IMG/VR virus record: IMGVR_UViG_3300032116_000102
Span: 21,560-85,559 of that record
Direction: 5' to 3' (one strand)
Origin: a virus
DNA: 64,000 nucleotides
Below the pieces are notes generated by a model that worked only from the letters and a program-made list of their open reading frames with translations, ran no database searches and was not told the DNA's origin. Position 1 is the stretch's first letter; every line of letters begins with the position of its first letter. Below are positions 1 to 64,000 of the stretch, piece after piece. A program made the position numbers and the translations under genes.

Positions 1-1089
1 ACATGGAGTGACTGTCGTTCTATGTTTGATCGCTTGCGTTGCAACAACATTGTTGATGCACTTGATATGCCTTCTTTCTTTAGCAAGCCTATTGCCGATA
101 AGACTAAGTATGAACTCACGATTGATAACTTGATTGCAACATCTAAGTTACTAAAGAATGACTATGGTTATTCTTCTTACGGTACATGTTTAACCAAGAC
201 TGAAGCAATCATTACTACTCCGTATATTAAGAAGCAGCTTCAAGCAATGCTTGATCGTTCAACTGCTGAGTACAGCAACCCAGAGAATACACAACGGAAG
301 GCTATCAAGTATGGCTTCAAGGAATTTGAGCAGACCTGTAATTCTATTGAATTCATTATTCGTATCTGGCCTGATTGCCCTATTGACCACTACCGTACTT
401 ACTTCAATGAACTACGTTGCATCAACTTAAACAACCTGAGGTATGACGAACGTCTTGTCGAATGGCTACGCACCAACATGTCTGTTGCATCGTTCTTCAA
501 CATGCTGCGTAAGTTCAATGAGGCAGAACCTACCTCTCATCGCAGTTCATACAGTGACTATGATTACCACGTCAAATCATTCTTTGAAATGAATGACACT
601 TTCTCCATGATCATGCGCATCCTGGAGAACGACAAACAAATCGAGGCACCTAAGCGCTGGCGCATGCCTGACTTCCATGACTACGTGCAAGCCGAAGCAT
701 GGAAGGTAACCAACCGCAAGGAATCACTGCACCAGGATTTGTTCCCTACTCCGATCAAGGTCAACGTAGACGGCAGTGACTGGACATTCTTCCAGCCTGT
801 CGACACACACCAGCTGGCACAGTGGGGACAAGCAGTCCGTAACTGTGTGGGTTCTGCAGGACGCTATGCAGATGACATCAAGAAACGCAAGCACTTCATT
901 GTGCTCTGCATGATTGATGGCAAGCCCACCTTCACCATCCAACTGGATGTATCCATGGGTGTCATGAACGTCGTACAGATTGCTGGCGTAGCGAACCAGC
1001 GCCTGTCTGTTGACCAACATGAGCAGTACTCCACTGCCTTCAAGCAAGCCTTGCAATCTCGTGAATCTGAGCTAAGCTCTAAGAGCTGA
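1..1089 (+). CDS. PcfJ-like protein, 5' end outside the window
   Basis: The reading frame is open to the first base, so the ATG at 22 may be internal and the gene may start upstream. At least 355 residues. The C-terminal third has the layout of the PcfJ family, a family of phages and mobile elements without a settled function: a short block with an NCVGSAGRY-type motif, then beta-strand-rich text (FTIQLD, VVQIAGVANQ). The N-terminal two thirds are helical and unrecognised. It is followed by a hairpin terminator. The PcfJ match is from motif memory and is moderate. Confidence 0.7.
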   Translation, partial: TWSDCRSMFDRLRCNNIVDALDMPSFFSKPIADKTKYELTIDNLIATSKLLKNDYGYSSYGTCLTKTEAIITTPYIKKQLQAMLDRSTAEYSNPENTQRKAIKYGFKEFEQTCNSIEFIIRIWPDCPIDHYRTYFNELRCINLNNLRYDERLVEWLRTNMSVASFFNMLRKFNEAEPTSHRSSYSDYDYHVKSFFEMNDTFSMIMRILENDKQIEAPKRWRMPDFHDYVQAEAWKVTNRKESLHQDLFPTPIKVNVDGSDWTFFQPVDTHQLAQWGQAVRNCVGSAGRYADDIKKRKHFIVLCMIDGKPTFTIQLDVSMGVMNVVQIAGVANQRLSVDQHEQYSTAFKQALQSRESELSSKS

Positions 1090-1101
1090 AGCCACAGCAG
1101 G

Positions 1102-1134
1102 GGCATCCTATCCTCGTAAATGGGATGCCTCTTT
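1102..1134 (+). terminator. Hairpin terminator after the PcfJ-like gene
   Basis: The 7-bp stem GGCATCC/GGATGCC (1102-1108 with 1123-1129) is followed by the weak U tract CTTTAA. It lies between the stop at 1089 and the next ATG at 1140. Confidence 0.6.
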
Positions 1135-1139
1135 AACTC

Positions 1140-1358
1140 ATGTCTGATTACACCGACGAACAACTCCTTGCCATGGCCATGGCAAACATTGGTGAGTACA
1201 TCACAGATAACTCACCTCAATACATCCTGATCGAAGACGATCCTCGTAATGAGGATGATTACGACACATGGAGTTACGGTACTGAACCGTTACCTCATGA
1301 TCACACTTGGCACTCCACATCGATTGATGTAGAGGTAAGCCCAAGTCAGGCCGACTAG
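1140..1358 (+). CDS. Small acidic hypothetical protein
   Basis: 72 residues, strongly acidic, with many Asp/Glu and His/Trp near the C-terminus. No family recognised. Its last codons run into the broken tRNA 5' half at 1349: the TAG stop is the TAG at tRNA positions 8-10. The gene end may therefore have been shaped by the tRNA or by the insertion event next to it. Confidence 0.55.
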   Translation: MSDYTDEQLLAMAMANIGEYITDNSPQYILIEDDPRNEDDYDTWSYGTEPLPHDHTWHSTSIDVEVSPSQAD

Positions 1359-1376
1359 TCCAACGGCAGAGACAAG
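1349..1376 (+). pseudogene. Orphaned 5' half of a tRNA gene
   Basis: Begins with the acceptor strand GGCCGAC, then TA, a D-arm with stem GTC/GAC around loop CAACGGCAGA, then A and AG of an anticodon stem. It stops where the HNH gene begins (ATG 1378). Joined in silico to the 3' part of the tRNA at 1777-1824 it rebuilds a complete cloverleaf. It therefore looks like the original 5' half, cut off by the insertion. Confidence 0.75.
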
Positions 1377-1377
1377 C

Positions 1378-1764
1378 ATGAAACTCTATGGTCCATACAC
1401 TCGCAAAGATGGCAGACAACATGTCATTCTTTACGAGAACGGCAAACGCAAAACAGTAAGCTATCCCAAGTATTTACTTGAGACAAAGCTTGGTCGATCT
1501 CTTTTGCCTCATGAAACCTGCGATCACATTGATGGAGATCCTTTAAACAATTCTTTAGATAACTTGCAGATGCTATCCAGATCGGATAACGTACGCAAGC
1601 ACGCAGCTCTTTCACCTGCAGAGCTGGGGACTTTCACTTGTCCTATTTGTTTGTGTTCATTTACCAAACGAATGCATAGCACTAGGCACAATCGAAAGCA
1701 AGGAAAACGTGGACCTTATTGTTCACGTTCATGCGCAGGTAAAGCTGGCCGACTAGCCCAATAG
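1378..1764 (+). CDS. HNH homing endonuclease inserted in a tRNA gene
   Basis: 128 residues. The HNH core is DHIDGDPLNNSLDNLQ, the common phage HNH type with an N-rich helix. The C-terminus has a CPIC...YCSRSC cysteine cluster that probably binds zinc. The gene lies between the cut-off 5' half of a tRNA and a complete tRNA. Its last codons (GRLAQ, stop) are encoded by the 5' half of that complete tRNA, with the TAG in the D-loop. This suggests a mobile gene that targets the tRNA and supplies a new 5' half so the tRNA survives. The family call is firm; homing at this site is inferred. Confidence 0.85.
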   Translation: MKLYGPYTRKDGRQHVILYENGKRKTVSYPKYLLETKLGRSLLPHETCDHIDGDPLNNSLDNLQMLSRSDNVRKHAALSPAELGTFTCPICLCSFTKRMHSTRHNRKQGKRGPYCSRSCAGKAGRLAQ

Positions 1765-1824
1765 GAAGCAGGCAAGTGACTTAAAATCACTCCAGTCCCG
1801 GTTCGAATCCGGGGTCGGCTACCA
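1747..1824 (+). tRNA. tRNA with anticodon UAA (reads UUA), CCA encoded
   Basis: Acceptor GGCCGAC/GTCGGCT (first pair G-U), 3-bp D-stem GCC/GGC with GG in the loop, anticodon stem AGTGA/TCACT with loop CTTAAAA, T-arm CCCGG TTCGAAT CCGGG, discriminator A and encoded CCA. The anticodon UAA would read leucine UUA. However, the variable loop is only 5 nt (CCAGT), whereas leucine tRNAs normally have a long variable arm, so the amino-acid identity is uncertain. The 5' half overlaps the end of the HNH gene and differs in the D-arm from the orphaned 5' half at 1349. Confidence 0.85.
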
Positions 1825-1853
1825 ACTCAACACTCAACACTCAACACAACATC

Positions 1854-2216
1854 ATGCAACTCTTTGCAGCCTTCAAGCATCTCATCCCTGAATTCCACGC
1901 TTACTCTGATGAAGAGCAGCGTTACAACCTTGGAGCAACCTGGACAGCGGCTGACGGCCTTAAGGACTATTACAACCTCGAACTACGGTACGTTCATAAC
2001 TCAGAGCGTCTTGCCCTCAACGGCGATCCCCAGCCTGATGGCAGCTGGAAATATGTGGAACCCTCCGGCCGTGTCCATACCATGTCGGCAGAGCGAGCCA
2101 AGATGTTCATGGAACAAACCCATGCCCATGCCACTATCATGTGCGGCATGCTGGATCGCCTCAAAGAATCAGGATTGATGGACCAGGTGGTAGACACCAA
2201 CGCCCAACCTGCCTAA
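1854..2216 (+). CDS. Hypothetical protein
   Basis: 120 residues, no family recognised. Aromatic-rich N-terminal half and a helical C-terminus. The ATG follows the tRNA by 29 nt. Its stop is followed by a GC-rich terminator at 2237. Confidence 0.65.
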   Translation: MQLFAAFKHLIPEFHAYSDEEQRYNLGATWTAADGLKDYYNLELRYVHNSERLALNGDPQPDGSWKYVEPSGRVHTMSAERAKMFMEQTHAHATIMCGMLDRLKESGLMDQVVDTNAQPA

Positions 2217-2236
2217 GATCACAGCGGAATGTTCGG

Positions 2237-2262
2237 CCCCTGCGCAAGCGGGGGTCTTTTCT
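2237..2262 (+). terminator. Rho-independent terminator
   Basis: Stem CCCCTGC/GCGGGGG with a GCAA tetraloop (one T-G pair), then TCTTTTCTT. The next gene's ATG is at 2265, just after the U tract. Confidence 0.8.
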
Positions 2263-2264
2263 TC

Positions 2265-2588
2265 ATGATCTCCAAATCAATTATCTATCACGATGTAACC
2301 GAACTCATTGCTGATTGCATACCAGACAAAGCATGGCCTGCAGTACGTCATGAAATCATTCAGCAAATGCTAGACAACATGCCGTCAGATGTCATGATTC
2401 AATTGACTGGAAGACCTGATGCATTTGATACTGCTGAGCAATTGCTCCAACAGTTTTATATGAATGAACCAGGTCACAAACTGATACAAGATTCATTTGA
2501 TCTTGTTGGCAAAGAAGAAACTGCATTCATTCTTGATTCACTGAACCTCACATCATCTGATGGCGTTTCAGAAACAGATCCTTCCTGA
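2265..2588 (+). CDS. Hypothetical protein
   Basis: 107 residues from the ATG at 2265. An upstream in-frame ATG at 2229 would translate the terminator stem and is rejected. Helical and acidic; no family recognised. Its end overlaps the zinc-ribbon gene by 29 nt. Confidence 0.6.
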   Translation: MISKSIIYHDVTELIADCIPDKAWPAVRHEIIQQMLDNMPSDVMIQLTGRPDAFDTAEQLLQQFYMNEPGHKLIQDSFDLVGKEETAFILDSLNLTSSDGVSETDPS

Positions 2589-2910
2589 CTGTCCACAATG
2601 TAATCAACCTGGATTACGTGTCATCGAATCCAGGAAGACACACCACAGTACACGCCGCCGCAAGGCATGTGAGTGCTGTGACTACCGCCTCACAACGCAT
2701 GAAGTATCTGCTGACTTTTACAACGAAGCACAGCAGAACTTGATCTTGGTCTCTAAGCTTTATGCGCTGCTGGGTACTGGTTCTTTGCCACAAGAAACCA
2801 TGGCAATCAAATGCAATGACTGCACTCACAACCAAGGGGGTGCATGTGCATTTGATTTCCCTGAATACGACACTGCTCAATCATTCGACTGCAATCACTA
2901 TGTCAACTAA
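2560..2910 (+). CDS. NrdR-like zinc-ribbon protein
   Basis: 116 residues. The N-terminal half matches the zinc ribbon of NrdR, the bacterial repressor of ribonucleotide reductase genes: CPQC, then RVIESR, then RRRKACECC and RLTTHE. The ATP-cone that makes up the rest of NrdR is absent. The C-terminal part instead has a second Cys set (CNDC...CAFDF...CNHY). It sits upstream of thyX. It may be a DNA-binding regulator of nucleotide metabolism, but that role is inferred. Confidence 0.75.
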   Translation: MAFQKQILPDCPQCNQPGLRVIESRKTHHSTRRRKACECCDYRLTTHEVSADFYNEAQQNLILVSKLYALLGTGSLPQETMAIKCNDCTHNQGGACAFDFPEYDTAQSFDCNHYVN

Positions 2911-3199
2911 ACGTCAATTCACTTACACCGTTGGTGATCGCGTAGCAGAACGCCCCAAGGCTCATGGCATTTTTGCTGTTCGCAATGAAGTCAAAGAACG
3001 TATTGCTCAATACCGTACACAAAGGTATGGTCACGTTCTAAACATTGTTGAGAAACCAAATAGCCTTGGTCGCAAACAAAAGTTCTTAGTGATCCAGTGG
3101 GATCACCTGTCATCACCAACAGAACACGCTACGATGCGTATCTGTCCAGCATCAGAACTCCAGCGTCTGATGAAGGAAGTCATTGTTCCAGGGGAATGA
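2900..3199 (+). CDS. Small basic hypothetical protein
   Basis: 99 residues from the ATG at 2900, overlapping the previous stop by 11 nt; the longer frame to 2762 lies over the zinc-ribbon gene. Contains YTVGDRVAERPKAHG and VIQWDHLSSP, a small beta-barrel-like layout (SH3/KOW-like) by eye. No family assigned. Confidence 0.65.
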   Translation: MSTKRQFTYTVGDRVAERPKAHGIFAVRNEVKERIAQYRTQRYGHVLNIVEKPNSLGRKQKFLVIQWDHLSSPTEHATMRICPASELQRLMKEVIVPGE

Positions 3200-3200
3200 C

Positions 3201-3407
3201 ATGGATCATCGCACAGATATGATTATGCGAGCTGTTGTAACTTCCATTGCAATCCTTGGATTTCTGCTTCTCACCTATGCAATTGTTGAGAGCAATTCTG
3301 AACCTGTAGAAAAGTTTAAAGTTGTAGATAAATACAAGAATTGCAACGTAGTCAGATACACTGATCCCAGTAATCAATGGCACTACCTACTGCACTGCGG
3401 TCTATGA
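3201..3407 (+). CDS. Small single-pass membrane protein
   Basis: 68 residues. A good ribosome site (AGGGGA) lies just before the ATG at 3201. One hydrophobic helix at about residues 8-27, then a soluble C-terminal tail with two cysteines. Overlaps thyX by 4 nt, so probably translationally coupled. Function unknown. Confidence 0.7.
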   Translation: MDHRTDMIMRAVVTSIAILGFLLLTYAIVESNSEPVEKFKVVDKYKNCNVVRYTDPSNQWHYLLHCGL

Positions 3408-4042
3408 ACGTTCAACTCATTTGGTCTACACCCAATGCAGAAGAAATGATTACGAGAATGGCGCGTGTTTCAGCACCCAGCAATCAAGACAACATGGATA
3501 CTGCACCACGCCTACTTAGGTATCTGATCAATAACAAACATTGGTCACCGTTTGAGATGGCAAACATGTGCGTTGAGATTGAAACAACACGTGCAATCTC
3601 ACCTCAAATCTTGCGTCATCGTTCCTTCTCGTTCCAGGAATTCAGCCAGCGCTATGCAGATACCACTGAGCTTGGCTCTGCTGTAATACCGCATTTGCGT
3701 CGGCAAGATTACAAGAACAGACAGAACAGTATTGATGACCTATCAGCAGAAGACATTGCTTCTTATTACAGACGCATCAGTGCGTTGTATGAAGATGCTG
3801 AACATCTCTATCGCGAGATGCTAAGCAACGGCGTGGCAAAGGAATGTGCTCGTTCCATTCTGCCACTTTCGACACAGACACGTCTTTTTATGAATGGCAC
3901 AATCAGGTCATGGATCCACTACCTTGATCTCAGAACTGACAATGGAACTCAACTCGAACACAGACAAATTGCAGGAGAAATCAAACGAATCTTCTGCAAA
4001 CAATTCCCCATCATCGGAGAAGCAGCCTTCTCCGAAGAATGA
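3404..4042 (+). CDS. thyX: Flavin-dependent thymidylate synthase ThyX
   Basis: 212 residues, near the usual ThyX length. Converts dUMP to dTMP using FAD, NADPH and methylene-tetrahydrofolate. The signature RHRxxSxxExSxRY is present as RHRSFSFQEFSQRY at about residues 71-84. An early block ARVSAPSNQDN and a late block with QTRLFMNGTIRSW fit the family. The ATG at 3404 gives a 4-nt overlap with the membrane protein gene; an in-frame ATG at 3377 is less likely. Confidence 0.96.
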   Translation: MNVQLIWSTPNAEEMITRMARVSAPSNQDNMDTAPRLLRYLINNKHWSPFEMANMCVEIETTRAISPQILRHRSFSFQEFSQRYADTTELGSAVIPHLRRQDYKNRQNSIDDLSAEDIASYYRRISALYEDAEHLYREMLSNGVAKECARSILPLSTQTRLFMNGTIRSWIHYLDLRTDNGTQLEHRQIAGEIKRIFCKQFPIIGEAAFSEE

Positions 4043-4163
4043 CACACCATGGCTTGATTGTATGGATGGGTTTAAATACAGTGAACCCTCTGATTCAGTT
4101 AAAGAACCAGAGGATGACGTAGACAACTGGCGATCAGAAGGTCGCGGTTGTTTGTTTTTCTAA
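3942..4163 (+). CDS. Small acidic hypothetical protein (start uncertain)
   Basis: Ser/Asn/Glu-rich frame overlapping the 3' end of thyX by about 100 nt, with ATGs at 3942 and 4062. Residues after the thyX stop include WLDCMDGFKY and end GCLFF. A strong terminator follows at 4172. No family recognised. The shorter start avoids the overlap but leaves only 33 residues. Confidence 0.35.
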   Translation: MELNSNTDKLQEKSNESSANNSPSSEKQPSPKNDTPWLDCMDGFKYSEPSDSVKEPEDDVDNWRSEGRGCLFF

Positions 4164-4171
4164 TTGTTTGA

Positions 4172-4217
4172 CGGCATGCTTGGATTCCACATCCTTGCGT
4201 GCCGCTTTCTTTTTTTT
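4172..4217 (+). terminator. Strong rho-independent terminator
   Basis: 8-bp stem CGGCATGC/GCGTGCCG with an inner GGAT/ATCC hairpin in the loop, followed by a long T run (4206-4217). Ends the thyX transcript. Confidence 0.85.
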
Positions 4218-4246
4218 ATCTACCAGGTAAATGATTAATGCTTTGT

Positions 4247-4399
4247 TCATTTGATTTGACCTCCGGTGACATATGGAAAGTAGCAGATGTTACGGTACGT
4301 CAGGCAGAGCCAGGGGCGGTGGGCTAAGTTCCACCAGGCCCTGTCTGCCTTGGCCTGATCCTCCTGTTCGTACTTGACACCACGGTATGTAAGCGTCAT
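4247..4399 (-). CDS. DUF4278-type protein
   Basis: 50 residues starting MTLTYRGVKYEQ, the hallmark of the small DUF4278 family that I associate with cyanobacteria and their phages; function unknown. A second LTYRN sits near the C-terminus. The start is set by this motif; the longer frame to 4537 overlaps the opposite-strand gene. A lone leftward gene in a rightward region. Confidence 0.75.
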   Translation of the reverse strand: MTLTYRGVKYEQEDQAKADRAWWNLAHRPWLCLTYRNICYFPYVTGGQIK

Positions 4400-4472
4400 T
4401 ATTCTGTAGCGGTTTATACGGAAAGTATATGACCGTTGCTGTATATGATGTCGTTCACCACGTAACACAACC

Positions 4473-4664
4473 ATGATTTCAATTTCTAAAACTTGCACAG
4501 AATTCCGTAAAGCCTTGGGCTTTAAGGGAAGACTCATGTTATTTGTCCTTGGTTTTGTAGGTCTTCTCTTCCCTGGTTGGGTAGCCTATGTTGTCATCGC
4601 TGGTCTAGCCAAGTGCACCAAGGATCAAGACATGTTTAAGTTCTTAGTACAATTTGCTGATTGA
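4473..4664 (+). CDS. Small membrane protein
   Basis: 63 residues with a basic N-terminus and one long or two short hydrophobic segments (about residues 19-45, including LLFPGWVAYVVIAGL). Hypothetical; a holin-like shape but no lysis neighbours. Confidence 0.6.
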   Translation: MISISKTCTEFRKALGFKGRLMLFVLGFVGLLFPGWVAYVVIAGLAKCTKDQDMFKFLVQFAD

Positions 4665-4667
4665 ACC

Positions 4668-4823
4668 ATGACTGAAGAACAGCTTGATGCTTTACGTCAT
4701 CTAATCCAACAAGAGATTAACTGTGCCCAAATTGATGGCATGGAACATGGTGTCTGGGGCTGGGCAGAAAAACAACTAGATGAAGGATGGCAAGACTTGA
4801 AAGATAGTTTTAAATCCACCTAA
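4668..4823 (+). CDS. Small hypothetical protein
   Basis: 51 residues, 3 nt after the previous stop. Helical and acidic, with a Trp-rich stretch (HGVWGWAEK). Not recognised, but position and composition support a real gene. Confidence 0.55.
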   Translation: MTEEQLDALRHLIQQEINCAQIDGMEHGVWGWAEKQLDEGWQDLKDSFKST

Positions 4824-4848
4824 GTTCTACACACTACGAGGTTCACCA

Positions 4849-5208
4849 ATGACTCAACGACACCCAATCACTCCGCCGCCTGAGCTTGTACAGCAGTGGC
4901 TTGGCACCTACTTCGGTGCCACCGTTACTGGTGAAGTAAGCGATGTTGAGCTTGCTCTTGCCACCCAATCCGCCCGCTGGGGCGCTGATCAGGAGCTGGA
5001 GGCGTGCTGTGAGTTGCTGAACTGTGAACTTGGCACTGGCTGGGGGCATGGAACCAAACTCCGCGCCGCCCGCCGCCCCAAGCCGCCGAGCTTGAAGGAG
5101 CAGGCGCTAGGTGCCCTCTATGCCATAGCCACAGGCGCTGATGACACTAGAGAGTTTCACCAAGACCTTGAAACCATTAAGCAAGCTCTTGAATCCCTGC
5201 CCGATTAG
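4849..5208 (+). CDS. Conserved cyanophage-type hypothetical protein
   Basis: 119 residues beginning MTQRHPITPPPELVQQWL and with ARWGADQELEACCE and RRPKPPSLKEQAL blocks. I recognise this layout as recurring in Synechococcus-related genomes, without known function. First of three genes with similar short leaders (ACTACGAGGTTCAC, ACTACAAGGTTCAA). More GC-rich than the genes at 5929-6225. Confidence 0.75.
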   Translation: MTQRHPITPPPELVQQWLGTYFGATVTGEVSDVELALATQSARWGADQELEACCELLNCELGTGWGHGTKLRAARRPKPPSLKEQALGALYAIATGADDTREFHQDLETIKQALESLPD

Positions 5209-5232
5209 TCAACATCACTACAAGGTTCAACA

Positions 5233-5619
5233 ATGACTCAAAAACAATCACCTACACAGGCAGAGCCAACAGACAAAGAGCTGGCAGAGCTGTACCGCAA
5301 ATCCTATTACGAATGCGAAGACAGACAAGGTGATGCGGCGCAAGTATTTGCGCTACGTGCTGTTCTCGCCCGCTGGGGCAACCATCCGGAATCTCCAGGT
5401 AGTTCAACGCCGCAGCCCATCCCAGTGAGTGAGCGCCTGCCAAGACCGGAGGATTGGGATGAAGAAGGGAGGTGTTGGGGTTTTCACCAGTACAACCCGG
5501 AAGACGACGACATTTGGGAATCTTGGTATTTAGTACCAACTCAACACCTGTTGCCTTCTGTCCAATGGCTGGGCTTTTCCCACTGGCTCCCCGCCAACGC
5601 TTTGCCCCAGCCCTCTTAG
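5233..5619 (+). CDS. DUF551-like protein
   Basis: 128 residues. The N-terminal third resembles the preceding protein (LARWGNHP matches ARWGADQ). The C-terminal part has PIPVSERLP followed by Trp-rich text ending WLPANALPQPS, the pattern of DUF551 phage proteins. Function unknown. Confidence 0.7.
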   Translation: MTQKQSPTQAEPTDKELAELYRKSYYECEDRQGDAAQVFALRAVLARWGNHPESPGSSTPQPIPVSERLPRPEDWDEEGRCWGFHQYNPEDDDIWESWYLVPTQHLLPSVQWLGFSHWLPANALPQPS

Positions 5620-5631
5620 TCCGATCAACTA

Positions 5632-5913
5632 ATGAAACTTGAAATCAAGCTCACCGATGAGCGCTACAAGCATACAAGCATTGATGAGCCCGCTGAAATG
5701 ACCACCACTTGGGAAGCCGAGATGGATGACTGCTCAGTTCACGCTTGGTTCAAAGTGTTTGAGAGCGTGCTCGGTGCTGCTGGCATGACCGAAAAGCTGA
5801 TCATGCGCGGCGCTTGCCAGCTCGCCTTTAACGAGTGCCGCGACTTTGAGGAGATGAAGAAGCTGAGCAGCGACTACGACCTTGACTTCAGCGACAACGC
5901 TGCTCCCCAGTAG
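5632..5913 (+). CDS. Hypothetical protein
   Basis: 93 residues, acidic, helical. No family recognised. Twelve nt after the DUF551-like gene and probably in the same operon. Confidence 0.65.
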   Translation: MKLEIKLTDERYKHTSIDEPAEMTTTWEAEMDDCSVHAWFKVFESVLGAAGMTEKLIMRGACQLAFNECRDFEEMKKLSSDYDLDFSDNAAPQ

Positions 5914-5928
5914 TCAGACCCACTACTT

Positions 5929-6225
5929 ATGAAAGGATTTAGTTCAACACAAAAACACACACGTTCATCTAGTTATTGGGTGGCAGCGTATGTTAAAGAT
6001 AATGACGATGAACCAATCAACATTCACAAAAAGATCTTGATCTATAAACAAGGTCAAGACAAAGAAGCATTGATGACAAACTATTGTAACTCCATCATGA
6101 AGATCAACAGAAACATATGGGAGATCCTGGTGCACCAGGGACCATCTGAGATCCCAGACTCGGGTGATCAGATTGTGATTCGTTTATCCCGTGAACCATT
6201 CAAGGGCTCTCACATCCTGAAGTAA
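5929..6225 (+). CDS. Hypothetical protein
   Basis: 98 residues; AT-rich compared with the three genes before it. Mixed alpha/beta composition, no recognised motif. Confidence 0.55.
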   Translation: MKGFSSTQKHTRSSSYWVAAYVKDNDDEPINIHKKILIYKQGQDKEALMTNYCNSIMKINRNIWEILVHQGPSEIPDSGDQIVIRLSREPFKGSHILK

Positions 6226-6305
6226 TAGTCCCGAACGGGAAGATGGACCTGAGCACGTCCTTAAACTACTCATTAGTTTTATTTATCATTCAATTCATCA
6301 CAATC

Positions 6306-7073
6306 ATGAAACTCCTCAAGTTCTCCAGTGGTAATGCCAAGCTGCGTAATCGTTTGATCTTCAGCCTGCCAGCTGGTTATTCGTGTCCACATGCTGGTGT
6401 CTGCAAGACCATGGCTGATCGGGTCACTGGTGAGATCCGTGACCTGCCTCAGCTTACAGGCACACAAGCAGATGACTACCGCTGCTTTGCTGCTATGGCA
6501 GAGACCAGGCCCAACGTACGTGATGCTCGTTGGCACAACTGGGATCTGCTGCGTGAAACTATCCACATGAACGGCAATCAAGTCACACTTCTCCGTGACC
6601 TGATCGATATGTCCCTCTTGATGCACGCACCAAAACCTTTGGTACGCATCCATGAGTCAGGTGACTTTTGGACTGAGAACTACATGAGGGCTTGGATGAT
6701 GGTTGCCAGGGAACGGCCCAACCAAAAGTTCTACGCATTTACAAAATCATTAGGCATGTGGATTAATCTGCGTGAGCAGATCCCATCCAACTTCTATCTC
6801 ACCGCATCCTTCGGTGGGACACTTGATTACCTCATTCCAAAGTATCCACACGTTTTTCAACGAGTTGCTTATGTGGTTTACACAGAAGCTGAGGCAGCAG
6901 AGCGTGGGCTGGAGATCGACCATGACGACAGCCATTGCTTAGGTGACAAACCGTTTGCACTCCTGGTCCATGGGTCCCAGAGGGCTGGGTCCGACGCAAG
7001 CAAAGCCATCTCTCAACGCAAGAAGGAAGGTGGCTTTGTGGGATACAGCACATCAAAACAAAAGACAACTTGA
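6306..7073 (+). CDS. GP88-like phage protein
   Basis: 255 residues from the ATG at 6306. An upstream in-frame ATG at 6243 would add a hydrophobic stretch that looks like translated leader. The opening (FSSGNAKLRNRLIFSLPAG then SCPHAGVC) and the block RIHESGDFW...KFYAFTKS match the phage GP88-type family. The paired Cys near residues 29-35 could bind a metal or cluster. Biochemical role unknown. Confidence 0.75.
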   Translation: MKLLKFSSGNAKLRNRLIFSLPAGYSCPHAGVCKTMADRVTGEIRDLPQLTGTQADDYRCFAAMAETRPNVRDARWHNWDLLRETIHMNGNQVTLLRDLIDMSLLMHAPKPLVRIHESGDFWTENYMRAWMMVARERPNQKFYAFTKSLGMWINLREQIPSNFYLTASFGGTLDYLIPKYPHVFQRVAYVVYTEAEAAERGLEIDHDDSHCLGDKPFALLVHGSQRAGSDASKAISQRKKEGGFVGYSTSKQKTT

Positions 7074-7085
7074 AGGACCTTGACG

Positions 7086-7128
7086 GGAATGAAAGATCGG
7101 ATAGTATCTGTCCGTCTTTCATTCCTTT
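7086..7128 (+). terminator. Long perfect hairpin terminator
   Basis: An 11-bp perfect stem GGAATGAAAGA/TCTTTCATTCC (7086-7096 with 7115-7125) with an inner CGGA/TCCG stem. The T run is short (TTT) and the next ATG follows at 7129, so read-through or a leader role is possible. Confidence 0.7.
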
Positions 7129-7362
7129 ATGTCTTACGTCATTGCTGCCTGGAAGGATGGTCGTCCATTCGCCATCACTGCCTGTCAAACTTCTAATCAA
7201 TTCCATTTAATTCCGTTAGATTCAGAAGTAGCTCTGAACAAGATCTTCTCCCACCCATACCGGGCTGGTGCTCAGCAGATCTTGACGTGGATTAACAAAA
7301 ATGACAGCAGCCTTGCCAGTGAAAACCTCCAGGTTCGAGATGAAGCCCAGTTCAGAAAATGA
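7129..7362 (+). CDS. Small hypothetical protein
   Basis: 77 residues beginning MSYVIAAWKDGRPFAI. Overlaps the start of the polymerase gene. No family recognised. Confidence 0.6.
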   Translation: MSYVIAAWKDGRPFAITACQTSNQFHLIPLDSEVALNKIFSHPYRAGAQQILTWINKNDSSLASENLQVRDEAQFRK

Positions 7363-9166
7363 AAGGTGGTACGTTTTCGATTTGGAAACGAATGGGTTGT
7401 ATGACCAAGCCACCGTGGTTCACTGTGCTGTCCTCTATGACATCAACAGCAACAGCATTTTGTCTTTTGGTCCTGACGACATTGACTCTGCTCTTGAGCA
7501 TTTGCGTAACGCTGATGTTCTTATTGGCCACAACATCTGCTTTTACGATGTACCCGTCCTAAAGAAACTGTATCCAACATTTGAAACAAAAGCTCGCATC
7601 GTTGACACGCTCATCTGTTCACGTTTGATCTGGCCCAAGGAGGTTCTCTATGAGCTTGACATTGAACAATATCCGCAGGTTCCAAAGGCAAACCGTGGAT
7701 CCCCATCGCTTAAGGCCTGGGGATGGCGCTTGGCCAGCCACAAGCTTGACTTCAAGGACTTCACGGAATACTCGCAAGAGATGCTTGACTACTGCATCCA
7801 AGACGTGGTGGTTACCTTCAATCTCTGGCAACTTATTGTTGCGCAAAACTATGCAGAGTCCTCCCTTCTGCTGGAGCACAACTTTGCTTTGGCGATTAAC
7901 AAACAAATTCGATCAGGTGTTCCTTTCGATTTGGATGCTGCTCTTGATCTGGTGGATAGCCTCCGAGCAAAGGAAACACAACTTGAATCACATCTAAAAC
8001 AAATCTTTCCACCTATCAAACATGAATCAACATTTGTTCCTAAGGTAAATAACAAGAACCGTGGTTATGTCAAAGGACAACCTTTCACTAAGGTCAGCTA
8101 CGAAGAGTTCAATCCTGGATCTCGTCAGCAGATTGCTGATCGACTCCGCAAAAAATACGGATGGATTTCAGAGAAAACAACTGAGAAAGGAAATCCAGTT
8201 CTTGATGACGAAGTATTAGAGAAGCTTCCGTATCCAGAAGCCAAAGCATTAGCAGAATATATGTTGGTCAAGAAACGCCTTGGTCAAATTGCTGATGGTA
8301 ACAATGCTTGGATCAAGCTCTTCAACAATGACACTGGTCGTATCCACGGCGACCTTATTACTAACGGTTGCATTACTGGGCGCTGTGCACACCGCAATCC
8401 AAATATGGGTCAAGTGCCAGCGGGTTACTCCCCTTATGGAAAGGAATGTCGAAGTCTGTTCATTCCTCCTGACGGCTGGGATCTCATTGGTATTGACGCT
8501 AAAGCACTTGAGTTACGTTGCCTTGCTGGATACCTTGCCGTCTGGGATGGTGGTGAATACGCAAAGCTGGTAACGGATGAATCCGTTGACATCCATACCT
8601 ACAACCAAAAACAATTTGGGGTAGAGACCAGGGACATTTCTAAGCGTCTGCTATACGGAATGTTATACGGGTGTGGATCTGTAAAAGCTGGTTCGATCAT
8701 TGATCCAAACCTTAAGGATGAAGATGAACTACGTATGCTTGGTCGTAATGCCATCGATGGTTTTATGCGTGGTGTCCCAGCATTGAAAGCTCTTAAGTTA
8801 GAGATCGATAAGACCATTGGCCTGCGTGGTTACTTGATTGGTCTGGATCGTCGTCAGTTGTATTGCCGTTCTGCATTCAAAGGATTAAATGTATTGTTGC
8901 AATCAGCTGGTGCAATCTTAATGAAGCAAGTTGTTATCAACATCCAGAACAATATCAAAACAAACCTTGGCCTGGAATACGATCACGACTGGCAGCAACT
9001 GTTGATGGTGCATGATGAAGTCCAACTAGCATGCAAGCCTCAACACACAGAAGCCATCAGGGAGCAGGCCATGCTTGCCTTCCCGCAGGCACAGGAATTC
9101 TTTGGTTTCCGCTGCAGTATTGAAGGTGATTCCAGGGTAGGATCTGACTGGTCGCAGACCCATTAA
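7340..9166 (+). CDS. Family A DNA polymerase with 3'-5' exonuclease
   Basis: About 608 residues from the ATG at 7340 (in-frame ATG at 7301 also possible); T7 polymerase is about 704. Replicative polymerase. Exonuclease motifs: VFDLETNG, IGHNICFYD and YCIQD. Polymerase motifs: A as GIDAKALELR, B as RDISKRLLYGMLYG (catalytic Lys and Tyr present), C as MVHDEVQ. All catalytic acidic residues are visible. Motif A has AKALELR where T7 has ASGLELR. Followed after 2 nt by a small gene. Confidence 0.96.
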   Translation: MKPSSENERWYVFDLETNGLYDQATVVHCAVLYDINSNSILSFGPDDIDSALEHLRNADVLIGHNICFYDVPVLKKLYPTFETKARIVDTLICSRLIWPKEVLYELDIEQYPQVPKANRGSPSLKAWGWRLASHKLDFKDFTEYSQEMLDYCIQDVVVTFNLWQLIVAQNYAESSLLLEHNFALAINKQIRSGVPFDLDAALDLVDSLRAKETQLESHLKQIFPPIKHESTFVPKVNNKNRGYVKGQPFTKVSYEEFNPGSRQQIADRLRKKYGWISEKTTEKGNPVLDDEVLEKLPYPEAKALAEYMLVKKRLGQIADGNNAWIKLFNNDTGRIHGDLITNGCITGRCAHRNPNMGQVPAGYSPYGKECRSLFIPPDGWDLIGIDAKALELRCLAGYLAVWDGGEYAKLVTDESVDIHTYNQKQFGVETRDISKRLLYGMLYGCGSVKAGSIIDPNLKDEDELRMLGRNAIDGFMRGVPALKALKLEIDKTIGLRGYLIGLDRRQLYCRSAFKGLNVLLQSAGAILMKQVVINIQNNIKTNLGLEYDHDWQQLLMVHDEVQLACKPQHTEAIREQAMLAFPQAQEFFGFRCSIEGDSRVGSDWSQTH

Positions 9167-9168
9167 TC

Positions 9169-9417
9169 ATGGTATCCAAACGTAAGCCAACTCTTAAACA
9201 ACTATTTAAAGAATGGATTTGCTATGAAAAAAAGAAAAGTGAGCTTACAAAACTTAAATGGAACTTAGATGCCCTTGGTAATCAGGTTGCGTCAGGTACT
9301 GAATTAATTGTTTATGAGGATGATGTGTATCGAATTACTAAGACAAATTATTCAAGATACGGAATGAACTATAGCGTTGAACGTATTGCTAGCGCTGAAG
9401 AACTTCCTGAGAAATAA
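9169..9417 (+). CDS. Small hypothetical protein
   Basis: 82 residues, Lys-rich helical N-terminus and a beta-rich end (YEDDVYRITKTNYS). Two nt after the polymerase stop and touching the next gene, so co-transcribed. Not recognised. Confidence 0.6.
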   Translation: MVSKRKPTLKQLFKEWICYEKKKSELTKLKWNLDALGNQVASGTELIVYEDDVYRITKTNYSRYGMNYSVERIASAEELPEK

Positions 9418-9681
9418 ATGGATTACCTTGACATCACCAAAATAGAGCAGTGCCCAGTCTGCGAAGTCAGCTGGATTCATTCCTATATTCCTCAAGAATC
9501 TATTGACAAAGGTTATTATTCACCAGAGTCAAAATTCTTTAGCCGTGTTATTGGTGTGGAGTATCTGGGCACTGACCGTATTAATCATTATCAGTGTCCT
9601 GATTGTGGTCAATGTTGGAATAGAAAAGGTGAGATGATTGAAGTTAAACATAAACCAGTTGATCTCTCGTCCTTGAGGTAA
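9418..9681 (+). CDS. Small zinc-finger protein
   Basis: 87 residues with CPVC near the N-terminus and CPDCGQCW near the C-terminus: two CxxC knuckles that could bind one zinc. Starts directly on the previous stop. Function unknown. Confidence 0.65.
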   Translation: MDYLDITKIEQCPVCEVSWIHSYIPQESIDKGYYSPESKFFSRVIGVEYLGTDRINHYQCPDCGQCWNRKGEMIEVKHKPVDLSSLR

Positions 9682-9686
9682 GACGT
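9674..9686 (+). promoter_or_regulatory. Candidate phage regulatory motif (copy 1)
   Basis: GACGTTAAACT upstream of the SSB gene. Near-identical motifs occur at 10793-10804 and 14368-14379, each shortly before a gene start, with TCCT just upstream in all three. Could be a promoter or activator site; its nature is inferred only from recurrence. Confidence 0.35.
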
Positions 9687-9719
9687 TAAACTGCCTCTCA
9701 CACAACCTTCTGGCATCAC

Positions 9720-10535
9720 ATGAACCAAGCTTTTGTCTGTGCTCAAACCACAGAAGAACCCCGTGAGGTTTCTATCTCTGCAACCTCGTACGCCCTGCGT
9801 TGCAACATCCTTCTACCACCTGTTGGTAATAAGGCACCTACTCCAATTGAACTCAACGTCTACGGCAAGAACTCTGAGCGATTTGCACGCACTGCAAAGA
9901 ACTCATTGATCTATATCCATGGCGCCAAGTTGCGTTATGACTTGGAGTCACGCACCCATTCACTTCATGGTGGTGTGATTACCACGGTCACAGAATCCTT
10001 TCCGATTTTGAACACAATCATCCTCAGTGGTCGTTGTGTTAAAGACATTCAACAGGATGATACGCGTGCCTTTAAGACAACAGCAGAAGGCCTGATGATT
10101 TGCAATCAGACGCTCTCTGTTAATACAGGGCGTAACCAAGCAGATCTCTTTAACTTTTACGCAATCAACTCCCATCAAGACAAGCTGAATAATGCTCAGC
10201 TTTTGGTAGACTTCACTCGCAAGGGCACAGGCCTGACGATCAATGGTCGTCTGGTTACTGATGCCTGGCAAGATAAGGAAACCAATCAGCGCCGCAGCAT
10301 CACCAAGATTCAACTGGTTTCCATGACCTTGGCACCAAAAGCATCGGGTGATACAGCAGCTCAGCCGATCAAGGCACAGACTGTGGTCGCTAATGCAGAT
10401 AACGTCACTCCACTCTGGGGTGGACGCACCGCTGAAGAACCAACAGATCCCTGGAACGCAGCATCGGGTGGTGGACTGCCAGATCTGCCTGGGCAATACG
10501 GCAATGCACCTGACCTTGAAGAGGTTCCTTTCTGA
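9720..10535 (+). CDS. ssb: Single-stranded DNA-binding protein with two OB-like halves
   Basis: 271 residues. The C-terminus is acidic and ends DLEEVPF, the partner-binding tip of SSB proteins (usually DDDIPF). The body looks like two OB folds in tandem, about residues 18-80 and 95-205; the second has LVTDAWQDKETNQRRS before a beta strand, a classic SSB feature. Bacterial SSBs usually have one OB fold per chain; two-domain forms are known in Deinococcus. It follows the polymerase region and overlaps the next gene by 1 nt. Confidence 0.75.
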   Translation: MNQAFVCAQTTEEPREVSISATSYALRCNILLPPVGNKAPTPIELNVYGKNSERFARTAKNSLIYIHGAKLRYDLESRTHSLHGGVITTVTESFPILNTIILSGRCVKDIQQDDTRAFKTTAEGLMICNQTLSVNTGRNQADLFNFYAINSHQDKLNNAQLLVDFTRKGTGLTINGRLVTDAWQDKETNQRRSITKIQLVSMTLAPKASGDTAAQPIKAQTVVANADNVTPLWGGRTAEEPTDPWNAASGGGLPDLPGQYGNAPDLEEVPF

Positions 10536-10777
10536 TGTCAACACCAACTCACGATCAATTCACTTTTCTTTACGAAGACGAAGGCAAAAAAGTTTTGTGC
10601 GAATTCCAGGCGGTCTTCACTGAAGAAGTCGTCCGGGAATTTGCAGACTTTGTACGGGGCTGTGGGCATCATGACGACAATGTTTTTGGTGCCATGGCTC
10701 AGTTAGCTGCAGACTACTTTGAGTGTAAAGAGAATCCTGTCCTTCCAATTGCTAAGGACAATGAGGATCTAGACTGA
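10535..10777 (+). CDS. Small acidic hypothetical protein
   Basis: 80 residues, start codon overlapping the SSB stop by 1 nt, so translation is probably coupled. Acidic, no recognised motif. Confidence 0.6.
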   Translation: MSTPTHDQFTFLYEDEGKKVLCEFQAVFTEEVVREFADFVRGCGHHDDNVFGAMAQLAADYFECKENPVLPIAKDNEDLD

Positions 10778-10791
10778 GCCTCCGTCCTGGG

Positions 10792-11847
10792 ATGACGTTA
10801 AACTCATCCACTCCTGACTACGAACAAACCATGACTACCTCCATGACCACCAAGAAAACTGCTGCGCTTGCAACACGTGGACTCGACTCCTTCCGGATGT
10901 TTCAGTCCAAAGAATTTGTATCTGGCTACCAGAACCTCGTCACAATTCAACCTCTCAACAAATCAAAAGTACGCGGATGGTTCATCCGTAAATCCGATCT
11001 TGATACCTGCGGTTGGCTTGCAACTGAAGATCAGTTTGCTAAAGGCTCAGTCATCTGGGATTACAAGCAAACGTTTGGCATGGCACCCAACACCTCCGTT
11101 GAAGAGGGCTTGAACTTTACTGAGCCACGCATTCAAATCCTGTTGCGTTCTCCTCTGATGGTTGAAGAAACCACAGGAATGCGTCAAACGATTGGTACCT
11201 TTGAGCACCCAGAGGTTAAGGAATTGTTTGATGCCGACAAGATTGCAGCCGACCTTGCCAACAGCAAGGGCGAGATGTACAAGCGTAAGTACAGCGTACG
11301 CACCAAATACCTCATCTACATTGTGACTGAGGACAACAAGCGTGCCCATAAGATCCCAATGGTCCTTACCCTCAAGGGTCTAAACGGTACCGATGTATCC
11401 GATAAGGTCAAGCTGTACGAGAAAGAAATGTCCAAGTGCCTGAGCAAGGCGCTGGATTCTGAAGTGCCCCTTGCCTTTAATGAAAAGTTCTACGCCACTA
11501 CCGTATTTGCTCCGGTACTTGCCAATGAGATGCGTGGAGCCAACAACGTTGAGATCTGCGCAATTGAATCTTTTGACATCCCTGATTACAGCGATCAAGA
11601 CGCCGCCGTCGAATCGCTGAGCCGCATGTCAATTCCTGATGAAGATCGTGAATCAACCTGGAAGTTCCAGGAGATGTTTGGTGATTACATCAATCAACAT
11701 GCACGTCAAGATGCAGAGAAGTTGGGTGGTGCCTATGGCATCAAGCAAGGTGTCGAGATTCTGCCTGTGTCCCGTACCACGGATACAGTTGATGTGAAGG
11801 CTCTGCCCTCTCGTGATCCAATGACTGGAGAAGACAGCTCACTTTGA
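10792..11847 (+). CDS. DUF5895-like protein
   Basis: 351 residues from 10792, or 338 from the ATG at 10831. The later start leaves a leader resembling those of the SSB and 14403 genes and is preferred. WLATEDQF...KGSVIW and a long alpha/beta core suggest the cyanobacterial DUF5895 type, a tentative call from memory. Position after SSB suggests a role in replication or recombination. The C-terminus overlaps the convergent gene by 9 nt. Confidence 0.65.
   Translation: MTLNSSTPDYEQTMTTSMTTKKTAALATRGLDSFRMFQSKEFVSGYQNLVTIQPLNKSKVRGWFIRKSDLDTCGWLATEDQFAKGSVIWDYKQTFGMAPNTSVEEGLNFTEPRIQILLRSPLMVEETTGMRQTIGTFEHPEVKELFDADKIAADLANSKGEMYKRKYSVRTKYLIYIVTEDNKRAHKIPMVLTLKGLNGTDVSDKVKLYEKEMSKCLSKALDSEVPLAFNEKFYATTVFAPVLANEMRGANNVEICAIESFDIPDYSDQDAAVESLSRMSIPDEDRESTWKFQEMFGDYINQHARQDAEKLGGAYGIKQGVEILPVSRTTDTVDVKALPSRDPMTGEDSSL
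10793..10804 (+). promoter_or_regulatory. Candidate phage regulatory motif (copy 2)
   Basis: TGACGTTAAACT, preceded by GTCCTGGGA. Lies 27 nt upstream of the ATG at 10831 and so supports that start. Confidence 0.35.
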
Positions 11848-12099
11848 GTTGACATCTGGGTTAGCCAATCCGTCAGGTTCAACTGAAACATTGTTGAAAA
11901 TGAACATGTCTTGGACTAACCCACGAATTACACCTTGACGTTGCGTAGCGATCCTTGCTAAAAGGGTCGCTATTTCCTTTAACGTATTAACCGAATCACA
12001 ATCTTGAATTGATCGTTTGACTTTTTCTTCCCAGAACTTGTCATCAAGCGTTGGTTCGATTTGAAATTTGGTTAAAGGTACGTATTTAATTTCGTCCAT
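11839..12099 (-). CDS. Hypothetical protein
   Basis: 86 residues on the opposite strand, convergent with the previous gene. Helical core with LKEIATLLARIATQRQGVIR. The motif ATQRQGVIRGLV looks conserved to me in cyanobacterial small proteins but has no known function. Confidence 0.6.
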   Translation of the reverse strand: MDEIKYVPLTKFQIEPTLDDKFWEEKVKRSIQDCDSVNTLKEIATLLARIATQRQGVIRGLVQDMFIFNNVSVEPDGLANPDVNSK

Positions 12100-12180
12100 T
12101 TTGTATTAATTTGTTGCAACAATTCTACTTACCTAATCAACTACCACGCAAACTTTCCATTTGTGTTAAGGATTCCTAAC

Positions 12181-12390
12181 ATGAAACCTGAAGAAACGTC
12201 AGCGATTAAAACAGCTGGTGCAACATTTGCAGCTAGTGCAGTAGTTGCTTCTATCATTGGAAACCCCGTGTGCTGGGCCGCTGTTCTCTACGGCACCTAC
12301 CGCATGGGCAAGGCTGCGTACAAACACGCCAAAGCCAATGCTAAGATCAAACCGAATCAGGAAGAAGACACGTCGTTTTGGCACGTCTGA
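12181..12390 (+). CDS. Small membrane protein
   Basis: 69 residues from the ATG at 12181. An Ala/Val-rich hydrophobic segment (about residues 10-40) is followed by a Lys-rich tail. Hypothetical. Confidence 0.6.
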   Translation: MKPEETSAIKTAGATFAASAVVASIIGNPVCWAAVLYGTYRMGKAAYKHAKANAKIKPNQEEDTSFWHV

Positions 12391-12420
12391 TTTCCGTTCC
12401 ACTCAACCCAACTCAAACTC

Positions 12421-13365
12421 ATGTCGATCCAGGCGCAGACCGAACTCCATTCGGCGCAAGCTCTTATTTATTCTCGCTCCAACATCCGGAGGGCGTATCC
12501 GGAATTTGATGACACCGCAATTGCTGGGATTTATTTGCGAGGCGACAATTGCATTGTGGTGCGTCATGATGGTAGCGAGCAAAGCTACGACCGGACACTA
12601 ATCAAAGCTCGGTTCCAGACTTACACCAATCGTCTCAAAGATTTCTTTTCTTACCTTGGTCCCAATTACCGTGGCCCTAGTGTATGGCATAACAATGCTT
12701 ACATTCTTTTTAAGGGCTGGCACTACACGCACGCACTCGGACATCTGACCTCCAATGCAAAACTACAAGCTCACTGGGCAGACAAATTTATACACGTATC
12801 AGACCCCGCTAAAATCACAGCGCTCCTTCAGTCTGACCAAACGGACCTGGGCCATCTGGTGGCGCCAGACGGACTTCGGCTTCCGAATCGGCCGCTTGAT
12901 ATGGACACTGAGCTGGACGACAGCCAAGAACAACAGCCGTTGTTTGGCAAACCTAGCTGCTCGTGTGGGTCGTTTCAACGTCAGCTCAACAACCTATCTG
13001 CTTTCCAAGAAGAGATCGAGGGATTTAAACCCTGGTGCATCCATCTGACTTGGTTCAACAAGTACAGGGAACTATTGTGTAAGCGCACGGATGTCCGGAA
13101 TGCCAGTCCTAGTGGTACCCCAGATAAGTGTGTGGCCTGGTGGTATGCACCGACCGCTGATCACGTCAGTGACGGACGCTTTGTTTTATTGCATACTAAG
13201 TCAGGGGCACAGGCTCCACTGACGCACTGGCGTACTTACAAACCCAAAGAAGTGTTCACACAGCATGATGCTTGGGATTTATTTTTCAATATGATGGAGG
13301 CGGGTTACACACCATTCCCTGGTACATCACTGCCACAACTCAAAGCTGCTATCAAAAAACAATGA
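12421..13365 (+). CDS. SWIM-type zinc-finger protein
   Basis: 314 residues. The middle has CSCG ... WCIHL, matching the SWIM pattern CxC-n-CxH, usually a DNA- or protein-binding zinc finger. The N-terminal part (VWHNNAYILFKGWHYTHALGH) is aromatic-rich. The last residues overlap the next ATG as ATGA. Exact role unknown. Confidence 0.7.
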   Translation: MSIQAQTELHSAQALIYSRSNIRRAYPEFDDTAIAGIYLRGDNCIVVRHDGSEQSYDRTLIKARFQTYTNRLKDFFSYLGPNYRGPSVWHNNAYILFKGWHYTHALGHLTSNAKLQAHWADKFIHVSDPAKITALLQSDQTDLGHLVAPDGLRLPNRPLDMDTELDDSQEQQPLFGKPSCSCGSFQRQLNNLSAFQEEIEGFKPWCIHLTWFNKYRELLCKRTDVRNASPSGTPDKCVAWWYAPTADHVSDGRFVLLHTKSGAQAPLTHWRTYKPKEVFTQHDAWDLFFNMMEAGYTPFPGTSLPQLKAAIKKQ

Positions 13366-13619
13366 CACCTGACACAAAAGAACTGGTTGACAAAGCACTT
13401 GAGTTGCTTGATAAACCAGTTGAAGCTAAAGCAACCACTGAATTTCACACCTATCACCTTGAAATCCCTGATGATATCCACTGGATTTTGGTGGCATTGG
13501 GGGCAGGATCCAAACAACATCAAGAAGATTATGCAGAAAAAGTATTGATTGATTACGCTGTCTTGTGTTATGACCGCATGGCAGCTATGGATTCAGACAA
13601 AACTAAACAAGAAAAATGA
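13362..13619 (+). CDS. Small hypothetical protein, paralogue 1
   Basis: 85 residues from the ATG at 13362 (ATGA overlap with the upstream stop). The core FHTYHLEIPDDIHWILVALG resembles YSLHLEVDEDTYWGLVKLG in the next gene, so the two are a tandem pair. Function unknown. Confidence 0.65.
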   Translation: MTPDTKELVDKALELLDKPVEAKATTEFHTYHLEIPDDIHWILVALGAGSKQHQEDYAEKVLIDYAVLCYDRMAAMDSDKTKQEK

Positions 13620-13783
13620 TGTTATCTAACGGCAAATACTCTTTGCACCTTGAGGTTGATGAAGACACCTACTGGGGTCTTGTTAAACTTGGTGCCGAGA
13701 TTAGAACCGATTGTGAAACCTATGCAGAAAACCTACTTGGAGGACATGTTGAATCTGAACTCGATCGAAAAGCTGCAGATTGA
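13616..13783 (+). CDS. Small hypothetical protein, paralogue 2
   Basis: 55 residues starting at ATGATG on the previous stop. Shares the YxLHLE-W-LVKLG pattern and the following DxxxYAEN block with the preceding protein. The last part overlaps the next gene in another frame. Confidence 0.6.
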   Translation: MMLSNGKYSLHLEVDEDTYWGLVKLGAEIRTDCETYAENLLGGHVESELDRKAAD

Positions 13784-13937
13784 ATACATTGATGAAGAGG
13801 ATGGTACCGGTACCATTCATATTGAATGGGATGACACAGATCCTGATCTTCAATGGTGGACCGACTTGGGTCCAGAAGGTCAAGAAACCTTTATAATTGA
13901 TGCACTCTATGCTGCCCTTGAGTGCTATGTCGATTGA
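13746..13937 (+). CDS. Small acidic hypothetical protein
   Basis: 63 residues. The ATG at 13746 is chosen because GGAGG sits just upstream; the longer frame to 13650 covers the preceding gene. Very acidic centre (DEEDGTG, DDTDPDLQWW). Confidence 0.65.
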   Translation: MLNLNSIEKLQIEYIDEEDGTGTIHIEWDDTDPDLQWWTDLGPEGQETFIIDALYAALECYVD

Positions 13938-14319
13938 CACCTACGGACTCCCGTCCGAGCAATACGAAGAGTTCTTTGAAGACAACCTACAATTTTCTGC
14001 AAAGCTCTACGTCAAGGCCTGTCAGATCCTTAGGGATAACGGTGCTGGTGCCATTGATTTCAAGACGACTCTTGATCTGTATCAAGAAGCTATCTATGGA
14101 ACCAATGATGACTGTCGCAAGTACCAGAAGGTCAACAACCCTGAAGCCGTCAAGGACAACGATTTGTTTGGCCTGACCCCATCCAGGGAAGAGCTGATGG
14201 AAGAGATCCAGGCTGTCAACGTCAAGGTTGAAGCGCTGGTCGACTACATCGCACGGCTAGTCGAGACCACAACCGATGGTCTCGATCGACTAGCTGAAGC
14301 CATGGATAAAGACGCTTGA
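13927..14319 (+). CDS. Hypothetical protein with coiled-coil C-terminus
   Basis: 130 residues from the ATG at 13927, overlapping the previous gene by 11 nt. The C-terminal third (MEEIQAVNVKVEALVDYI...) has coiled-coil heptads. No recognised family. Confidence 0.65.
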   Translation: MSIDTYGLPSEQYEEFFEDNLQFSAKLYVKACQILRDNGAGAIDFKTTLDLYQEAIYGTNDDCRKYQKVNNPEAVKDNDLFGLTPSREELMEEIQAVNVKVEALVDYIARLVETTTDGLDRLAEAMDKDA

Positions 14320-14367
14320 CTGGCCTGGTAGACTAATATCCCACGGGGGTGTGGGCGTCCTGGTCAT

Positions 14368-14379
14368 GACGGTAAACTG
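14368..14379 (+). promoter_or_regulatory. Candidate phage regulatory motif (copy 3)
   Basis: TGACGGTAAACT preceded by GTCCTGGTCA, 24 nt upstream of the ATG at 14403. Differs from the other copies by T to G at one base. Confidence 0.35.
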
Positions 14380-14402
14380 ACCACTCCACTTCATCTCAAC
14401 TC

Positions 14403-14522
14403 ATGTTTGAATCCTTGTTTGCTGCTGTACTTCCAGTTGTTAAAGATCTTCTTTGGGCCGCCGCAGGCATGGCCCTTACCTACTTGCTCAACAAAATCCA
14501 AACTCAATTCAACACCATTTGA
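14403..14522 (+). CDS. Small transmembrane protein
   Basis: 39 residues with one hydrophobic helix (VVKDLLWAAAGMALTYLL) and short polar ends. Its stop overlaps the region just before the next ATG. Possibly a holin-like or membrane-anchoring protein; function not shown. Confidence 0.6.
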   Translation: MFESLFAAVLPVVKDLLWAAAGMALTYLLNKIQTQFNTI

Positions 14523-14524
14523 TC

Positions 14525-15238
14525 ATGGCTCACATCACTCAGACTAAACTTGAAGATCTAAATATCATCAAGCTATACGAGCACTATGGTGCCCTGGAAC
14601 GCTCTCTTCCTCTCCTTACTCCTGAGTCCCAGGAACTGGCAAAGGCCGAGCTGGAATGTTGCGCCAACCTACGGTCTGAAAAGATTGATCGTGTCCATTA
14701 CGCGATGGCTGCCCATGAAGATGCTCTGGAGCGAATTAAGAAAGAAGGAGATCTGATCGCCCAGGCCAAGCGTCACCATGAGTCGCAACTAAATCAACTC
14801 AAGAACTTGCTAGGTTGGCTACGGCGTGCATTGCCGCTGGACTGCAACAGAATTCAAGGCAGGAACTATGAGTTTGTCCTTTCCAAGAAGAAGGACCTCA
14901 CGGTCGAGATCACATCGGATCCGGAGTTTTGGCACACTGACGAAAGAAAAAAGTACTGCATCCAGCAGGAAGTCACCACAACCAAAAGAATCGTGGTACG
15001 TTCAATGTCAGGAGAAGTTCTATCCGATAGAACAGAACCCAAAACAAAAACAGAAACCCTCCCAAACCTTGATGCAATCCGCAACGCTTACCAAAACGGT
15101 GAACACCTACCGACTGGAGTCAAAGTCGAGCAACAATATGCAATCCGAAAAAATCGCCTCTTCTCTACCAAGTGGATGGAAGCACAAGCACCCGAATATT
15201 TCGGAGAGCTTCTACCGGAACCTGACTCCGCCGACTGA
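14525..15238 (+). CDS. Siphovirus Gp157-like protein
   Basis: 237 residues from the ATG at 14525. The N-terminal half is a long helix/coiled coil rich in Glu and Lys, followed by LGWLRRALPLDCNRIQGRNYEFVLSKK-type text split over residues 97-118. This is the pattern of phage Gp157-like proteins, usually found near SSB and recombination genes. Those proteins have been linked to phage resistance and DNA metabolism, but the mechanism is unclear. Confidence 0.7.
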   Translation: MAHITQTKLEDLNIIKLYEHYGALERSLPLLTPESQELAKAELECCANLRSEKIDRVHYAMAAHEDALERIKKEGDLIAQAKRHHESQLNQLKNLLGWLRRALPLDCNRIQGRNYEFVLSKKKDLTVEITSDPEFWHTDERKKYCIQQEVTTTKRIVVRSMSGEVLSDRTEPKTKTETLPNLDAIRNAYQNGEHLPTGVKVEQQYAIRKNRLFSTKWMEAQAPEYFGELLPEPDSAD

Positions 15239-15257
15239 CTTGGAAGATGCACACATC

Positions 15258-15488
15258 ATGATGTGCTGCCATCAACAATCCGTTGATGACTTCCAGATGC
15301 AGATCGATATGCTGGATATTGAAATCAGCATGCTCTGTGAAGAGGGGCGTGAAGTTCCCGCCTATCAAGAAGCCAAGCTTGATGAGCTAGAAGAACGTAA
15401 ACTCAAACTGCTTTCGGGTAAACGGTTTCATCAGAATGCACGCCATGCCTATTGGTATGTCACTGCACGTGGTGATAAAAACAACTGA
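15258..15488 (+). CDS. Small coiled-coil hypothetical protein
   Basis: 76 residues. Starts at the double ATG 15258/15261 (a TTG at 15240 is possible). Helical, with MQIDMLDIEISMLCEEG and LDELEERKLKLL. The longer frame back to 14826 covers the Gp157-like gene. Confidence 0.6.
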   Translation: MMCCHQQSVDDFQMQIDMLDIEISMLCEEGREVPAYQEAKLDELEERKLKLLSGKRFHQNARHAYWYVTARGDKNN

Positions 15489-15521
15489 AGTAAAATAACC
15501 TAACAGTGCAGTTGGGGTTCC

Positions 15522-15785
15522 ATGGCAAATGAAGAGCTGATCAGTAAATTACTGCAGAGCTTCACGGCAGATGGGACCCCACTTCCTGCGTTAATCGGTA
15601 ATAAGTTGGAATGGTCGGTCACAATCTTGACCGCTGCCATGCTTTCCAATGAAAACCTGGCATCATCAATGGATGCAGAAGAGATGGTTGATGCTGCAAT
15701 CAACTACTCCAATCTGATCCAAGAACGTCTTGGTTATTACGAAAGCGTCAAGGTCCATTCTTTAGAACGACTTCTCGGTACTTGA
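15522..15785 (+). CDS. Small hypothetical protein
   Basis: 87 residues, helical. The leader contains TAAAATAACC, a -10-like element resembling those before several later genes. No recognised family. Confidence 0.6.
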   Translation: MANEELISKLLQSFTADGTPLPALIGNKLEWSVTILTAAMLSNENLASSMDAEEMVDAAINYSNLIQERLGYYESVKVHSLERLLGT

Positions 15786-15826
15786 TAAAAGTTACTGCTA
15801 CAGTATTTGAGTCTTCTTTGGATTAA

Positions 15827-16024
15827 ATGGAACCTGTTGTTGTGCCAAGGTTGACCGTATCCTTTGCGGTTGACATTGACGTTGAATATAATTCCTTCGG
15901 TGGTAAAACTGCCGATGAAATTGCAGACGCTCTACAAGATGATCTTGATGATCTGTTATTTGAGTTGAGCCCTTACGTCAAAGGCGTCTATACTTCTACA
16001 ACAGCCGTTAACTTCAATGACTGA
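15827..16024 (+). CDS. Small acidic hypothetical protein
   Basis: 65 residues, beta-strand start then an acidic helix (ADEIADALQDDLDDLLFEL). Overlaps the next gene by 8 nt. Confidence 0.6.
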   Translation: MEPVVVPRLTVSFAVDIDVEYNSFGGKTADEIADALQDDLDDLLFELSPYVKGVYTSTTAVNFND

Positions 16025-16307
16025 CAACCTCGAAAAGAAGCTCCGCACTGCCGGTGCCTTTGATACGCCTTGGCTGAAAGAGCAGCTCCGTAATTGGAAC
16101 ACCAAAGCCGAGCAAAAGAAAGCAGACTTTATGGAGCACATGTATCAGTGCTCTGGTCGTAGCAACGGTTTGTACACCGGCCTGTGGCAAGACTTCTGCC
16201 TGACAGAAGCTGGTCCTTACTGCCGTGATGAATACTTCCGTCGCGTTGAATTTGTCAAAGATTTAGAAGCCGGTAAGTTTGCAGGACAAGAAGTTATTCT
16301 TTCTTGA
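16017..16307 (+). CDS. Hypothetical protein
   Basis: 96 residues, helical, with FDTPWLKEQLRNWN near the start. The stop is followed by a terminator at 16338. Not recognised. Confidence 0.6.
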   Translation: MTDNLEKKLRTAGAFDTPWLKEQLRNWNTKAEQKKADFMEHMYQCSGRSNGLYTGLWQDFCLTEAGPYCRDEYFRRVEFVKDLEAGKFAGQEVILS

Positions 16308-16337
16308 CAACGTAACTGAAGCTACAACTTAGAATAG

Positions 16338-16371
16338 GGGAGTGCTTCATTATTAAAGCATTCCCTTTTTT
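16338..16371 (+). terminator. Rho-independent terminator
   Basis: 10-bp stem GGGAGTGCTT/AAGCATTCCC (one G-T pair) followed by TTTTTT at 16366-16371. The next ATG is immediately downstream at 16372. Confidence 0.85.
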
Positions 16372-16548
16372 ATGGATGAGCGATCTCCTATCGCTGCTCT
16401 TAGGCAGCTTGATATCAATTACATCCTTTATGTAACAGAAAGAAATAACCCCAAATGTAAACAACCGGTGTCAGATGATTGGTTGCAGGGCTATCATCAA
16501 GCTGTAAAGGATCTTGCTTCTTACCTTGGCACAAACCACGCAACCTGA
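16372..16548 (+). CDS. Small hypothetical protein
   Basis: 58 residues beginning MDERSPIAALRQLD. Its second half overlaps the next gene in another frame. It starts right after the terminator U run and has no clear ribosome site. Confidence 0.45.
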   Translation: MDERSPIAALRQLDINYILYVTERNNPKCKQPVSDDWLQGYHQAVKDLASYLGTNHAT

Positions 16549-16939
16549 TACGCTTAACCAGGTTTATTCAGAAGCCTTTGAAGAGTTCAATAAAAAATTA
16601 CGTGCACCTGATGGGCTAACGGCTAAAGACCGTAGAGAATCCACCAAAGAAAAATCAGACTACATCAAACAAAACTTCAAACCAGAGGCTGATGTGCTTA
16701 AAGCCCCAGACAACAAATGGTCGGACTTTTTTCAGGAGTCCAAGAGCAAAGCAAAAGAACGCCTGCGTGAACACCTAGGCGATACCGTTAGCGAATTTGT
16801 TGACACCAACGTCTTGACTGGCAATGAATTTTTTGAGGTATTGCTTGAAGTGGTCTATGACAACTGGCAATACTACCAAAAAAATGCAAACGAAAATCAA
16901 GCTTTACTCAAGCTTTTGCAGAATGTAAATAACGATTAA
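16514..16939 (+). CDS. Hypothetical protein, non-ATG start
   Basis: Up to 141 residues, starting with TTG at 16514 (AGGA a few nt upstream) or a later TTG at 16526; no useful ATG exists. Lys/Glu-rich and helical, possible coiled coil. Followed by a strong terminator. The start is uncertain. Confidence 0.6.
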   Translation: MLLTLAQTTQPDTLNQVYSEAFEEFNKKLRAPDGLTAKDRRESTKEKSDYIKQNFKPEADVLKAPDNKWSDFFQESKSKAKERLREHLGDTVSEFVDTNVLTGNEFFEVLLEVVYDNWQYYQKNANENQALLKLLQNVNND

Positions 16940-16958
16940 TTACATTTGATGCGTATTT

Positions 16959-16986
16959 GCAGTGGCCGTAAGGTCACTGCTTTTTT
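16959..16986 (+). terminator. Rho-independent terminator
   Basis: 9-bp stem GCAGTGGCC/GGTCACTGC with GTAA loop and TTTTTT. Separates the early block from the virion-like gene at 17034. Confidence 0.88.
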
Positions 16987-17033
16987 ATGTCAAACATACT
17001 GAACCTAAAATAAAATCACGTAGCTAAAGACTA

Positions 17034-18353
17034 ATGCCTAACTATAGAGATCCAACGGACGAGAACTTATACCCCGTACATAAAGTTCAGACTTGTAGTG
17101 GGCGTCCATTAGAAGTAATTACTGCAAGTGGAAATAATGTTTACGTCCAGCCAGCTGGCATGGCAGGCGATGCTTTTGGACGTACTCGCGTATCAGCGCC
17201 TTTAACTTTATTTGATTCAAGCCATCGTTATAACGACAATGGTTTGTGGTCGACATCCAGTGGCACAGGGGCAACTTATGCATTTAATGCAAACGAAGGC
17301 CTTGTTGATCTCAATGTAACCACTGCATCTGGATCTGAAATCATCCGGGAAACAACTAAGGTTTGTTCATATCAACCAGGGAAATCCCTGTTGTTTATGT
17401 CAACCTTTGTCATGAATCCTGCAAAGGCAAACCTACGACAGCGAGTTGGTTACTACGGTGCTGCCAATGGCATGTACCTGGAAGTCAGTGGTACTACAGG
17501 ACCAGCCCTGGTCGAACGTAGCTCAGTAAGCGGAAGCGTTAATGAGACACGGGTGCTACAAGCCAACTGGAATATTGACAAACTGGATGGCAACGGACCA
17601 TCTGATTTTACCCTTGATATCAGCAAGGCGCAAATCCTTTGGTTTGATATTGAATGGCTTGGTCTTGGTACTGTGCGTGCAGGGTTTGTAATCAATGGTT
17701 CATTTATTCACTGCCATTCATTCCATCACGCCAACTTAATTACATCCACCTATATAACAACGGCATCGTTGCCGTTGCGTTATGAAATTACCAATGTAGG
17801 TACTACGGCAAGCAGTAGTACCTTAAAGCAAGTCTGCTCAACCGTACTGTCGGAAGGCGGCTATGAACTGCGTGGTGCACAGTCTGCAATCGGAACTCCA
17901 GTTGCCTCTCCGCGTGATTTGACAAACGCTTCTACTGAGTATCCTGTCATCTCTATCCGCCTTAAATCAACCCGTCTTGACGCAATTGTCATCTTGACTG
18001 CGTTGTCAATTATGGGTATCACCAATAACGCAAACTACAACTGGAAAGTGATTGTTGGTGGTACAACCTCAGCTGGTTCATGGGATACCACGGGAACTAA
18101 TTCATCCGTTGAATACAACATCACTGGTACATCCTTTACGATTGGTACAGGACGCATCCTGGCCAGTGGTTTTGCCACCGGTTCCAACCAAGGGTCGACT
18201 GTTATTGACATCTTGAAAGAAGCATTGTTTTCATTCCAGCTAGAGCGTAATGGTCTGACTGGTACGCCCATAGAATTAACTTTGGCGTGCAGTACTGCAC
18301 AAGCTGGTTCTGACATCCTTGCCTCTATGGACTGGGAAGAGATCAGTCGTTAG
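17034..18353 (+). CDS. Virion-like structural protein
   Basis: 439 residues, Ser/Thr/Gly-rich and beta-strand-rich, few charges. The early block DAFGRTRVSAPLTLFDS followed by beta-sandwich-like text recurs in phage and large-virus structural proteins of unknown position. AT-rich leader with TAAAATAAAATC may act as a -10 region. Probably a capsid-decorating or tail protein. Confidence 0.7.
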   Translation: MPNYRDPTDENLYPVHKVQTCSGRPLEVITASGNNVYVQPAGMAGDAFGRTRVSAPLTLFDSSHRYNDNGLWSTSSGTGATYAFNANEGLVDLNVTTASGSEIIRETTKVCSYQPGKSLLFMSTFVMNPAKANLRQRVGYYGAANGMYLEVSGTTGPALVERSSVSGSVNETRVLQANWNIDKLDGNGPSDFTLDISKAQILWFDIEWLGLGTVRAGFVINGSFIHCHSFHHANLITSTYITTASLPLRYEITNVGTTASSSTLKQVCSTVLSEGGYELRGAQSAIGTPVASPRDLTNASTEYPVISIRLKSTRLDAIVILTALSIMGITNNANYNWKVIVGGTTSAGSWDTTGTNSSVEYNITGTSFTIGTGRILASGFATGSNQGSTVIDILKEALFSFQLERNGLTGTPIELTLACSTAQAGSDILASMDWEEISR

Positions 18354-18405
18354 CATGAAATTGTGTAATTAGTTCCCGTTACAATAGAATTACTGCTAAA
18401 AAATT

Positions 18406-18957
18406 ATGTATACTCCTGGTCCTCAAACGGTTCCTATCCCACAAACCCCTGGACCTGAAGCGTTGCCTGAACCCCAGGCTAAGCCAAAAGGTCCGGCGCG
18501 TTCAAAGAATGGTGATGTTGGGGCCTTCATCCAGCAGTGCATCTCCCTCTGCTCCTACCTCAAGGAACTTCAGACACAATCCCATCTGATTCACTTGAAC
18601 TACGAGGGGCCGAACTTCCTCGGGGTGCATGCCTTCCTTGGAGATCAGTACGAAGCTCATCTGACTCAATTCGATACGTTGGCTGAATTCATCAGGTCGA
18701 TGGATTACCTGATGCCAATGTGCGCCAGGGGTTTGGCTGATGCCGGCCCTGGTATCCAACACGTTACCAGCTACAAGGGAACCGATCAACTCACCACGTA
18801 CTACAAGAACCTGGAGGAGCTGGGCATGAAGACCAAAAAGCTGGAGCCCATTGCCGCCAAGGTGGGTGCCATTGATATCCAGAACTACATGGCTGACCTC
18901 TGTGGTCAAGCCTTTAAGGCCGCTTGGTTCGTTAAGGCTACGTTGCGGAATGGTTGA
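18406..18957 (+). CDS. Dps-like ferritin protein
   Basis: 183 residues: a Pro-rich tail (1-35) then a four-helix domain. Residues H63, H75, D90 and E94 have the spacing of the Dps intersubunit ferroxidase site (12, 15 and 4 residues, as H51/H63/D78/E82 in E. coli Dps). The surrounding text (EGPNFLGVHAF, TLAEFIRSMD) matches the family. Dps oxidises iron and shields DNA from peroxide. Start overlaps nothing; the stop overlaps the next ATG. Seen: residue spacing. Inferred: iron-oxidation activity. Confidence 0.8.
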   Translation: MYTPGPQTVPIPQTPGPEALPEPQAKPKGPARSKNGDVGAFIQQCISLCSYLKELQTQSHLIHLNYEGPNFLGVHAFLGDQYEAHLTQFDTLAEFIRSMDYLMPMCARGLADAGPGIQHVTSYKGTDQLTTYYKNLEELGMKTKKLEPIAAKVGAIDIQNYMADLCGQAFKAAWFVKATLRNG

Positions 18958-19538
18958 TGGAATTTTTTAATGAAGAATCACTAGCCAATCTTCCTGTTGA
19001 TTACGGTGATATTGCAATGACGCGTGGACAAGCGCGTCAAATCATTGATCGGTTTGCCCAGGAAGCTGTTAAGAAAAACATCACGCCAGATGCTTTGTAT
19101 GATGGTCTTTATTACTTAGGACAAGTTGGACAAAGTCCTGACTTTTCTCGTAGCATGATTCGCAACACGTTAAAGAGTCCTATGGGATCTTTAGTTGTGG
19201 AAAATCCTGGGCTTGCATCTCAAGTTGTTGGTCAATTTGGGGGGATGCTTCAAGCCGGTGGTGTTAATCCAGCCTTAGCTGGTAAACATATGGGATTAAT
19301 TGGAAGCCTTTTACAAGAAGCAAAAAAAGATAATCTACTCCGTTCAAACGTAACAACTGAAGAGGTTCGTAAAGAAATTCAACAACCTATGCACGGTGCC
19401 TTGCAAGACTGGTTAAAAGCAAATCAAAAAAACTCTGCAGTTGCTGATGTTTTATTAAAGTCTCGTTTCGGTGCTGCAAACATCGGTGCAGCAGCAGCAA
19501 CTAAGTTTGACCTACCACGTCTTGCTGTTGATTTTTAA
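18957..19538 (+). CDS. Hypothetical protein
   Basis: 193 residues from the ATG overlapping the Dps-like stop. Helical, Gly/Ala-rich, with GQARQIIDRFAQEAVKK. Located between a Dps-like gene and a kinase-like gene; possibly virion-associated. Not recognised. Confidence 0.65.
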   Translation: MEFFNEESLANLPVDYGDIAMTRGQARQIIDRFAQEAVKKNITPDALYDGLYYLGQVGQSPDFSRSMIRNTLKSPMGSLVVENPGLASQVVGQFGGMLQAGGVNPALAGKHMGLIGSLLQEAKKDNLLRSNVTTEEVRKEIQQPMHGALQDWLKANQKNSAVADVLLKSRFGAANIGAAAATKFDLPRLAVDF

Positions 19539-19553
19539 TTAAGGAGTAAATAA

Positions 19554-21548
19554 ATGGCTGGCTTTGAAACACGTGCAATTTGGGGTTCTGATCCGGGACT
19601 CGTATCAGATCGTTTCCGCTACACAGGTGTAAGTGTTCCGCTTCTTGATGAAGAAGCAATTAAACGTATCCAAGAAGGTGCCAAGGAGTTGGAAAAAACA
19701 CCTTTTGCGCCTGCGGAAGATTACCCTGCAATTTCGGAACTCCAGTCACGCGGTCAAGTAGGACTGCCTAGCCCTTCTGAAATTATTGCAATACAAGATA
19801 TTAACCGTCTCAAAGCGTTTGAAGATGTAATAAACCAACGACAACAACCTGTAGTTCCTTCTTCTCTTAATACAAACCAGCTAAACCTCGAGGGAACTAA
19901 TCCATTTGAACCTGGGCGTCAGGCAGCGGAGAAAGAATGGAAACGGCGCATTGATGCAGGTGAACCAGAAGGATCTGTTTTTGATCGCTTAATGAGCGTT
20001 CGCGATAAAGCCATAGAGTGGGACGCAATGAAACAAGGCGCTCTTCAACCAGGGCGTATTGCAGGAATTAAACCAGAACCCAGAAACCTAAATGTTTATA
20101 GCGGTTCGCAGCCAGGGAGTCCCTTTGATAACATGCGGACTTCTCAAGTAGAAGCCGCGCTTAATCAACAAAAAGCAATCTCTGCTGCAGAAAATAATCC
20201 CAATGTTTTCCAGCAACTACTAAATGAAGTCGGCAAAGAACTAAAAGGTGCTGGTTCTGGTATTAAAGAACTTGGGCGCATGGCAGCTGACGTTGTTGTG
20301 CCAAATAGAAATAAAGTTCCTGACTACATGCTCGATGTAGTAGAAACACCTGAATTTATAGAAGCAAAAAAACAACTTAAATTCTTTGGTTCGCTTCCAG
20401 GGGAATCAATTGCTCCTGGTGTTCTTTCTGAAAAACAAAGTCGCTGGCTTGTTGATAACAGACGTACTCCTGTTGTTGGTGGTGGTGCTTTTGGCGCTGT
20501 AATGGTGCCTGAACGCAGCGGAAAGGCATTTAAAGTACAAGAAGGTCAAAGCAAACGATTCCTAGAAAATGAAATTGAAATGGCTTTGCGGACGGCGGAG
20601 CTTGGCCTTGGCCCTCAGGTTCATGCCGCTACTCTTCAGCCAACAGGTAAACCACTTTCTCACTTAGGCAGTTCTGATCCCGAAGGAGAGGCTTATCGTG
20701 CAATCGTGCGGACAGAAGCTGTACCTCATCGCAAATTCAAAGATCTATCTCCCGAAGAACAGCAGTTTTTAGAGCTGGAAAAATTTAAATTAAACGAAGG
20801 TTTATATCGAGGTGGTGTTGAAAATAGGGACAGTCACTTTGAAAACATTTTATTAAATGATGCAACTAAAAAAGCAGTACAAGTAGACTCGGGCTTGGCT
20901 CGTGAGTATGACGCATTTAATGAAGAGCATCTGCAAAATCGTCTTAGAAATATTGTCTACGGTTTAGAAACCGTAGGTCTTAAAGAAGTTGCACGTGATA
21001 CCAGTGAACTTGGTAATGCTTTAATTGATGAAGCCTGGAAAACAAAAACTCCTGAGTTATACGCTGAAGTAGAAAACTTCTTCAACAGAAGTGGAAATAT
21101 CTTAATGAGTCAATCCAGGCCTCTTGCAAAAGCTGTGCCTCCCGCAATTAAAGGAACCAATAAAATCCCTATGTTAAAAACAGGAACAGCTGCTATTGGT
21201 GTAGATGCTCTTCTTGGTTATGCTCTTGGGCAACCCAAAGAACAGGCGGTAGTTGATGCTGTTACCGCACCAATTAGCGCTGATGCAATTGGCGGAATAC
21301 CATTAGCTTCCATTGAACGCCTTGGTCCCAGGGGGGAATTTGTTGATACGCGCACAAATACAGTCCTCAATCCACAAGGTCGTTACACCAACACTGGTAT
21401 TGCAATTAAAGGCGGTAAACCAATCATTGTTCCCCGTGGTTCCGTTGCAGGTGAAGGCAATATCCTGACGCAAGGCGCTGGGGTTCTTCGTAATGCAGCC
21501 AATGTCTGGAAGCAACGTTTAGGTGCATTGGGTATCTTTGGACGTTAA
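19554..21548 (+). CDS. Large protein with a protein-kinase-like domain
   Basis: 664 residues, good ribosome site AAGGAG. Residues 1-290 are low-complexity or extended. Residues 305-460 carry kinase landmarks in order: Gly loop VGGGAFGAV (308-316), Lys in AFKV (K327), candidate Glu in NEIEMA, catalytic RD-N (R425, D426, N431; Asn at D+5 as in HRDxxxxN), and DSG in place of DFG (D445). The C-terminal 150 residues are Gly/Ala-rich. No phage-encoded kinase family I know has this layout. It may be injected with the virion; that is inference. Confidence 0.65.
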   Translation: MAGFETRAIWGSDPGLVSDRFRYTGVSVPLLDEEAIKRIQEGAKELEKTPFAPAEDYPAISELQSRGQVGLPSPSEIIAIQDINRLKAFEDVINQRQQPVVPSSLNTNQLNLEGTNPFEPGRQAAEKEWKRRIDAGEPEGSVFDRLMSVRDKAIEWDAMKQGALQPGRIAGIKPEPRNLNVYSGSQPGSPFDNMRTSQVEAALNQQKAISAAENNPNVFQQLLNEVGKELKGAGSGIKELGRMAADVVVPNRNKVPDYMLDVVETPEFIEAKKQLKFFGSLPGESIAPGVLSEKQSRWLVDNRRTPVVGGGAFGAVMVPERSGKAFKVQEGQSKRFLENEIEMALRTAELGLGPQVHAATLQPTGKPLSHLGSSDPEGEAYRAIVRTEAVPHRKFKDLSPEEQQFLELEKFKLNEGLYRGGVENRDSHFENILLNDATKKAVQVDSGLAREYDAFNEEHLQNRLRNIVYGLETVGLKEVARDTSELGNALIDEAWKTKTPELYAEVENFFNRSGNILMSQSRPLAKAVPPAIKGTNKIPMLKTGTAAIGVDALLGYALGQPKEQAVVDAVTAPISADAIGGIPLASIERLGPRGEFVDTRTNTVLNPQGRYTNTGIAIKGGKPIIVPRGSVAGEGNILTQGAGVLRNAANVWKQRLGALGIFGR

Positions 21549-21799
21549 CTAACCCAGTGCTCAAGCCTGTGGCAGTTGCAGCAAAGCGGGATGCATTTCT
21601 CGATCTCTTGCTCGACCCTGCTCCAGGCGTAGCCATGATTCACCATGCTTGAGATGTTGTTATCCTTATCACCTACGTGGTGGAACTCAAGGACACGGTG
21701 ATCATCCAACCCACACTGCTTGCACTCCAAAGTCTTCTTGTACTCCAGAAGCTTTTGTCGGTTTTTATCGATACGTTTTTTGGCATCAACCCAAGCCAC
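21545..21799 (-). CDS. Small HNH endonuclease
   Basis: 84 residues, GTG start at 21799. CKQCG, then LEFHHVGDKDNNISSM, then CCNCHRLEH: the compact HNH family with two zinc-binding cysteine pairs. The 3' end overlaps the kinase-like gene by 4 nt. Probably a free-standing homing-type nuclease next to tRNA-Pro. Confidence 0.85.
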   Translation of the reverse strand: MAWVDAKKRIDKNRQKLLEYKKTLECKQCGLDDHRVLEFHHVGDKDNNISSMVNHGYAWSRVEQEIEKCIPLCCNCHRLEHWVS

Positions 21800-21828
21800 G
21801 TATAGTTTTTTGTCAGACGTACATATAA

Positions 21829-21849
21829 TTTATCAGTATTCTTGATAAA
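21829..21849. repeat. Perfect inverted repeat between HNH gene and tRNA-Pro
   Basis: TTTATCA GTATTCT TGATAAA: 7-bp perfect arms with a 7-nt spacer. It could be a hairpin ending the tRNA transcript or an operator for the HNH gene. Confidence 0.4.
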
Positions 21850-21874
21850 CGCAATTTATTAGGATTCTCGATAA

Positions 21875-21948
21875 TCGGAGATGCAGGATTTGAACCTGCG
21901 ACCCATTGCTCCCAAAGCAATTGCGCTACCAAGCTGCGCTAATCCCCG
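21875..21948 (-). tRNA. tRNA-Pro (anticodon UGG)
   Basis: On the minus strand: acceptor CGGGGAT/ATCTCCG, D-arm with GCGC stem and TTGG loop, anticodon stem ATTGC/GCAAT with loop TTTGGGA (anticodon UGG), T-arm GCAGG TTCAAAT CCTGC. No CCA encoded. UGG reads most proline codons, so the phage may supplement proline decoding. Confidence 0.93.
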
Positions 21949-22214
21949 TTAAAGGGCAAGGATGTCCGCCTACGATGAGCGACTTGGCAGCTTATGCTGA
22001 AGCTAGTTTCGCCATTTTACGATGCGGCCGAGGGGATCCTTCGTTTAATGCAACGTTCCTTGTTGCACCCTTGATAATAGATGGAGCAAGTGTGATACAC
22101 CTCAAGGATGTAACAGGGACTTGCCCTCTATCTCAACCAGGGAAGGTGACCCGCAACCAACGACGGACCTCAGAACTGGCTGACTGCCCCATCGAAAAGA
22201 GAGGGGGAACGCAA
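21949..22214. other. Non-coding stretch between tRNA-Pro and the 22215 gene
   Basis: 266 nt with no convincing gene on either strand. The plus-strand frame 21906-22253 runs across the tRNA and has no gene-like composition. Confidence 0.4.
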
Positions 22215-22850
22215 TTATTCTACATGCTTCACTTCGTACATGTAATGGTCTGAGGTCTCCAGCTTCCTTTTGTTTTCAACGGAGTACACTGTCATGTCAA
22301 TCTCATATCCTGGGTTCTCCTTGATTCGATTGAAGGTCCAGGCATTGTCGTACCAGATGATTCGGTTATTGGGATACGCGTAGTAATTACCGCTCTCCAT
22401 CTTGAAGAGGTGCGCACATTTATGCTCAGGCGTCTCTGAGAAACTAAAGTCGGTGGTACCCTTATTCTCCCATGACCAGTCAAGGGTAAACATGTAAGCC
22501 CCAAGAGCTTTCTCGCCGTTGGGTTTGATCAACTCCGCCTGCAAGCCAGCGAGGCGAGCCCGTTTCTGCACATCAATATAAGGGGAGAAACAATCCCAAT
22601 ACATCACATCTTCCAGCGGTTCGATGGGTGCATCAGGCTTCCAGCAGAAGGCATGCAGTGGGCGCCGTGTCCAATTCACACCGTTCTCAAGGAATGCTTC
22701 AAAGAGGGGCACACGCTTTTCAATGCTGGCAACAGAGTGCACGTCACATTTTGTTACTTCGCCGTGACCCTGCTTGTGGTTGTAGAGAAACTCATTACGG
22801 ATGTAGCAAGACCAATCGGGAAGATTGTGATTCAAATACGCCACGCACAA
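22215..22850 (-). CDS. Conserved phage hypothetical protein
   Basis: 211 residues beginning MCVAYLNHNLPDWSCYIRNE, with KCDVHSVASIEKRVPLFEA and WKPDAP blocks. The beta-rich layout with many aromatics recurs in phage genomes, as I remember it; the function is not known. A rho-independent terminator lies just upstream of the start, so the gene is transcribed separately or by regulated read-through. Confidence 0.7.
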   Translation of the reverse strand: MCVAYLNHNLPDWSCYIRNEFLYNHKQGHGEVTKCDVHSVASIEKRVPLFEAFLENGVNWTRRPLHAFCWKPDAPIEPLEDVMYWDCFSPYIDVQKRARLAGLQAELIKPNGEKALGAYMFTLDWSWENKGTTDFSFSETPEHKCAHLFKMESGNYYAYPNNRIIWYDNAWTFNRIKENPGYEIDMTVYSVENKRKLETSDHYMYEVKHVE

Positions 22851-22874
22851 AAAATCCCGGTTGTTATACCGGGA
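22848..22874 (-). terminator. Terminator or attenuator upstream of the 22215 gene
   Basis: On the minus strand ATCCCGG TATAACAA CCGGGAT followed by TTTTT; the start codon of the next gene lies at the end of the U tract. Transcripts from the DUF5872-like genes and the structured region at 22896-22967 would stop here or read through, so attenuation is possible. Confidence 0.7.
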
Positions 22875-22895
22875 TCATAACTTCCTTCTCGCTCA

Positions 22896-22967
22896 ACCGC
22901 TGTAAGCACCACGTTCGTAACGTGGAAGGGGTTTCGACTATTACCCCTAGAGCGGTATTGCTCCGCT
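22896..22967. ncRNA. Structured RNA candidate: three-way junction with an alternative hairpin
   Basis: Closing helix ACCGCT (22896-22901) with AGCGGT (22951-22956) encloses two hairpins: CCACG TTCGTAA CGTGG (22909-22925) and AGGGG...CCCCT (22927-22948). The AGCGGT strand can instead pair with CCGCT at 22963-22967, so two exclusive folds exist. Read on the plus strand, one arm looks like an anticodon arm (CGU) and the other like a T-arm, with no D-arm, like a degenerate tRNA. Read on the minus strand, it precedes a terminator and a gene, like a riboswitch. I do not recognise a known class. Confidence 0.45.
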
Positions 22968-22976
22968 GTCAGGATA

Positions 22977-23177
22977 TCATGACTTTGATTGTTTGTAACG
23001 CCGGGCTGCACGACCAGCTAATTTTGCTTTCTGGGTGTTCGGTACAAATTGCTTGCCCTCGCGACTAGCGGCGCGTTTCTTTTGGTCTGTCTCCGCACGT
23101 TCTTCTGGGGATAAGGAGGCCCAGGCGCTCTCTGGTAGGTATCGCTTGGTGTATCCCTTTTGAATTGCTTTATCCAT
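22977..23177 (-). CDS. DUF5872-like protein, C-terminal module
   Basis: 66 residues with YLPESAWASLSPEERAETD then KKRAASREGKQFVPNT: the second module of DUF5872-type small basic phage and giant-virus proteins. Its start abuts the neighbouring gene that carries the first module. Basic and probably nucleic-acid-binding; function unknown. Confidence 0.7.
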   Translation of the reverse strand: MDKAIQKGYTKRYLPESAWASLSPEERAETDQKKRAASREGKQFVPNTQKAKLAGRAARRYKQSKS

Positions 23178-23458
23178 TACTTTGAATCTTTGTATTTCTG
23201 CGCAGCAGACTTAGCTTGTTTCCTTTTTTCATACTCATCTTTCGTCATCCAAGATTCACGGCCCCACTTCTCTAAAGACTTTTGCTTCTCTCCTTTGCCG
23301 CCTTTGTATCCGCCACCAGCTTTTTTATACTCCTGAGCTACAAGCTGAGCCTTACGCCCGGACCATTGACCTGGTTTCCCTCCACGAGAGCCAGACATTA
23401 CGCGATCTTTGATGCGTTCGCGCAACTCTGGTTTGGTATATTTATTCTCCTGAGACAT
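23177..23458 (-). CDS. DUF5872-like protein, N-terminal module
   Basis: 93 residues with YTKPELRERIKDRVMSG, GGKPGQWSGRKAQLVAQEY and GGGYKGG: the first module of DUF5872. Usually both modules are in one protein, as I remember the family; here they are two adjacent genes sharing one base. Confidence 0.7.
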   Translation of the reverse strand: MSQENKYTKPELRERIKDRVMSGSRGGKPGQWSGRKAQLVAQEYKKAGGGYKGGKGEKQKSLEKWGRESWMTKDEYEKRKQAKSAAQKYKDSK

Positions 23459-23618
23459 CAGGATTATCTTTACGTTCTTTTAGTATTTTAGCCCACTTGC
23501 ACTCCTTAGCATTTACCGCCCAGTTCGCAGGCGGATTAGGGATTAATTTTTCTAAATCCCAAAAATATTTTTGGAGGCGATCAGCCTCCGTTAAACGATG
23601 ACGCTCTGGCTTAGCCAA
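23442..23618 (-). CDS. Small hypothetical protein (start uncertain)
   Basis: About 58 residues from a TTG at 23618, or up to 83 from an ATG at 23693 that overlaps the neighbour more deeply. Core: KYFWDLEKLIPNPPANWAVN. The overlap with the previous gene's end suggests coupling. Confidence 0.5.
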   Translation of the reverse strand: MAKPERHRLTEADRLQKYFWDLEKLIPNPPANWAVNAKECKWAKILKERKDNPDVSGE

Positions 23619-23832
23619 GATCTTGGGGTGAAGGTAAGTTACCTGTCTTTGATTTAGAGCCAAAGCGCTGCATAATCTCATCCATTGATTCAATACTTTC
23701 GCAACGAACCAAAAGATCGGAGAGTGTTGCGATGGTCATCGAATGTTCCGACCGCGATGCAAACGCCAGTGCATCACGCAGATGGTGAATTGCTTGCTCC
23801 ACTGATTCCTTGACTTGAGTCGAGAGAGACAT
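23611..23832 (-). CDS. Small hypothetical protein
   Basis: 73 residues from the ATG at 23832 (GGAAG upstream); a start at 23877 is possible. Helical: VKESVEQAIHHLRDALAFAS. Not recognised. Confidence 0.55.
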   Translation of the reverse strand: MSLSTQVKESVEQAIHHLRDALAFASRSEHSMTIATLSDLLVRCESIESMDEIMQRFGSKSKTGNLPSPQDLG

Positions 23833-23980
23833 CTGAGCTTCCGTTGGTTGTTTGGTCAGTATAAACGTTGTTGTCATTGGCTTGCCTCGATAGCAATAAA
23901 CTTTCCAAAAGCTTGTTGTGGTTTGCGACCAGGGTTTTGCCCTCTTCTATCGCTTGGATATAGTCTGGCAGTTTTTCCAT
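23774..23980 (-). CDS. Small hypothetical protein
   Basis: 68 residues: helical N-terminus (MEKLPDYIQAIEEGKTLVAN) and a Ser/Asn-rich tail. Overlaps the next gene by 59 nt. Confidence 0.45.
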   Translation of the reverse strand: MEKLPDYIQAIEEGKTLVANHNKLLESLLLSRQANDNNVYTDQTTNGSSDVSLDSSQGISGASNSPSA

Positions 23981-24023
23981 TTAGATCAAATACGGAGAAC
24001 TCGAATGAACAGTGCGGTTTACT

Positions 24024-24761
24024 TTAATTCCCTAGGTGGGTCAAGAGAATATTGTAGAGTCCGATGCGATCATACCCACGCATGCTGAACTCATAACAGA
24101 TGTTTGTGGTGTCGCAGTCCCAGGAATCTGTCCATGGGTTAATGCCTGAGAAGCGGGCGCCTTCTGCAAAAGGTTTCCCTCGATAAATACAAAAACAATT
24201 AAATGTTGCCACTACATCCAGGCGGGGTGGCATCTCATAAATTCTGGGGCCTTTGAAGATATCATCCTCAACGGAAAGGCGGGTGGCCCAGCTGTCATAA
24301 ATCCAACGATGACTTTGGATGTTCATGGGATGCACGCTGTAAGGCGATGCAATGTCGTCATCGGTAAAGAAAAGCTGACTAATTTCCTCCGGATCAAAGT
24401 CAATGTCAGGTTCAATGAATAAAACTTTGTCGTACTGCTTGAGTCCAACTTCTTGTTCAGCTTTTTCCAGGCATTCATTCCGTGCCTCAGCTAAATACTT
24501 GACGCGATCCTCGGCACGCACTGAGCCAAAGTAAGGCCAGTCCTTTTTGACACACTGGATCCAGACCTTGTTAAGTTCAGCCTTTAGTTCGGGTTCGATC
24601 ATCTGCAGATAATCAACACTGCCGTCGTCTGAATCGTTTTCAAAAACGGAAAGATCAAATGTGATGCCAGGGTTTTCGTCCTTGAGGCAAAGGATTTGAT
24701 CCTTCCATCCAAACAGGAATGGTTCCCTGTTGCGAATAATGCTGCAAATCAGTATCCGCAT
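24024..24761 (-). CDS. Glycosyltransferase-like protein (CAP59/GT69-like)
   Basis: 245 residues. Starts MRILICSIIRNREPFLFGWK, then FDLSVFENDSDDGS and VLFIEPDIDF, the layout of GT-A-type transferases resembling the CAP59 mannosyltransferase family. DxD-like acidic motifs are visible (DIDFD, DDDI). Overlaps the ColD-like gene by 13 nt, so probably same operon. It would add a nucleotide-sugar-derived residue to an unknown acceptor. Confidence 0.7.
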   Translation of the reverse strand: MRILICSIIRNREPFLFGWKDQILCLKDENPGITFDLSVFENDSDDGSVDYLQMIEPELKAELNKVWIQCVKKDWPYFGSVRAEDRVKYLAEARNECLEKAEQEVGLKQYDKVLFIEPDIDFDPEEISQLFFTDDDIASPYSVHPMNIQSHRWIYDSWATRLSVEDDIFKGPRIYEMPPRLDVVATFNCFCIYRGKPFAEGARFSGINPWTDSWDCDTTNICYEFSMRGYDRIGLYNILLTHLGN

Positions 24762-25933
24762 CGGTCCATTACTTTCGAGAGTTCTTTGATGTCGGCTTCT
24801 TTAATGAAGTGGTTATTGCCGATGTAAAACGAATGGGTATGCATCCGCTCGCTATTGGGCAGAGGAATCAACGATTCGTAGTCCTCCATGAAGGGCTGAC
24901 GTAGGAGGTTGCCCACCAGGAACGGACGGGTCTCAATGCCAATCAATTGGAGAAACTTCTTGATTTCAAACGCAATGTCGGGATCTGTGCAATGGAATGG
25001 AAGGGTCATGGCACTGTTACCGGTCGGCTCGGGCAGCGTGTCGAACCAAGGGCGACCCATCATTTCTTTTCGGAACGTCACATAGTTTTTGCTGCGTTGT
25101 TCATTCCAGCTGTCTAGCTTTTTAAGTTGGACGCGCCCCAGGACTGCCCCGGTTTCAACGTTACGGAAGTTGTATCCCTTGGTGGGAAACAGGAACGTAG
25201 GGTCAATGTCCGGATATTTCTCTTGGATTTCGGTTCGATAGGCAGGCAGCATTTCACGCGACAAACCATGAGAACGCTTGGCACGCAAGAGGTTATATAG
25301 TTTTTCGTTTTGTACGCAAATCATGCCACCTTCAATGGTGGTCATGTGATGCCCAAAGTAAAACGAGAAGGTTGAGCCGATGCCTGTATTGCCAACCTTG
25401 ACACCGGTTTTGGCATCACGGGCACCATGTGATTCACAGCAGTCTTCAATAATGGCGGCATGGGGCCACAGTTCCTTAATCCTCTCCATGTCGTTGGAGA
25501 TGCCAAGGACGTGTGTCAGGTAGATAACATCAGGCTGGAGTCCTTTCAGAGATAACTGATGGACTGACTCAGGCGTTGGACTATAAGTCTCGTAATCAAT
25601 GTCATAAAAATACACATTGTGGTTCTGTTGGCAGAACGTCGAGATGTTTGTGGCCCAGTTAATGGCTGGGGCAAAGATAGTCAGCTGTTTTTTGGTTGGG
25701 AAATAATACTCATGTATTGCATCAAGCAGTAGGAAGTTGGCGACAGAACCGTTGGCTACATACAAGGAATACGGTGCACCCTGCCATTCACTCCACTCGT
25801 TCTCAAATTGCCGACACTCCGGGCCATTAGTAAAACGGTCGGAAGTCAAAATAAATTTTGTCAGCGCCAGGCGCTCTTTCCAACCGATGGTGTTTTTCTG
25901 GAGGGGCCAATCAAACACCGAGTAAGCCGTCAT
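24749..25933 (-). CDS. PLP-dependent sugar dehydratase, ColD-type (DegT family)
   Basis: 394 residues from the ATG at 25933 (a TTG at 25951 is possible). DegT/StrS fold: PLP-binding IIEDCCESHGA at about 161-171, then SFYFGHHMTTIEGG. At the position of the PLP lysine there is histidine (H195, then H196). This is the hallmark of ColD, which removes the 3-hydroxyl of GDP-4-keto-6-deoxymannose, instead of the usual aminotransferases. The neighbouring gene makes that substrate. The family call is firm; ColD-type chemistry is inferred from the His. Confidence 0.85.
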   Translation of the reverse strand: MTAYSVFDWPLQKNTIGWKERLALTKFILTSDRFTNGPECRQFENEWSEWQGAPYSLYVANGSVANFLLLDAIHEYYFPTKKQLTIFAPAINWATNISTFCQQNHNVYFYDIDYETYSPTPESVHQLSLKGLQPDVIYLTHVLGISNDMERIKELWPHAAIIEDCCESHGARDAKTGVKVGNTGIGSTFSFYFGHHMTTIEGGMICVQNEKLYNLLRAKRSHGLSREMLPAYRTEIQEKYPDIDPTFLFPTKGYNFRNVETGAVLGRVQLKKLDSWNEQRSKNYVTFRKEMMGRPWFDTLPEPTGNSAMTLPFHCTDPDIAFEIKKFLQLIGIETRPFLVGNLLRQPFMEDYESLIPLPNSERMHTHSFYIGNNHFIKEADIKELSKVMDRCGY

Positions 25934-25953
25934 AACCAAACGTCGTTTCAATG

Positions 25954-25982
25954 GTTATACTTTAACCACGCAGATATGGCAA
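25954..25982 (-). promoter_or_regulatory. Sigma70-type promoter for the ColD-like operon
   Basis: TTGCCA, 17 nt, TATAAC on the minus strand, directing transcription into 24749-25933. The -35 box ends right before the ATG of the divergent GDP-mannose dehydratase gene. Confidence 0.6.
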
Positions 25983-27005
25983 ATGAAACGCGCATTAATT
26001 ACCGGAATTACCGGCCAAGATGGTGCCTATTTGGCACGAAACCTGATCGATAATGGCTACAAAGTCTGCGGTGTTGTTAGAAACCACACGCAACCAAACC
26101 ATCTCAACAAGCTGAAATGGGTTTTTGGTGGTGACATCCCAGGGGATGTTCAGCTGGAATACTCTGATCTGACTGATGCGCCATCTTTGACCAGGGTTGT
26201 CCAGGACTTTGTGCCTGATGAGGTCTATAACTTGGCTGCCCAAAGCCATGTTGGCGTCAGCTTTAAGTCTCCCGTCAGCACTGCTTCTGCAAATGCCATC
26301 GGTGTCATGAATGTCCTGGAGGCATGCCGGGCCGGGTCTTCTAATCCACGGTTCTACCAGGCATCAACCTCCGAGATGTTTGGGAAAGTCCAGTCGTTCC
26401 CGCAAAATGAAGAGACCGGCTTCTATCCCAGGAGTCCCTATGGTGTCGCCAAGCTCTTTGGCTACTGGCTGACGGTGAATTACCGTGAGAGCTACGACAT
26501 GTTTGGTGCAAACGGAATCCTCTTCAATCATGAGAGCCCAATCCGTGGTGATAACTTTGTCACTAAGAAAATTACTAAAGGATTAGTTTCTGTTATCAGA
26601 GGTAAACTTCCTGTTCTTGAGCTGGGAAACCTGGAGGCAAAACGTGACTGGGGCCATGCCAAAGACTATGTCGATGCCATGCGTCTGATCTTGCAACAAT
26701 CACAGCCCAAAGACTATGTCATTGCAAGTGGCATCCAGCACAGCGTTCGGCAATTCTGTGAAATTGCCGCTGACTACTTGGATCTTGGCTTGGAATGGCG
26801 GGGGGAAGGCGTCAATGAAACTGGGTACAGCACCAAGCTGGATAAGACGATCATCACCATCAACCCTCAGTTCTATCGTCCGGCTGAAGTTGATACTCTC
26901 CTGGGTGACTGCACCAAGGCGCATCGGGAACTTGGTTGGGAGCCTCGAATCTCCTTTGAAGACATGGTAAAAGAGATGATCACCTACGATCTAGCAACCG
27001 TCTAA
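25983..27005 (+). CDS. gmd: GDP-mannose 4,6-dehydratase
   Basis: 340 residues. Extended short-chain dehydrogenase: Rossmann GITGQDGAYLA at 8-18, STSEMFG, catalytic YPRSPYGVAK (YxxxK), and NHESPIRGDNFVTKKI. Converts GDP-mannose to GDP-4-keto-6-deoxymannose with bound NADP. It is divergent from the ColD-like gene, whose substrate it makes. Overlaps the convergent gene 27002 at its stop. Confidence 0.96.
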   Translation: MKRALITGITGQDGAYLARNLIDNGYKVCGVVRNHTQPNHLNKLKWVFGGDIPGDVQLEYSDLTDAPSLTRVVQDFVPDEVYNLAAQSHVGVSFKSPVSTASANAIGVMNVLEACRAGSSNPRFYQASTSEMFGKVQSFPQNEETGFYPRSPYGVAKLFGYWLTVNYRESYDMFGANGILFNHESPIRGDNFVTKKITKGLVSVIRGKLPVLELGNLEAKRDWGHAKDYVDAMRLILQQSQPKDYVIASGIQHSVRQFCEIAADYLDLGLEWRGEGVNETGYSTKLDKTIITINPQFYRPAEVDTLLGDCTKAHRELGWEPRISFEDMVKEMITYDLATV

Positions 27006-27184
27006 AGGTCAATGCGTAGATACAGCTCGCCTTCTTGGATCAACTTTTCCTCGAAGGCAGCTGCTTCTTGCGTTTCAATATCGTTAAAGGCCACACCATT
27101 GCGGCTTCGGTGTTCAAGCCTTATAAACGACTTGAGATCAAGGCTTGGATCACAGTAATAGAAACGAGTAATGTTGCAAGACAT
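27002..27184 (-). CDS. Small hypothetical protein
   Basis: 60 residues from the ATG at 27184 (MSCNITRFYYCDPS...), with an Arg/Asp-rich end. The longer frame to 27259 is less likely. Convergent with gmd. Confidence 0.5.
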   Translation of the reverse strand: MSCNITRFYYCDPSLDLKSFIRLEHRSRNGVAFNDIETQEAAAFEEKLIQEGELYLRIDL

Positions 27185-27284
27185 ACAGTCAAAGCTTCCC
27201 AGTTCAATTTGATGGCAATCCAAACGATTTGCAGGAGGACCCCCAGGCAGCCCCACCACCCCTCAATCGAAAGCCTAATGCGCG

Positions 27285-27374
27285 TCAATGGATCCAATGG
27301 GGGACTAGCTCAACGACGACTGTAATGAGCATAGACAATAAAATAGTCAAAACGATGAGCTTGAATTCCTGCAT
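27285..27374 (-). CDS. Very small transmembrane protein
   Basis: 29 residues: polar N-terminus, one hydrophobic helix (LIVLTILLSMLITVVVELV), ending PHWIH. Too short for length-based gene calling. Its real status is uncertain. Confidence 0.45.
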   Translation of the reverse strand: MQEFKLIVLTILLSMLITVVVELVPHWIH

Positions 27375-27422
27375 TCTTAGTTTTATATCTGCTACATTGT
27401 AACCAATATACAAAACCTGTTA

Positions 27423-28277
27423 ATGGTTGCTAAACTGAATACATCAGATCCTTGGATTCAAGCCAAAGAAGAGCAACCGGAAGTAATGCGGTCGATTAAT
27501 CGGACCGCAGCCAGGATAACACTTAACGGAAAACGTCACTACACAACTCCGTTACCCACTGGACCTGCACCGTCCGTAACCACTATCATCAGCGAGACAG
27601 CTTCCGAAGCAAACAAACGGAAGCTTGAAATGTGGTCGAAAGCAAATCCAGGTGTCAAAGAACAAGCAGCCGAGCGGGGCACTGCCATTCACTATGGTAT
27701 GGAGCAGTACCTCAAAGGGAATAAAACGCCGGAAATCAAAGATGAATATGCGGACTTTTGGGCTGGCATGCCGGCGATTCTGGATCAATTCCAGGAAATC
27801 CTTTGGGCCGAGTCTCCAGTTCTGGATAAGTTTGACTTTACTATTGGTGCTGATGACGTTGCTCGCGTCTGGGGTTGTGACGGAGAAGGACGCGCTTGGG
27901 CTGGTGCTCCTGATATTATTGCTGTGGCTAACAATAAGCTGACGCTTGCTGACTTAAAAACCAGCGTCAAACCCTATAGCCGCAAGTGGCCTAAAGACCT
28001 GGAAAAAGGTTCGCCTGAATGGCGTGATCTCCTCGGGGGTCATCTTAAATTCAAAAAGACTTGCAAACAACTCGCTGCGTATGATATAGCTATTACCCAG
28101 ACATTGGGAATAAAAGTTCAACAAGCAGCAATCCTAGTTTCTACACCAGTAAGAACTCAGGTTTTTAAAATATCACGCAGGTTCTTAGACTCTTTGCATG
28201 AAGATTGGTACAAAATTGTTGAAGAGTATTATGCGCAAATAGAAAATTGCAATGCGTATGACCCTGATCTAATTTAA
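27423..28277 (+). CDS. PD-(D/E)XK exonuclease (RecB/Cas4-like)
   Basis: 284 residues. Nuclease core: GTAIHYGMEQYL (helix), WAGAPDII, DLKTS (catalytic D and K) and QLAAYDIA, the order of PD-(D/E)XK nucleases used in phage recombination or host-DNA breakdown. The last 55 codons (28113-28277) are AT-rich and closely repeated, with many silent changes, at 28720-28884 beyond the HNH gene. The tail therefore looks exchanged during insertion of that gene. Confidence 0.85.
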   Translation: MVAKLNTSDPWIQAKEEQPEVMRSINRTAARITLNGKRHYTTPLPTGPAPSVTTIISETASEANKRKLEMWSKANPGVKEQAAERGTAIHYGMEQYLKGNKTPEIKDEYADFWAGMPAILDQFQEILWAESPVLDKFDFTIGADDVARVWGCDGEGRAWAGAPDIIAVANNKLTLADLKTSVKPYSRKWPKDLEKGSPEWRDLLGGHLKFKKTCKQLAAYDIAITQTLGIKVQQAAILVSTPVRTQVFKISRRFLDSLHEDWYKIVEEYYAQIENCNAYDPDLI

Positions 28278-28280
28278 AAA

Positions 28281-28775
28281 ATGCAAAACAAAGTCTGTAC
28301 AATTTGCAAAGAATTAAAAGATTTGTCTTGCTTTAGCAAAGCGGGCAGAAAAGACGCTTTACGTAGTAATTGTAAAACTTGTGACGCTAAAAAGTATAAA
28401 GAATGGAAAAATAAAAATAGAACAAAATATCTACGTAGTTCTAGTAATTCTGGATTAAAAATACGATATGGAATCGGGCTTGAAGAATATGAAAAACTTT
28501 TAGCGCAGCAAAACCATAGCTGTAAAATTTGTGGAACAAAAAAACCTGGCAGAAAAGATGTTAAAAGATTTGCTGTAGATCATTGCCATAAGACAAACAA
28601 AATCAGAGGCTTGCTTTGCATGGCATGCAATACTGCAATAGGACTGTTAAACGAAGACCCAAAACTTTTTGATGCTGCTCAAAACTATTTGAGAGAGCAT
28701 CGAGCAGACCCTTGGTATGAAAGTACAACAGGCGGCAATCTTGGTATCGACGCCTGTTCGTACTCAAGTCTTTAA
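28281..28775 (+). CDS. Endonuclease VII-type HNH gene (mobile)
   Basis: 164 residues. N-terminal zinc knuckle CTIC...CKTC, then YGIGLEEYEKLLAQQNHSC, VDHCHKTNKIRGLLCMAC and a C-terminal helix: the recombination endonuclease VII fold common among phage homing nucleases. Starts 3 nt after the exonuclease stop. Its last codons overlap the duplicated exonuclease tail. Much more AT-rich than neighbours, matching the recoded tail upstream. Paralogue of 50123-50578. Confidence 0.88.
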   Translation: MQNKVCTICKELKDLSCFSKAGRKDALRSNCKTCDAKKYKEWKNKNRTKYLRSSSNSGLKIRYGIGLEEYEKLLAQQNHSCKICGTKKPGRKDVKRFAVDHCHKTNKIRGLLCMACNTAIGLLNEDPKLFDAAQNYLREHRADPWYESTTGGNLGIDACSYSSL

Positions 28776-28884
28776 GATCTCCAGGCGATTCCTGGATTCC
28801 TTACGGGATGATTGGCTCAAGATCGTTGCCGAGTACTACACCCAAATTGAAAATTGTGGTGTTTATGACCCTGATCTCATTTGA
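28720..28884 (+). pseudogene. Remnant 3' end of the exonuclease gene
   Basis: 55 codons plus stop that repeat the end of the upstream exonuclease with few amino-acid changes (e.g. SLHEDWYKIVEEYYAQ versus SLRDDWLKIVAEYYTQ) but many silent ones. No start codon of its own. Its composition matches the rest of the exonuclease gene better than the copy joined to it does, so it is probably the native tail left behind after insertion. Confidence 0.85.
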
Positions 28885-29382
28885 TCACTGGAAGCCGTAG
28901 TTCATGTTGCTGCCCAGTCCAATATTTGGAGTGGTGCCGAGTCCAATATTGGGTTTGGTGCCAAGGGCGGAACCGGTTTGTGCAGCAACCGACTGCGAAC
29001 GCATCTGGTCCAGCATGTTCATGTAGCTGGACTGAGTACCAGTGCTGCCGCCAAGCTGAGTTGGTTTCGCTGCGCCACTGGGAGTTGGCTTGGTAGGAGC
29101 AGGACGCTTGGGCGCTGCAGTTGCACCGGTCGTTGGACGTGCTCCTGCTTTACCTTTGTTTTCTACTGCGCGACGCACTGGTTTTTCAGCCGGGCGAGCC
29201 GCTGGTTTTGGAGTACGTGCAGTAGGTGCCGCAGCTTGGCGTGGAGCTGGGGTGCCGGCTTTGGCAGTTGGGCGCTTGGCTTCTTGTTTTTTCGTAGGTG
29301 CTGGCATTGCTTTCTTGCCTGCTTTATCAACAGCACCCTTGACAGGTTCTTTGCGTGCTGCGCCGGTACGCTTCTCTTTCAT
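28885..29382 (-). CDS. Basic Ala/Pro/Lys-rich, histone H1-like protein
   Basis: 165 residues, low complexity. Residues 1-105 are rich in Lys, Ala, Pro and Arg (KKQEAKRPTAKAG, PAARPAEKPVRRAV), like bacterial histone-H1-type tails; likely disordered and nucleic-acid-binding. The C-terminus has a tandem repeat (TKPNIGLG, TTPNIGLG). It starts 41 nt from a divergent gene. Role (DNA compaction or virion protein) is unknown. Confidence 0.65.
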   Translation of the reverse strand: MKEKRTGAARKEPVKGAVDKAGKKAMPAPTKKQEAKRPTAKAGTPAPRQAAAPTARTPKPAARPAEKPVRRAVENKGKAGARPTTGATAAPKRPAPTKPTPSGAAKPTQLGGSTGTQSSYMNMLDQMRSQSVAAQTGSALGTKPNIGLGTTPNIGLGSNMNYGFQ

Positions 29383-29422
29383 GGTTATAAAACTTATAAA
29401 CTAATTATATCGAAACAACGTT

Positions 29423-29707
29423 ATGTTCAAACTTCTATTCAAAGACATCATCGATGCCGTAATCAAATGGTGGAAACGCACCTGGTTTGAAGCCAAAATT
29501 AAAGCTAAATTGGATATGATCGAGCTTGAAAACCGTATTGAATCCGAATTAGAACGAGAAGAACAAAACAAGCCAATCTACAGAGAGCATCCGATTGATC
29601 CTGTACTCCAAGCCGGTGAATCCCAAAAGCTGGGTGGAGCCATGCAATTGACAGCGCCTTGGTATAAAGATGAACAGCAACAAGATCAGCAAACTGGAGA
29701 GTCGTAA
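29423..29707 (+). CDS. Small amphipathic hypothetical protein
   Basis: 94 residues: FKDIIDAVIKWWKRTW then a Glu/Lys-rich helix. The end overlaps the next gene by 38 nt. No family recognised. Confidence 0.55.
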   Translation: MFKLLFKDIIDAVIKWWKRTWFEAKIKAKLDMIELENRIESELEREEQNKPIYREHPIDPVLQAGESQKLGGAMQLTAPWYKDEQQQDQQTGES

Positions 29708-29837
29708 ACGTCACGCTTGGGATGTGGCGTGCCAGACCGTGGTGGTCACGAGAGAAGATGTGCTGCAGGTTTATGACCGGTTAATGAAACAATTTGACAC
29801 CATTGATCCGATTAATGAGTCTCATAAGACTCGCTAA
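29670..29837 (+). CDS. Small hypothetical protein
   Basis: 55 residues (MNSNKISKLESRKRHAWDV...). The last codons (ESHKTR) contain the palindrome GAGTCTCATAAGACTC. A second copy of that sequence lies after the HNH gene at 29905, so the 3' end may be duplicated by its insertion. Confidence 0.55.
   Translation: MNSNKISKLESRKRHAWDVACQTVVVTREDVLQVYDRLMKQFDTIDPINESHKTR
29817..29832 (+). repeat. Copy 1 of a repeat flanking an HNH gene
   Basis: GAGTCTCATAAGACTC, itself a perfect 6-bp inverted repeat with a CATA loop, at the end of the 29670 gene. Copy 2 is at 30391-30406 (one end base differs). Confidence 0.6.
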
Positions 29838-29904
29838 TTCCGGTAAAATTTAAGGACAGCGGTGCGTCAACACCCTGCCCACGGCAACCACTACCACTGG
29901 TTAC

Positions 29905-30393
29905 ATGCATAAACTAACTGATTTTAAGGTCTGTCGCAAAGGCTTGCATCAATACCCTTTAAACCTAAGGCAATGCCCTGAGTGTAGAAAAATAGCTAAA
30001 GAAAAATGGTACAAAAATAATAAAGAACTTTGTAAAACATTTAGAAAAACTTGGAACGAAAAAAATAAACAACAAAGAAACAAATTAAATCAAAAATGGA
30101 AGCAAAATAATAAAAATAAAATAAACGCAATAAATTCTAAACGTCGAGCAAACAAAAGAAAGGCTGTCCCTGCTTGGGCTGATTTAAAAGAAATATTTAA
30201 AATTTATCAAGAGGCTGTAGAGCTCACCAAAAAAACGGGTGTTAAGCATGAAGTTGATCACATATATCCGCTTCAAAATAAATATATGTGCGGTTTGCAC
30301 GTACAAGAGAACTTGCAAATTTTAACAAAGAAAGAAAATCTTGCAAAAGGTAATCGAACTTGGCCTGGGCAGCTTGATTGCCAAAGAGAATAG
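29905..30393 (+). CDS. HNH endonuclease (mobile)
   Basis: 162 residues, Lys/Asn-rich and very AT-rich compared with neighbours. N-terminal Cys pairs (CRKG...CPECRK), Lys/Asn-rich linker, then HEVDHIYPLQN...NLQILTKKENLAKGN: the HNH core of a common phage family. Lies between copies of the GTCTCATAAGACTC repeat, like the other inserted HNH genes. Confidence 0.85.
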   Translation: MHKLTDFKVCRKGLHQYPLNLRQCPECRKIAKEKWYKNNKELCKTFRKTWNEKNKQQRNKLNQKWKQNNKNKINAINSKRRANKRKAVPAWADLKEIFKIYQEAVELTKKTGVKHEVDHIYPLQNKYMCGLHVQENLQILTKKENLAKGNRTWPGQLDCQRE

Positions 30394-30406
30394 TCTCATA
30401 AGACTC
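30391..30406 (+). repeat. Copy 2 of a repeat flanking an HNH gene
   Basis: AGTCTCATAAGACTC directly at the HNH stop codon, followed by ATAACTTAAGGA. A similar CTAA...TTTAAGGA follows copy 1, so the duplicated stretch may be longer than the palindrome. Confidence 0.55.
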
Positions 30407-30478
30407 ATAACTTAAGGATTGTTTTGAGAGTGCTTTGGTTTAGGCCGTCTAGGATAAGAAAACAGCGCAAAAACCACC

Positions 30479-30667
30479 ATGAGCACCTACGTCATTGGCG
30501 TAGGCGAATGGATGCAGACCCTCTCAAGCCGCATGGAAACTGCGGTTGATGGGGATCTCTTTGTCCTTCCGTCTGCAATGCACCTTCACGCATACAACAT
30601 ATTGAAAGAAAGCCTTTTTTCAACTCAAGACTTTAAAGTAGAAGTTCGAATCGACAACCAGGCATGA
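30479..30667 (+). CDS. Small hypothetical protein
   Basis: 62 residues with an alternating hydrophobic start (YVIGVGEW), ending 4 nt into the primase-helicase start (ATGA overlap). Not recognised. Confidence 0.6.
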   Translation: MSTYVIGVGEWMQTLSSRMETAVDGDLFVLPSAMHLHAYNILKESLFSTQDFKVEVRIDNQA

Positions 30668-33291
30668 CCAATACCAACCAGCAAGCCCTCAAGCCTGGCG
30701 AAATTAAGCTTGATTACATCCCGGTTGACTGGCCCTTGACTCCCTTGGGTCCAAATAAAGATCCGTATATTGCAGGCTGGCAAAACAAACCACTTAGCCC
30801 AAAAGAAATAGAAGATGAGATTCTGAGCGGACGTTGCAAGGCAATTGGTCTGCTCGGTGGTCCCGTCTACAACCATCCCTACGGTTTTGTCTGGGTTGAT
30901 GTTGACGGCCCTACCGTCTATCAACTCATCGAAGATCTCTCGGAACTTCCGTTTGAGCAGGCACTCCCCCCAACACTGACAATCCTCAGTGGAAAAGAGG
31001 GGCGTGAGCGTAAATTATACAAATTGTCACGAGATCAACACAAACAATTCGTACGAAATAAGTACACCTGGCACTCGGAGGGGCCAAAAGAAAAACTTGA
31101 GATCCTCTGGAAGCGGCACCAGGGTGTTCTCATGGGTCTGCACCCTGAAACCGAAGGGTATTTCACCGCTCCAGATCAAGGGTTTGAGTGGATCCAGCAG
31201 TTGCCTGAGTTTCCGGACTGGCTACTGAATGCCATCGTCCAGAAAAATGTCAAGCAGGGTGTTCCCGCCAAGGAAACGACACGCATCATCGGTCCTTCCT
31301 TTGCCATTAATGCTGAGATTTCCCTTGAGCGGGACATGCAGCTGGCCTTGGAAGCAATGTGGGGCATGCCACCAGAAGCAACTGATGATTACGACATCTG
31401 GATCACGGTTGGTCAGTCGCTTCATTCATTGGATGAATCACTGCTCGATCACTGGGATGAATGGTCCCGGCAATCGGATAAATATCAGGATGGTGAATGC
31501 CAACGGCGTTGGCTTTCCTTCTCAAAAGGTGGCGGTCGGGGTGTTGGATCTTTGGTGCACGTCGCCAAGGAGAACGGATGGAAGCCGTCTGAAAATCACA
31601 AGGCAATGAATGTGGACGATTCAATGCTTGATCATGTGTCCAAACTGTTAAACGAATTAGAAAAAGATTTGGGTATGACAAATACTGCAACCGTTCCCGA
31701 AGTAGACAGTGCACCCGTTAATCGGTGGGCTGCAACAAGTGCATACAAAGAAAAAGAAGGGAAAAAACAAAAGACTCGCAATCCATCGTCTGATGTCATT
31801 GCTGGAATCCTGCTTCAGGATTACAAAGGGAACCTGCGCTACAGCCAAGCTCATGACGCATTCTTCATGTATGAGTACCAGCGGAAGGGTCTTTGGTCTC
31901 AGCTGTCTGACTATGAGGTGAAGGGTGACATCAAAGGTCGGTTGGATGCCATCAAAGAAGGTCTTCTGCACAGCGGCTACTCCATGAATCTGATCTCTGA
32001 TTTGATGGAGCAATTGAGGATTTCAACTATTTTTGATGATTGGTATGAAAGCAATGATTATCTGCTCTTTACCAACGGAATCCTGAAAGTTGATACGCGA
32101 GAGTTGCTTCCTTTTGACAGGGAAATGCACATCACGCAACAGCTGCCTTACGAATACGATCCCTACGCCACATGTGAACCCATCATTAAATGGCTCAAGA
32201 GTACACAACATGACAGCTGGGGTCGGGTCCAGGTGCTGCGGGCTTGGTTGCGGGCAGTGCTGTTAAGTCACTCCGACATTCAAAAGTTTGTTGAGATTGT
32301 TGGTCCAGGTAAATCAGGGAAGTCCACCTACAGCAACCTTGCTCACGCACTGGTCGGTGATGACAACGCAATGATCTCCTCGCTAGAGCACCTGGAAAAG
32401 AACAGATTTGAAACATCAAACCTCTATAAGAAAAAGCTTCTGCTCTTTAATGATGTGGAGCGTTATGGCGGCTCGGTTTCAGTCCTTAAAGCGATCACCG
32501 GTCGTGACCTGATTCGTAATGAGCGTAAGTTCCAGGCCGGCAGCCAGAAACCATTCAAGTTCAATGGTCTGGTCATGATCACCGCCAACGAACCAATCCA
32601 AACAACTGACCCAACATCTGGTTTAGCGCGTCGTCGCCTCACCATTCCTTTTGACAAACCATTCACTGGTAGTTCTGCTGAGCAGCGCACGTTGATTGAT
32701 ATGGATGATCGTGGTCATCCCTTCGGTGAATTTGCTGCTTTGCTGCCAGGTCTTGTCAACTGGGTCTTGGATATGACTGAGGCAGAGATGCGGGAATACT
32801 TGATGGAGACCAATGACAAAGTTGACTTCTTCGCCAAGCATCACCGTGAACAGATCCTTAAATCCAACCAGATCCTTGATTGGATGCAGCATTGTGTTGT
32901 GTTTGATCCAGGTATTGCCACTCCTGTGGGCCTTGCAAAACACGCGCCAGGTGGTGTCTCCAACCTGTACATCAACTGGGACAAGTGGTTGTATGCCAGC
33001 TACTGCGAATTCTCACGTGGTTCAAACAGCAACATCCTTGGTCGCAGCCGGTTTGAATCCCTCTTGATGGACGTATGTGTGCATCAGCTCAAGCTGAATG
33101 TCTATCAATTTAAGAACAGTCGTGGCATGCGGGTTGTCAACATCGCATTGCGAGCATCCGGCCCTAAGTACGAGCAATATCCTTCCCTTGTGGAAGTGGG
33201 TCTGAACAAGGAAGAGTGGCGTGCGTTCTATGGGGACATCATTGACAAAGCATCTAATGCGACAATGGAAGAGGCTGCTGAAGAACTGTGA
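30664..33291 (+). CDS. Primase-helicase (prim-pol plus D5/SF3 helicase)
   Basis: 875 residues. N-terminal bifunctional primase-polymerase part with the acidic WVDVDG at about 79-84 and a basic linker. A central region resembling PriCT (DYDIWITVGQSLHSL). C-terminal D5-type helicase: Walker A GPGKSGKST, Walker B-like LLLFNDVE, sensor VMITANEP and arginine-finger-like RRRLTIPFD. Would start and unwind DNA at the phage replication fork. Its stop overlaps speD by 4 nt. Confidence 0.9.
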   Translation: MTNTNQQALKPGEIKLDYIPVDWPLTPLGPNKDPYIAGWQNKPLSPKEIEDEILSGRCKAIGLLGGPVYNHPYGFVWVDVDGPTVYQLIEDLSELPFEQALPPTLTILSGKEGRERKLYKLSRDQHKQFVRNKYTWHSEGPKEKLEILWKRHQGVLMGLHPETEGYFTAPDQGFEWIQQLPEFPDWLLNAIVQKNVKQGVPAKETTRIIGPSFAINAEISLERDMQLALEAMWGMPPEATDDYDIWITVGQSLHSLDESLLDHWDEWSRQSDKYQDGECQRRWLSFSKGGGRGVGSLVHVAKENGWKPSENHKAMNVDDSMLDHVSKLLNELEKDLGMTNTATVPEVDSAPVNRWAATSAYKEKEGKKQKTRNPSSDVIAGILLQDYKGNLRYSQAHDAFFMYEYQRKGLWSQLSDYEVKGDIKGRLDAIKEGLLHSGYSMNLISDLMEQLRISTIFDDWYESNDYLLFTNGILKVDTRELLPFDREMHITQQLPYEYDPYATCEPIIKWLKSTQHDSWGRVQVLRAWLRAVLLSHSDIQKFVEIVGPGKSGKSTYSNLAHALVGDDNAMISSLEHLEKNRFETSNLYKKKLLLFNDVERYGGSVSVLKAITGRDLIRNERKFQAGSQKPFKFNGLVMITANEPIQTTDPTSGLARRRLTIPFDKPFTGSSAEQRTLIDMDDRGHPFGEFAALLPGLVNWVLDMTEAEMREYLMETNDKVDFFAKHHREQILKSNQILDWMQHCVVFDPGIATPVGLAKHAPGGVSNLYINWDKWLYASYCEFSRGSNSNILGRSRFESLLMDVCVHQLKLNVYQFKNSRGMRVVNIALRASGPKYEQYPSLVEVGLNKEEWRAFYGDIIDKASNATMEEAAEEL

Positions 33292-33638
33292 GCAATGGGC
33301 GTCACCTGATCCTCGATCTCTACGATTGCGATAAGGATCTACTGGATAATTACGAAGAGCTAGAGCGGTTGCTCCAGGTGGCGCTCAACATGGCGGGTGC
33401 AAAGATTCTGCGGGTCTTTGGTGAGAAGTTTCAGCCGCAAGGCGTGACACTCTTGGCATTACTGGCGGAATCACATGCATCCATCCACACATGGCCCTGT
33501 GAAGGTTATTGTGCCATTGACCTTTATACCTGTGGTGATACAACCCATACCCATCGGGCTGCCGAATTCTTGAAGACGAAACTAAAAGCGAAGCAATCAG
33601 AGGAAAAAGAACTAGTGCGGTCTATAACTCCTCAATAA
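33288..33638 (+). CDS. speD: S-adenosylmethionine decarboxylase proenzyme
   Basis: 116 residues, GTG start overlapping the primase-helicase stop. LLAESHASIHTWPCEGY matches the self-cleavage block: cleavage between Glu and Ser gives the pyruvoyl group. The DLYTCGDT block contains the conserved Cys. Makes decarboxylated AdoMet, the aminopropyl donor for spermidine. Known as an auxiliary gene in some cyanophages. Confidence 0.93.
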   Translation: MSNGRHLILDLYDCDKDLLDNYEELERLLQVALNMAGAKILRVFGEKFQPQGVTLLALLAESHASIHTWPCEGYCAIDLYTCGDTTHTHRAAEFLKTKLKAKQSEEKELVRSITPQ

Positions 33639-33671
33639 TTCGTATACTGTTTTCAGTCAATAAACAATTAA

Positions 33672-34943
33672 ATGACTGAAAATAAACCCAAGCTCCTATG
33701 GGTGGGTGACATTGTTGCCACCACTGGTTTTGCGCGTGTCACTGAAAACGTACTGAGCCGCTTGAAGGATCGGTATGAAATTCATGTATTGGGTTGCAAC
33801 TGGCACGGTGATTACACTCCGCTGCAGCAGGAGTACTTCATGTATCCAGCTGCAAACATGTACCAGAACCAACCGTTTGGTGAGGCACGGATTCGTGAAA
33901 TCACTGAACGAGTGCGGCCTGATGTGATCTTCACGATCAATGACTGCTGGATCATCAACAATCAGTGGAATCAAATTAAAGACCTAAAAGAAGATATTGG
34001 CTTTAAGTTTGTCGGCTACTACCCCATGGACTCCTATGGCTGGTATGGGTGTCTGACGGAGACCATGCATGAATGGGACGCAGCTGTTTGCTACACCAAA
34101 TTCGGTGCAGAAGAAACGTTGAGTTCTGGAGTGGACCGCCCCATCTGGGTCATTCCCCATGGCGTTACCGCTGGTCAGTTCTATCCCAAGGACAAGGCTG
34201 AGTGCCGGAAGGAACTGAACCTGGACCCCGATGATTTCATTGTGTTCAATGGGAACAGGAATCAATTCCGCAAACGCATCGATTTAACAATTTCCGCGTT
34301 TGCCAAATTTGCAGTTGATAAGCCTGACGCAAAGCTCTACCTGCATATGGGTCAAAAGGACCAGGGATGGGACATCATGCCTCTCTTCCACCGGGAGATG
34401 ACCCGTCAAGGGTTGGATCCCAATGGCCGCATCATCATGACGACGCCCACTCCGCACGGCCCATCGGTGCCAGTGGAACTGCTCAATACCATCTATAACG
34501 TTGCTGACGTTGGTATCAATACCTGCAAAGGTGAGGGCTGGGGTCTGGTCAACTTCGAGCATGCAGCCTGCCGCGTTGCTCAGGTGGTACCCGATCACAC
34601 CTCCTGTAAAGAAATCTTTGATGGCTGCGGTCCCCTCATTCGCAACATCCATGCCGATGTGGATACGAACTTCGGTCGGATCATGCCGTGTCCCGACGAC
34701 AACCATCTGGCCAGCATCCTGACAGATCTTTACGAAAACCGGGACAAGCTCGATGACGTGGCACAGAAGTGCTACGACCGCGTCACTGATTCTTGCTTCA
34801 ACTGGGACACCGTCGCATCTGACTTCAACGATGTGTTCCAAGAGGTGCTAACCCAGAAGGAGGAACCGCAGATCAAGACGAGCAAGCGGAAGAAGCCGCG
34901 CAAAGAAGCTGAGAATAAGGAGTTGGCTGAGGTGACTGCATGA
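33672..34943 (+). CDS. GT4-type glycosyltransferase
   Basis: 423 residues with a GT-B fold: N-terminal WVGDIVATTGFARVTENVLS, central RNQFRKRIDLTISAF (sugar-nucleotide-binding turn) and C-terminal GEGWGLVNFEHAAC (the E-rich motif of family GT4). The last 30 residues are a Lys/Glu-rich tail. Would transfer a sugar such as mannose or a deoxy derivative. Overlaps the next gene by 4 nt. Confidence 0.9.
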   Translation: MTENKPKLLWVGDIVATTGFARVTENVLSRLKDRYEIHVLGCNWHGDYTPLQQEYFMYPAANMYQNQPFGEARIREITERVRPDVIFTINDCWIINNQWNQIKDLKEDIGFKFVGYYPMDSYGWYGCLTETMHEWDAAVCYTKFGAEETLSSGVDRPIWVIPHGVTAGQFYPKDKAECRKELNLDPDDFIVFNGNRNQFRKRIDLTISAFAKFAVDKPDAKLYLHMGQKDQGWDIMPLFHREMTRQGLDPNGRIIMTTPTPHGPSVPVELLNTIYNVADVGINTCKGEGWGLVNFEHAACRVAQVVPDHTSCKEIFDGCGPLIRNIHADVDTNFGRIMPCPDDNHLASILTDLYENRDKLDDVAQKCYDRVTDSCFNWDTVASDFNDVFQEVLTQKEEPQIKTSKRKKPRKEAENKELAEVTA

Positions 34944-35281
34944 CCTATGCGGAAGAGCGGCCTTGGGGGACGTTTGAAACGATCTCTTCGGGGCCGACGT
35001 ACAAAGTCAAACGAATCTCAGTTAAGCCTCAATCGAGACTGAGTCTTCAGAGGCACGAACATCGCTCGGAACACTGGGTGGTGGTAACAGGTACGGGTGT
35101 GATCACCGTGGAGGACGCGGAAATCCTCGCTTCCCCTGGTACGACTGCCTTTATCCCCGTTGGTGCCGTCCATCGTCTAGAGGCTGGGGACATAGAACTC
35201 GTGCTGATTGAGGTCCAGAGGGGTACCAAGCTGTACGAGGAGGACATCACCCGCCTTAGTGACGACTACGGCCGCAAATAG
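34940..35281 (+). CDS. Phosphomannose-isomerase-type cupin (ManC C-terminal domain)
   Basis: 113 residues. Type II phosphomannose isomerase cupin: RPWGTFE, LSLQRHEHRSEHW (metal-binding His set), IPVGAVHRLE and YEEDITRLSDDYGR. In bacteria this is usually fused to GDP-mannose pyrophosphorylase; here it stands alone. It supplies mannose-6-phosphate towards GDP-mannose, the substrate of gmd. Confidence 0.93.
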   Translation: MTYAEERPWGTFETISSGPTYKVKRISVKPQSRLSLQRHEHRSEHWVVVTGTGVITVEDAEILASPGTTAFIPVGAVHRLEAGDIELVLIEVQRGTKLYEEDITRLSDDYGRK

Positions 35282-35313
35282 GGGCTAAGGTGCCCCAGGA
35301 GACGATCCGGGTA

Positions 35314-35342
35314 GGGAGCTGTTGGACGCGGCTCCCTTTTTT
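35314..35342 (+). terminator. Rho-independent terminator
   Basis: Stem GGGAGC/GCTCCC with a T run (TTTTTT), 33 nt after the cupin stop. Ends the primase-helicase/speD/sugar operon. Confidence 0.8.
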
Positions 35343-35588
35343 ATGCATTGGACACCCCTTTTTTTACGCATTGAATCTCATGTTGAGACTAGTGTGAGGT
35401 GCATGAGAACAGAGAATAGGACCCCGCCTACTCCCCCCCTAAGGCAAATGACACTATGGCAAACGGTGTAATGTTCAAAAGTTCGGAAAGAAAGCAAAGA
35501 GAAATAAAACACGTACACTTTGGTCAAGCGGCGTCATTTAACTGTATATAAAGAGTAAATTCCCCCATTCTTAGTTTTCTCTGCACAC
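35343..35588. other. Intergenic region without a clear gene
   Basis: A small frame from ATG 35456 (31 residues) exists but has no gene-like signal. AT- and C-rich tracts alternate. A promoter lies at its right end. Confidence 0.4.
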
Positions 35589-35617
35589 TTGACCTCCCTT
35601 GGCACTCCCATTACTAT
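35589..35617 (+). promoter_or_regulatory. Sigma70-type promoter
   Basis: TTGACC, 17 nt, TACTAT, 24 nt before the ATG at 35642. Drives the HNH-like gene and probably those downstream. Confidence 0.65.
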
Positions 35618-35641
35618 GTTTTTCAACCCCAACGCATCCAA

Positions 35642-35998
35642 ATGTCCCGCAACCACAAGGAAATGCCGCCCCTCTGGCGTGTCCAAGAGTTGCTCCGACT
35701 TTCGGATCAGTACCCCAGTGGCTTGGAGTGGCGCATCAAGAAGGCATGTAACCCCGCTGGGAGCCAGGCAGGCCGCCTCAACAAGGTCAGCGGCTATTAC
35801 ATGGTCTGTATTGATAACGTCGTCTACCTTGCGCACCGGGTGGTGTACTACTTACGTACTGGCACCGACCCAATCAACATGGACGTACTGCACGAAGAAT
35901 CCAATAAGTCCAAAGACAACCGAAAGTCCCTGGTCACCACCAACAAATACTCAAAAAAGAAACAACCTCACCCTGAGACTCAATTGATACAGCTGTAA
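35642..35998 (+). CDS. HNH-family protein with altered active site
   Basis: 118 residues. Layout of the AP2/NUMOD-like phage HNH family: SGLEWRIKK, a GYYMVCIDNVVYLAHRVVYY block, then DVLHEESNKSKDNRKSL. In active members the block after the tyrosines is VDHIDgn; here it is VLHEE, so the first His is replaced. Possibly inactive or reused as a DNA-binding protein. Confidence 0.65.
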   Translation: MSRNHKEMPPLWRVQELLRLSDQYPSGLEWRIKKACNPAGSQAGRLNKVSGYYMVCIDNVVYLAHRVVYYLRTGTDPINMDVLHEESNKSKDNRKSLVTTNKYSKKKQPHPETQLIQL

Positions 35999-36003
35999 CT
36001 GCT

Positions 36004-36666
36004 ATGGCAAACCTCCATCGGTCCGAACGGAAGCTGTTTGAATCCGTTGCTTTCCGCTTCGTACCTGATATTGATAGTCTCAATGATGACGCACTTGAGA
36101 CGCACGGGTACTACCGAGGTTTCGTGTGTCCTCACAACCATGTGATCAGGGATATTGCTGAAAACTGGTGTTATCACTGCGTTCACAAGATCCAATCCAA
36201 CATCTGTGGCTTTGATATCAACTACCTCCATGTTGAATACAAGGCCAAATATCAGAAATTGTGGCAAAAAATCACGGTTGGCGGTCCAGATGACTGCTGG
36301 CCTATCGATGCACCTGGCCCCTACACACCCAAGCGTGTATGCATGCCCTCCTATCGCTCTGCCTACAGTCACCAAAAGTCTGAAAACCTAAGCTTCCATA
36401 AGGCGATCTACAACTGTGCCTGGGGGGATGTGGGGGGAATGGTGGTGACACGTCTGTGTGGGAATCCAAGATGTGGCAATCCTCTCCACATGGTCTCCAG
36501 TTGGAATAAACTCTTCCCGCCATCGGTCGTCCATCCCTTTGAGCTTGAGTTTCAAGCAGAAAAACTCATGGCATACGGCCATAACAAAGAACAACCTTTA
36601 GTCTTTAACCAGTCCTTTCGTAACACCATTACTTTCCCAGAGGGTATAGAAATACCAGACGAGTAG
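36004..36666 (+). CDS. His-Cys-box-like endonuclease family protein
   Basis: 220 residues. Cysteines and histidines cluster in WCYHCVHKI and RLCGNPRCGNPLHM. The latter (CxxxxCxNPxHM) is typical of the zinc-binding loop of His-Cys-box homing endonucleases. Six nt after the previous HNH-like gene. Nuclease activity is inferred. Confidence 0.7.
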   Translation: MANLHRSERKLFESVAFRFVPDIDSLNDDALETHGYYRGFVCPHNHVIRDIAENWCYHCVHKIQSNICGFDINYLHVEYKAKYQKLWQKITVGGPDDCWPIDAPGPYTPKRVCMPSYRSAYSHQKSENLSFHKAIYNCAWGDVGGMVVTRLCGNPRCGNPLHMVSSWNKLFPPSVVHPFELEFQAEKLMAYGHNKEQPLVFNQSFRNTITFPEGIEIPDE

Positions 36667-36694
36667 AATACATACAAAGGTTTACAAAATATAA

Positions 36695-37435
36695 ATGGCA
36701 CGTAATCAGGATGTTCAACGTCAAAGGACGCAGGACAATCCTTTAAGTATGGGTCAGTTCTCCCAACTTTCCCTGCGCAATTTAAAAGGAAGTCTTGGGC
36801 CTAAAAGCCAGGTTGTTGGTCGTAGGGATACAAACCAAAATTCCAATGGTGGTTATGGTGGCGGTGCGTACAATCACTGGTTTAGCTTTACGATCACATC
36901 AAAGGCTTGGATTATTGTTGCCAAGGGTGGTCCAAGGCCTAAGTACATCAACACATCAGTGTACGACCTGAACCTAACACCCATTGAAGGCAGGGGAATT
37001 TTTCAGGACGATAGTATTACGGTCGATATTAACGGCGAGGTTTACAACCCGTATGTCGGCCATGTCATGAACGCTCAATCAGATCTGTACAACCTGTTCA
37101 ATCCCAATCGTTTAGACAAGGGAGATGAACGGTACTATCCTTTGAACTCTGGGACGTATCTTTTGTGCGTCTCAACGACACGCAATGAACCACTTGATTA
37201 TGAGGTGGGGGTTGTCATTGAGTTTCCATCCGGTGACTTTGAGTTGCTACTGGAGGATTTTGCTTATATTCTGCTTGAGAACAATGATTTTATTGAGAAC
37301 GACCATACAGAATTCTACGAAGGCCAAGATGCCCACGACCACTCCTTAAGTGAATGGGAAGAAGCATGGCAACGTGAGCACCAGGCCGATGATCGGTTTC
37401 CAGCGTTTCTTGTACCCCTTGCCACTGTACCGTGA
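36695..37435 (+). CDS. Putative tail or virion protein
   Basis: 246 residues, Gly/Asn/Tyr-rich and beta-rich (YGGGAYNHWFSF, YVGHVMN). The leader has TAGAATACATAC, a -10-like element. No recognised family; Asn-rich loops and an acidic C-terminus suggest a secreted or virion protein. Confidence 0.55.
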   Translation: MARNQDVQRQRTQDNPLSMGQFSQLSLRNLKGSLGPKSQVVGRRDTNQNSNGGYGGGAYNHWFSFTITSKAWIIVAKGGPRPKYINTSVYDLNLTPIEGRGIFQDDSITVDINGEVYNPYVGHVMNAQSDLYNLFNPNRLDKGDERYYPLNSGTYLLCVSTTRNEPLDYEVGVVIEFPSGDFELLLEDFAYILLENNDFIENDHTEFYEGQDAHDHSLSEWEEAWQREHQADDRFPAFLVPLATVP

Positions 37436-37569
37436 TCAAGTTCTACAACTGGTTTATCTGTAAGTTGTCCAGGCGTTTTCACCTTGGCACGCCAAGTCCA
37501 GCAAAAGCATTTGAGACATATTGCGATCGCAACCCTTGGGAACGTGCCTGCCGCATTTATGAAGATTAA
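37432..37569 (+). CDS. Small Cys-containing protein
   Basis: 45 residues, GTG start overlapping the previous stop (GTGA). Ends with YCDRNPWERACRIYED, a C-x(n)-C motif in an NPW context that I recall from small cyanobacterial and cyanophage proteins. Too short for length-based calling. Function unknown. Confidence 0.65.
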   Translation: MIKFYNWFICKLSRRFHLGTPSPAKAFETYCDRNPWERACRIYED

Positions 37570-37621
37570 ATAAAATCTTTAGTACGCAGTCATAGAATAT
37601 AAACAGATCCGGAGATCAACC

Positions 37622-37786
37622 ATGCATGATTTTAATCGTTATCTAGAAGTAGCACTGGCTATTCATGCCGCATGTTCTGCTATTTGTGCTCTCACCCCAA
37701 CCCCCAAAGATGATGCTGCAGTTCGTAAGCTGTATCGTCTCATTGAAATCTGTGGCCTTGTGATTGGCCGCGCCAAGCAGCGTTAA
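37622..37786 (+). CDS. Small helical protein
   Basis: 54 residues; GGAG upstream of the ATG and a TAGAATATAAAC element further up. Ala/Cys-rich helix, then TPTPKDDAAVRKLYRLIE. Overlaps the convergent gene by 4 nt. Confidence 0.6.
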   Translation: MHDFNRYLEVALAIHAACSAICALTPTPKDDAAVRKLYRLIEICGLVIGRAKQR

Positions 37787-37944
37787 TCAGGTAACGCCTG
37801 AAACCAGAAACAAACACCATTGTTTCGTTCAACCCAATCCCTTGTTGCGTACGCTTGCTCTTTGGGCAGTGTTACGCATTTTTTTTCAGTGCCAACTTCA
37901 TAACATACGTTGACGCGTATGTATGGCTCCTTGTATTTCTTCAT
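37783..37944 (-). CDS. Small basic protein after the endolysin
   Basis: 53 residues starting immediately on the endolysin stop (TAAATG), so translationally coupled to it. Beta-rich with Cys; not recognised. A lysis accessory role is possible only by position. Confidence 0.6.
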   Translation of the reverse strand: MKKYKEPYIRVNVCYEVGTEKKCVTLPKEQAYATRDWVERNNGVCFWFQALPD

Positions 37945-38967
37945 TTAATAATCCCATCTGACTCGAGGCTTTCCTTCTCTCATTCCCAAATGCAAGAACC
38001 CCTTTGGAGCGCCGTATCCAACTGAGTACGGCCAATTTTTATCGCACCAGGCTTGCACCTTATAGATATCGACTCCCTCAATGTAAAAATCTATCGCTCC
38101 TTTGGAGGGCGCATTGTAAGTGTGCTCGCTATTTTTTGCTCCTCCAACTTGTGTATTGATGGGTTCTGGACGTGATGCACTTGTAATGATTAACGGTTTA
38201 TTTCCAAATGCAGTTCTAACTTTCTCAAGAAATCGACAAAGCTCCAAGGCTGTATCGCATTGATACTGTTTACTGAAACGACGCGCCTCCTGGTTGAGTG
38301 TTAATTCTCCGTAAGTAATGTGAGGGGTGATCTTATATGTAAAAGGGCTCCAAGGATTAAACTTTGGTTTCTCAACTGGTTTAGGTGCTGGTTCAGCTGG
38401 TTTGTTTCCGGCAGTACCAAGCTGCCGATCCATGATCTGAATTAATTTTGTGCTGTATTCAGGATCGGTGGCGTATTTTTCCTTTACTAAAAACTGCGCA
38501 CACTCATTCCTTGTCTTTGCTCTATTAACACCTTGATATGTACTGAAGTCTTTATACCAACGATCTACAAGGTAGTAAATGCAGGTCTTGAGATCAGGAA
38601 AGTCAATGAACCCAGCTTTGATTGTGACCCATTGACCGTTAAGGAATTCCTGCGTATTGACGCTTGTGCCAGATCCTTTTAAACCAAATGCGTTCCAGGT
38701 ACCTGAGAAATGCTGACCCCAGCCTGATTCAAGTGCCCATTGTGCTGCAACAACTTCAGGGAATTTGGCTCCTGCTTCTTTTGCTGCTGCTTGAACACCG
38801 GCCCAATTATTTTCAATTTTAGGTTGCGGTTTAAGAGAAGCTCGGTATTTAGTAGCAAAAGACTCCAAAACCTCAGAAGAAATCTGAGACTGGAGCCAGT
38901 TCCAAGCATCAATCTGATGGTTTTCTTTTTTAAAAAATTCAGCAGCGTCTGTTAGTTTAATTGACAT
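37945..38967 (-). CDS. Bifunctional endolysin: glucosaminidase plus M15 peptidase
   Basis: 340 residues. N-terminal glucosaminidase (GH73/FlgJ-like) with catalytic Glu in QWALESGWG and WNAFGLKG. A Pro/Lys linker (PAEPAPKPVEKP) follows. The C-terminal D-Ala-D-Ala carboxypeptidase-type M15 domain has TSASRPEP, SEHTYNAPSKGAIDF (Zn His and Asp) and FLHLGMR. Would cut both glycan and peptide bonds of the cell wall. Confidence 0.92.
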   Translation of the reverse strand: MSIKLTDAAEFFKKENHQIDAWNWLQSQISSEVLESFATKYRASLKPQPKIENNWAGVQAAAKEAGAKFPEVVAAQWALESGWGQHFSGTWNAFGLKGSGTSVNTQEFLNGQWVTIKAGFIDFPDLKTCIYYLVDRWYKDFSTYQGVNRAKTRNECAQFLVKEKYATDPEYSTKLIQIMDRQLGTAGNKPAEPAPKPVEKPKFNPWSPFTYKITPHITYGELTLNQEARRFSKQYQCDTALELCRFLEKVRTAFGNKPLIITSASRPEPINTQVGGAKNSEHTYNAPSKGAIDFYIEGVDIYKVQAWCDKNWPYSVGYGAPKGFLHLGMREGKPRVRWDY

Positions 38968-39010
38968 ATCGCCCCAGGGTCTTTTATTGACTCTAGGTCA
39001 ACTTAATAGA

Positions 39011-39205
39011 TTAAACAGAGGCACTACCTGCGTCTTCTTCTTGTGCTTGTTTCACTTCTGGGGGCTCTTCTGGATCAAACTCAAGTGTTTCAATAAGCTG
39101 ACCAATAAGATTGCCAGAAAAAACAATTAAATTTCGATCACTAGTAGAAGAAGCGGCACCAAAAGAATTGATGGCGCTAATCAACTCAGACTTTTTGCAA
39201 GCCAT
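39011..39205 (-). CDS. Small hypothetical protein
   Basis: 64 residues from the ATG at 39205 (MACKKSELI...). Helical with an acidic Pro/Glu-rich tail. Not recognised. Confidence 0.55.
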   Translation of the reverse strand: MACKKSELISAINSFGAASSTSDRNLIVFSGNLIGQLIETLEFDPEEPPEVKQAQEEDAGSASV

Positions 39206-39239
39206 AGGGAACAAATAACTTCAAAAAGTATAACAAAAA

Positions 39240-39563
39240 TTACCAAGGTACGCCAGCTTCGGAAGTAGGGTTGATTTTTTGTTGGATCTGTTGGTACAAA
39301 GATTCCTGAATAGAAGTCACTTGATCAACACCTAAAACTTCAAATACCCAATTCAGTACCTCTTCTTTGGTCAGTTCACTAAAAGGGACAAATGTTGACG
39401 GATCAGGATCACCAAATCCCACGGAGCCATAAGCACTAGCAGACTCACCATCTTCTTCCAAAGATACGGTCCAATGTGCAGTATAGACAGCACCATCGGG
39501 ACAGGTGTCACCATCGGGAAGATGGCGCTCAAGTTGAGCAATATCCCAAGTTGCGTTAGCCAT
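39240..39563 (-). CDS. DUF7936-like protein
   Basis: 107 residues: ATWDIAQLERHLPDGDTC, AVYTAHWTVSLE, AYGSVGFGD, ending in a helix. A recurring tail-region family of unknown function in phages (tentative call from memory). Confidence 0.6.
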   Translation of the reverse strand: MANATWDIAQLERHLPDGDTCPDGAVYTAHWTVSLEEDGESASAYGSVGFGDPDPSTFVPFSELTKEEVLNWVFEVLGVDQVTSIQESLYQQIQQKINPTSEAGVPW

Positions 39564-39590
39564 AACAAATGTTTTTTCTTATTCTAACAA

Positions 39591-40445
39591 TCAAAGCTCA
39601 GGTATTTCATATTCTTTTGTGCTGTTGCAATAGTGTTTGAAAATAATTTCACTTGTGTTTCCGGCCCAAGATGCTACCTGAGGCACGGGAATACCAGCCT
39701 CAATCCAGCGGCTAATTGCAGTGTGTCGACAGTCATAAGGACGATATAAATGCGTAATCAGTTCAGCTTGATAAAAAGGTTGCAACTTTTTGCGAAAGTA
39801 ACTTTGAAAAGCAAGCCTATCCCATGGAAAAACAAAACGATCACTCTGTGGTAATTGCTTTAAAATTTCTTGGCATTTACCGTTTAATGGAACCCAGCGA
39901 CGTTTGTTGGTTTTGGTGCTGTCTTTTAAACCATGTGTCAAGGTGTAGTTTTGATGCACCAGGATTTTATTGTCTTTAATGTCGTCCCAGAGTAATGCGC
40001 GTACTTCTCCGGTACGCATTGCAGTTTGAAGCATAAACTCTGTGTACCAAGCCCAGTTAACATTCTTGTAAGTTAATTTTGCTTCCAAAGCTGCAAGTAC
40101 TAAACCTACTTCGTTGCGTGGAATAACCACGACTTCCTCATCCCGTTGAGGAGCTTTTGGCATTTTAAAACTTGCCAAAGGATTTCTGTTGATGTAAGCG
40201 ACATCTTCTTGTGCTGCCCATTTGTACATTGTTTTTGTGTACATGGCAACGCGCCTAGAAGTAAGCACGGGTTTTTCTCCCAAAATCCAAATCATGATTT
40301 TGCGTGCCTCTTCAAAATCTTGTATGGGGCAGCGTCCCAGCCATTTGGTTACCTGTCTGTAATCTGACGTAAGGCTGGTCGGGCACAAAGAAATTGAACG
40401 CTCTTCGACGAAGGCGTTCCAAAGTTCAGAGAGCGTGGTTGGCAT
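39591..40445 (-). CDS. Tyrosine recombinase (phage integrase)
   Basis: 284 residues from the ATG at 40445. N-terminal SAM-like core-binding domain (ISLCPTSLTSDYRQVTKWL), then the catalytic domain: Arg in TAMRTGEVRALLW, Lys region TKTNKRRWVPL, RPYDCRHTAISRW (HxxR) and the nucleophile Tyr in FKHYCNS. All conserved catalytic residues are visible. Would carry out site-specific integration or excision. No attachment site was located. Confidence 0.93.
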   Translation of the reverse strand: MPTTLSELWNAFVEERSISLCPTSLTSDYRQVTKWLGRCPIQDFEEARKIMIWILGEKPVLTSRRVAMYTKTMYKWAAQEDVAYINRNPLASFKMPKAPQRDEEVVVIPRNEVGLVLAALEAKLTYKNVNWAWYTEFMLQTAMRTGEVRALLWDDIKDNKILVHQNYTLTHGLKDSTKTNKRRWVPLNGKCQEILKQLPQSDRFVFPWDRLAFQSYFRKKLQPFYQAELITHLYRPYDCRHTAISRWIEAGIPVPQVASWAGNTSEIIFKHYCNSTKEYEIPEL

Positions 40446-40467
40446 GATATGAGTTGAGAAGAGCGAT

Positions 40468-40496
40468 ACACTAAGACACCACTCTCCTTTTGTCAA
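40468..40496 (-). promoter_or_regulatory. Sigma70-type promoter for the integrase
   Basis: TTGACA, 17 nt, TAGTGT on the minus strand, 22 nt upstream of the chosen ATG. Its -35 box overlaps the TTG that would be a longer start, supporting the ATG at 40445. Confidence 0.65.
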
Positions 40497-40511
40497 CCAC
40501 GCACACTGGGG

Positions 40512-40625
40512 TCAAAGGTCGCTAGCTTTCAACAAATTATAGATGTCCGCAAGTTGATTAGCGACAACTGATGCCCATAGTAGAAAGCAAACAAACCACC
40601 AGTGGATAAGGCTGATTTTGTTCAT
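40512..40625 (-). CDS. Small transmembrane protein
   Basis: 37 residues: short basic start, hydrophobic helix with Trp residues (HWWFVCFLLWASVVA), then a polar tail. Lies between the integrase and small gene 40635. Candidate holin-like or spanin-like accessory; unproven. Confidence 0.55.
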   Translation of the reverse strand: MNKISLIHWWFVCFLLWASVVANQLADIYNLLKASDL

Positions 40626-40634
40626 GGTAAAACT

Positions 40635-40799
40635 TTAAGTGTCAGCAAGACGTTTCATGCCTTCGTCATTATCAACGTAAAGACGATAGAGTGCGGCCAG
40701 GGCGTCAGTCTCTTTAGTATCTTTCTTAATTGTTTTCGTCTCATGCCGCACCTTTTCAATGCAATAATCAAACGGTTCTAACCAGGTGTCGTCATTCAT
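40635..40799 (-). CDS. Small acidic protein
   Basis: 54 residues, charged helical. Probably in one transcript with 40814-41131 and 40512. Not recognised. Confidence 0.55.
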   Translation of the reverse strand: MNDDTWLEPFDYCIEKVRHETKTIKKDTKETDALAALYRLYVDNDEGMKRLADT

Positions 40800-40813
40800 A
40801 GAAGTGCAAGTGT

Positions 40814-41131
40814 CTAGGAGTTTTGTTCGACCTTCATCTGGCCCAGCACTTCCTTCAACAAACGATGCACTTCGCCAGCGTCGTCGATGAACTCGCCTTT
40901 GTAGTAGAAACCTTCTTCGGTGAAGCGGGCAATTTCCTTAAGGGGTTCGCCGATGCTGAAGGCGATGGTAGAGGGATCCGTGTTTTCACCAACCCCAAGA
41001 CCTTTGCTGGGCGCAACTACAAGCTTGTTTGAGGGGGTCACGGATTTCCACGGTCCATTCCCGTCAACACGGGCGTACTCCTCACCGCTTGAACGGAAGA
41101 CGAGATCGTTGTCGTAATCTTGTTGGGTCAT
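40814..41131 (-). CDS. Hypothetical protein downstream of tail fibre
   Basis: 105 residues from the ATG at 41131, Gly/Ser/Lys-rich with acidic helix at the end. Follows the fibre gene in the transcript; a chaperone or tail-accessory role is only a guess from position. Confidence 0.6.
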   Translation of the reverse strand: MTQQDYDNDLVFRSSGEEYARVDGNGPWKSVTPSNKLVVAPSKGLGVGENTDPSTIAFSIGEPLKEIARFTEEGFYYKGEFIDDAGEVHRLLKEVLGQMKVEQNS

Positions 41132-41218
41132 GGTTTCTAGGGAATCGTGGCCAGGGGCAGGAGGTGAGAACTCGCTGCCCCACAACTATATGCGAGCTAG
41201 GGCCAGAGGAGAAGGGGA

Positions 41219-41267
41219 CTACTCACCGAGCAAGTTACCGAGCAAGTACCGAGCAAGTAGTGAGTAG
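41219..41267. repeat. Three tandem 11-bp repeats inside an inverted repeat
   Basis: ACCGAGCAAGT occurs three times (41225-41235, 41237-41247, 41248-41258). The block is bounded by CTACTCAC (41219-41226) and GTGAGTAG (41260-41267). On RNA it would form a stem with the repeats in the loop. It lies just after the fibre gene's stop. Possibly a protein-binding operator or terminator structure. Confidence 0.65.
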
Positions 41268-41269
41268 GT

Positions 41270-43759
41270 CTAGGCGGCCTCAAGGGCTGCAACACGAGCG
41301 CGAAGCTGCTGAATCTCAGCGATCAGAAGAGGCACCAACACCTGATGGTCCATTTGCTGGTAGATCGGATTGCCGTCATCATCAACGGCATCTTTTTCGC
41401 CCGTGACACAATAAGGCGCAACCTCCTGCGCCTCGTGTGCAATCAGCATTGGGCGCTCAACGGTCGCGCCATTCATGACGCCTCTGTAAACTTTGAAGGC
41501 ATCAATAGTGGCTCCGGCGTTCTCTAAATCGCCCAAGATGGTCTTAGAGCGATAATCCGAAGTAGTGTTGTATGCAACAACGCCGCCCCCACGGTTGTAA
41601 GTAATGCTGCCTCGTGGGGCATTTAAGTCTGTGGCAAACCTAGAAAAGATCTGATCCCCAGAGGTTTCGTTGCCCCAGATATTGAGAATAGCCGCTGATG
41701 TCGAAGCGTCTGACCTGAGCGCACACGTATTTACGCCTGTCTGGGAAAGCACAGAAAAGGTTGCACTAAGGACGGGGTCAGTAGAGTTAATAACCGTTTT
41801 GCCTGAACTCGTAATTCGCGCCCGCTCAGTCGGGCTGCTCGCTCCGTCGGCGGTAGTGGAGAACACTAATCTCGATCTATGGTTAGATCCAGAAGTCCAG
41901 CTACCGTCTGCGATGCCTTCAATAGATGCGCCAAGATTAGATGAGTTGTCTGTAAAGTAAATTGCGCCAATTCCTGAAGTGCTCGCACTCGGCAAACTGT
42001 CTCGTGAAAGCTGGATGGTGCCATCAACACCGGAAGCAGCGGGGTTTCCTCTAATCACCACCCTTGCATTACTGAGAGTGTTACTAGACGTGCCAACTAA
42101 CAACCTGCCGGAGCTGTCGATGCGGGCGCGTTCTGTTCCTTGTATTCCAAATAGAAGTGGAAATGCCCCACGAGTTTCTAATGTCCCCGTGCCTGCGTCT
42201 GAACGAAGCTCTACGCCCTGCGTATTGCTACTGACACGGATAGTAGAAACACCGGAACGAGCTACCTCTAAGCCATCACCAACACCAAACGCAGGACTAG
42301 TAGTGCCAATCCCTACACGGCCTCCCGTTGTGATGTTTAGAACTTCAGTGTTAGATACTCCTTCATAAAGGCGAAGATTACTAGAACCTGTTCCTCCGTT
42401 CGTGGGAATTAAGCGCCACTGGTTTCCGCCATCTGCCCTGCCGATGTTGATGCCATCATCACCCTTGACATGAAGGTTCCCTGTAACGCTCGAAGTCCCT
42501 ATGCCTACACGGCCTGAGCTGTCGATGCGGAGGCGTTCGAAGCCACCGGTCGCAAACGTCAGAGTATCGGTAGTGCCGTCACTGCCGCCAATCCTCCAGT
42601 TCCAGTTGGTTCCGTCGCCGGAGTAAATGTTGTTGTAAGAGGCGTTTGTCTGCGTGTTCGCAATTAACCTTAGTTCTGTTGCACCGCCCGTGGATTGAAC
42701 TTGTTGAATAACAGTCCCACTCCCACTCACATGGAGTGCGCTACTAGGGCTCGTGGTGCCCACCCCTAGGCGGCCTGAGGAGTCAATTCTTGCTCGCTCA
42801 GTTCCATCTACCTTAAATTGAATAAGACTATTGGCTTGTGTATTTGCCTCATCAGCTTGCAAAAGTAATGCGCCAGTGCTATCTGACGCAAGCGTGGCAA
42901 TACCAAATCCAGGATATGTAAGATTTAATTTTGCCGATGTAGTTGTTGAAAGATCTAGTAGCGTGGCAGGTGAACTAGTCCCCACGCCTACGAGCCCTGC
43001 CGAGGTGATGCGCAGGCGTTCGGTGTTGTTGGTAAACAACATCAGAGCGTTGGCAGTTGGATTGCCAATACGCAATTCACTGGTGCTGTTGTCAGCAAAA
43101 ATTCGTCCTCTGACGGTACCATTTGCCGCAAGGCTTAGCTGACCATTACCAGCGGATCTGTCAATAGTAAGTGTGGATGTACTTCCTACCGCATCATTGG
43201 TAGTTGCACCTACGGAAATGTTGCCATCGCTATTAACAAACAACCTGCCAGACCCACCAGTGCTGATGGCTACTTGGTCCGCACCGGAGGAATAGATTCC
43301 AGTATTTGGGTCCCCGTTGAAACTAATTGACGGGCTTGCTGCCGTACCGCTGGGAACTGAAAGGCTTGAATTAAATACCCCTTGGTTACCACTAATCGTA
43401 TTAAATAGACCAGCATCACCAGAAACGGTGCCACCAGAAACACTAGTGAAAACCCCAGTCGTTGCTGTAAGAGTGGTGAATTGACCAGACGTACCGGTTA
43501 CCGTAGCGCCGGAGATACGACTGGTGAAGGTACCGGAAACACCAGTGATGTTGGTGAATTGCGCAGTACCACCAGTGATAGTGGTGAATTGACCCGCATT
43601 ACCGGTGACGGTAGCACCAGAAACACTGGTGGTAAAGATACCGGAAACACCAGAAATTAACGGTGAACCAGAAATTGCAAGACCACTGATAGCAATGCTG
43701 ACATCACCTGTTGCGGTGTAATAAGTTAAGGTGTCAGCCTTAAGAATTCCGTATGGCAT
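41270..43759 (-). CDS. Tail fibre with S74 chaperone domain
   Basis: 829 residues. Residues 1-110 have FTSRISGATVTG-type repeats, then long beta-helix-like text, much of it of the form RIDSSGRVGIGTSS (a repeated Gly/Ser turn). The C-terminal region (about 720-829) is the intramolecular chaperone of S74 peptidase type: DYRSK, MLIAHEAQEVAPY, a QQMD region, then a coiled coil LIAEIQQLRARVAALEA. The chaperone trimerises fibres and cleaves itself off. Host-recognition fibre likely. Confidence 0.9.
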   Translation of the reverse strand: MPYGILKADTLTYYTATGDVSIAISGLAISGSPLISGVSGIFTTSVSGATVTGNAGQFTTITGGTAQFTNITGVSGTFTSRISGATVTGTSGQFTTLTATTGVFTSVSGGTVSGDAGLFNTISGNQGVFNSSLSVPSGTAASPSISFNGDPNTGIYSSGADQVAISTGGSGRLFVNSDGNISVGATTNDAVGSTSTLTIDRSAGNGQLSLAANGTVRGRIFADNSTSELRIGNPTANALMLFTNNTERLRITSAGLVGVGTSSPATLLDLSTTTSAKLNLTYPGFGIATLASDSTGALLLQADEANTQANSLIQFKVDGTERARIDSSGRLGVGTTSPSSALHVSGSGTVIQQVQSTGGATELRLIANTQTNASYNNIYSGDGTNWNWRIGGSDGTTDTLTFATGGFERLRIDSSGRVGIGTSSVTGNLHVKGDDGINIGRADGGNQWRLIPTNGGTGSSNLRLYEGVSNTEVLNITTGGRVGIGTTSPAFGVGDGLEVARSGVSTIRVSSNTQGVELRSDAGTGTLETRGAFPLLFGIQGTERARIDSSGRLLVGTSSNTLSNARVVIRGNPAASGVDGTIQLSRDSLPSASTSGIGAIYFTDNSSNLGASIEGIADGSWTSGSNHRSRLVFSTTADGASSPTERARITSSGKTVINSTDPVLSATFSVLSQTGVNTCALRSDASTSAAILNIWGNETSGDQIFSRFATDLNAPRGSITYNRGGGVVAYNTTSDYRSKTILGDLENAGATIDAFKVYRGVMNGATVERPMLIAHEAQEVAPYCVTGEKDAVDDDGNPIYQQMDHQVLVPLLIAEIQQLRARVAALEAA

Positions 43760-43785
43760 CAGAACTATTACCTTTTGTTTCTAGT

Positions 43786-45768
43786 TTAATCCAAGATTTT
43801 CCAAGTTGAACCAGATGGAACTGTTACAGTAATTCCAGATTCAATTCCTACAGGACCAACTGATAGTCCGTTGTATCCAATACCAATGGCGTAGTTGATA
43901 TCAATAAGGATTTTTGTTTCCGCAATTACATTCGTAACAAGGGTGCCAGTGGTTGTCGCAACAGTCCATGTCGTCTGACCGTTGCCCAAGGTTGTCAGCA
44001 CATAGCCTGACGTACCAGGTGTTGCTGGGAACGAGAACTGGTTGAAGGGACGAACATCACCTGCACCAGATGCAAAAACAACACCGCCTGCAACATAAGT
44101 ACCACCAACAATACGTGCAAACGTACCTGTGCCAACGCTCAGGTTATTACCAGTGATTGTGGTGCCGGAAAGATTAGTGAACTGGCCGCTAACTGCCGTA
44201 AAGTTGGCAAATAAACCAGTAGTTCCTGTAATAGTTGCACCAGAAACCCTGGTGAAGTTACCGGTACCTACTGTTTGAACAGTAAATAAACCTGTAACAC
44301 CAGTCAGCGTAGCTCCAGAGGCGTAGACAAAGTAACCACTACCAACGTTTAAGGTGCTGGCATTGATCGTGTTACCGGTAACTGTTGCGCCGCTTAATAG
44401 AGTGGTAAAAACACCGGTGACGCCTGTAATAGAACGCCCTAAGACGACATCACCTGTTACCGTTGGGGCGTAAACAATGGTGTTTCCGTAAATACCGTTG
44501 CCGGTAACACTGTCAAAGAGAGCGGTTGTACCCGTAACGGTCGAACCAGAAATAGTGCCACTGACAGTTAAACCACTAACAACAGTCCCAGAGCCGCCAA
44601 TGAAAAGATTACCGCTGGCGGAAAGATTGCCGGTGGTTGAAATCGTGCTGACATTAATCTGGTCAGTGAAAGTACCAGTGGCTGCCGTCAGTGTTGTAAA
44701 TAAACCTGTAACACCAGTAATGGTTTGGCCAGACAGACGACTGGTGAATGTACCTGAGATTCCGGTTGTATTCGTAAAGAGGGCTGTATTGCCTGTAATC
44801 GTCGCTCCAGAGAGCCTAGAGGTGAAGACGCCGGAAACTCCTTGTACCTGGTCAATATTTCCAGTAAGGGCTGTAATCGTTGCCCCGGATACAGCAATGG
44901 TTCCAGTTACATAGGTGGCAGTCAGGCTGGTGAATTGGCCTGCGCCTCCCGTGATTGTTGTGCCGGAAAGATTGGTGAACTGACCCGTGACGGTATTGAG
45001 TTGCGTGAACTGTCCTGTGTTGCCAGTAATGACAGCGCCAGAGAGTTGTGTTGTAAAAGTTCCCGAGACTCCAGTGGTGTTGGCAAATAAAGCCGTATCG
45101 CCTGTAATCGTCGCTCCAGAAAGTCTGGTAGTGAACGTTCCAGAAACTCCAGTGAGGTTAGTAAAACGTGCCGTATTACCTGTAACAAGTGCACCAGAAA
45201 CACTGGTCGTGAAGACACCGGTTACACCTGTAATCGATGTGGTATTGATCGTAATTGCATTGACGGTATTACCTGTGATTGTTTGACCGGTAATTCCACT
45301 CGCCGCAATTGTGTTGCCGGTGATTGCGCCACCACTGATATTGGTCGATACAACGGAATCAAACGCAGCATTCGGCGCCTGAAGCGAAACAAAATATCCG
45401 TTTGTTCCGTTGACGTTTAAACCTTGAATGCTTTGACCTGTAATCGTGTTACCACTGATAGTGCCAGTGACGGTCAGATTACTGATTGCCAGGTTGGTAA
45501 ATATACCGGTGCCAGCAACCGTTAAGTTTCCTTGTACGGTCGTATTGCCAGATACGCCTAAATTATTGGTAACCGTTAAAGAGTTGACGGTGCCGCCCGT
45601 TAACTGCAGGTAGTAATTATTAAGATATGCTTTATGTTCTTGTACGGTAAACTTCTTATTCTTTAAGCCCGGATCTACTTCAGCTAAGTGAACAATAGTA
45701 AATAGATCGGCATCATCAATGCCAATCGAAGTGATTGCTGGTAAGTCCGAGATCCGCCTATTGGCCAC
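43786..45768 (-). CDS. Repeat-built tail fibre/tail protein
   Basis: 660 residues. About 20 near-repeats of the form G-FT-LSGATITGNTALFTN-TGVSG, Gly/Thr/Ser-rich, typical of trimeric beta-helical shafts. The N-terminus (ANRRISDLPAITS...DLFTIVHLAEV) is the particle-binding domain seen in phage fibres. The 3' end lies 27 nt from the next fibre gene, whose start has the same repeats. It may be the proximal part of a two-part fibre. Confidence 0.85.
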   Translation of the reverse strand: MANRRISDLPAITSIGIDDADLFTIVHLAEVDPGLKNKKFTVQEHKAYLNNYYLQLTGGTVNSLTVTNNLGVSGNTTVQGNLTVAGTGIFTNLAISNLTVTGTISGNTITGQSIQGLNVNGTNGYFVSLQAPNAAFDSVVSTNISGGAITGNTIAASGITGQTITGNTVNAITINTTSITGVTGVFTTSVSGALVTGNTARFTNLTGVSGTFTTRLSGATITGDTALFANTTGVSGTFTTQLSGAVITGNTGQFTQLNTVTGQFTNLSGTTITGGAGQFTSLTATYVTGTIAVSGATITALTGNIDQVQGVSGVFTSRLSGATITGNTALFTNTTGISGTFTSRLSGQTITGVTGLFTTLTAATGTFTDQINVSTISTTGNLSASGNLFIGGSGTVVSGLTVSGTISGSTVTGTTALFDSVTGNGIYGNTIVYAPTVTGDVVLGRSITGVTGVFTTLLSGATVTGNTINASTLNVGSGYFVYASGATLTGVTGLFTVQTVGTGNFTRVSGATITGTTGLFANFTAVSGQFTNLSGTTITGNNLSVGTGTFARIVGGTYVAGGVVFASGAGDVRPFNQFSFPATPGTSGYVLTTLGNGQTTWTVATTTGTLVTNVIAETKILIDINYAIGIGYNGLSVGPVGIESGITVTVPSGSTWKILD

Positions 45769-45820
45769 CTATATGCTCGCAAACCTTATAACTAAAATTA
45801 TAGTTTAGGTTTGTCGTATT

Positions 45821-46156
45821 TTATTTGACTCTGATTTCAACTTGAGGTAGGATGCGCGATCCTAGTCCCCACAAGGCCTGGACACCGGTAACAAGACCAC
45901 AAGAAAGAAGTAGAATCAATAAAAGCTCTGCAACTGTCAAGTTGCGTCGCAGATAAATAATCTCTGGTTTTGGCTGAGGAACGGGAGGCTGGAACGATGG
46001 AGGAGGGGCAACTAAACGCTGAGGCAAGGGCTCCGCATTTGCTTGGGCAATGGCATGTTCACGAGCAATCGCCTTCAGCATTTCAACTTGCTCAGCAGAA
46101 AGCTTGGGAGGATTCTGAAACTCTGGTGGGGTGCTTCCAGGGATTTGGTCTTCCAT
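45821..46156 (-). CDS. Pro-rich single-pass membrane protein
   Basis: 111 residues: acidic Pro-rich N-terminus (1-65) with PPSFQPPVPQPKP, then a hydrophobic helix (AELLLILLLSCGLVTGVQAL) and short basic end. Divergent from the 46210 gene. Function unknown. Confidence 0.65.
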   Translation of the reverse strand: MEDQIPGSTPPEFQNPPKLSAEQVEMLKAIAREHAIAQANAEPLPQRLVAPPPSFQPPVPQPKPEIIYLRRNLTVAELLLILLLSCGLVTGVQALWGLGSRILPQVEIRVK

Positions 46157-46209
46157 GATCTAACAATTGTCTTGCAAATACCTTAGCATTTAGCCAAAAC
46201 AACTGCTGT

Positions 46210-46692
46210 ATGAGTCACGGAATTCGAAAAGGATTGGAAGATGTTGCTTACGAATTGAAAGGCATTCGTAACATCCTCTCCAGCATTTGGGCTCTCCAAG
46301 ATGGGGCAAACGCTCAAAGGACCACAAATCCTGAAGCCTACGCAGATGAATACATTTCTACTGAGGAATGTGCCAAGCGCCTAGGAGTGTCCGATCAAAC
46401 GCTGAGGAACTGGATTGCCTTAGGGCGCAGAGGCGACAAAACCAAAGGCTGGATCGAGGGAATCCATTACGTCAACGTCAATCCAGTGCCTGGCACCAGG
46501 ACCAAGATTCGTGTTCCCTGGAACCACCTTGTGCGTTCGTTTGTAAAAAATCCGCAGATCAAAAATACTGACTATACCTTCAAAAGTAGTTGTGCCTATA
46601 GAACCAACGAATATTCCATTGACGCTTACCTCGCCTCTTTAGAAGAAAAAACAGATGCAGAAAACAACGATACCCCTGGCGCATCGGTTTGA
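46210..46692 (+). CDS. Helix-turn-helix DNA-binding protein
   Basis: 160 residues. Residues about 54-76 (STEECAKRLGVSDQTLRNWI) are a MerR/excisionase-type HTH. N-terminus YELKGIRNILSSIWALQ is a coiled coil. Probably a regulator or excisionase near the fibre/integrase module. Overlaps the next gene by 38 nt. Confidence 0.7.
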   Translation: MSHGIRKGLEDVAYELKGIRNILSSIWALQDGANAQRTTNPEAYADEYISTEECAKRLGVSDQTLRNWIALGRRGDKTKGWIEGIHYVNVNPVPGTRTKIRVPWNHLVRSFVKNPQIKNTDYTFKSSCAYRTNEYSIDAYLASLEEKTDAENNDTPGASV

Positions 46693-47128
46693 AACCTTCA
46701 TCATCGATGAAGTGACCGTGGAAAACCACAAGGAATTACTTCCTACTTCTTTGTGTTTACAGGTGGAAAATTTTCTGCCACCAGAAGGTTCTTTTGATGA
46801 TGGATGCCTTCGTCGTTATTTAGAAGTGGTTAAGACCTATGAAGAAGAGGATGTCAATTCCAGTATGACGTTGGCCAATCGGTTGCGTGTTGCGTTTGGT
46901 GACATGCAGCCAGACACAATTTGTAGCAAGTTTCCAGCGGCAGAGTTGGCTCTTAAGCGAAGGCTTAGATGCGTGGCCGAATACCTAATTAGGTCTGGTG
47001 AATTTGATAAGCTACGGGATGAAAACGGAAAATTAATTAAGAAACGAGGTATTCTTGGGAAACTGGTTGTGATTTATCAGCCGCTCCCCAAGTTGCAAGA
47101 CGTTCTCCAAAAGCAAGGATTGACTTGA
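46655..47128 (+). CDS. Hypothetical protein
   Basis: 157 residues, helical, with LKRRLRCVAEYLIRSGEFDKL. No recognised family. Directly upstream of 47130 (1 nt), so one operon. Confidence 0.6.
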   Translation: MQKTTIPLAHRFETFIIDEVTVENHKELLPTSLCLQVENFLPPEGSFDDGCLRRYLEVVKTYEEEDVNSSMTLANRLRVAFGDMQPDTICSKFPAAELALKRRLRCVAEYLIRSGEFDKLRDENGKLIKKRGILGKLVVIYQPLPKLQDVLQKQGLT

Positions 47129-47129
47129 C

Positions 47130-47516
47130 ATGAATAGACGCGAGAAGTTAATTGCGCAGGCCATTGGTCCTGAGATCGATGACACCAAGGTGCGGATGCT
47201 GGATGCAACCGTGCGTTTGATATTGGGAGATATGGGAGAGCAATACTGCAAGATGTGGGAGGTGGAGGGGCCTGGCGTAATGGTGTTCCAGCCTGAGAAC
47301 AAAGAGCGTTCTATGTTTTTCTGGACTCTGAAAGAGATCTACGCTGCACAAGAAGAATGTGAACGCAGTAATGATGGTGATATGGCTGAAACCTTCCGTC
47401 GTATTTTGACAGCCGCGCAAAAGATCGATCCAACAGAAAAGGCTGGTTACGTCATTAATGATCAAGAAGGGATTCGTTACTTTCAAATTGACTACAACAA
47501 AGCAGCTGATTCGTAA
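47130..47516 (+). CDS. Hypothetical protein
   Basis: 128 residues. Overlaps the methyltransferase-like gene by 1 nt. Mixed alpha/beta with MWEVEGPGVMVFQPEN. Not recognised. Confidence 0.6.
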   Translation: MNRREKLIAQAIGPEIDDTKVRMLDATVRLILGDMGEQYCKMWEVEGPGVMVFQPENKERSMFFWTLKEIYAAQEECERSNDGDMAETFRRILTAAQKIDPTEKAGYVINDQEGIRYFQIDYNKAADS

Positions 47517-48103
47517 TGGCAATCACCAAAAGCGGCATGCGCCGTGAAGATCTGGAGTTAATTACCAATACTGATCTGGTGGCTGCCGCCCATGAACTCA
47601 TGGGTCATATTGATCTAGACGTAGCAAGTTCAGACTTTGCTAATGAATACGTCAATGCCAAAAGCTATTTCACGCCAAGTGATGATGGCTTAAACGACCA
47701 GGAGTGGTTCGGCAAGGTTTACTTGTTCCCACCCAGTGGTACGTACTATTTTGATAAGAAGAATGAACGCTGGAAGATGACAAGGGCTTGTTCTCCAACC
47801 TTGACATCATCTCATGCCGTGTGGTTCAGGCGTTTGTTCAAAGCTTGGTTTCATAACGAAATAGAAGAAGGACTTTACTTTTCCAACTGTCCTGACATGT
47901 TTCGTTACGAACAACGACTCTTTGATTTCCCTGTTTGTATTCTCAAGACAGTACCTACACTGGTTGGACGCACAAATGAAGGAGTAAAGAGGCATAACAC
48001 ATGCACGTCCTTTTTGGTTTATCTGCAGCCAAAAGACAATTCCGGGGAAGCAACCCAGAGATTTATCGACATTTACTCTCCAAGAGGACGCATTCTTTGC
48101 TGA
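47516..48103 (+). CDS. Phage Dam-like methyltransferase relative with altered catalytic motif
   Basis: 195 residues. The layout IDLDVASS, YFTPSDDGL and NDQEW matches the phage DNA N6-adenine methyltransferase (Dam) family. The catalytic motif that should be (D/N)PP(Y/F) reads FPPSG at 71-75, losing the acidic/Asn and aromatic residues. An active methylase is therefore doubtful; it may have another role. Starts on the previous stop by 1 nt. Confidence 0.65.
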   Translation: MAITKSGMRREDLELITNTDLVAAAHELMGHIDLDVASSDFANEYVNAKSYFTPSDDGLNDQEWFGKVYLFPPSGTYYFDKKNERWKMTRACSPTLTSSHAVWFRRLFKAWFHNEIEEGLYFSNCPDMFRYEQRLFDFPVCILKTVPTLVGRTNEGVKRHNTCTSFLVYLQPKDNSGEATQRFIDIYSPRGRILC

Positions 48104-48135
48104 ATGCCCTATATTGAAAAAGCTTTAAAGAGACT

Positions 48136-48723
48136 ATGAGCGTTCTTTGCGATAAGGAAATCCGCCGTCTTGCGGAAGAAGAGGAGATGATTGCTCCGTT
48201 CCAGGATCGTCTTATCAGCAAAGAAAATGGGCGTCGTATTTTGAGCTACGGTCTTAGCTCCTATGGCTATGACATCCGCCTGTCGCCAGAGCAATGCTTG
48301 ATTTTTGGACGCATCTCAGAAGGGGAGTGCGACCCAAAGGATTTCAAGCCTGAAATCTTAAATAAAGCCGAACTTCTGGAAGATGAGAAGGGCAAGTATT
48401 TCCTTCTTCCTCCTTACGGCTACTGCCTGGGTGTGGCACGTGAGCGCCTTAAGCTGCCCCGTGATGTGACCGTAGTAGCAGTGGGCAAATCAACGTACGC
48501 CCGATCAGGCATCCTGGTAAACATTACACCAGCAGAGAGCGGGTGGGAGGGCTACCTTACACTTGAGATCAGTAACTGCACTGGTCTATTCAACCGTATT
48601 TACGCTGATGAAGGCGTCACCCAACTCCTTTTCTATCGCGGGAACCCGTGCGAGGTGAGCTACCAGGACAGGAAAGGTAAGTATCAAAACCAGGCCCCTG
48701 AAGTTGTCTTTAGTAAAGTGTAG
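48136..48723 (+). CDS. dcd: dCTP deaminase
   Basis: 195 residues. Converts dCTP to dUTP, feeding dTMP synthesis. Motifs: SSYGYDIRLS near the N-terminus, GKSTYARSGI (substrate loop) and TPAESGWEGYLTLEISN with the catalytic Glu. Works with ThyX at 3404 to raise dTMP. In the same run of genes as the methyltransferase-like protein. Confidence 0.95.
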   Translation: MSVLCDKEIRRLAEEEEMIAPFQDRLISKENGRRILSYGLSSYGYDIRLSPEQCLIFGRISEGECDPKDFKPEILNKAELLEDEKGKYFLLPPYGYCLGVARERLKLPRDVTVVAVGKSTYARSGILVNITPAESGWEGYLTLEISNCTGLFNRIYADEGVTQLLFYRGNPCEVSYQDRKGKYQNQAPEVVFSKV

Positions 48724-48743
48724 TTAAACAGTTTAAAAAGACA

Positions 48744-48947
48744 ATGAAACTAGCTGGGAAATATAGTGCATATGCGCAACCGTTTAGTCCTGGCGCGGAA
48801 AAAAGAAAAATTGCTCTAGCTTCAAAAAAACAGGCAGGTCGAATCCCTTCTCTTTCTCAATCTTTAGGGGCTTCGCCCATAAGTCATGCTTCAAGTGCAT
48901 GGCGTCTTATGGAAGAAGCGGGAGGGGGTTTTACTCAATACAGTTAA
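48744..48947 (+). CDS. Small basic hypothetical protein
   Basis: 67 residues, Ser/Ala/Lys-rich. Overlaps the convergent gene by 4 nt. Not recognised. Confidence 0.5.
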   Translation: MKLAGKYSAYAQPFSPGAEKRKIALASKKQAGRIPSLSQSLGASPISHASSAWRLMEEAGGGFTQYS

Positions 48948-49405
48948 GAAAAGGAATCAAGCCAGTTATAAGGTTTGCCTGATCTTGGCTGAGGGTCATT
49001 GGGGTAGTTAATGCTGCCCCGTGCCCCTGGGGCTTCCCCAAGAGTTGGTAACGTTACACCTTGGCGCGACACCGGATCTCTCCTTGGAGAGCTACCTGTA
49101 TTTGGATATTGAATGTCAGCTTGCTGCTTGTATTTATTTGCGATACGAGAAGCACTTAAAAAACGTTCAACACGATTCTGCTGGATCGAGTTCTCAGTAT
49201 CAGCTGCAGCAGCGGTTACGGCGTTATCTTGTCCCAGCCGACGCAAGTCGACATCATATTGACGTTCCGGCGTAAGGTCGGTAACTTCACCGCCAGAGGA
49301 GCCAGAGTCTTGGCGTGGGTCATATTGAACACGTCCTCTATAACCAACAGGTGTATCCACCGGTTGGTCAATGTTTTCTGCTCGAGGGTTATAAAATCTT
49401 GCCAT
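48944..49405 (-). CDS. Disordered hypothetical protein
   Basis: 153 residues, rich in Arg, Gln, Asp, Gly. MARFYNPRAENIDQPVDTP then long polar text. Convergent with the previous gene. Possibly a virion protein; not recognised. Confidence 0.6.
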   Translation of the reverse strand: MARFYNPRAENIDQPVDTPVGYRGRVQYDPRQDSGSSGGEVTDLTPERQYDVDLRRLGQDNAVTAAAADTENSIQQNRVERFLSASRIANKYKQQADIQYPNTGSSPRRDPVSRQGVTLPTLGEAPGARGSINYPNDPQPRSGKPYNWLDSFS

Positions 49406-49446
49406 GGTAATATTGTAATCGAGGCAATTTAGGCCAAGATATTCCC

Positions 49447-49803
49447 ATGCATAACCCCGCTGACTACCGCGACGGTCTCGGTCAAAGCATCATTGATGAA
49501 GTCATTTGTCGTTGTTTGAATCAGGCAACATTTGGCACTGATCTCGACAACGAAGAAAATGATGTGCCATTATATGATCAGTACAATCGCGGACTGACAT
49601 TATGCGAAGAGGGAATTCCAAGGCAGAGCCTGGAACTCGAGGGGGGACGACCTGGAATGACGGGGTATATTCCATCGATGGAGGAAGCGGTAGTGATGGA
49701 CCCCTCTTCCTCTCCACGTCCGAAGAACTTAGTGATGGATCTGGGTTCAGCACCGGAAGTGGAGTTATTACTTTCTCAGAAAAGACGTGGTTTGCGCCGG
49801 TAG
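49447..49803 (+). CDS. Frame 0 of a possible -1 frameshift pair
   Basis: 118 residues. The first 68 (MHNPADYRDGLGQSIIDEV...) look protein-like. After residue 68 the text becomes low-quality and ends LSQKRRGLRR. At 49641-49647 the frame contains the slippery heptamer G GGG GGA. A -1 slip there joins it to the 49602-50126 frame, so the real product may be one protein with an N-terminal part from this frame. Confidence 0.5.
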   Translation: MHNPADYRDGLGQSIIDEVICRCLNQATFGTDLDNEENDVPLYDQYNRGLTLCEEGIPRQSLELEGGRPGMTGYIPSMEEAVVMDPSSSPRPKNLVMDLGSAPEVELLLSQKRRGLRR

Positions 49804-50126
49804 AAGCAAGCGATTCGATTCAGATCCTTGGCGGTCCGGCTATGGAATGTAAAGATGGCGTCTGCCCTGTGCCTTGGGCCGTCAAGGAAGAAGCTCCCGT
49901 AATCAAGGAGGATGTGGTCAATCATCCTTCTCATTACACGGATGCAGGCGGAATTGAATGTATTGAAGCCATTGAAGCACAGTTGACAACCGAAGAGTAC
50001 GAAGGATACCTGAGAGGTAATTGCGTCAAATATTTATGGAGATGGCGGCATAAAGGAGGCAAAACTGATCTTCTGAAAGCTCAATGGTATTTGGATCGGC
50101 TCCTGTTGATCGAAGATCAAAAATGA
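49602..50126 (+). CDS. DUF3310 protein (possible frameshift product)
   Basis: Residues from about 105 are a DUF3310 domain: VNHPSHYTDAGGIECIEAI and GNCVKYLWRWRHKGGKTDLL, followed by AQWYLDRL. This family (also called SaV) is common in phages; function unclear. The region before it includes MECKDGVCPVP at 49842, which could be an independent start. If the slip at 49641 is real, translation begins at 49447. Ends with TGA overlapping the HNH start (ATGA). Confidence 0.75.
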   Translation: MRRGNSKAEPGTRGGTTWNDGVYSIDGGSGSDGPLFLSTSEELSDGSGFSTGSGVITFSEKTWFAPVEASDSIQILGGPAMECKDGVCPVPWAVKEEAPVIKEDVVNHPSHYTDAGGIECIEAIEAQLTTEEYEGYLRGNCVKYLWRWRHKGGKTDLLKAQWYLDRLLLIEDQK

Positions 50127-50578
50127 AAAGAATTAACCCAGTTACTGGATTGCCTTTTTGCTGTGGAGACCAGCGTGAAGATGGCCGATTATTCTGGGCT
50201 TATGATACACATAGAAAAAAGAAAGATGGCTTCTATGTTGAGCGATGGCTCATTAAAGAAGCCCATGAAAGAAAAAAGAAAAACAATAATAAAAGACGCT
50301 ATCCCGAATATCAAAGAAATTGGCACCTAGAAAAGACTTATCAATTAACTTCTGTTAACTACAAAAAACTATTAAAAGAACAAAAGGGAAAATGTAAAAT
50401 CTGCGGGACAACTGCTCCCGGAAAGAAACGTGATACTTTCTCTGTTGACCACTGTCATCAAACTAATCAAATAAGGGGATTGCTTTGTATTAAATGTAAT
50501 TCATTGCTGGGACAAGCAAATGATGACATTGCTGTTTTGGAAAAAGCAATCCTTTATTTAAAGCAATCAACCGTCTAA
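50123..50578 (+). CDS. Endonuclease VII-type HNH endonuclease
   Basis: 151 residues from the ATG at 50123 (ATGA overlap). YQLTSVNYKKLLKEQKGKC, then KICGTTAPG and VDHCHQTNQIRGLLCIKC: the same fold as 28281-28775. Lys/Asn-rich and AT-rich. A mobile endonuclease; no duplicated flank was seen here. Confidence 0.88.
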   Translation: MKRINPVTGLPFCCGDQREDGRLFWAYDTHRKKKDGFYVERWLIKEAHERKKKNNNKRRYPEYQRNWHLEKTYQLTSVNYKKLLKEQKGKCKICGTTAPGKKRDTFSVDHCHQTNQIRGLLCIKCNSLLGQANDDIAVLEKAILYLKQSTV

Positions 50579-50883
50579 AAAGGTTGCAAATCATCCTCCT
50601 CGTCTTCATTTTCATCGTCTTCATAGACGCATGCCATAGCCAACTCAGCAAGCTCTATATCTGTAGGGTAATCCCACTCAAGCTCGATGTTCTCATCGGC
50701 CATTAATGATTTGACGGCATGCCATTCCATCAATCGCTGGTGATATAGGTTTAGCAACGCACCATACAGTTGTTCCCACGTCATCTCCTGCGCTTGCAGC
50801 TCAGCCTTGCGCATGGAGAATTGAAGCTCCAGGGGGAGTTCAAACTGGCGGGGCTCAATAGATCCTTCCATTCCTAACTGCAT
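50575..50883 (-). CDS. nblA: NblA-like phycobilisome degradation protein
   Basis: 102 residues. FELPLELQFSMRKAELQAQ followed by MTWEQLYGALLNLYHQRLM matches the NblA helical hairpin (LEQQF-R-E-Q, M-EQ, L-LY-QM). In cyanobacteria NblA helps degrade phycobilisomes under nutrient stress, and some cyanophages carry it. Here it has a C-terminal extension (about residues 60-102) that is acidic (EDDENEDEED). The host presumably has phycobilisomes. Convergent with the HNH gene by 4 nt. Confidence 0.75.
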   Translation of the reverse strand: MQLGMEGSIEPRQFELPLELQFSMRKAELQAQEMTWEQLYGALLNLYHQRLMEWHAVKSLMADENIELEWDYPTDIELAELAMACVYEDDENEDEEDDLQPF

Positions 50884-50907
50884 GCTTCAATTAAAACCAT
50901 TTTAAAG

Positions 50908-51579
50908 CTAAATGTCGCAGACGCCGGTTAGATCAAATTCCTCAGAACTATCAAACGGTACGTCCCAGGGGTCTTCATCTATTCTGAAGTCGTTAGCAAA
51001 CTCTGACAAAGTATAGGGGTTAATACTCTCTTCAAGTCGGCGGATTGCCGATACCTGATGAGAGGCTGCAGTGTAGTTACGGAATGCTGTCAGAAGGATC
51101 TCCGTGGAGAGCCAGCCACAATCATTGGCTTCCCTGAGAAAAAGGCTGACTTCCTCTTGACGCCTGTGCAAAAGAGACCCAACCATTTTGTGGTCTTGAT
51201 CAAAGATCCACTTAGGAAGCTCTTGGCTGGCACCTCGCCAGTCTTCTTGCTCCAAGCAATCAATGATGTTGCTGTAAAGAAAAGAATTCCAGCCGACCGA
51301 ATGAATAAACGAAAGCAAAGCCTGGTGCATTGATTCATCCAGGCCAAGGTTTAACTTTTTGAGTTCGGTATCAAGTACCTCTAACTCATGGTACAGATAC
51401 TCCAGGGCTTTGCGTTTTGTACAGAGGTGACCACGCCTGACTGGAGATCCGTCTGGATAGAACTGAGTGCCATAACCGATGGTGTACGGCTCACCACCGG
51501 TCGCCGGGTCTGGGTACGCTTTCTCGTTGTACCCTTCATATTTTCTGATTAATTCAATTGCCGCAGAAAAATCAGACAT
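50908..51579 (-). CDS. T4-type phage lysozyme (GH24)
   Basis: 223 residues from the ATG at 51579 (MSDFSAAIELIRKYEG). Catalytic Glu in KYEG, Asp in AYPDPA and Thr in PYTIGYGT fit the E-D-T arrangement of GH24. The longer upstream frame is another small gene on the same strand. The C-terminal 80 residues are an extension with no recognised domain. Second cell-wall enzyme in the window. Confidence 0.92.
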   Translation of the reverse strand: MSDFSAAIELIRKYEGYNEKAYPDPATGGEPYTIGYGTQFYPDGSPVRRGHLCTKRKALEYLYHELEVLDTELKKLNLGLDESMHQALLSFIHSVGWNSFLYSNIIDCLEQEDWRGASQELPKWIFDQDHKMVGSLLHRRQEEVSLFLREANDCGWLSTEILLTAFRNYTAASHQVSAIRRLEESINPYTLSEFANDFRIDEDPWDVPFDSSEEFDLTGVCDI

Positions 51580-51613
51580 AAGGGGTAACCAAGTTACCCC
51601 AATCATACACAGA

Positions 51614-51739
51614 TTATTTACCTTGGCCGCGTGTTTTTTTACGTCCGTGATTGGGCAAGGAGTGTAATCCCTGTCCTTGTCTTGTCTTCTTCGGCTTGGA
51701 TTCAATCTTGATTGCACCGGATGACTTGGGTTTTGCCAT
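51614..51739 (-). CDS. Small basic protein
   Basis: 41 residues: MAKPKSSGAIKIESKPKK, then TRQGQG, HSLPNHGRKKTRGQGK. Strongly basic with Gly/Gln turns, so nucleic-acid binding is plausible. Sits 34 nt upstream of the lysozyme start and 27 nt after the HNH stop. Hypothetical. Confidence 0.65.
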   Translation of the reverse strand: MAKPKSSGAIKIESKPKKTRQGQGLHSLPNHGRKKTRGQGK

Positions 51740-51766
51740 GGATTTACCAGTTGTAGTTACAGGCCT

Positions 51767-52210
51767 TTACCTGTTCTGACAGTTTACCTGATGCGTGACC
51801 CAACGGCAATTCCCTGGGCAGTAATCGCCATAGTTATCAGTGCGGTCAAGTTCCAGGGTTTGATCTGCTCCGTTTTCTTCTGCCCATTTTTTAAATGTCA
51901 GGTAACTTGAACTCCATTCATCACATACTTGAATACCTTTGGCTATGTACGTGGGATATTCTTTGCAACGACGTTTCATTTTTTGCCATCTTCCATATAA
52001 CCAATGGCCTTTGTTGCTCTTATTTTTAGCATCTCCATGTATTGTATTTGCTTTTTTTGTTGCGTTAATAATACAATTAGTACACGCGTGCATATATTTT
52101 CTGGCACAAGAACGGCAACGGCCTTGCCATGTTTTCAAAGAATCTTTTCTCTTATTACAAGGCTTAAAGCAGTCCTTACACAAAGCCACAACGTATTTGT
52201 TTTTGGCCAT
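51767..52210 (-). CDS. HNH endonuclease (phage AP2-linked type)
   Basis: 147 residues. Four N-terminal Cys pairs (CKDC, CRSC, CTNC) bind zinc. Then GRWQKMKRRCKEYPTY, GIQVCDEW and LELDRTDNYGDYCPGNCRWVT: the YGRW-type HNH family in which LDRxDNxGxYxxxNCRW is the core. Homing-type nuclease in a leftward block. Confidence 0.85.
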   Translation of the reverse strand: MAKNKYVVALCKDCFKPCNKRKDSLKTWQGRCRSCARKYMHACTNCIINATKKANTIHGDAKNKSNKGHWLYGRWQKMKRRCKEYPTYIAKGIQVCDEWSSSYLTFKKWAEENGADQTLELDRTDNYGDYCPGNCRWVTHQVNCQNR

Positions 52211-52236
52211 CTAAAACTTTTATTACCAGTTAAAGT

Positions 52237-52524
52237 CTACCACGAATAGTGGCAGCTCCACCAGCCGGGAGTCAGTTTGTCCTTCTTCTCGGAGCAGTTG
52301 TGCCTGGCTTTGAAGTTAGCACGTCTTCCCTCGTCTTTATGCTGAAGAAAATCTTGATATCCTCTGGCGCCAAAACGCACTATTCCTTCTTTCCCATCTT
52401 GACAGGCCTTGACTACATACTTATGCTTATCTCCCTTAGGCGCACGCTGAGGCTTGTTACAAGCCATCTTATCCTTTTGGTATCGCTTGGCTGCGGCTAC
52501 AGCCTTCCTTGGTTTGTCCGACAT
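52237..52524 (-). CDS. DUF5754-like small basic protein
   Basis: 95 residues: basic N-terminus, then GKEGIVRFGARGYQDFLQH and WWSCHYSW at the C-terminus. Conserved small basic family of phages and giant viruses (DUF5754, from memory); probably nucleic-acid-binding. Overlaps the upstream HNH gene by 56 nt. Confidence 0.7.
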   Translation of the reverse strand: MSDKPRKAVAAAKRYQKDKMACNKPQRAPKGDKHKYVVKACQDGKEGIVRFGARGYQDFLQHKDEGRRANFKARHNCSEKKDKLTPGWWSCHYSW

Positions 52525-52894
52525 AATTAATGTGCACTAAAGAATGATCAGACTCTTTTTCCCAATGCAATACTTGGTAGGGATCTTGGTCAATCCATCT
52601 TTCAATTCTATTGAGCCTAGCTTTAGAGAAGAAATCTTGCTGCATGTACCATTCGTGTAACTTGCAAGACGCTTTGGATGCATTACAGCGACGGCATGCT
52701 GGCACCAGATTTTTGCGTGTTGTTTCTCCTGATTTATGACGTGGTATGACGTGATCTAGGCTCGTTGCATTGTCGCCGCAATAAGCACATTCGTGGTTCC
52801 AGGATTTATAGATTTCGTCTCTAAATCGTTTCTTTGCAAGTTTTGGAGTGATTTCAACGAGTAAGGCGATAGGCTCATGCTCGCTGTAATACAT
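52469..52894 (-). CDS. HNH endonuclease
   Basis: 141 residues. CAYCG, LDHVIPRHKSG, NLVPACRRCNASK: canonical HNH with two zinc Cys pairs. Overlaps the DUF5754-like gene. Homing-type or restriction-type function not decided. Confidence 0.88.
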   Translation of the reverse strand: MYYSEHEPIALLVEITPKLAKKRFRDEIYKSWNHECAYCGDNATSLDHVIPRHKSGETTRKNLVPACRRCNASKASCKLHEWYMQQDFFSKARLNRIERWIDQDPYQVLHWEKESDHSLVHINYVGQTKEGCSRSQAIPKG

Positions 52895-53033
52895 GCTCTG
52901 AATTGCCGTTACCTTATTCTAATTTCCTTAAGCTTTACGTAACTTCACACTAGTCTTAAAAAAGTATGAATCCCCTTGACTCAGGGTTTTGCCCCGTTAC
53001 CGTACGAGAGTTGTTCACCCTGACGCCTAAGTC

Positions 53034-53252
53034 ATGGCTCAAAACACAGGTTGGGTTTCGGTCGCACGAGCGGAAGAACTCCTTGGAATGGATCGCAAGG
53101 AACTTTTCCGTATGCGTGATGACGGCACCTTAAAGCTCGGTCCACATTTCGCTGCTTTCCCTGAGACCCGTTCCAGGGACGGCTATCGCTGGAATGTGGA
53201 AGCAGTCAGGAAACACCTGCGTAAACAGGAGAAGATGGCAGCCGCTGCTTGA
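53034..53252 (+). CDS. Excisionase-like DNA-binding protein
   Basis: 72 residues: WVSVARAEELLGMDRKELFRM, typical winged HTH of MerR/Xis type, then GYRWNVEAVRKHLRK. Convergent with the recombinase-like gene (overlap 47 nt). Could act with the integrase. A TTGACT element lies about 60 nt upstream. Confidence 0.7.
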   Translation: MAQNTGWVSVARAEELLGMDRKELFRMRDDGTLKLGPHFAAFPETRSRDGYRWNVEAVRKHLRKQEKMAAAA

Positions 53253-53628
53253 TGGACCTGTAATGATTCTTACGCATGCCATGTGCAAGCAGTAAGTCTG
53301 TGATGTTAAGGTCGATGGCCTGGTGAGCCATTAGACGATACAGTTGAGGAGCAAGGGACCCCAGGCGGTCTTGCATTTCGCAAGGCCGTTTTTTCTGTAG
53401 GTCAAACAAGAAAACCCATTGTGGGTGCAACGGGTTGACAGGGCGTTTTTTGTGGGTCAGGACCAGGGTGCTGTCCGGTCCCCACTCAAACGAGGATAGG
53501 TCTTCTGGCTTGATGCCATAGGTGGCGATCATACCAAACAACCACGCAGCCCCTTTGTTGCCACGTTGACCGTTTAGTTGGAAGTACGCATCTACGATCC
53601 GCTGGTCTACAGGGATAGGTTGAGTCAT
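53206..53628 (-). CDS. Truncated recombinase-like protein
   Basis: 140 residues. KGAAWLFGMIATYGIKPEDLSSFEW resembles (over its first 20 positions, KGAAWLFGMIATYGIKPEDL) the first catalytic-domain block of cyanobacterial tyrosine recombinases, and HKKRPVNPLHPQW a later block. No HxxR/Tyr block is visible, so it is probably an inactive fragment or a reused DNA-binding domain. Confidence 0.5.
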   Translation of the reverse strand: MTQPIPVDQRIVDAYFQLNGQRGNKGAAWLFGMIATYGIKPEDLSSFEWGPDSTLVLTHKKRPVNPLHPQWVFLFDLQKKRPCEMQDRLGSLAPQLYRLMAHQAIDLNITDLLLAHGMRKNHYRSIKQRLPSSPVYAGVS

Positions 53629-53701
53629 GACTGAGATGAGCTGCGTCCCAGAACCTAGGAATCGTAGATCACTGGTCGCCGCTTCTTAAGGAATTCCTAA
53701 C

Positions 53702-53736
53702 AAGTCCCGAGGGACTTAAGATAAGTATACCTTATT
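53702..53736. repeat. Two adjacent inverted repeats
   Basis: AAGTCCC GA GGGACTT (53702-53717) and ATAAG TATAC CTTAT (53721-53735). They lie between the end of the structural gene 53746 and the start of the recombinase-like gene. Either could be a binding site or a weak terminator for leftward transcription. Confidence 0.45.
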
Positions 53737-53745
53737 TTAAAACTT

Positions 53746-55284
53746 TTAAGGTTTATAGGGTTGACCATTCTTGTCAAACATGGTAAAGCCCTGCATCAAG
53801 ATGAAATCAGCCGGTACGTTAAAGAGCTTCTGCATCATTGGCATCATCATCGGGCTTTGGCAGTTGTAGGGAGGTACGTCCATATCGGCCAGGGATCTTG
53901 TCGTCATCACAAAAGAAGCGGCTTCGTTTTGCTCGCTTTCTGTATTCGCGACCAATCGTTGCTCCCATGCTGCCATACTGCCAATTTGAACAGGGAAATC
54001 AGAAGGCTCAGGCGGAAAAGTATTGTCTTTAAATTTAAGAGCGTAAATGTGTTTGCAGTAACGCATCTCATCAAGTAACGGTGTCCAGTTATCGGTAATT
54101 GAAGTGATAACACCTTGTTCCGTTGAATAGTCGTTATAGCCAGGCATGCCTTCCGCCCTGGCTCCAGGGATGGCAGGATTTGATGTGCTTCTCAAGTATG
54201 TTGCGCCAAACTCCCTGTAAACACCGACATTATCCCTTGTTGAATTATTGTCAATCGTTGTTGTCGTGGATAAAGAAAAGGGCACGCTATAGCCTGATGG
54301 AGCGTAAACATCCATCTCTCGGTTGACAGAAGCATCATTCATGGCGTTGTTATCAACAACACCGCTCAAAGTTGTGACCTCATATCGACCGGGTTTAATA
54401 GAAGAGACGTTATTGCGAGGGAAAAATTTACGATCGCTAGCGGCAGGGTTAGTCAAGAACGCATAATCGCGGTGGGTGAAATCTTGACATGAACAACAGA
54501 ACCTTGCGCCTGTAATGAGATAACGACCAATAGTAAAAGGAACAGGCGAAGGAGTTATGTATTCTTGGTCCGGCGTCACCTGCACGGAACCTGCTTTTTT
54601 AAATGTCAATACACCCGTATTCTGATTAACAGCTGTTAAAACGGCTTGTACATACCCATATCGTTTTTGAGTCGTTGGATCAATCGTATCTTTATCAATG
54701 ATGGCGCCACCAACTGTAATAACACGATCCTCCAGAATCTCAGTAACCAATGGCTTGAGTCCCCCTGGCACACCTGGGACTGCAACATAAAACGGTGGAG
54801 GAAGAGGATTGGCTGCACTCCAAGATCCAGCAAGTTTTACATACCAGTTTGTTTGATCTTGTGTAATTGATTCAACGTATAAATTATTGCTTGTAATCGG
54901 ATCTTTTAATTTGTCACTACGCATCGAACCGGCGTAACGCCAACCGGCCCAATGCATGCCAAGTTCTTTGTTGGTTGTTGGAAAACCGACGAATACACCT
55001 GAAATAATTGGATTTGGATTGGCAATAGAACTAGGAGTGCCCGATGGAACTGGAATCTGATACTGGAAAGGATATGAAAAATCGTTATCGTAAAACGTTG
55101 CCGTCGCAAGCTCATAACCGCGACGCCACCGTGACCAGGCAGATTCCCTGTTAATCGTGCTTAAAGAATCGGGTACAGATCCCTTAGAGAACTCAGTTGT
55201 AATTGGTTTCAAACGAAAAGGATCCTTATCTTTTTCCTTGGTGAAGGAAGTAAAGGATCCAAAAGAATTCTTCAATTTTGTCAC
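53746..55284 (-). CDS. Virion structural protein
   Basis: 512 residues, GTG start. Beta-rich, Pro/Ser/Asn-rich with few long helices. C-terminus MMMPMMQKLFNVP. Last gene of the leftward virion block. Contains a CCSCQD block. No recognised family; probably a tail or head-tail protein. Confidence 0.7.
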   Translation of the reverse strand: MTKLKNSFGSFTSFTKEKDKDPFRLKPITTEFSKGSVPDSLSTINRESAWSRWRRGYELATATFYDNDFSYPFQYQIPVPSGTPSSIANPNPIISGVFVGFPTTNKELGMHWAGWRYAGSMRSDKLKDPITSNNLYVESITQDQTNWYVKLAGSWSAANPLPPPFYVAVPGVPGGLKPLVTEILEDRVITVGGAIIDKDTIDPTTQKRYGYVQAVLTAVNQNTGVLTFKKAGSVQVTPDQEYITPSPVPFTIGRYLITGARFCCSCQDFTHRDYAFLTNPAASDRKFFPRNNVSSIKPGRYEVTTLSGVVDNNAMNDASVNREMDVYAPSGYSVPFSLSTTTTIDNNSTRDNVGVYREFGATYLRSTSNPAIPGARAEGMPGYNDYSTEQGVITSITDNWTPLLDEMRYCKHIYALKFKDNTFPPEPSDFPVQIGSMAAWEQRLVANTESEQNEAASFVMTTRSLADMDVPPYNCQSPMMMPMMQKLFNVPADFILMQGFTMFDKNGQPYKP

Positions 55285-55290
55285 GACTTC

Positions 55291-56070
55291 TTAGAAGAAA
55301 CCGCCCTGTGCATAAACGTGAGCGCCAGGGGTATAACCGGAAATGTTGGGGCCTTCCGCAAACACACCTACGTAAATACGGTCGCCTCGCTCCAGGTAAA
55401 TACCTTTGTTCCGCAATGGTGCGCTGGGGCCTAATCCACCTGTATTACCTGCTGCAGGCATTGGGACGGCGAGCTGTGGCATTACGTCCGAGCAATCAAC
55501 GATTCCGCTGTTAGCTGGGACTGTTTTGGCGAACAGAACACGGTAGTCACCACTAGCCGGAATTGGAGTGGTGGTATTGCGAGTCTGGTAGAAGACAAAG
55601 GTTACGGCTGGTTGATAACCATAGGCAACACCTTGGTACTGGAAACCACTGACAATTGCGCCAGAATAGTTGAGGCCTGTATTAACACCGGTCAGAGTTC
55701 CAGATCCGGTATAGGTGTAATAACCAACACCACTGGCAGTGCCGTTAGTAAGAACAGAGCTGGACTGAATATAAACAACTTGACCACTTGTTAACGCAAC
55801 AACGGTACCTGAGGTACTTGCATTAACAGTGTAATCGGCTTCCCGATAACGGTCATTACGGGCAATAGTGATGGAATCAACGACGCCACCACTATTATTG
55901 TCTTCACTGAGGTTAGCATCCATGTCCACCAAGATGGATGGAGCCTGGCCGCCCTGCACAAAGATCGTATTAGCGGCTTGGCTGCCGACAGTTTGAGTCG
56001 TTACCCTAACGGTGTCAAATAACGGACGATCAATAAATACGGGTTGCTTGTTGCTGCTGGTCGAGCTCAA
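55291..56070 (-). CDS. Virion structural protein
   Basis: 259 residues. TTG start with a strong AGGAGG site 6 nt upstream. Gly/Ser/Thr-rich beta text (SGTVVALTSGQVVYIQ, YTYTGSGTLTGVNTG). Ends ERGDRIYVGVFAE...HVYAQGGFF, as in minor capsid or tail proteins. Not recognised. Confidence 0.7.
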   Translation of the reverse strand: MSSTSSNKQPVFIDRPLFDTVRVTTQTVGSQAANTIFVQGGQAPSILVDMDANLSEDNNSGGVVDSITIARNDRYREADYTVNASTSGTVVALTSGQVVYIQSSSVLTNGTASGVGYYTYTGSGTLTGVNTGLNYSGAIVSGFQYQGVAYGYQPAVTFVFYQTRNTTTPIPASGDYRVLFAKTVPANSGIVDCSDVMPQLAVPMPAAGNTGGLGPSAPLRNKGIYLERGDRIYVGVFAEGPNISGYTPGAHVYAQGGFF

Positions 56071-56147
56071 AATAAACCTCCTCGATATAGCAGTTTTATG
56101 ACTGCTTTCGCATTCTTATAAATAGATTCTAACGTAAAAAACTCAAT

Positions 56148-56173
56148 CAAAAGGCTCCACGCAGGTGAAGCCT
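56148..56173 (-). terminator. Terminator after the transglycosylase gene
   Basis: Minus-strand stem AGGCTTCAC CTGC GTGGAGCCT (one G-T pair) followed by TTTT. It lies just past the stop of 56180-56803. Confidence 0.75.
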
Positions 56174-56179
56174 AAAAGA

Positions 56180-56803
56180 TCAGAACTGAGTCAGTGATTC
56201 TAGAAACGGTGTCCTTGGTGTAAATAAGGATGCCGTTGAAATATCTGATTCAAGTTCTGTCCTGGGCCGTTGGAATACAGTTTTCATTAACTGTTCACCA
56301 ATAGACGGCGCACTGCTCTGGTCATTCAGCAGCAGGTTCTGCAGAAGAAATCCCTTAAGGAAATTTTGAACATCAGAACCGGCTTGCTCTTGTACTTGTG
56401 GTTGTGGTTTTGGAGCAGAAACATCAACACCACCAAGGATTTTTTTCACATAGTTTTGTGTTTCCTTGAATGGTGGGATTCCGCCATAACGTTCAACATT
56501 GCCTGGACCTGCGTTGTACGCAGCTAAAGCTTTGTCGTAGGTGCCAAAACGCTTGAGCTGTTGTCCTAGGTAACGTGCGCCACCAGCCAGACTCTGGACA
56601 GGATCGTAGGGATCCGCCACACCAAGTCCTTGTGCTGTTCCAGGCATAAGCTGAACGAGGCCCATGGCACCGGCGCCACTCTTGGCACGTGGGTTCCAGC
56701 CGGATTCTGCCCCAACAAGACGCAGAAAGATGTCTTCGTTTACACCGTAAGTGCGAGCTTTTTGTCTCGCAATTTCTTTGAGTTGTTCGCTGGTGTAAGA
56801 CAT
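56180..56803 (-). CDS. Lytic transglycosylase (SLT family)
   Basis: 207 residues. Catalytic Glu in VGAESGWNP, then [13 protein letters not shown] and [13 protein letters not shown]: standard SLT/lysozyme-like fold. The C-terminal 80 residues are Gln/Pro-rich. In virion modules such enzymes open the cell wall during entry. Ends with a terminator. Confidence 0.93.
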
Positions 56804-56813
56804 GGATTTCTGC

Positions 56814-56930
56814 TTAACCTCCTACCCAATTTGAACTTGCCCTGAGACCGGGGATAAACACTGTTTGAAGAGTAAGTGCGACTGCCAGATGAGTCAGGGT
56901 ACGTTTAACAAACTTGGGGCAGAGAATCAT
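56814..56930 (-). CDS. Small basic/hydrophobic protein
   Basis: 38 residues from the ATG at 56930: [20 protein letters not shown], one hydrophobic stretch, then [12 protein letters not shown]. The longer frame to 57005 is less likely. Confidence 0.4.
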
Positions 56931-57015
56931 GGTTTTAAAGCAACAACACTGGCTCCCGTGAATCGAAAGATTCGTGTCCAGTGGGCTGGTCTTACATGCA
57001 AGCAATGCCAGTAGA

Positions 57016-57843
57016 TCAATTAGCTTTAGCGTTGGCGCGGTTTAAAAGTGCCTGGAACAAAGCCGAGCTTTCTTGGCGACGCTTTTCCGCTGGAGTAATG
57101 AACGAAAGATCTGCCTGATCGGCAGATCCTACGGCATTCATCGGAGTAATGTATTCGCCTTGAACGCCGCCAACCTCCTTGAGCATTGCTGCCTCCACTG
57201 GAGACATTGGCGCATACGCTATGTTTGCTGCACTTTGCGTGGCAACGTTTGGATCAAAACTCATGGCAGCAAGAATCTCTTGATTCGTGAGTTGTTGATT
57301 TGGACGATACTGACCTTGAATATTTTGAGTCGTAGTCAAAACAGTATTGGGGTCAAAGCTCATGACGCCCAGGACCTGTTCATTGCTTAAAGCAGAAGGG
57401 GTACTGGGACCAACACTAGCTTGAATCACTTCATAGCCAGTGGAACCAGGCTTGACGTTTGCTGCAAGGCCGCCATGTTTAGCGGCCCAGATACGCATGC
57501 CTTCATCACGAACGGCATTCATCTCTTCCTGTGTTTTGGCAGCTTTGCGAGCTACTTCGTAACGCTGCAGTTCTGGGTTTTGTGCTGCCAACTGAGCAAC
57601 ACGCGCTTTCTCAACCTGATATGCACGTTCTGATGCTGCTGACCCAGGGGCTACTTGGGCAGCCGGCACCGTTGCTGGTACTGCGTAATCTGCAGTTTGG
57701 CCAGGGAATTTAAACAGCGAAGATGCTGCAGCAGGAGCAGCGGCAGCTGTCTCGATAAACGTTTTAGGCTTGGCTTGCTGCCGTTGAAACACGGGTGATA
57801 CAGCACCAGCGGCTTGAATCGCTTTAAAGATGTCAATGGCCAT
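57016..57843 (-). CDS. Virion-block hypothetical protein
   Basis: 275 residues from the ATG at 57843 (an upstream TTG would overlap more). Ala/Gln/Pro-rich. Two copies of QVLGVMSFDPN/QEILAAMSFDPN-type motif show internal repeats. Follows 57846 by only 2 nt. No family recognised. Confidence 0.65.
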   Translation of the reverse strand: MAIDIFKAIQAAGAVSPVFQRQQAKPKTFIETAAAAPAAASSLFKFPGQTADYAVPATVPAAQVAPGSAASERAYQVEKARVAQLAAQNPELQRYEVARKAAKTQEEMNAVRDEGMRIWAAKHGGLAANVKPGSTGYEVIQASVGPSTPSALSNEQVLGVMSFDPNTVLTTTQNIQGQYRPNQQLTNQEILAAMSFDPNVATQSAANIAYAPMSPVEAAMLKEVGGVQGEYITPMNAVGSADQADLSFITPAEKRRQESSALFQALLNRANAKAN

Positions 57844-57845
57844 GA

Positions 57846-58307
57846 TTAACGCCAAACCTCATGAAGATAAAGACGAGAGCCCACTGCAGTGTCAGCAGGA
57901 CCAGGTAAAGCTTGAATAAACTCAGCGCCAGAGCGTTCGTAACGGTATCTGGCTTGGAAGGGGTCCTTGTAGTTCGGGACATAAAGGATGCCGGCAAGGC
58001 GATTGGTTTCGTAGAGATAAATCTCATCCCAAACCTTTAATGCCTCTTTGGCATTGCTGGAGCGAATTGTACGATCCACGTCACCGAGGATGCTTTCAAT
58101 TCGCGTAGAAGGTGTCGATGCAACTTCTGTTTTCTTCTCAGCCGTATCGCAACGACCAAGTTGAATGACGACCTTGTCATAGAAGTATGAATCCGGTACG
58201 GTATTCATTGCTTCTTCTAGCCGGCTGTAATCTCCAGCGGGTACAGACACGGTAAAGTAGCCCAGGTGATACCTAACTCTACTTTTGTCAAAGTCAGATA
58301 ACTGCAC
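57846..58307 (-). CDS. Putative head-tail connector-type protein
   Basis: 153 residues: SDFDKSRVRYHLGYF, then MNTVPDSYFYDKVV, then helices (KALKVW-like EALKVWDEIYL) and a final LYLHEVWR. The layout (N-terminal helix, loop, helical pair) resembles adaptor proteins near phage portals, but only by position and shape. Confidence 0.6.
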   Translation of the reverse strand: MQLSDFDKSRVRYHLGYFTVSVPAGDYSRLEEAMNTVPDSYFYDKVVIQLGRCDTAEKKTEVASTPSTRIESILGDVDRTIRSSNAKEALKVWDEIYLYETNRLAGILYVPNYKDPFQARYRYERSGAEFIQALPGPADTAVGSRLYLHEVWR

Positions 58308-58346
58308 GTCTACCTTTCGTTATAGTTTAATTATAAAGTAATCAAC

Positions 58347-59015
58347 TCAAGCCAATCCGGGCAACGGAGCATTCATATACTCAACCAAGAACTGCTGTGT
58401 CATGCTTGGTTTTGGCGTCAAAGCTTCTCCCAGGGTTTGTTCCAGGAGTGATTCCTGTAGCGTCTTTTGTTTTGGTTTGGTTAACTGAAGTAACGATAAA
58501 AGCGTGGATAAATCGCCACTCTCTGTTTGATTAGACGTATCAACGGGCAACGTCGTTGGCGACAACTCAGACGCACCACCAAGTGTCTTCATATGCCCTA
58601 AACCAATTTCATATTTGTTATCACCGGTAACAAGAGTGGCAAGGTTACCAAAGCCACCTTGATTAGCTTTTGGAATGTACTTACCACCACCTTCGTAATA
58701 GATTGGAGTACCTTCTGGTAAAGCCCAATCTTCTCCTTGGTGGAAGCTGCTAGCTCCAGCAGTTGGTGCACTGCGCGGGCCGTAACGAGACGTAAGTGTA
58801 ATCCCTGCAGCTGGATTGAAATCAATTTTGCCTTCCGCTGTTTTGATTAACGCTGGGATTTTCTTTTCCCCGATGCGTAAACCAAGCAATGGAGTACGAA
58901 TGGTAGCTGGATCCAGATATTTGCCTGTGGCGAGATCTTTGACGTAGACGTGCTTATGTGGGCCCGTCGACGTTCCGGTTGAGCCAACTTGACCAAAATA
59001 CTGAATGCCAGCCAT
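58347..59015 (-). CDS. M23-type peptidase with motifs in permuted order
   Basis: 222 residues. The N-terminus has GSTGTSTGPHKHVYV, the motif normally at the end of an M23 (LytM) domain. The usual first motif (RYGPR, then FHQGEDWALPEGTPI) comes after it, at about 75-105, followed by GNLATLV and LGHMK. So the two halves of the domain appear in reversed order. Catalytic His/Asp candidates are visible in both halves. The gene follows a strong terminator. Peptidase activity is inferred. Confidence 0.75.
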   Translation of the reverse strand: MAGIQYFGQVGSTGTSTGPHKHVYVKDLATGKYLDPATIRTPLLGLRIGEKKIPALIKTAEGKIDFNPAAGITLTSRYGPRSAPTAGASSFHQGEDWALPEGTPIYYEGGGKYIPKANQGGFGNLATLVTGDNKYEIGLGHMKTLGGASELSPTTLPVDTSNQTESGDLSTLLSLLQLTKPKQKTLQESLLEQTLGEALTPKPSMTQQFLVEYMNAPLPGLA

Positions 59016-59040
59016 TATCTTTTTCTTTTATTTTAAAACG

Positions 59041-59064
59041 AAAAAACCCCTGGTTTCCCAGGGG
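59041..59064 (-). terminator. Strong rho-independent terminator
   Basis: Minus-strand perfect stem CCCCTGG GAAA CCAGGGG followed by TTTTTT. Ends the capsid/HhH transcript before the M23 gene. Confidence 0.95.
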
Positions 59065-59083
59065 CTGAAGTTGTAGTCAATGA

Positions 59084-59494
59084 TTAAACCCTGATTAGGT
59101 CAGCTGCAATCACAGCTTCCCAGTCCACACGCTTGATCTGTTTCAATTGCTCAAGGCTGTTAAACTTCTCACCCGATAAGGACATCTGAAGATCTTTGAT
59201 CTCTCGAGCCGTTTTGAGACCGATCCCCTTGATATGATCAGCGATCATTTGCGGGGTGGCGCTGTTGATATTTAAACGCGTTTCGGGTGGGAAAATGCGA
59301 GGCTCTTCTTGTGCTGCTTTATCCTTCACCTGAAGAGTCGCAACTTTTTTGGTTGCAGCTTCATCAGGGGTCAATTCATTTTTGTAAGCGGTGTAAAGGC
59401 GACCGTCTTGGTCTTCAACCATGAACCAATCGCCGTTATCCCATTCGCTTACAACTTTGACGCGAGCGCCAGTTTTACGGTGCTGGTAAAGCAT
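59084..59494 (-). CDS. Helix-hairpin-helix protein
   Basis: 136 residues. N-terminal small beta barrel (MLYQHRKTGARVKVVSEWD, a KOW/Tudor-like start). C-terminal ComEA-type HhH: LNINSATPQMIADHIKGIG and LKTAREIKDL, which binds DNA non-specifically. In the virion block, so a structural or packaging role is possible. Confidence 0.75.
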   Translation of the reverse strand: MLYQHRKTGARVKVVSEWDNGDWFMVEDQDGRLYTAYKNELTPDEAATKKVATLQVKDKAAQEEPRIFPPETRLNINSATPQMIADHIKGIGLKTAREIKDLQMSLSGEKFNSLEQLKQIKRVDWEAVIAADLIRV

Positions 59495-59535
59495 AAGGAC
59501 CAGATGTTTTAATTTCTGGTCCTAGTTTAACCTAA

Positions 59536-60342
59536 TCAGCTAACAGTGCGGCCGAGGATATACTCTTCAATATCTTCGTAGCCAGGGGCGTCATCAGGCT
59601 GGATGTAGCACACTTCAACCACCAGGTAACCTTTCAGGCCAGCGTTGAAGTCAGCATCAGCCAGATACACACCACCAGACACGCCGGTGTCAGTGTTAGT
59701 ACCGCGAGCGAACACCTTGAAGGTGGTGGCACCAGACAGAGCCTTGTACACACCAGAAGGACCAACGCCGGTAGCACCGGTAGTGGTCAGGAAAGGAGTG
59801 GAGCCGAGGGCCTGTGTACCAGCGGTGAACAGGATCTTGGTCGAAGCGTCACCAGAGACAGTGGAGGTGAGGTTGGCCTGAGCAATAGGCTCACCCACAC
59901 CGGTCACAGCCACAGGGCCGCTGTCGTTGCGACCAAAGGTCACCACGTTACCGGTAGCAGCGTAGATGCCGGTAGCAACACGGCCGTCACCCCAGCCAGA
60001 AGCAACCGAGATTGCAGCGCGATACACGAAAGCAGGCTGAGTGGCGCTACCAGAGATCACCATGCCGGTGATGTCGGGGCGGGTGTCGTCCTGGCGGTAA
60101 GGCGAAGGAACGATCACATCCATGGTCTGACCCTTGGTGGCTGCGTCACCAGAGGCCCAGGCCACAGGCACATAACCACGCTGTTGGAAGTAGCGGTAAC
60201 CAGGGACGGCCAGCACCGAGGTGGGGCCACCCTTGGAGTAATCATTGCTGCCGTCAGCGGCGACATCAATGTTCTTGTACCAGCCATTCAGGGCGTTGGT
60301 CCAGTTACCTGGATAGATCTTCTTAGAAGACAAGTAGGACAT
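59536..60342 (-). CDS. Putative capsid-associated protein
   Basis: 268 residues, Gly/Ala/Thr-rich beta text. Next to the capsid gene in the transcript. MSYLSSKKIYPGNWTNALNG at the start and GGVYLADADFNAGLKGYLVV-like text near the end (GVYLADADF, LKGYLVVEVC). Good ribosome site GGAGAG. Candidate decoration or second head protein. Confidence 0.7.
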   Translation of the reverse strand: MSYLSSKKIYPGNWTNALNGWYKNIDVAADGSNDYSKGGPTSVLAVPGYRYFQQRGYVPVAWASGDAATKGQTMDVIVPSPYRQDDTRPDITGMVISGSATQPAFVYRAAISVASGWGDGRVATGIYAATGNVVTFGRNDSGPVAVTGVGEPIAQANLTSTVSGDASTKILFTAGTQALGSTPFLTTTGATGVGPSGVYKALSGATTFKVFARGTNTDTGVSGGVYLADADFNAGLKGYLVVEVCYIQPDDAPGYEDIEEYILGRTVS

Positions 60343-60376
60343 TTATCTCTCCGTTAAGTTGGAATTTATTTCTTTA

Positions 60377-61396
60377 TCAGATGCTGCCGTCGTCCTGGAC
60401 AAAGCTGAAGGCAGTGGTCACAAAGTCCTTGTTCAGGATTTCAAAACCAGCGTACAGTTGCCAGATCAGGATGATGAAGCGGCTGAAGTCATCGTTGTTG
60501 TTGATGAGCACCTGGGCGTTAGGGCCACCGATACCAACACCAATCGACTGAGGACCGAAGAAGTAACCTTGAGCAACTTCTTGGTTGCTGTAGGAAGGAG
60601 AATCGGTGAAGCTTGCGCTAACAGTCTTGGTTGGGAAGTTGGTCGATTCGAAGAACTTCACACCTTCGAACTGAACACCAGTCGGCATCACAGGCTCACC
60701 AGCCAGGAAATAACCCTGACCAGCTTGGGGACCCATGTAGAAGCTGGCGTTGTTAGGCATCATGGGGTTGCCCATGTACATGCCTTGGCCAGGGTTGCCG
60801 CTGTAACGTGCGATCTCACGGAAGTCTGGGTCACGACGCAGATGCATCATGAAAGTAGGATCGCAGATGCAACGATACAGACCATCAGCGAAGGTAGGAA
60901 CGTTGCGCTTACGCAGGTCCTTAACAACGGTCAGCAGGTCAGTACGCACCTGGAACTGCTGCACCTGAGCGGCGTACTCAGCAGAGGTATAGGAGATCGA
61001 ACCGTTGGCAGCTTTGGTCTTGCCACCGGGGAAGTAGTAACCACCCTGGGTGCTGGAAGCTTCACCGTTTGCTTCTGCTTTGGCAAGCTCGTCAATAAAG
61101 ACGCGGTCACGCCAACGGCGATAGTCGTCAAGCAGCGTCAGGCTGCCGATCGACTGGTGGAACATGTTGAGGTTGCCCGAATCCAGAAGCAGGCGCTGAG
61201 CCGTGATCAGGGTTTCGCGAGCAATCTTGAAGGTGCTGGGCTGGGTCGGATCGCCCGGGTCTGCAGGACCGGTGTATTCCTTAAGCACCACCAGGACTTT
61301 CTCCTTGGTGATGTTACGGCTGTTGGCAGTACCGATAGTCTGGTCAGCAATACGCTCACGGCTATCCTTCGTACCAGGGGTACCCCAGAACTTGTA
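60377..61396 (-). CDS. Major capsid protein, exon 2 (joined to 62287-62430)
   Basis: 339 codons of the 387-residue product. Starts in the intron-joined codon TAC (Y49): exon 1 ends LDR, exon 2 begins YKFWGTP. Call by position: downstream of a scaffold-like gene and upstream of structural genes, with text such as LYRCICDPTFMMHLRRDP and YFPGGKTKAANG. N4-gp56-like/HK97 type by impression. A 890-nt group I intron splits it from exon 1. Confidence 0.85.
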   Translation of the reverse strand, partial: YKFWGTPGTKDSRERIADQTIGTANSRNITKEKVLVVLKEYTGPADPGDPTQPSTFKIARETLITAQRLLLDSGNLNMFHQSIGSLTLLDDYRRWRDRVFIDELAKAEANGEASSTQGGYYFPGGKTKAANGSISYTSAEYAAQVQQFQVRTDLLTVVKDLRKRNVPTFADGLYRCICDPTFMMHLRRDPDFREIARYSGNPGQGMYMGNPMMPNNASFYMGPQAGQGYFLAGEPVMPTGVQFEGVKFFESTNFPTKTVSASFTDSPSYSNQEVAQGYFFGPQSIGVGIGGPNAQVLINNNDDFSRFIILIWQLYAGFEILNKDFVTTAFSFVQDDGSI

Positions 61397-62286
61397 CAAA
61401 TGTTATCCCAAAGGTTCTTTATCCCTTGGATCTTACGGTTTATCATCCCGTAAGTTCAGACTATATCATCAAGCAACTTTTGTTACTTGTCCTGCGCTCG
61501 TGCCTTCTTATCGTCTTCATCTGCAAATGCAATGTTAAGACTCGCTGCGTAAAGTTCAGAATTTTTTGTTCTGTTTTTGTAACGCAGGGTCACTTTATTT
61601 TGTAATGTTGAATGCACATAAGGCCGTAACAACGTTACAAAACCAGGCATCTCTCCACTTAAAATTCTTAAACGATAGTGTTTACGATCTAAATAAAGCC
61701 TTGGATTAACACTTGTTAAATCGTGGATCCATGAGGCAATGCTTTTCGCTTCATCTTCAGAACAATAAGTTGCAAGCAGTCCAACATTATTTGAACTAAC
61801 CACGCATCCATCGTCCATCCAAAAAACAGCTAACGCTTCTAAACCAAGCCCATCAAGATACTCTTGTGAAAAAAATTTTTTACCATTCGGATAAAATTTC
61901 TCTCTCAGTGGTACCAGTAGTTTGCTGGTTACCATGGACTGGCAAGAATTATAAGTTTTCAAGGTGCGTTTGTCGTAAACCTTTCTAGAACTAACTTTTC
62001 CGTTTGTCCCAAGCTCTTGATTGACTTTAGACATTTTCCATTCAAGAAAAACTTTTTGTTTTTCAGAATGAGTAAAAGATAAATAACAAGTGTTTTTACC
62101 TTTTGGGTATCCAAGACATCCGTCGCCTAAGGTGCATGCTCTGGAAAAGGAAAGGCTCACTGTGTGACCAAAGGTAGTCGTTGAACCTTCCGACCATTTC
62201 TGGGCGGCTTGGCTGCTGATTGCCCAATGCTATCGCATTGACGGGTTTCCAGCAATTCACAGGATTTAAAGACCGCTACAAATTCA
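61397..62286 (-). ncRNA. Group I intron in the capsid gene
   Basis: 890 nt between exon codons CGT and TAC. P1: exon end GACCGT pairs with internal guide GCGGTC, with the conserved U-G at the splice site. Core sequences AATTGCTGGAAACC, AATCAGCAGCCAAG, GAAGGTTCAACGACTA (62172-62188 region) and GATATAGTCTGAAC (near 61454-61468) match P3-P8 of subgroup IA introns. The intron ends in G. A LAGLIDADG gene occupies the middle. The join restores a continuous reading frame. Splicing itself is inferred. Confidence 0.9.
61483..62160 (-). CDS. LAGLIDADG homing endonuclease in the intron
   Basis: 225 residues, GTG start at 62160. Two LAGLIDADG-type motifs: FSRACTLGDGCLG near the N-terminus and LEALAVFWMDDGC at about 125-137, each with the acidic active-site residue. 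Lies between the P3-P7 5' part and the P7 3' strand of the intron core. Would cut intronless capsid genes. Confidence 0.92.
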   Translation of the reverse strand: MSLSFSRACTLGDGCLGYPKGKNTCYLSFTHSEKQKVFLEWKMSKVNQELGTNGKVSSRKVYDKRTLKTYNSCQSMVTSKLLVPLREKFYPNGKKFFSQEYLDGLGLEALAVFWMDDGCVVSSNNVGLLATYCSEDEAKSIASWIHDLTSVNPRLYLDRKHYRLRILSGEMPGFVTLLRPYVHSTLQNKVTLRYKNRTKNSELYAASLNIAFADEDDKKARAQDK

Positions 62287-62430
62287 ACGGTCTAACTGAA
62301 CAGTTTGGCCCGGTTGGCGAGTAAAATCGTGAACAACTACAGGCTCAACCGCCATTTCCGCAACGTATGCGGGGTGAGGGCGATATAACTCAGCCCCGAG
62401 AATCTTAGGGAAGTCGTTGTCAATAAACAC
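62287..62430 (-). CDS. Major capsid protein, exon 1
   Basis: 48 codons: (M)FIDNDFPKILGAELYRP ... QTVQLDR, GTG start with GGAGG upstream (62443-62447 region). The frame would hit a stop at the first intron codon (TGA), so the piece only makes sense joined to 60377-61396. Confidence 0.85.
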
Positions 62431-62469
62431 TTAGATTATCCTCCAGTGTCAGTGTTTTTATCGGGTGAA

Positions 62470-62494
62470 AGATAAAGACACAGGTGTCTTATCT
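62470..62494 (-). promoter_or_regulatory. Leader hairpin of the capsid gene
   Basis: AGATAAGACA CC(TG) TGTCTTTATCT forms a 10-bp hairpin in the leader between the 62527 gene and the GTG at 62430. Could stabilise mRNA, terminate or control translation. Confidence 0.5.
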
Positions 62495-62526
62495 AACAAA
62501 AATTTTAGCAGGTGGTAACTTAAAAG

Positions 62527-63045
62527 TTACATGTACTGCATAGTTGGCACGCCCATCCGCGCCATTTCCGTGTTGTTGGAACTGTAACCTTCGGGATCAA
62601 TTCCTTGTTGGAACCCAGGGATTCCAATCGAGCCGGCCAGGCTGCCTGCAGCTAAACCACCCATGCCAGCAAGACCGGCAGCGAGAGGAACGCCTGCAGC
62701 AGCAGCAGCTTCTTGACTAATGCCACGGTTGATGACATCAGCCACAGGACCCATGGCACCACGGGCAACAGCTTGACGCTTACTACCAGCTGGGGCAGAT
62801 GCACCAAGAGCACCAAGGCCTTCAATGGCTTTGGATGCAGCAGCTGCACGGGCAGGGCCTGCATATTTACCAGCCAGACGTGCAGCGCCAAGAGCACCAC
62901 GGGCGCCAAGGCCAGCAGCAATACCACCCAATACGGCGCTACCTGGATCTTCGCCCTGTGCGGCAAGAGCCCCGCCAGCTACCAGACCGGCAGCAGCGGG
63001 GACTCCATATGCGAGCAGAGGACGAGTTTGTCCTAACGGTCGCAT
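62527..63045 (-). CDS. Gly/Ala-rich membrane-like protein
   Basis: 172 residues from the ATG at 63045 (MRPLGQTRPLLAYG); the ATG at 63114 would overlap the scaffold gene. Very Gly/Ala-rich with hydrophobic helices (AAAGLVAGGALAAQ, LAAGLAGMGGLAAGSLAG). Follows the scaffold stop by 5 nt. Perhaps a minor head or injected protein. Confidence 0.7.
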   Translation of the reverse strand: MRPLGQTRPLLAYGVPAAAGLVAGGALAAQGEDPGSAVLGGIAAGLGARGALGAARLAGKYAGPARAAAASKAIEGLGALGASAPAGSKRQAVARGAMGPVADVINRGISQEAAAAAGVPLAAGLAGMGGLAAGSLAGSIGIPGFQQGIDPEGYSSNNTEMARMGVPTMQYM

Positions 63046-63050
63046 GTGCC

Positions 63051-63977
63051 TCACTCCATCACGAAGAGTTTGTTGGAAACCATGTTGGGCTGAGCCTGGT
63101 TCAGAACGCGCCATGCATTCTGGGGATCACGCGCCATGATGTCGTTAAAAGTACCCCAGAAGTTGGTGGGCTGCTGAGGTGCAGAAGCTGCAGGGGGAGC
63201 AGGGAACTCGCCATAGAAGGAGGGATCCACTTGCTCAGTCGGATAGCCGTAAGCTTCCAGATCTGCTTCGCCTTCATGCACGGGATATGGACCTTCAGGG
63301 CCAAAGAAGCGAATGGTGTAATCGCTCAGGACATCTGGGTTGGTCAGAATCTCGTTGTATGCCAGATTCTCAGTATGGGACTGAGTAGCGAACTCGGCAT
63401 ACTGCTTGAGGGTGTCGGTCATTTCCTGACCCCAAACAACGGCGCTATCAAGCAGGCCTTCGAGTTGAAGGGCGTAATTATTTAGAATTGCGGGAGCTTC
63501 GCTTCCGAACGCTGCGATTACTTGCTGGCTTTCCTGGCTCAGTCCCTCCAAGGAGGTTGGGGAAGAGCTGGGCGAGTAGGCCTGGTTGGTTGACCAGGTC
63601 TGCTGAGCCGATTGTTGCGTAGCTGGGCTGTTCACCGAACCGTAGTTGGCCTGGCCGTAGCTCGTCGTCGGAGCTGATGGTTGACCCTGGAACGGGGATT
63701 GAACTGGTGCGCTCAGTAGATTCACTACTTTGTTGAACGCCGATTCCCATGGATTCCCCTGTGTTTCCGCCGGTTGGGATTGGGGGGCGTACTGAGTAGG
63801 GGCTGAGGGTTGGTAAACCGGGGCCGCCTGAGGTGCTGCCACCTGGTAATTCACCGGGGCTGCTTGGTACGAGACCGGGGCTTGGCTCGGCTGGTAAGAC
63901 GGAGTCACGTAACTGCTCGGCGCTACTGCCGGAGTCGGGCTCGTCTGTGGGATCGATTGGACGGTAGCGTCCTGCAT
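63051..63977 (-). CDS. Putative scaffold protein
   Basis: 308 residues, start ATG 63977 with AAGGAG at the right distance. Pro/Gln/Ser-rich N-terminal 130 residues with repeats (SYQAAPVNYQ, SAPTQYAPQ). Helical middle (ALQLEGLLDSAVVWGQEMTDTL, here cut: ALQLEGLLDSAVVWGQEM). Upstream of the capsid gene, the usual place of a scaffold. Confidence 0.7.
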   Translation of the reverse strand: MQDATVQSIPQTSPTPAVAPSSYVTPSYQPSQAPVSYQAAPVNYQVAAPQAAPVYQPSAPTQYAPQSQPAETQGNPWESAFNKVVNLLSAPVQSPFQGQPSAPTTSYGQANYGSVNSPATQQSAQQTWSTNQAYSPSSSPTSLEGLSQESQQVIAAFGSEAPAILNNYALQLEGLLDSAVVWGQEMTDTLKQYAEFATQSHTENLAYNEILTNPDVLSDYTIRFFGPEGPYPVHEGEADLEAYGYPTEQVDPSFYGEFPAPPAASAPQQPTNFWGTFNDIMARDPQNAWRVLNQAQPNMVSNKLFVME

Positions 63978-64000
63978 AACTCATCTCCTTTTGTAAAGCC

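Follow-up and report, generated by a model that had tools for sequence, protein, structure and literature searches.

The window (the whole 64,000-nt stretch of viral DNA analysed here, part of an 85.6-kb IMG/VR record) carries on its minus strand a major capsid protein (MCP) gene divided into two exons. An element with the features of a group I intron lies between them, and contains a gene for a LAGLIDADG homing endonuclease. The features of the locus, ordered along the transcript, are given below.

62287-62430 (-): MCP exon 1; GTG start, 48 codons, ends ...GACCGT; gapless against uninterrupted homologues
62287-62293 (-): P1 exon strand AGACCGT, with U at the splice site; 7 bp with GCGGTCT
61397-62286 (-): predicted group I intron, 890 nt; first codon an in-frame TGA, terminal G
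62277-62284 (-): P10 guide AATTTGTA; pairs with the exon 2 start TACAAGTT (61389-61396), 8 contiguous pairs including wobble
62270-62276 (-): P1 internal guide sequence GCGGTCT; 7-bp pairing
62258-62264 (-): P3 5' strand TCCTGTG; covaries with P3'
62175-62257 (-): P4-P5-P6 core and P7 5' strand (GACTA, 62175-62179); from the Rfam alignment, strongly conserved in the family
61483-62160 (-): LAGLIDADG_2 homing endonuclease gene, 225 aa from GTG (start uncertain); PF03161, E 4.9e-22
61490-61496 (-): P3 3' strand CGCAGGA; within the last codons of the endonuclease gene
61470-61489 (-): P8 hairpin CAAGTAAC-AAAA-GTTGCTTG; holds the endonuclease stop codon
61459-61463 (-): P7 3' strand TAGTC
61432-61454 (-): P9 hairpin CTTACGG...CCGTAAG; 7 bp in 30/30 distinct sequences
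61408-61429 (-): P9.1 hairpin CCAAGGG-ATAAAGAA-CCTTTGG; 25/27 distinct strand pairs fully paired
60377-61396 (-): MCP exon 2, 339 codons; phrog_1357 major head protein, E 7.6e-14

The split capsid gene

The GTG of exon 1 is closely preceded on its 5' side by GGAGG. The two exons fuse in frame, CGT being followed by TAC, as an earlier note on this DNA had read from the letters; the junction lies between codons 48 and 49, and the joined protein has 387 aa. That note had proposed an alignment with related capsid proteins, which was run with the isolate Synechococcus phage S-EIV1 and 80 IMG/VR capsid homologues; these do not contain the intron part. An uninterrupted, unannotated frame in S-EIV1 (KJ410740) is 87.9% identical to the joined protein over residues 1-387, and the best 80 IMG/VR loci are 90-98% identical to it and cross the junction without a gap. 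The identification of the host gene as the major capsid gene held, through the PHROG 'major head protein' match of exon 2; uninterrupted relatives match the same family at E 9.5e-17 and 1.4e-19. A Pfam search of the MCP gave no match, and no chain was matched in a comparison of the MCP profile with PDB sequences. The AlphaFold model of the MCP had a pLDDT of 33 and was unusable for recognition of an HK97 fold.

In S-EIV1, the MCP locus (L095, KJ410740.1 60784-62010) holds an intact plus-strand frame of 383 codons that matches major head proteins. No MCP gene is listed in the GenBank record, which annotates across this frame a 'hypothetical protein' on the minus strand and a short CDS on the plus strand. 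Annotation easily overlooks or divides the capsid genes of phages from the environment. In another locus, L094, MCP exon 1 has a small frameshift, which may reflect decay or sequencing errors. Two tRNA genes (Rfam RF00005) are present elsewhere in the window, at 1747-1821 (+) and 21875-21948 (-).

Intron RNA and endonuclease gene

At the 5' splice site, AGACCGU of exon 1 pairs with GCGGUCU of the intron, forming a P1 of 7 pairs that ends in the U.G pair at the splice site. This P1 and the terminal G of the intron had both been described earlier and are present. The P10 pairing was absent from the earlier note: exon-2 UACAAGUU pairs with AAUUUGUA (wobble allowed) directly 5' of the P1 guide, which fits the 3' splice site. 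P3 (TCCTGTG/CGCAGGA), P8, P9 and P9.1 are paired perfectly or nearly so.

Covariation counts were drawn from 60 distinct family introns. All 10 distinct strand combinations of P3 are fully paired (shuffled mean 1.9, maximum 7), with changes on both sides in 4 of the 7 pairs; for P9.1, the count of 25 among 27 combinations compares with a shuffled mean of 3.5 and a maximum of 11. The covariation or pairing of P3, P9.1 and P9 argues that the RNA has been maintained.

The search against Rfam RF00028 suggested in the earlier note gave a match at E 1.6e-8, with a score of 40 bits that falls below the gathering score of 50 bits. At the gathering threshold Rfam called no intron in the window, and the match came from the e-value scan. 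Many ORF-less relatives score 66-98 bits with the same model. The cmscan alignment placed P3' on the 5' side of most of the endonuclease coding sequence, apparently because a gene of ~680 nt sits inside the core; this placing was rejected, and relatives place P3' at 61490-61496. When the first 194 nt were folded by themselves, the z was -1.6 and the core was not recovered. Subgroup IA is marked by extra sequence (P7.1/P7.2) between P7 and P3; in the window P3' lies downstream of an insertion after P7, and ORF-less relatives have a short hairpin-like stretch at that position. By its sequence the element in the window is a group I intron, and its insertion between P7 and P3 makes it IA-like; subgroup IA, as proposed at first reading, is the probable assignment.

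The endonuclease gene lies between the P7 5' strand and P3', and its 3' end overlaps P3' and P8. The presence of a LAGLIDADG gene in the intron was borne out: the PF03161 (LAGLIDADG_2) match covers positions 9-168 of the profile, and both motifs, TLGDGCLG and LAVFWMDDG, are present. The dN/dS of the endonuclease was 0.06-0.12 to all relatives compared except the most distant (whole range about 0.06-0.23), with dN of 0.04-0.10 and dS of 0.6-1.1 to close relatives. These comparisons indicate that the endonuclease is under purifying selection, as is MCP exon 2.

A decayed intron, or a stand-alone endonuclease gene, could instead have broken the capsid gene on insertion, so that no full-length MCP is made or another capsid gene is used. 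The window copy scores below the curated Rfam threshold and its splicing is predicted from sequence, both of which would accommodate such an insertion. However, the examined core helices are intact, as are the two splice sites and the reading frame, selection has acted on the endonuclease and on exon 2, the arrangement recurs in separate contigs, and the covariation shows that the RNA is maintained. We therefore consider a broken gene very improbable.

We assign a slightly lower probability still to an assembly chimera, in which metagenome contigs were joined through repeated intron cores. One locus has the appearance expected of a chimera: in L173 (595-962), the 5' half of a site-36 intron is apparently fused to the 3' half of a site-48 intron, through recombination or misassembly, with exon codons 37-48 absent and the frame broken. 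The 85.6-kb record that includes the window, in contrast, has neither a second RF00028 match nor a second match to PF03161; with one detected intron, there is no repeat to cross between. Moreover, intron and exon 2 are identical to those of the window on another contig (L082), and the element, mostly in diverged form, is found at the same junction in 12 more.

Occupied and empty alleles at codons 48/49

Homologues of the endonuclease were found at 13 IMG/VR loci (50-100% identity), all in the MCP gene at exactly the junction of codons 48 and 49. ORF-less introns of 246 nt (L103) and 234 nt (L101), scoring 75-81 bits with RF00028, lie at the same junction. The exon 1 end GACCGT is present in 17/17 distinct occupied alleles compared with 11/130 empty alleles, in which exon 1 mostly ends in C (Fisher p 2.9e-15, a value that ignores shared ancestry). 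This bias fits the U needed at a group I splice site together with co-conversion during homing.

In some pairs of loci identity is higher in the intron than in exon 2, as predicted by horizontal movement: 94.0% versus 85.5% identity for L083 and L091, 93.3% versus 83.0% for L085 and L086, and 89.6% versus 82.3% for the window and L091. Other pairs, for example the window and L086, show the reverse, with lower identity in the intron, and transfer has therefore not been uniform.

From all this we infer that the virus is an uncultured S-EIV1-like cyanophage whose MCP gene contains a mobile, IA-like group I intron with a LAGLIDADG gene, an intron for which splicing and homing are predicted from sequence (probability roughly 0.93). 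In the proposed mechanism, the intron RNA would fold in the late transcript, and guanosine would attack after ...GACCGU. Ligation of the exons would then yield a normal MCP, and an unspliced message would give a 48-residue fragment only, through the stop at the splice site. Because of this in-frame stop, virion production would be tied to splicing. The endonuclease is expected to cut intronless MCP genes near the junction of ...GACCG(C/T) with TAC..., and repair would copy the intron and some flanking exon, allowing spread between co-infecting phages. Homing at other sites would account for an intron-rich MCP gene, with about 11 sites and up to five introns per copy.

The endonuclease may also serve as a weapon that cuts the capsid gene of intronless co-infecting phages and lowers their yield. 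This role would add to mobility by homing and not replace it, and we hold it to be possible but rather unlikely. The endonuclease is intact and under selection, and its targets would be common because empty MCP alleles outnumber occupied ones. There is also a precedent in the intron endonuclease of PhiPA3, for which interference competition with a co-infecting phage is reported in PMC11620839. The present sequence data, however, do not separate interference from plain homing.

Capsid genes as intron hosts

A core pattern was built from intron letters only. It matched 88 stretches, and 77 of the 80 loci listed were in S-EIV1-like MCP genes. In two others, L112 and L151, the intron was in an MCP gene from another type of phage (phrog_267, E about 1e-40), at its 5' end, and the remaining one was in an ATPase gene.

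Splice mapping gave about 11 insertion sites, at approximately residues 4, 21, 30, 35-36, 48, 53, 87-88, 132, 144, 286 and 354 in window MCP numbering. Five group I introns, each a separate Rfam match, interrupt a single MCP gene in L122 (3446-6664); the last, at site 144, carries on its other strand a LAGLIDADG-like gene (read by eye). Three introns are present in the MCP gene of L093, and two, with about 17 exon bases between them, in that of L114. The same multi-intron layouts recur across separate metagenomes (L124/L125/L176 and L115/L158/L172). L173 was left out of the clean multi-intron cases as an apparent chimera.

Long introns at sites 21, 35/36, 48, 87 and 88 contain LAGLIDADG genes, which are 23-32% identical between most sites. 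In the endonuclease tree the clades correspond to insertion sites, and this fidelity lends indirect support to cutting of the intronless allele at the insertion site. A jump from one site to another is suggested by the endonucleases of sites 21 and 87, which are sisters (42%). Endonuclease frames are broken in introns of L123 and L158, reflecting decay or sequencing errors.

An arbitrary sample of 80 MCP loci contained an intron in at least 17; it was at site 4 in 11 of these and lay past residue 20 in the other 6. RF00028 was also used to scan 36 records; in the S-EIV1-like records examined, the matches lie at the MCP gene. We consider it probable that one lineage of group I introns has the S-EIV1-like MCP gene as its favoured location and that it radiated there over about 11 sites, through homing and jumps within the gene; one copy of the gene has as many as five introns, and none were detected elsewhere in the records examined. 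This hot-spot pattern is the more interesting part of the analysis and is well supported by the sequences, with the caution that metagenome assemblies can be chimeric.

Could the concentration of 77 in 80 be an artefact of the gene from which the pattern was derived? This explanation was rejected: the pattern holds intron letters only, and a relaxed version matches many other genes. Among the 80 loci listed for the relaxed pattern, 2 were in S-EIV1-like MCP genes, and 14 of 104 flanking ORFs were SU10_MCP, MCP families being the commonest hosts. The flanking ORFs also included several further capsid families (1-2 each), psbA (4), DNA polymerase, gp32 and others. Concentration in one gene is therefore a trait of the sublineage and not of group I introns generally. 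Judged from these matches, capsid genes are common intron hosts beyond the S-EIV1-like sublineage.

The earlier note had treated capsid genes as unusual hosts. Among the related introns found here, the MCP gene is instead the commonest recognisable host, and the view is also out of date with respect to published introns in LittleE, Tuc2009 and crAss-like phages (PMC3706429, PMC7886860). Mycobacteriophage LittleE has a probable group I intron of ~820 nt with a LAGLIDADG-type gene in its major capsid gene, with splicing proven by RT-PCR and N-terminal sequencing, and the related phage Omega lacks this intron (Pope et al. 2013, PMC3706429). As in the window, a U ends exon 1 and a G ends the intron; the LittleE endonuclease gene, unlike the one described here, is on the opposite strand and in a phage with a Mycobacterium host, whereas that of the window runs in the direction of the capsid gene and overlaps P3'. 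The capsid intron of Tuc2009 is cited in the same paper (PMC3706429). MCP group I introns also occur in the crAss-like Delta and Zeta groups, with one Zeta MCP gene in five fragments (Yutin et al. 2021, PMC7886860). Those are gut phages of another kind, and the introns described here, five of them in the L122 MCP gene, belong to a widespread aquatic cyanophage lineage; exact sites, covariation and a site-by-site comparison are added here. A LAGLIDADG-bearing group I intron in an MCP gene is thus of a kind already known, and the pattern across relatives is less expected. The literature searched, which did not include the original S-EIV1 paper, yielded no account of introns in the MCP genes of S-EIV1-like phages.

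The 5' core of the window intron is 71% alike over 105 nt to that of the group I intron of the Synechococcus phage S-PM2, which is hosted by psbA and not by a capsid gene. The endonuclease of the S-PM2 psbA intron belongs to another family than the LAGLIDADG gene here. Several group I introns per gene are known in Twort orf142 and in polymerase and terminase genes of Bastillevirinae (PMC11878797), where the hosts are tail-tube or DNA-metabolism genes and not, as here, capsid genes. The Bastillevirinae survey found introns only in genes of nucleotide and DNA metabolism and asked why (PMC11878797); the S-EIV1-like lineage is a clear counter-example to such restricted colonisation. Because numerous alleles with and without an intron are available for several sites of one gene, the lineage offers natural variants for the study of what makes a good intron home, and these also bear on whether capsid-gene endonucleases aid competition within the cell. 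Few phage genes are expressed as strongly as those for the capsid, and introns there must therefore splice fast and well.

A related intron with a GIY-YIG-like gene interrupts an ATPase gene (L323, G032:C1:7941-8239), and others lie at the 5' end of phrog_267 MCP genes in phages unlike S-EIV1 (L321, G030:C1:16549-17723; L322, G031:C1:43668-44037), with three consecutive Rfam matches and an HNH gene in L321. The site-4 introns of L083-like loci are of a different sublineage. A second, ORF-less group I intron sublineage lies 4 codons into the MCP gene in L300 (1040-1320) and in many S-EIV1-like loci, and because of this position the short start exons are missed in gene calls.
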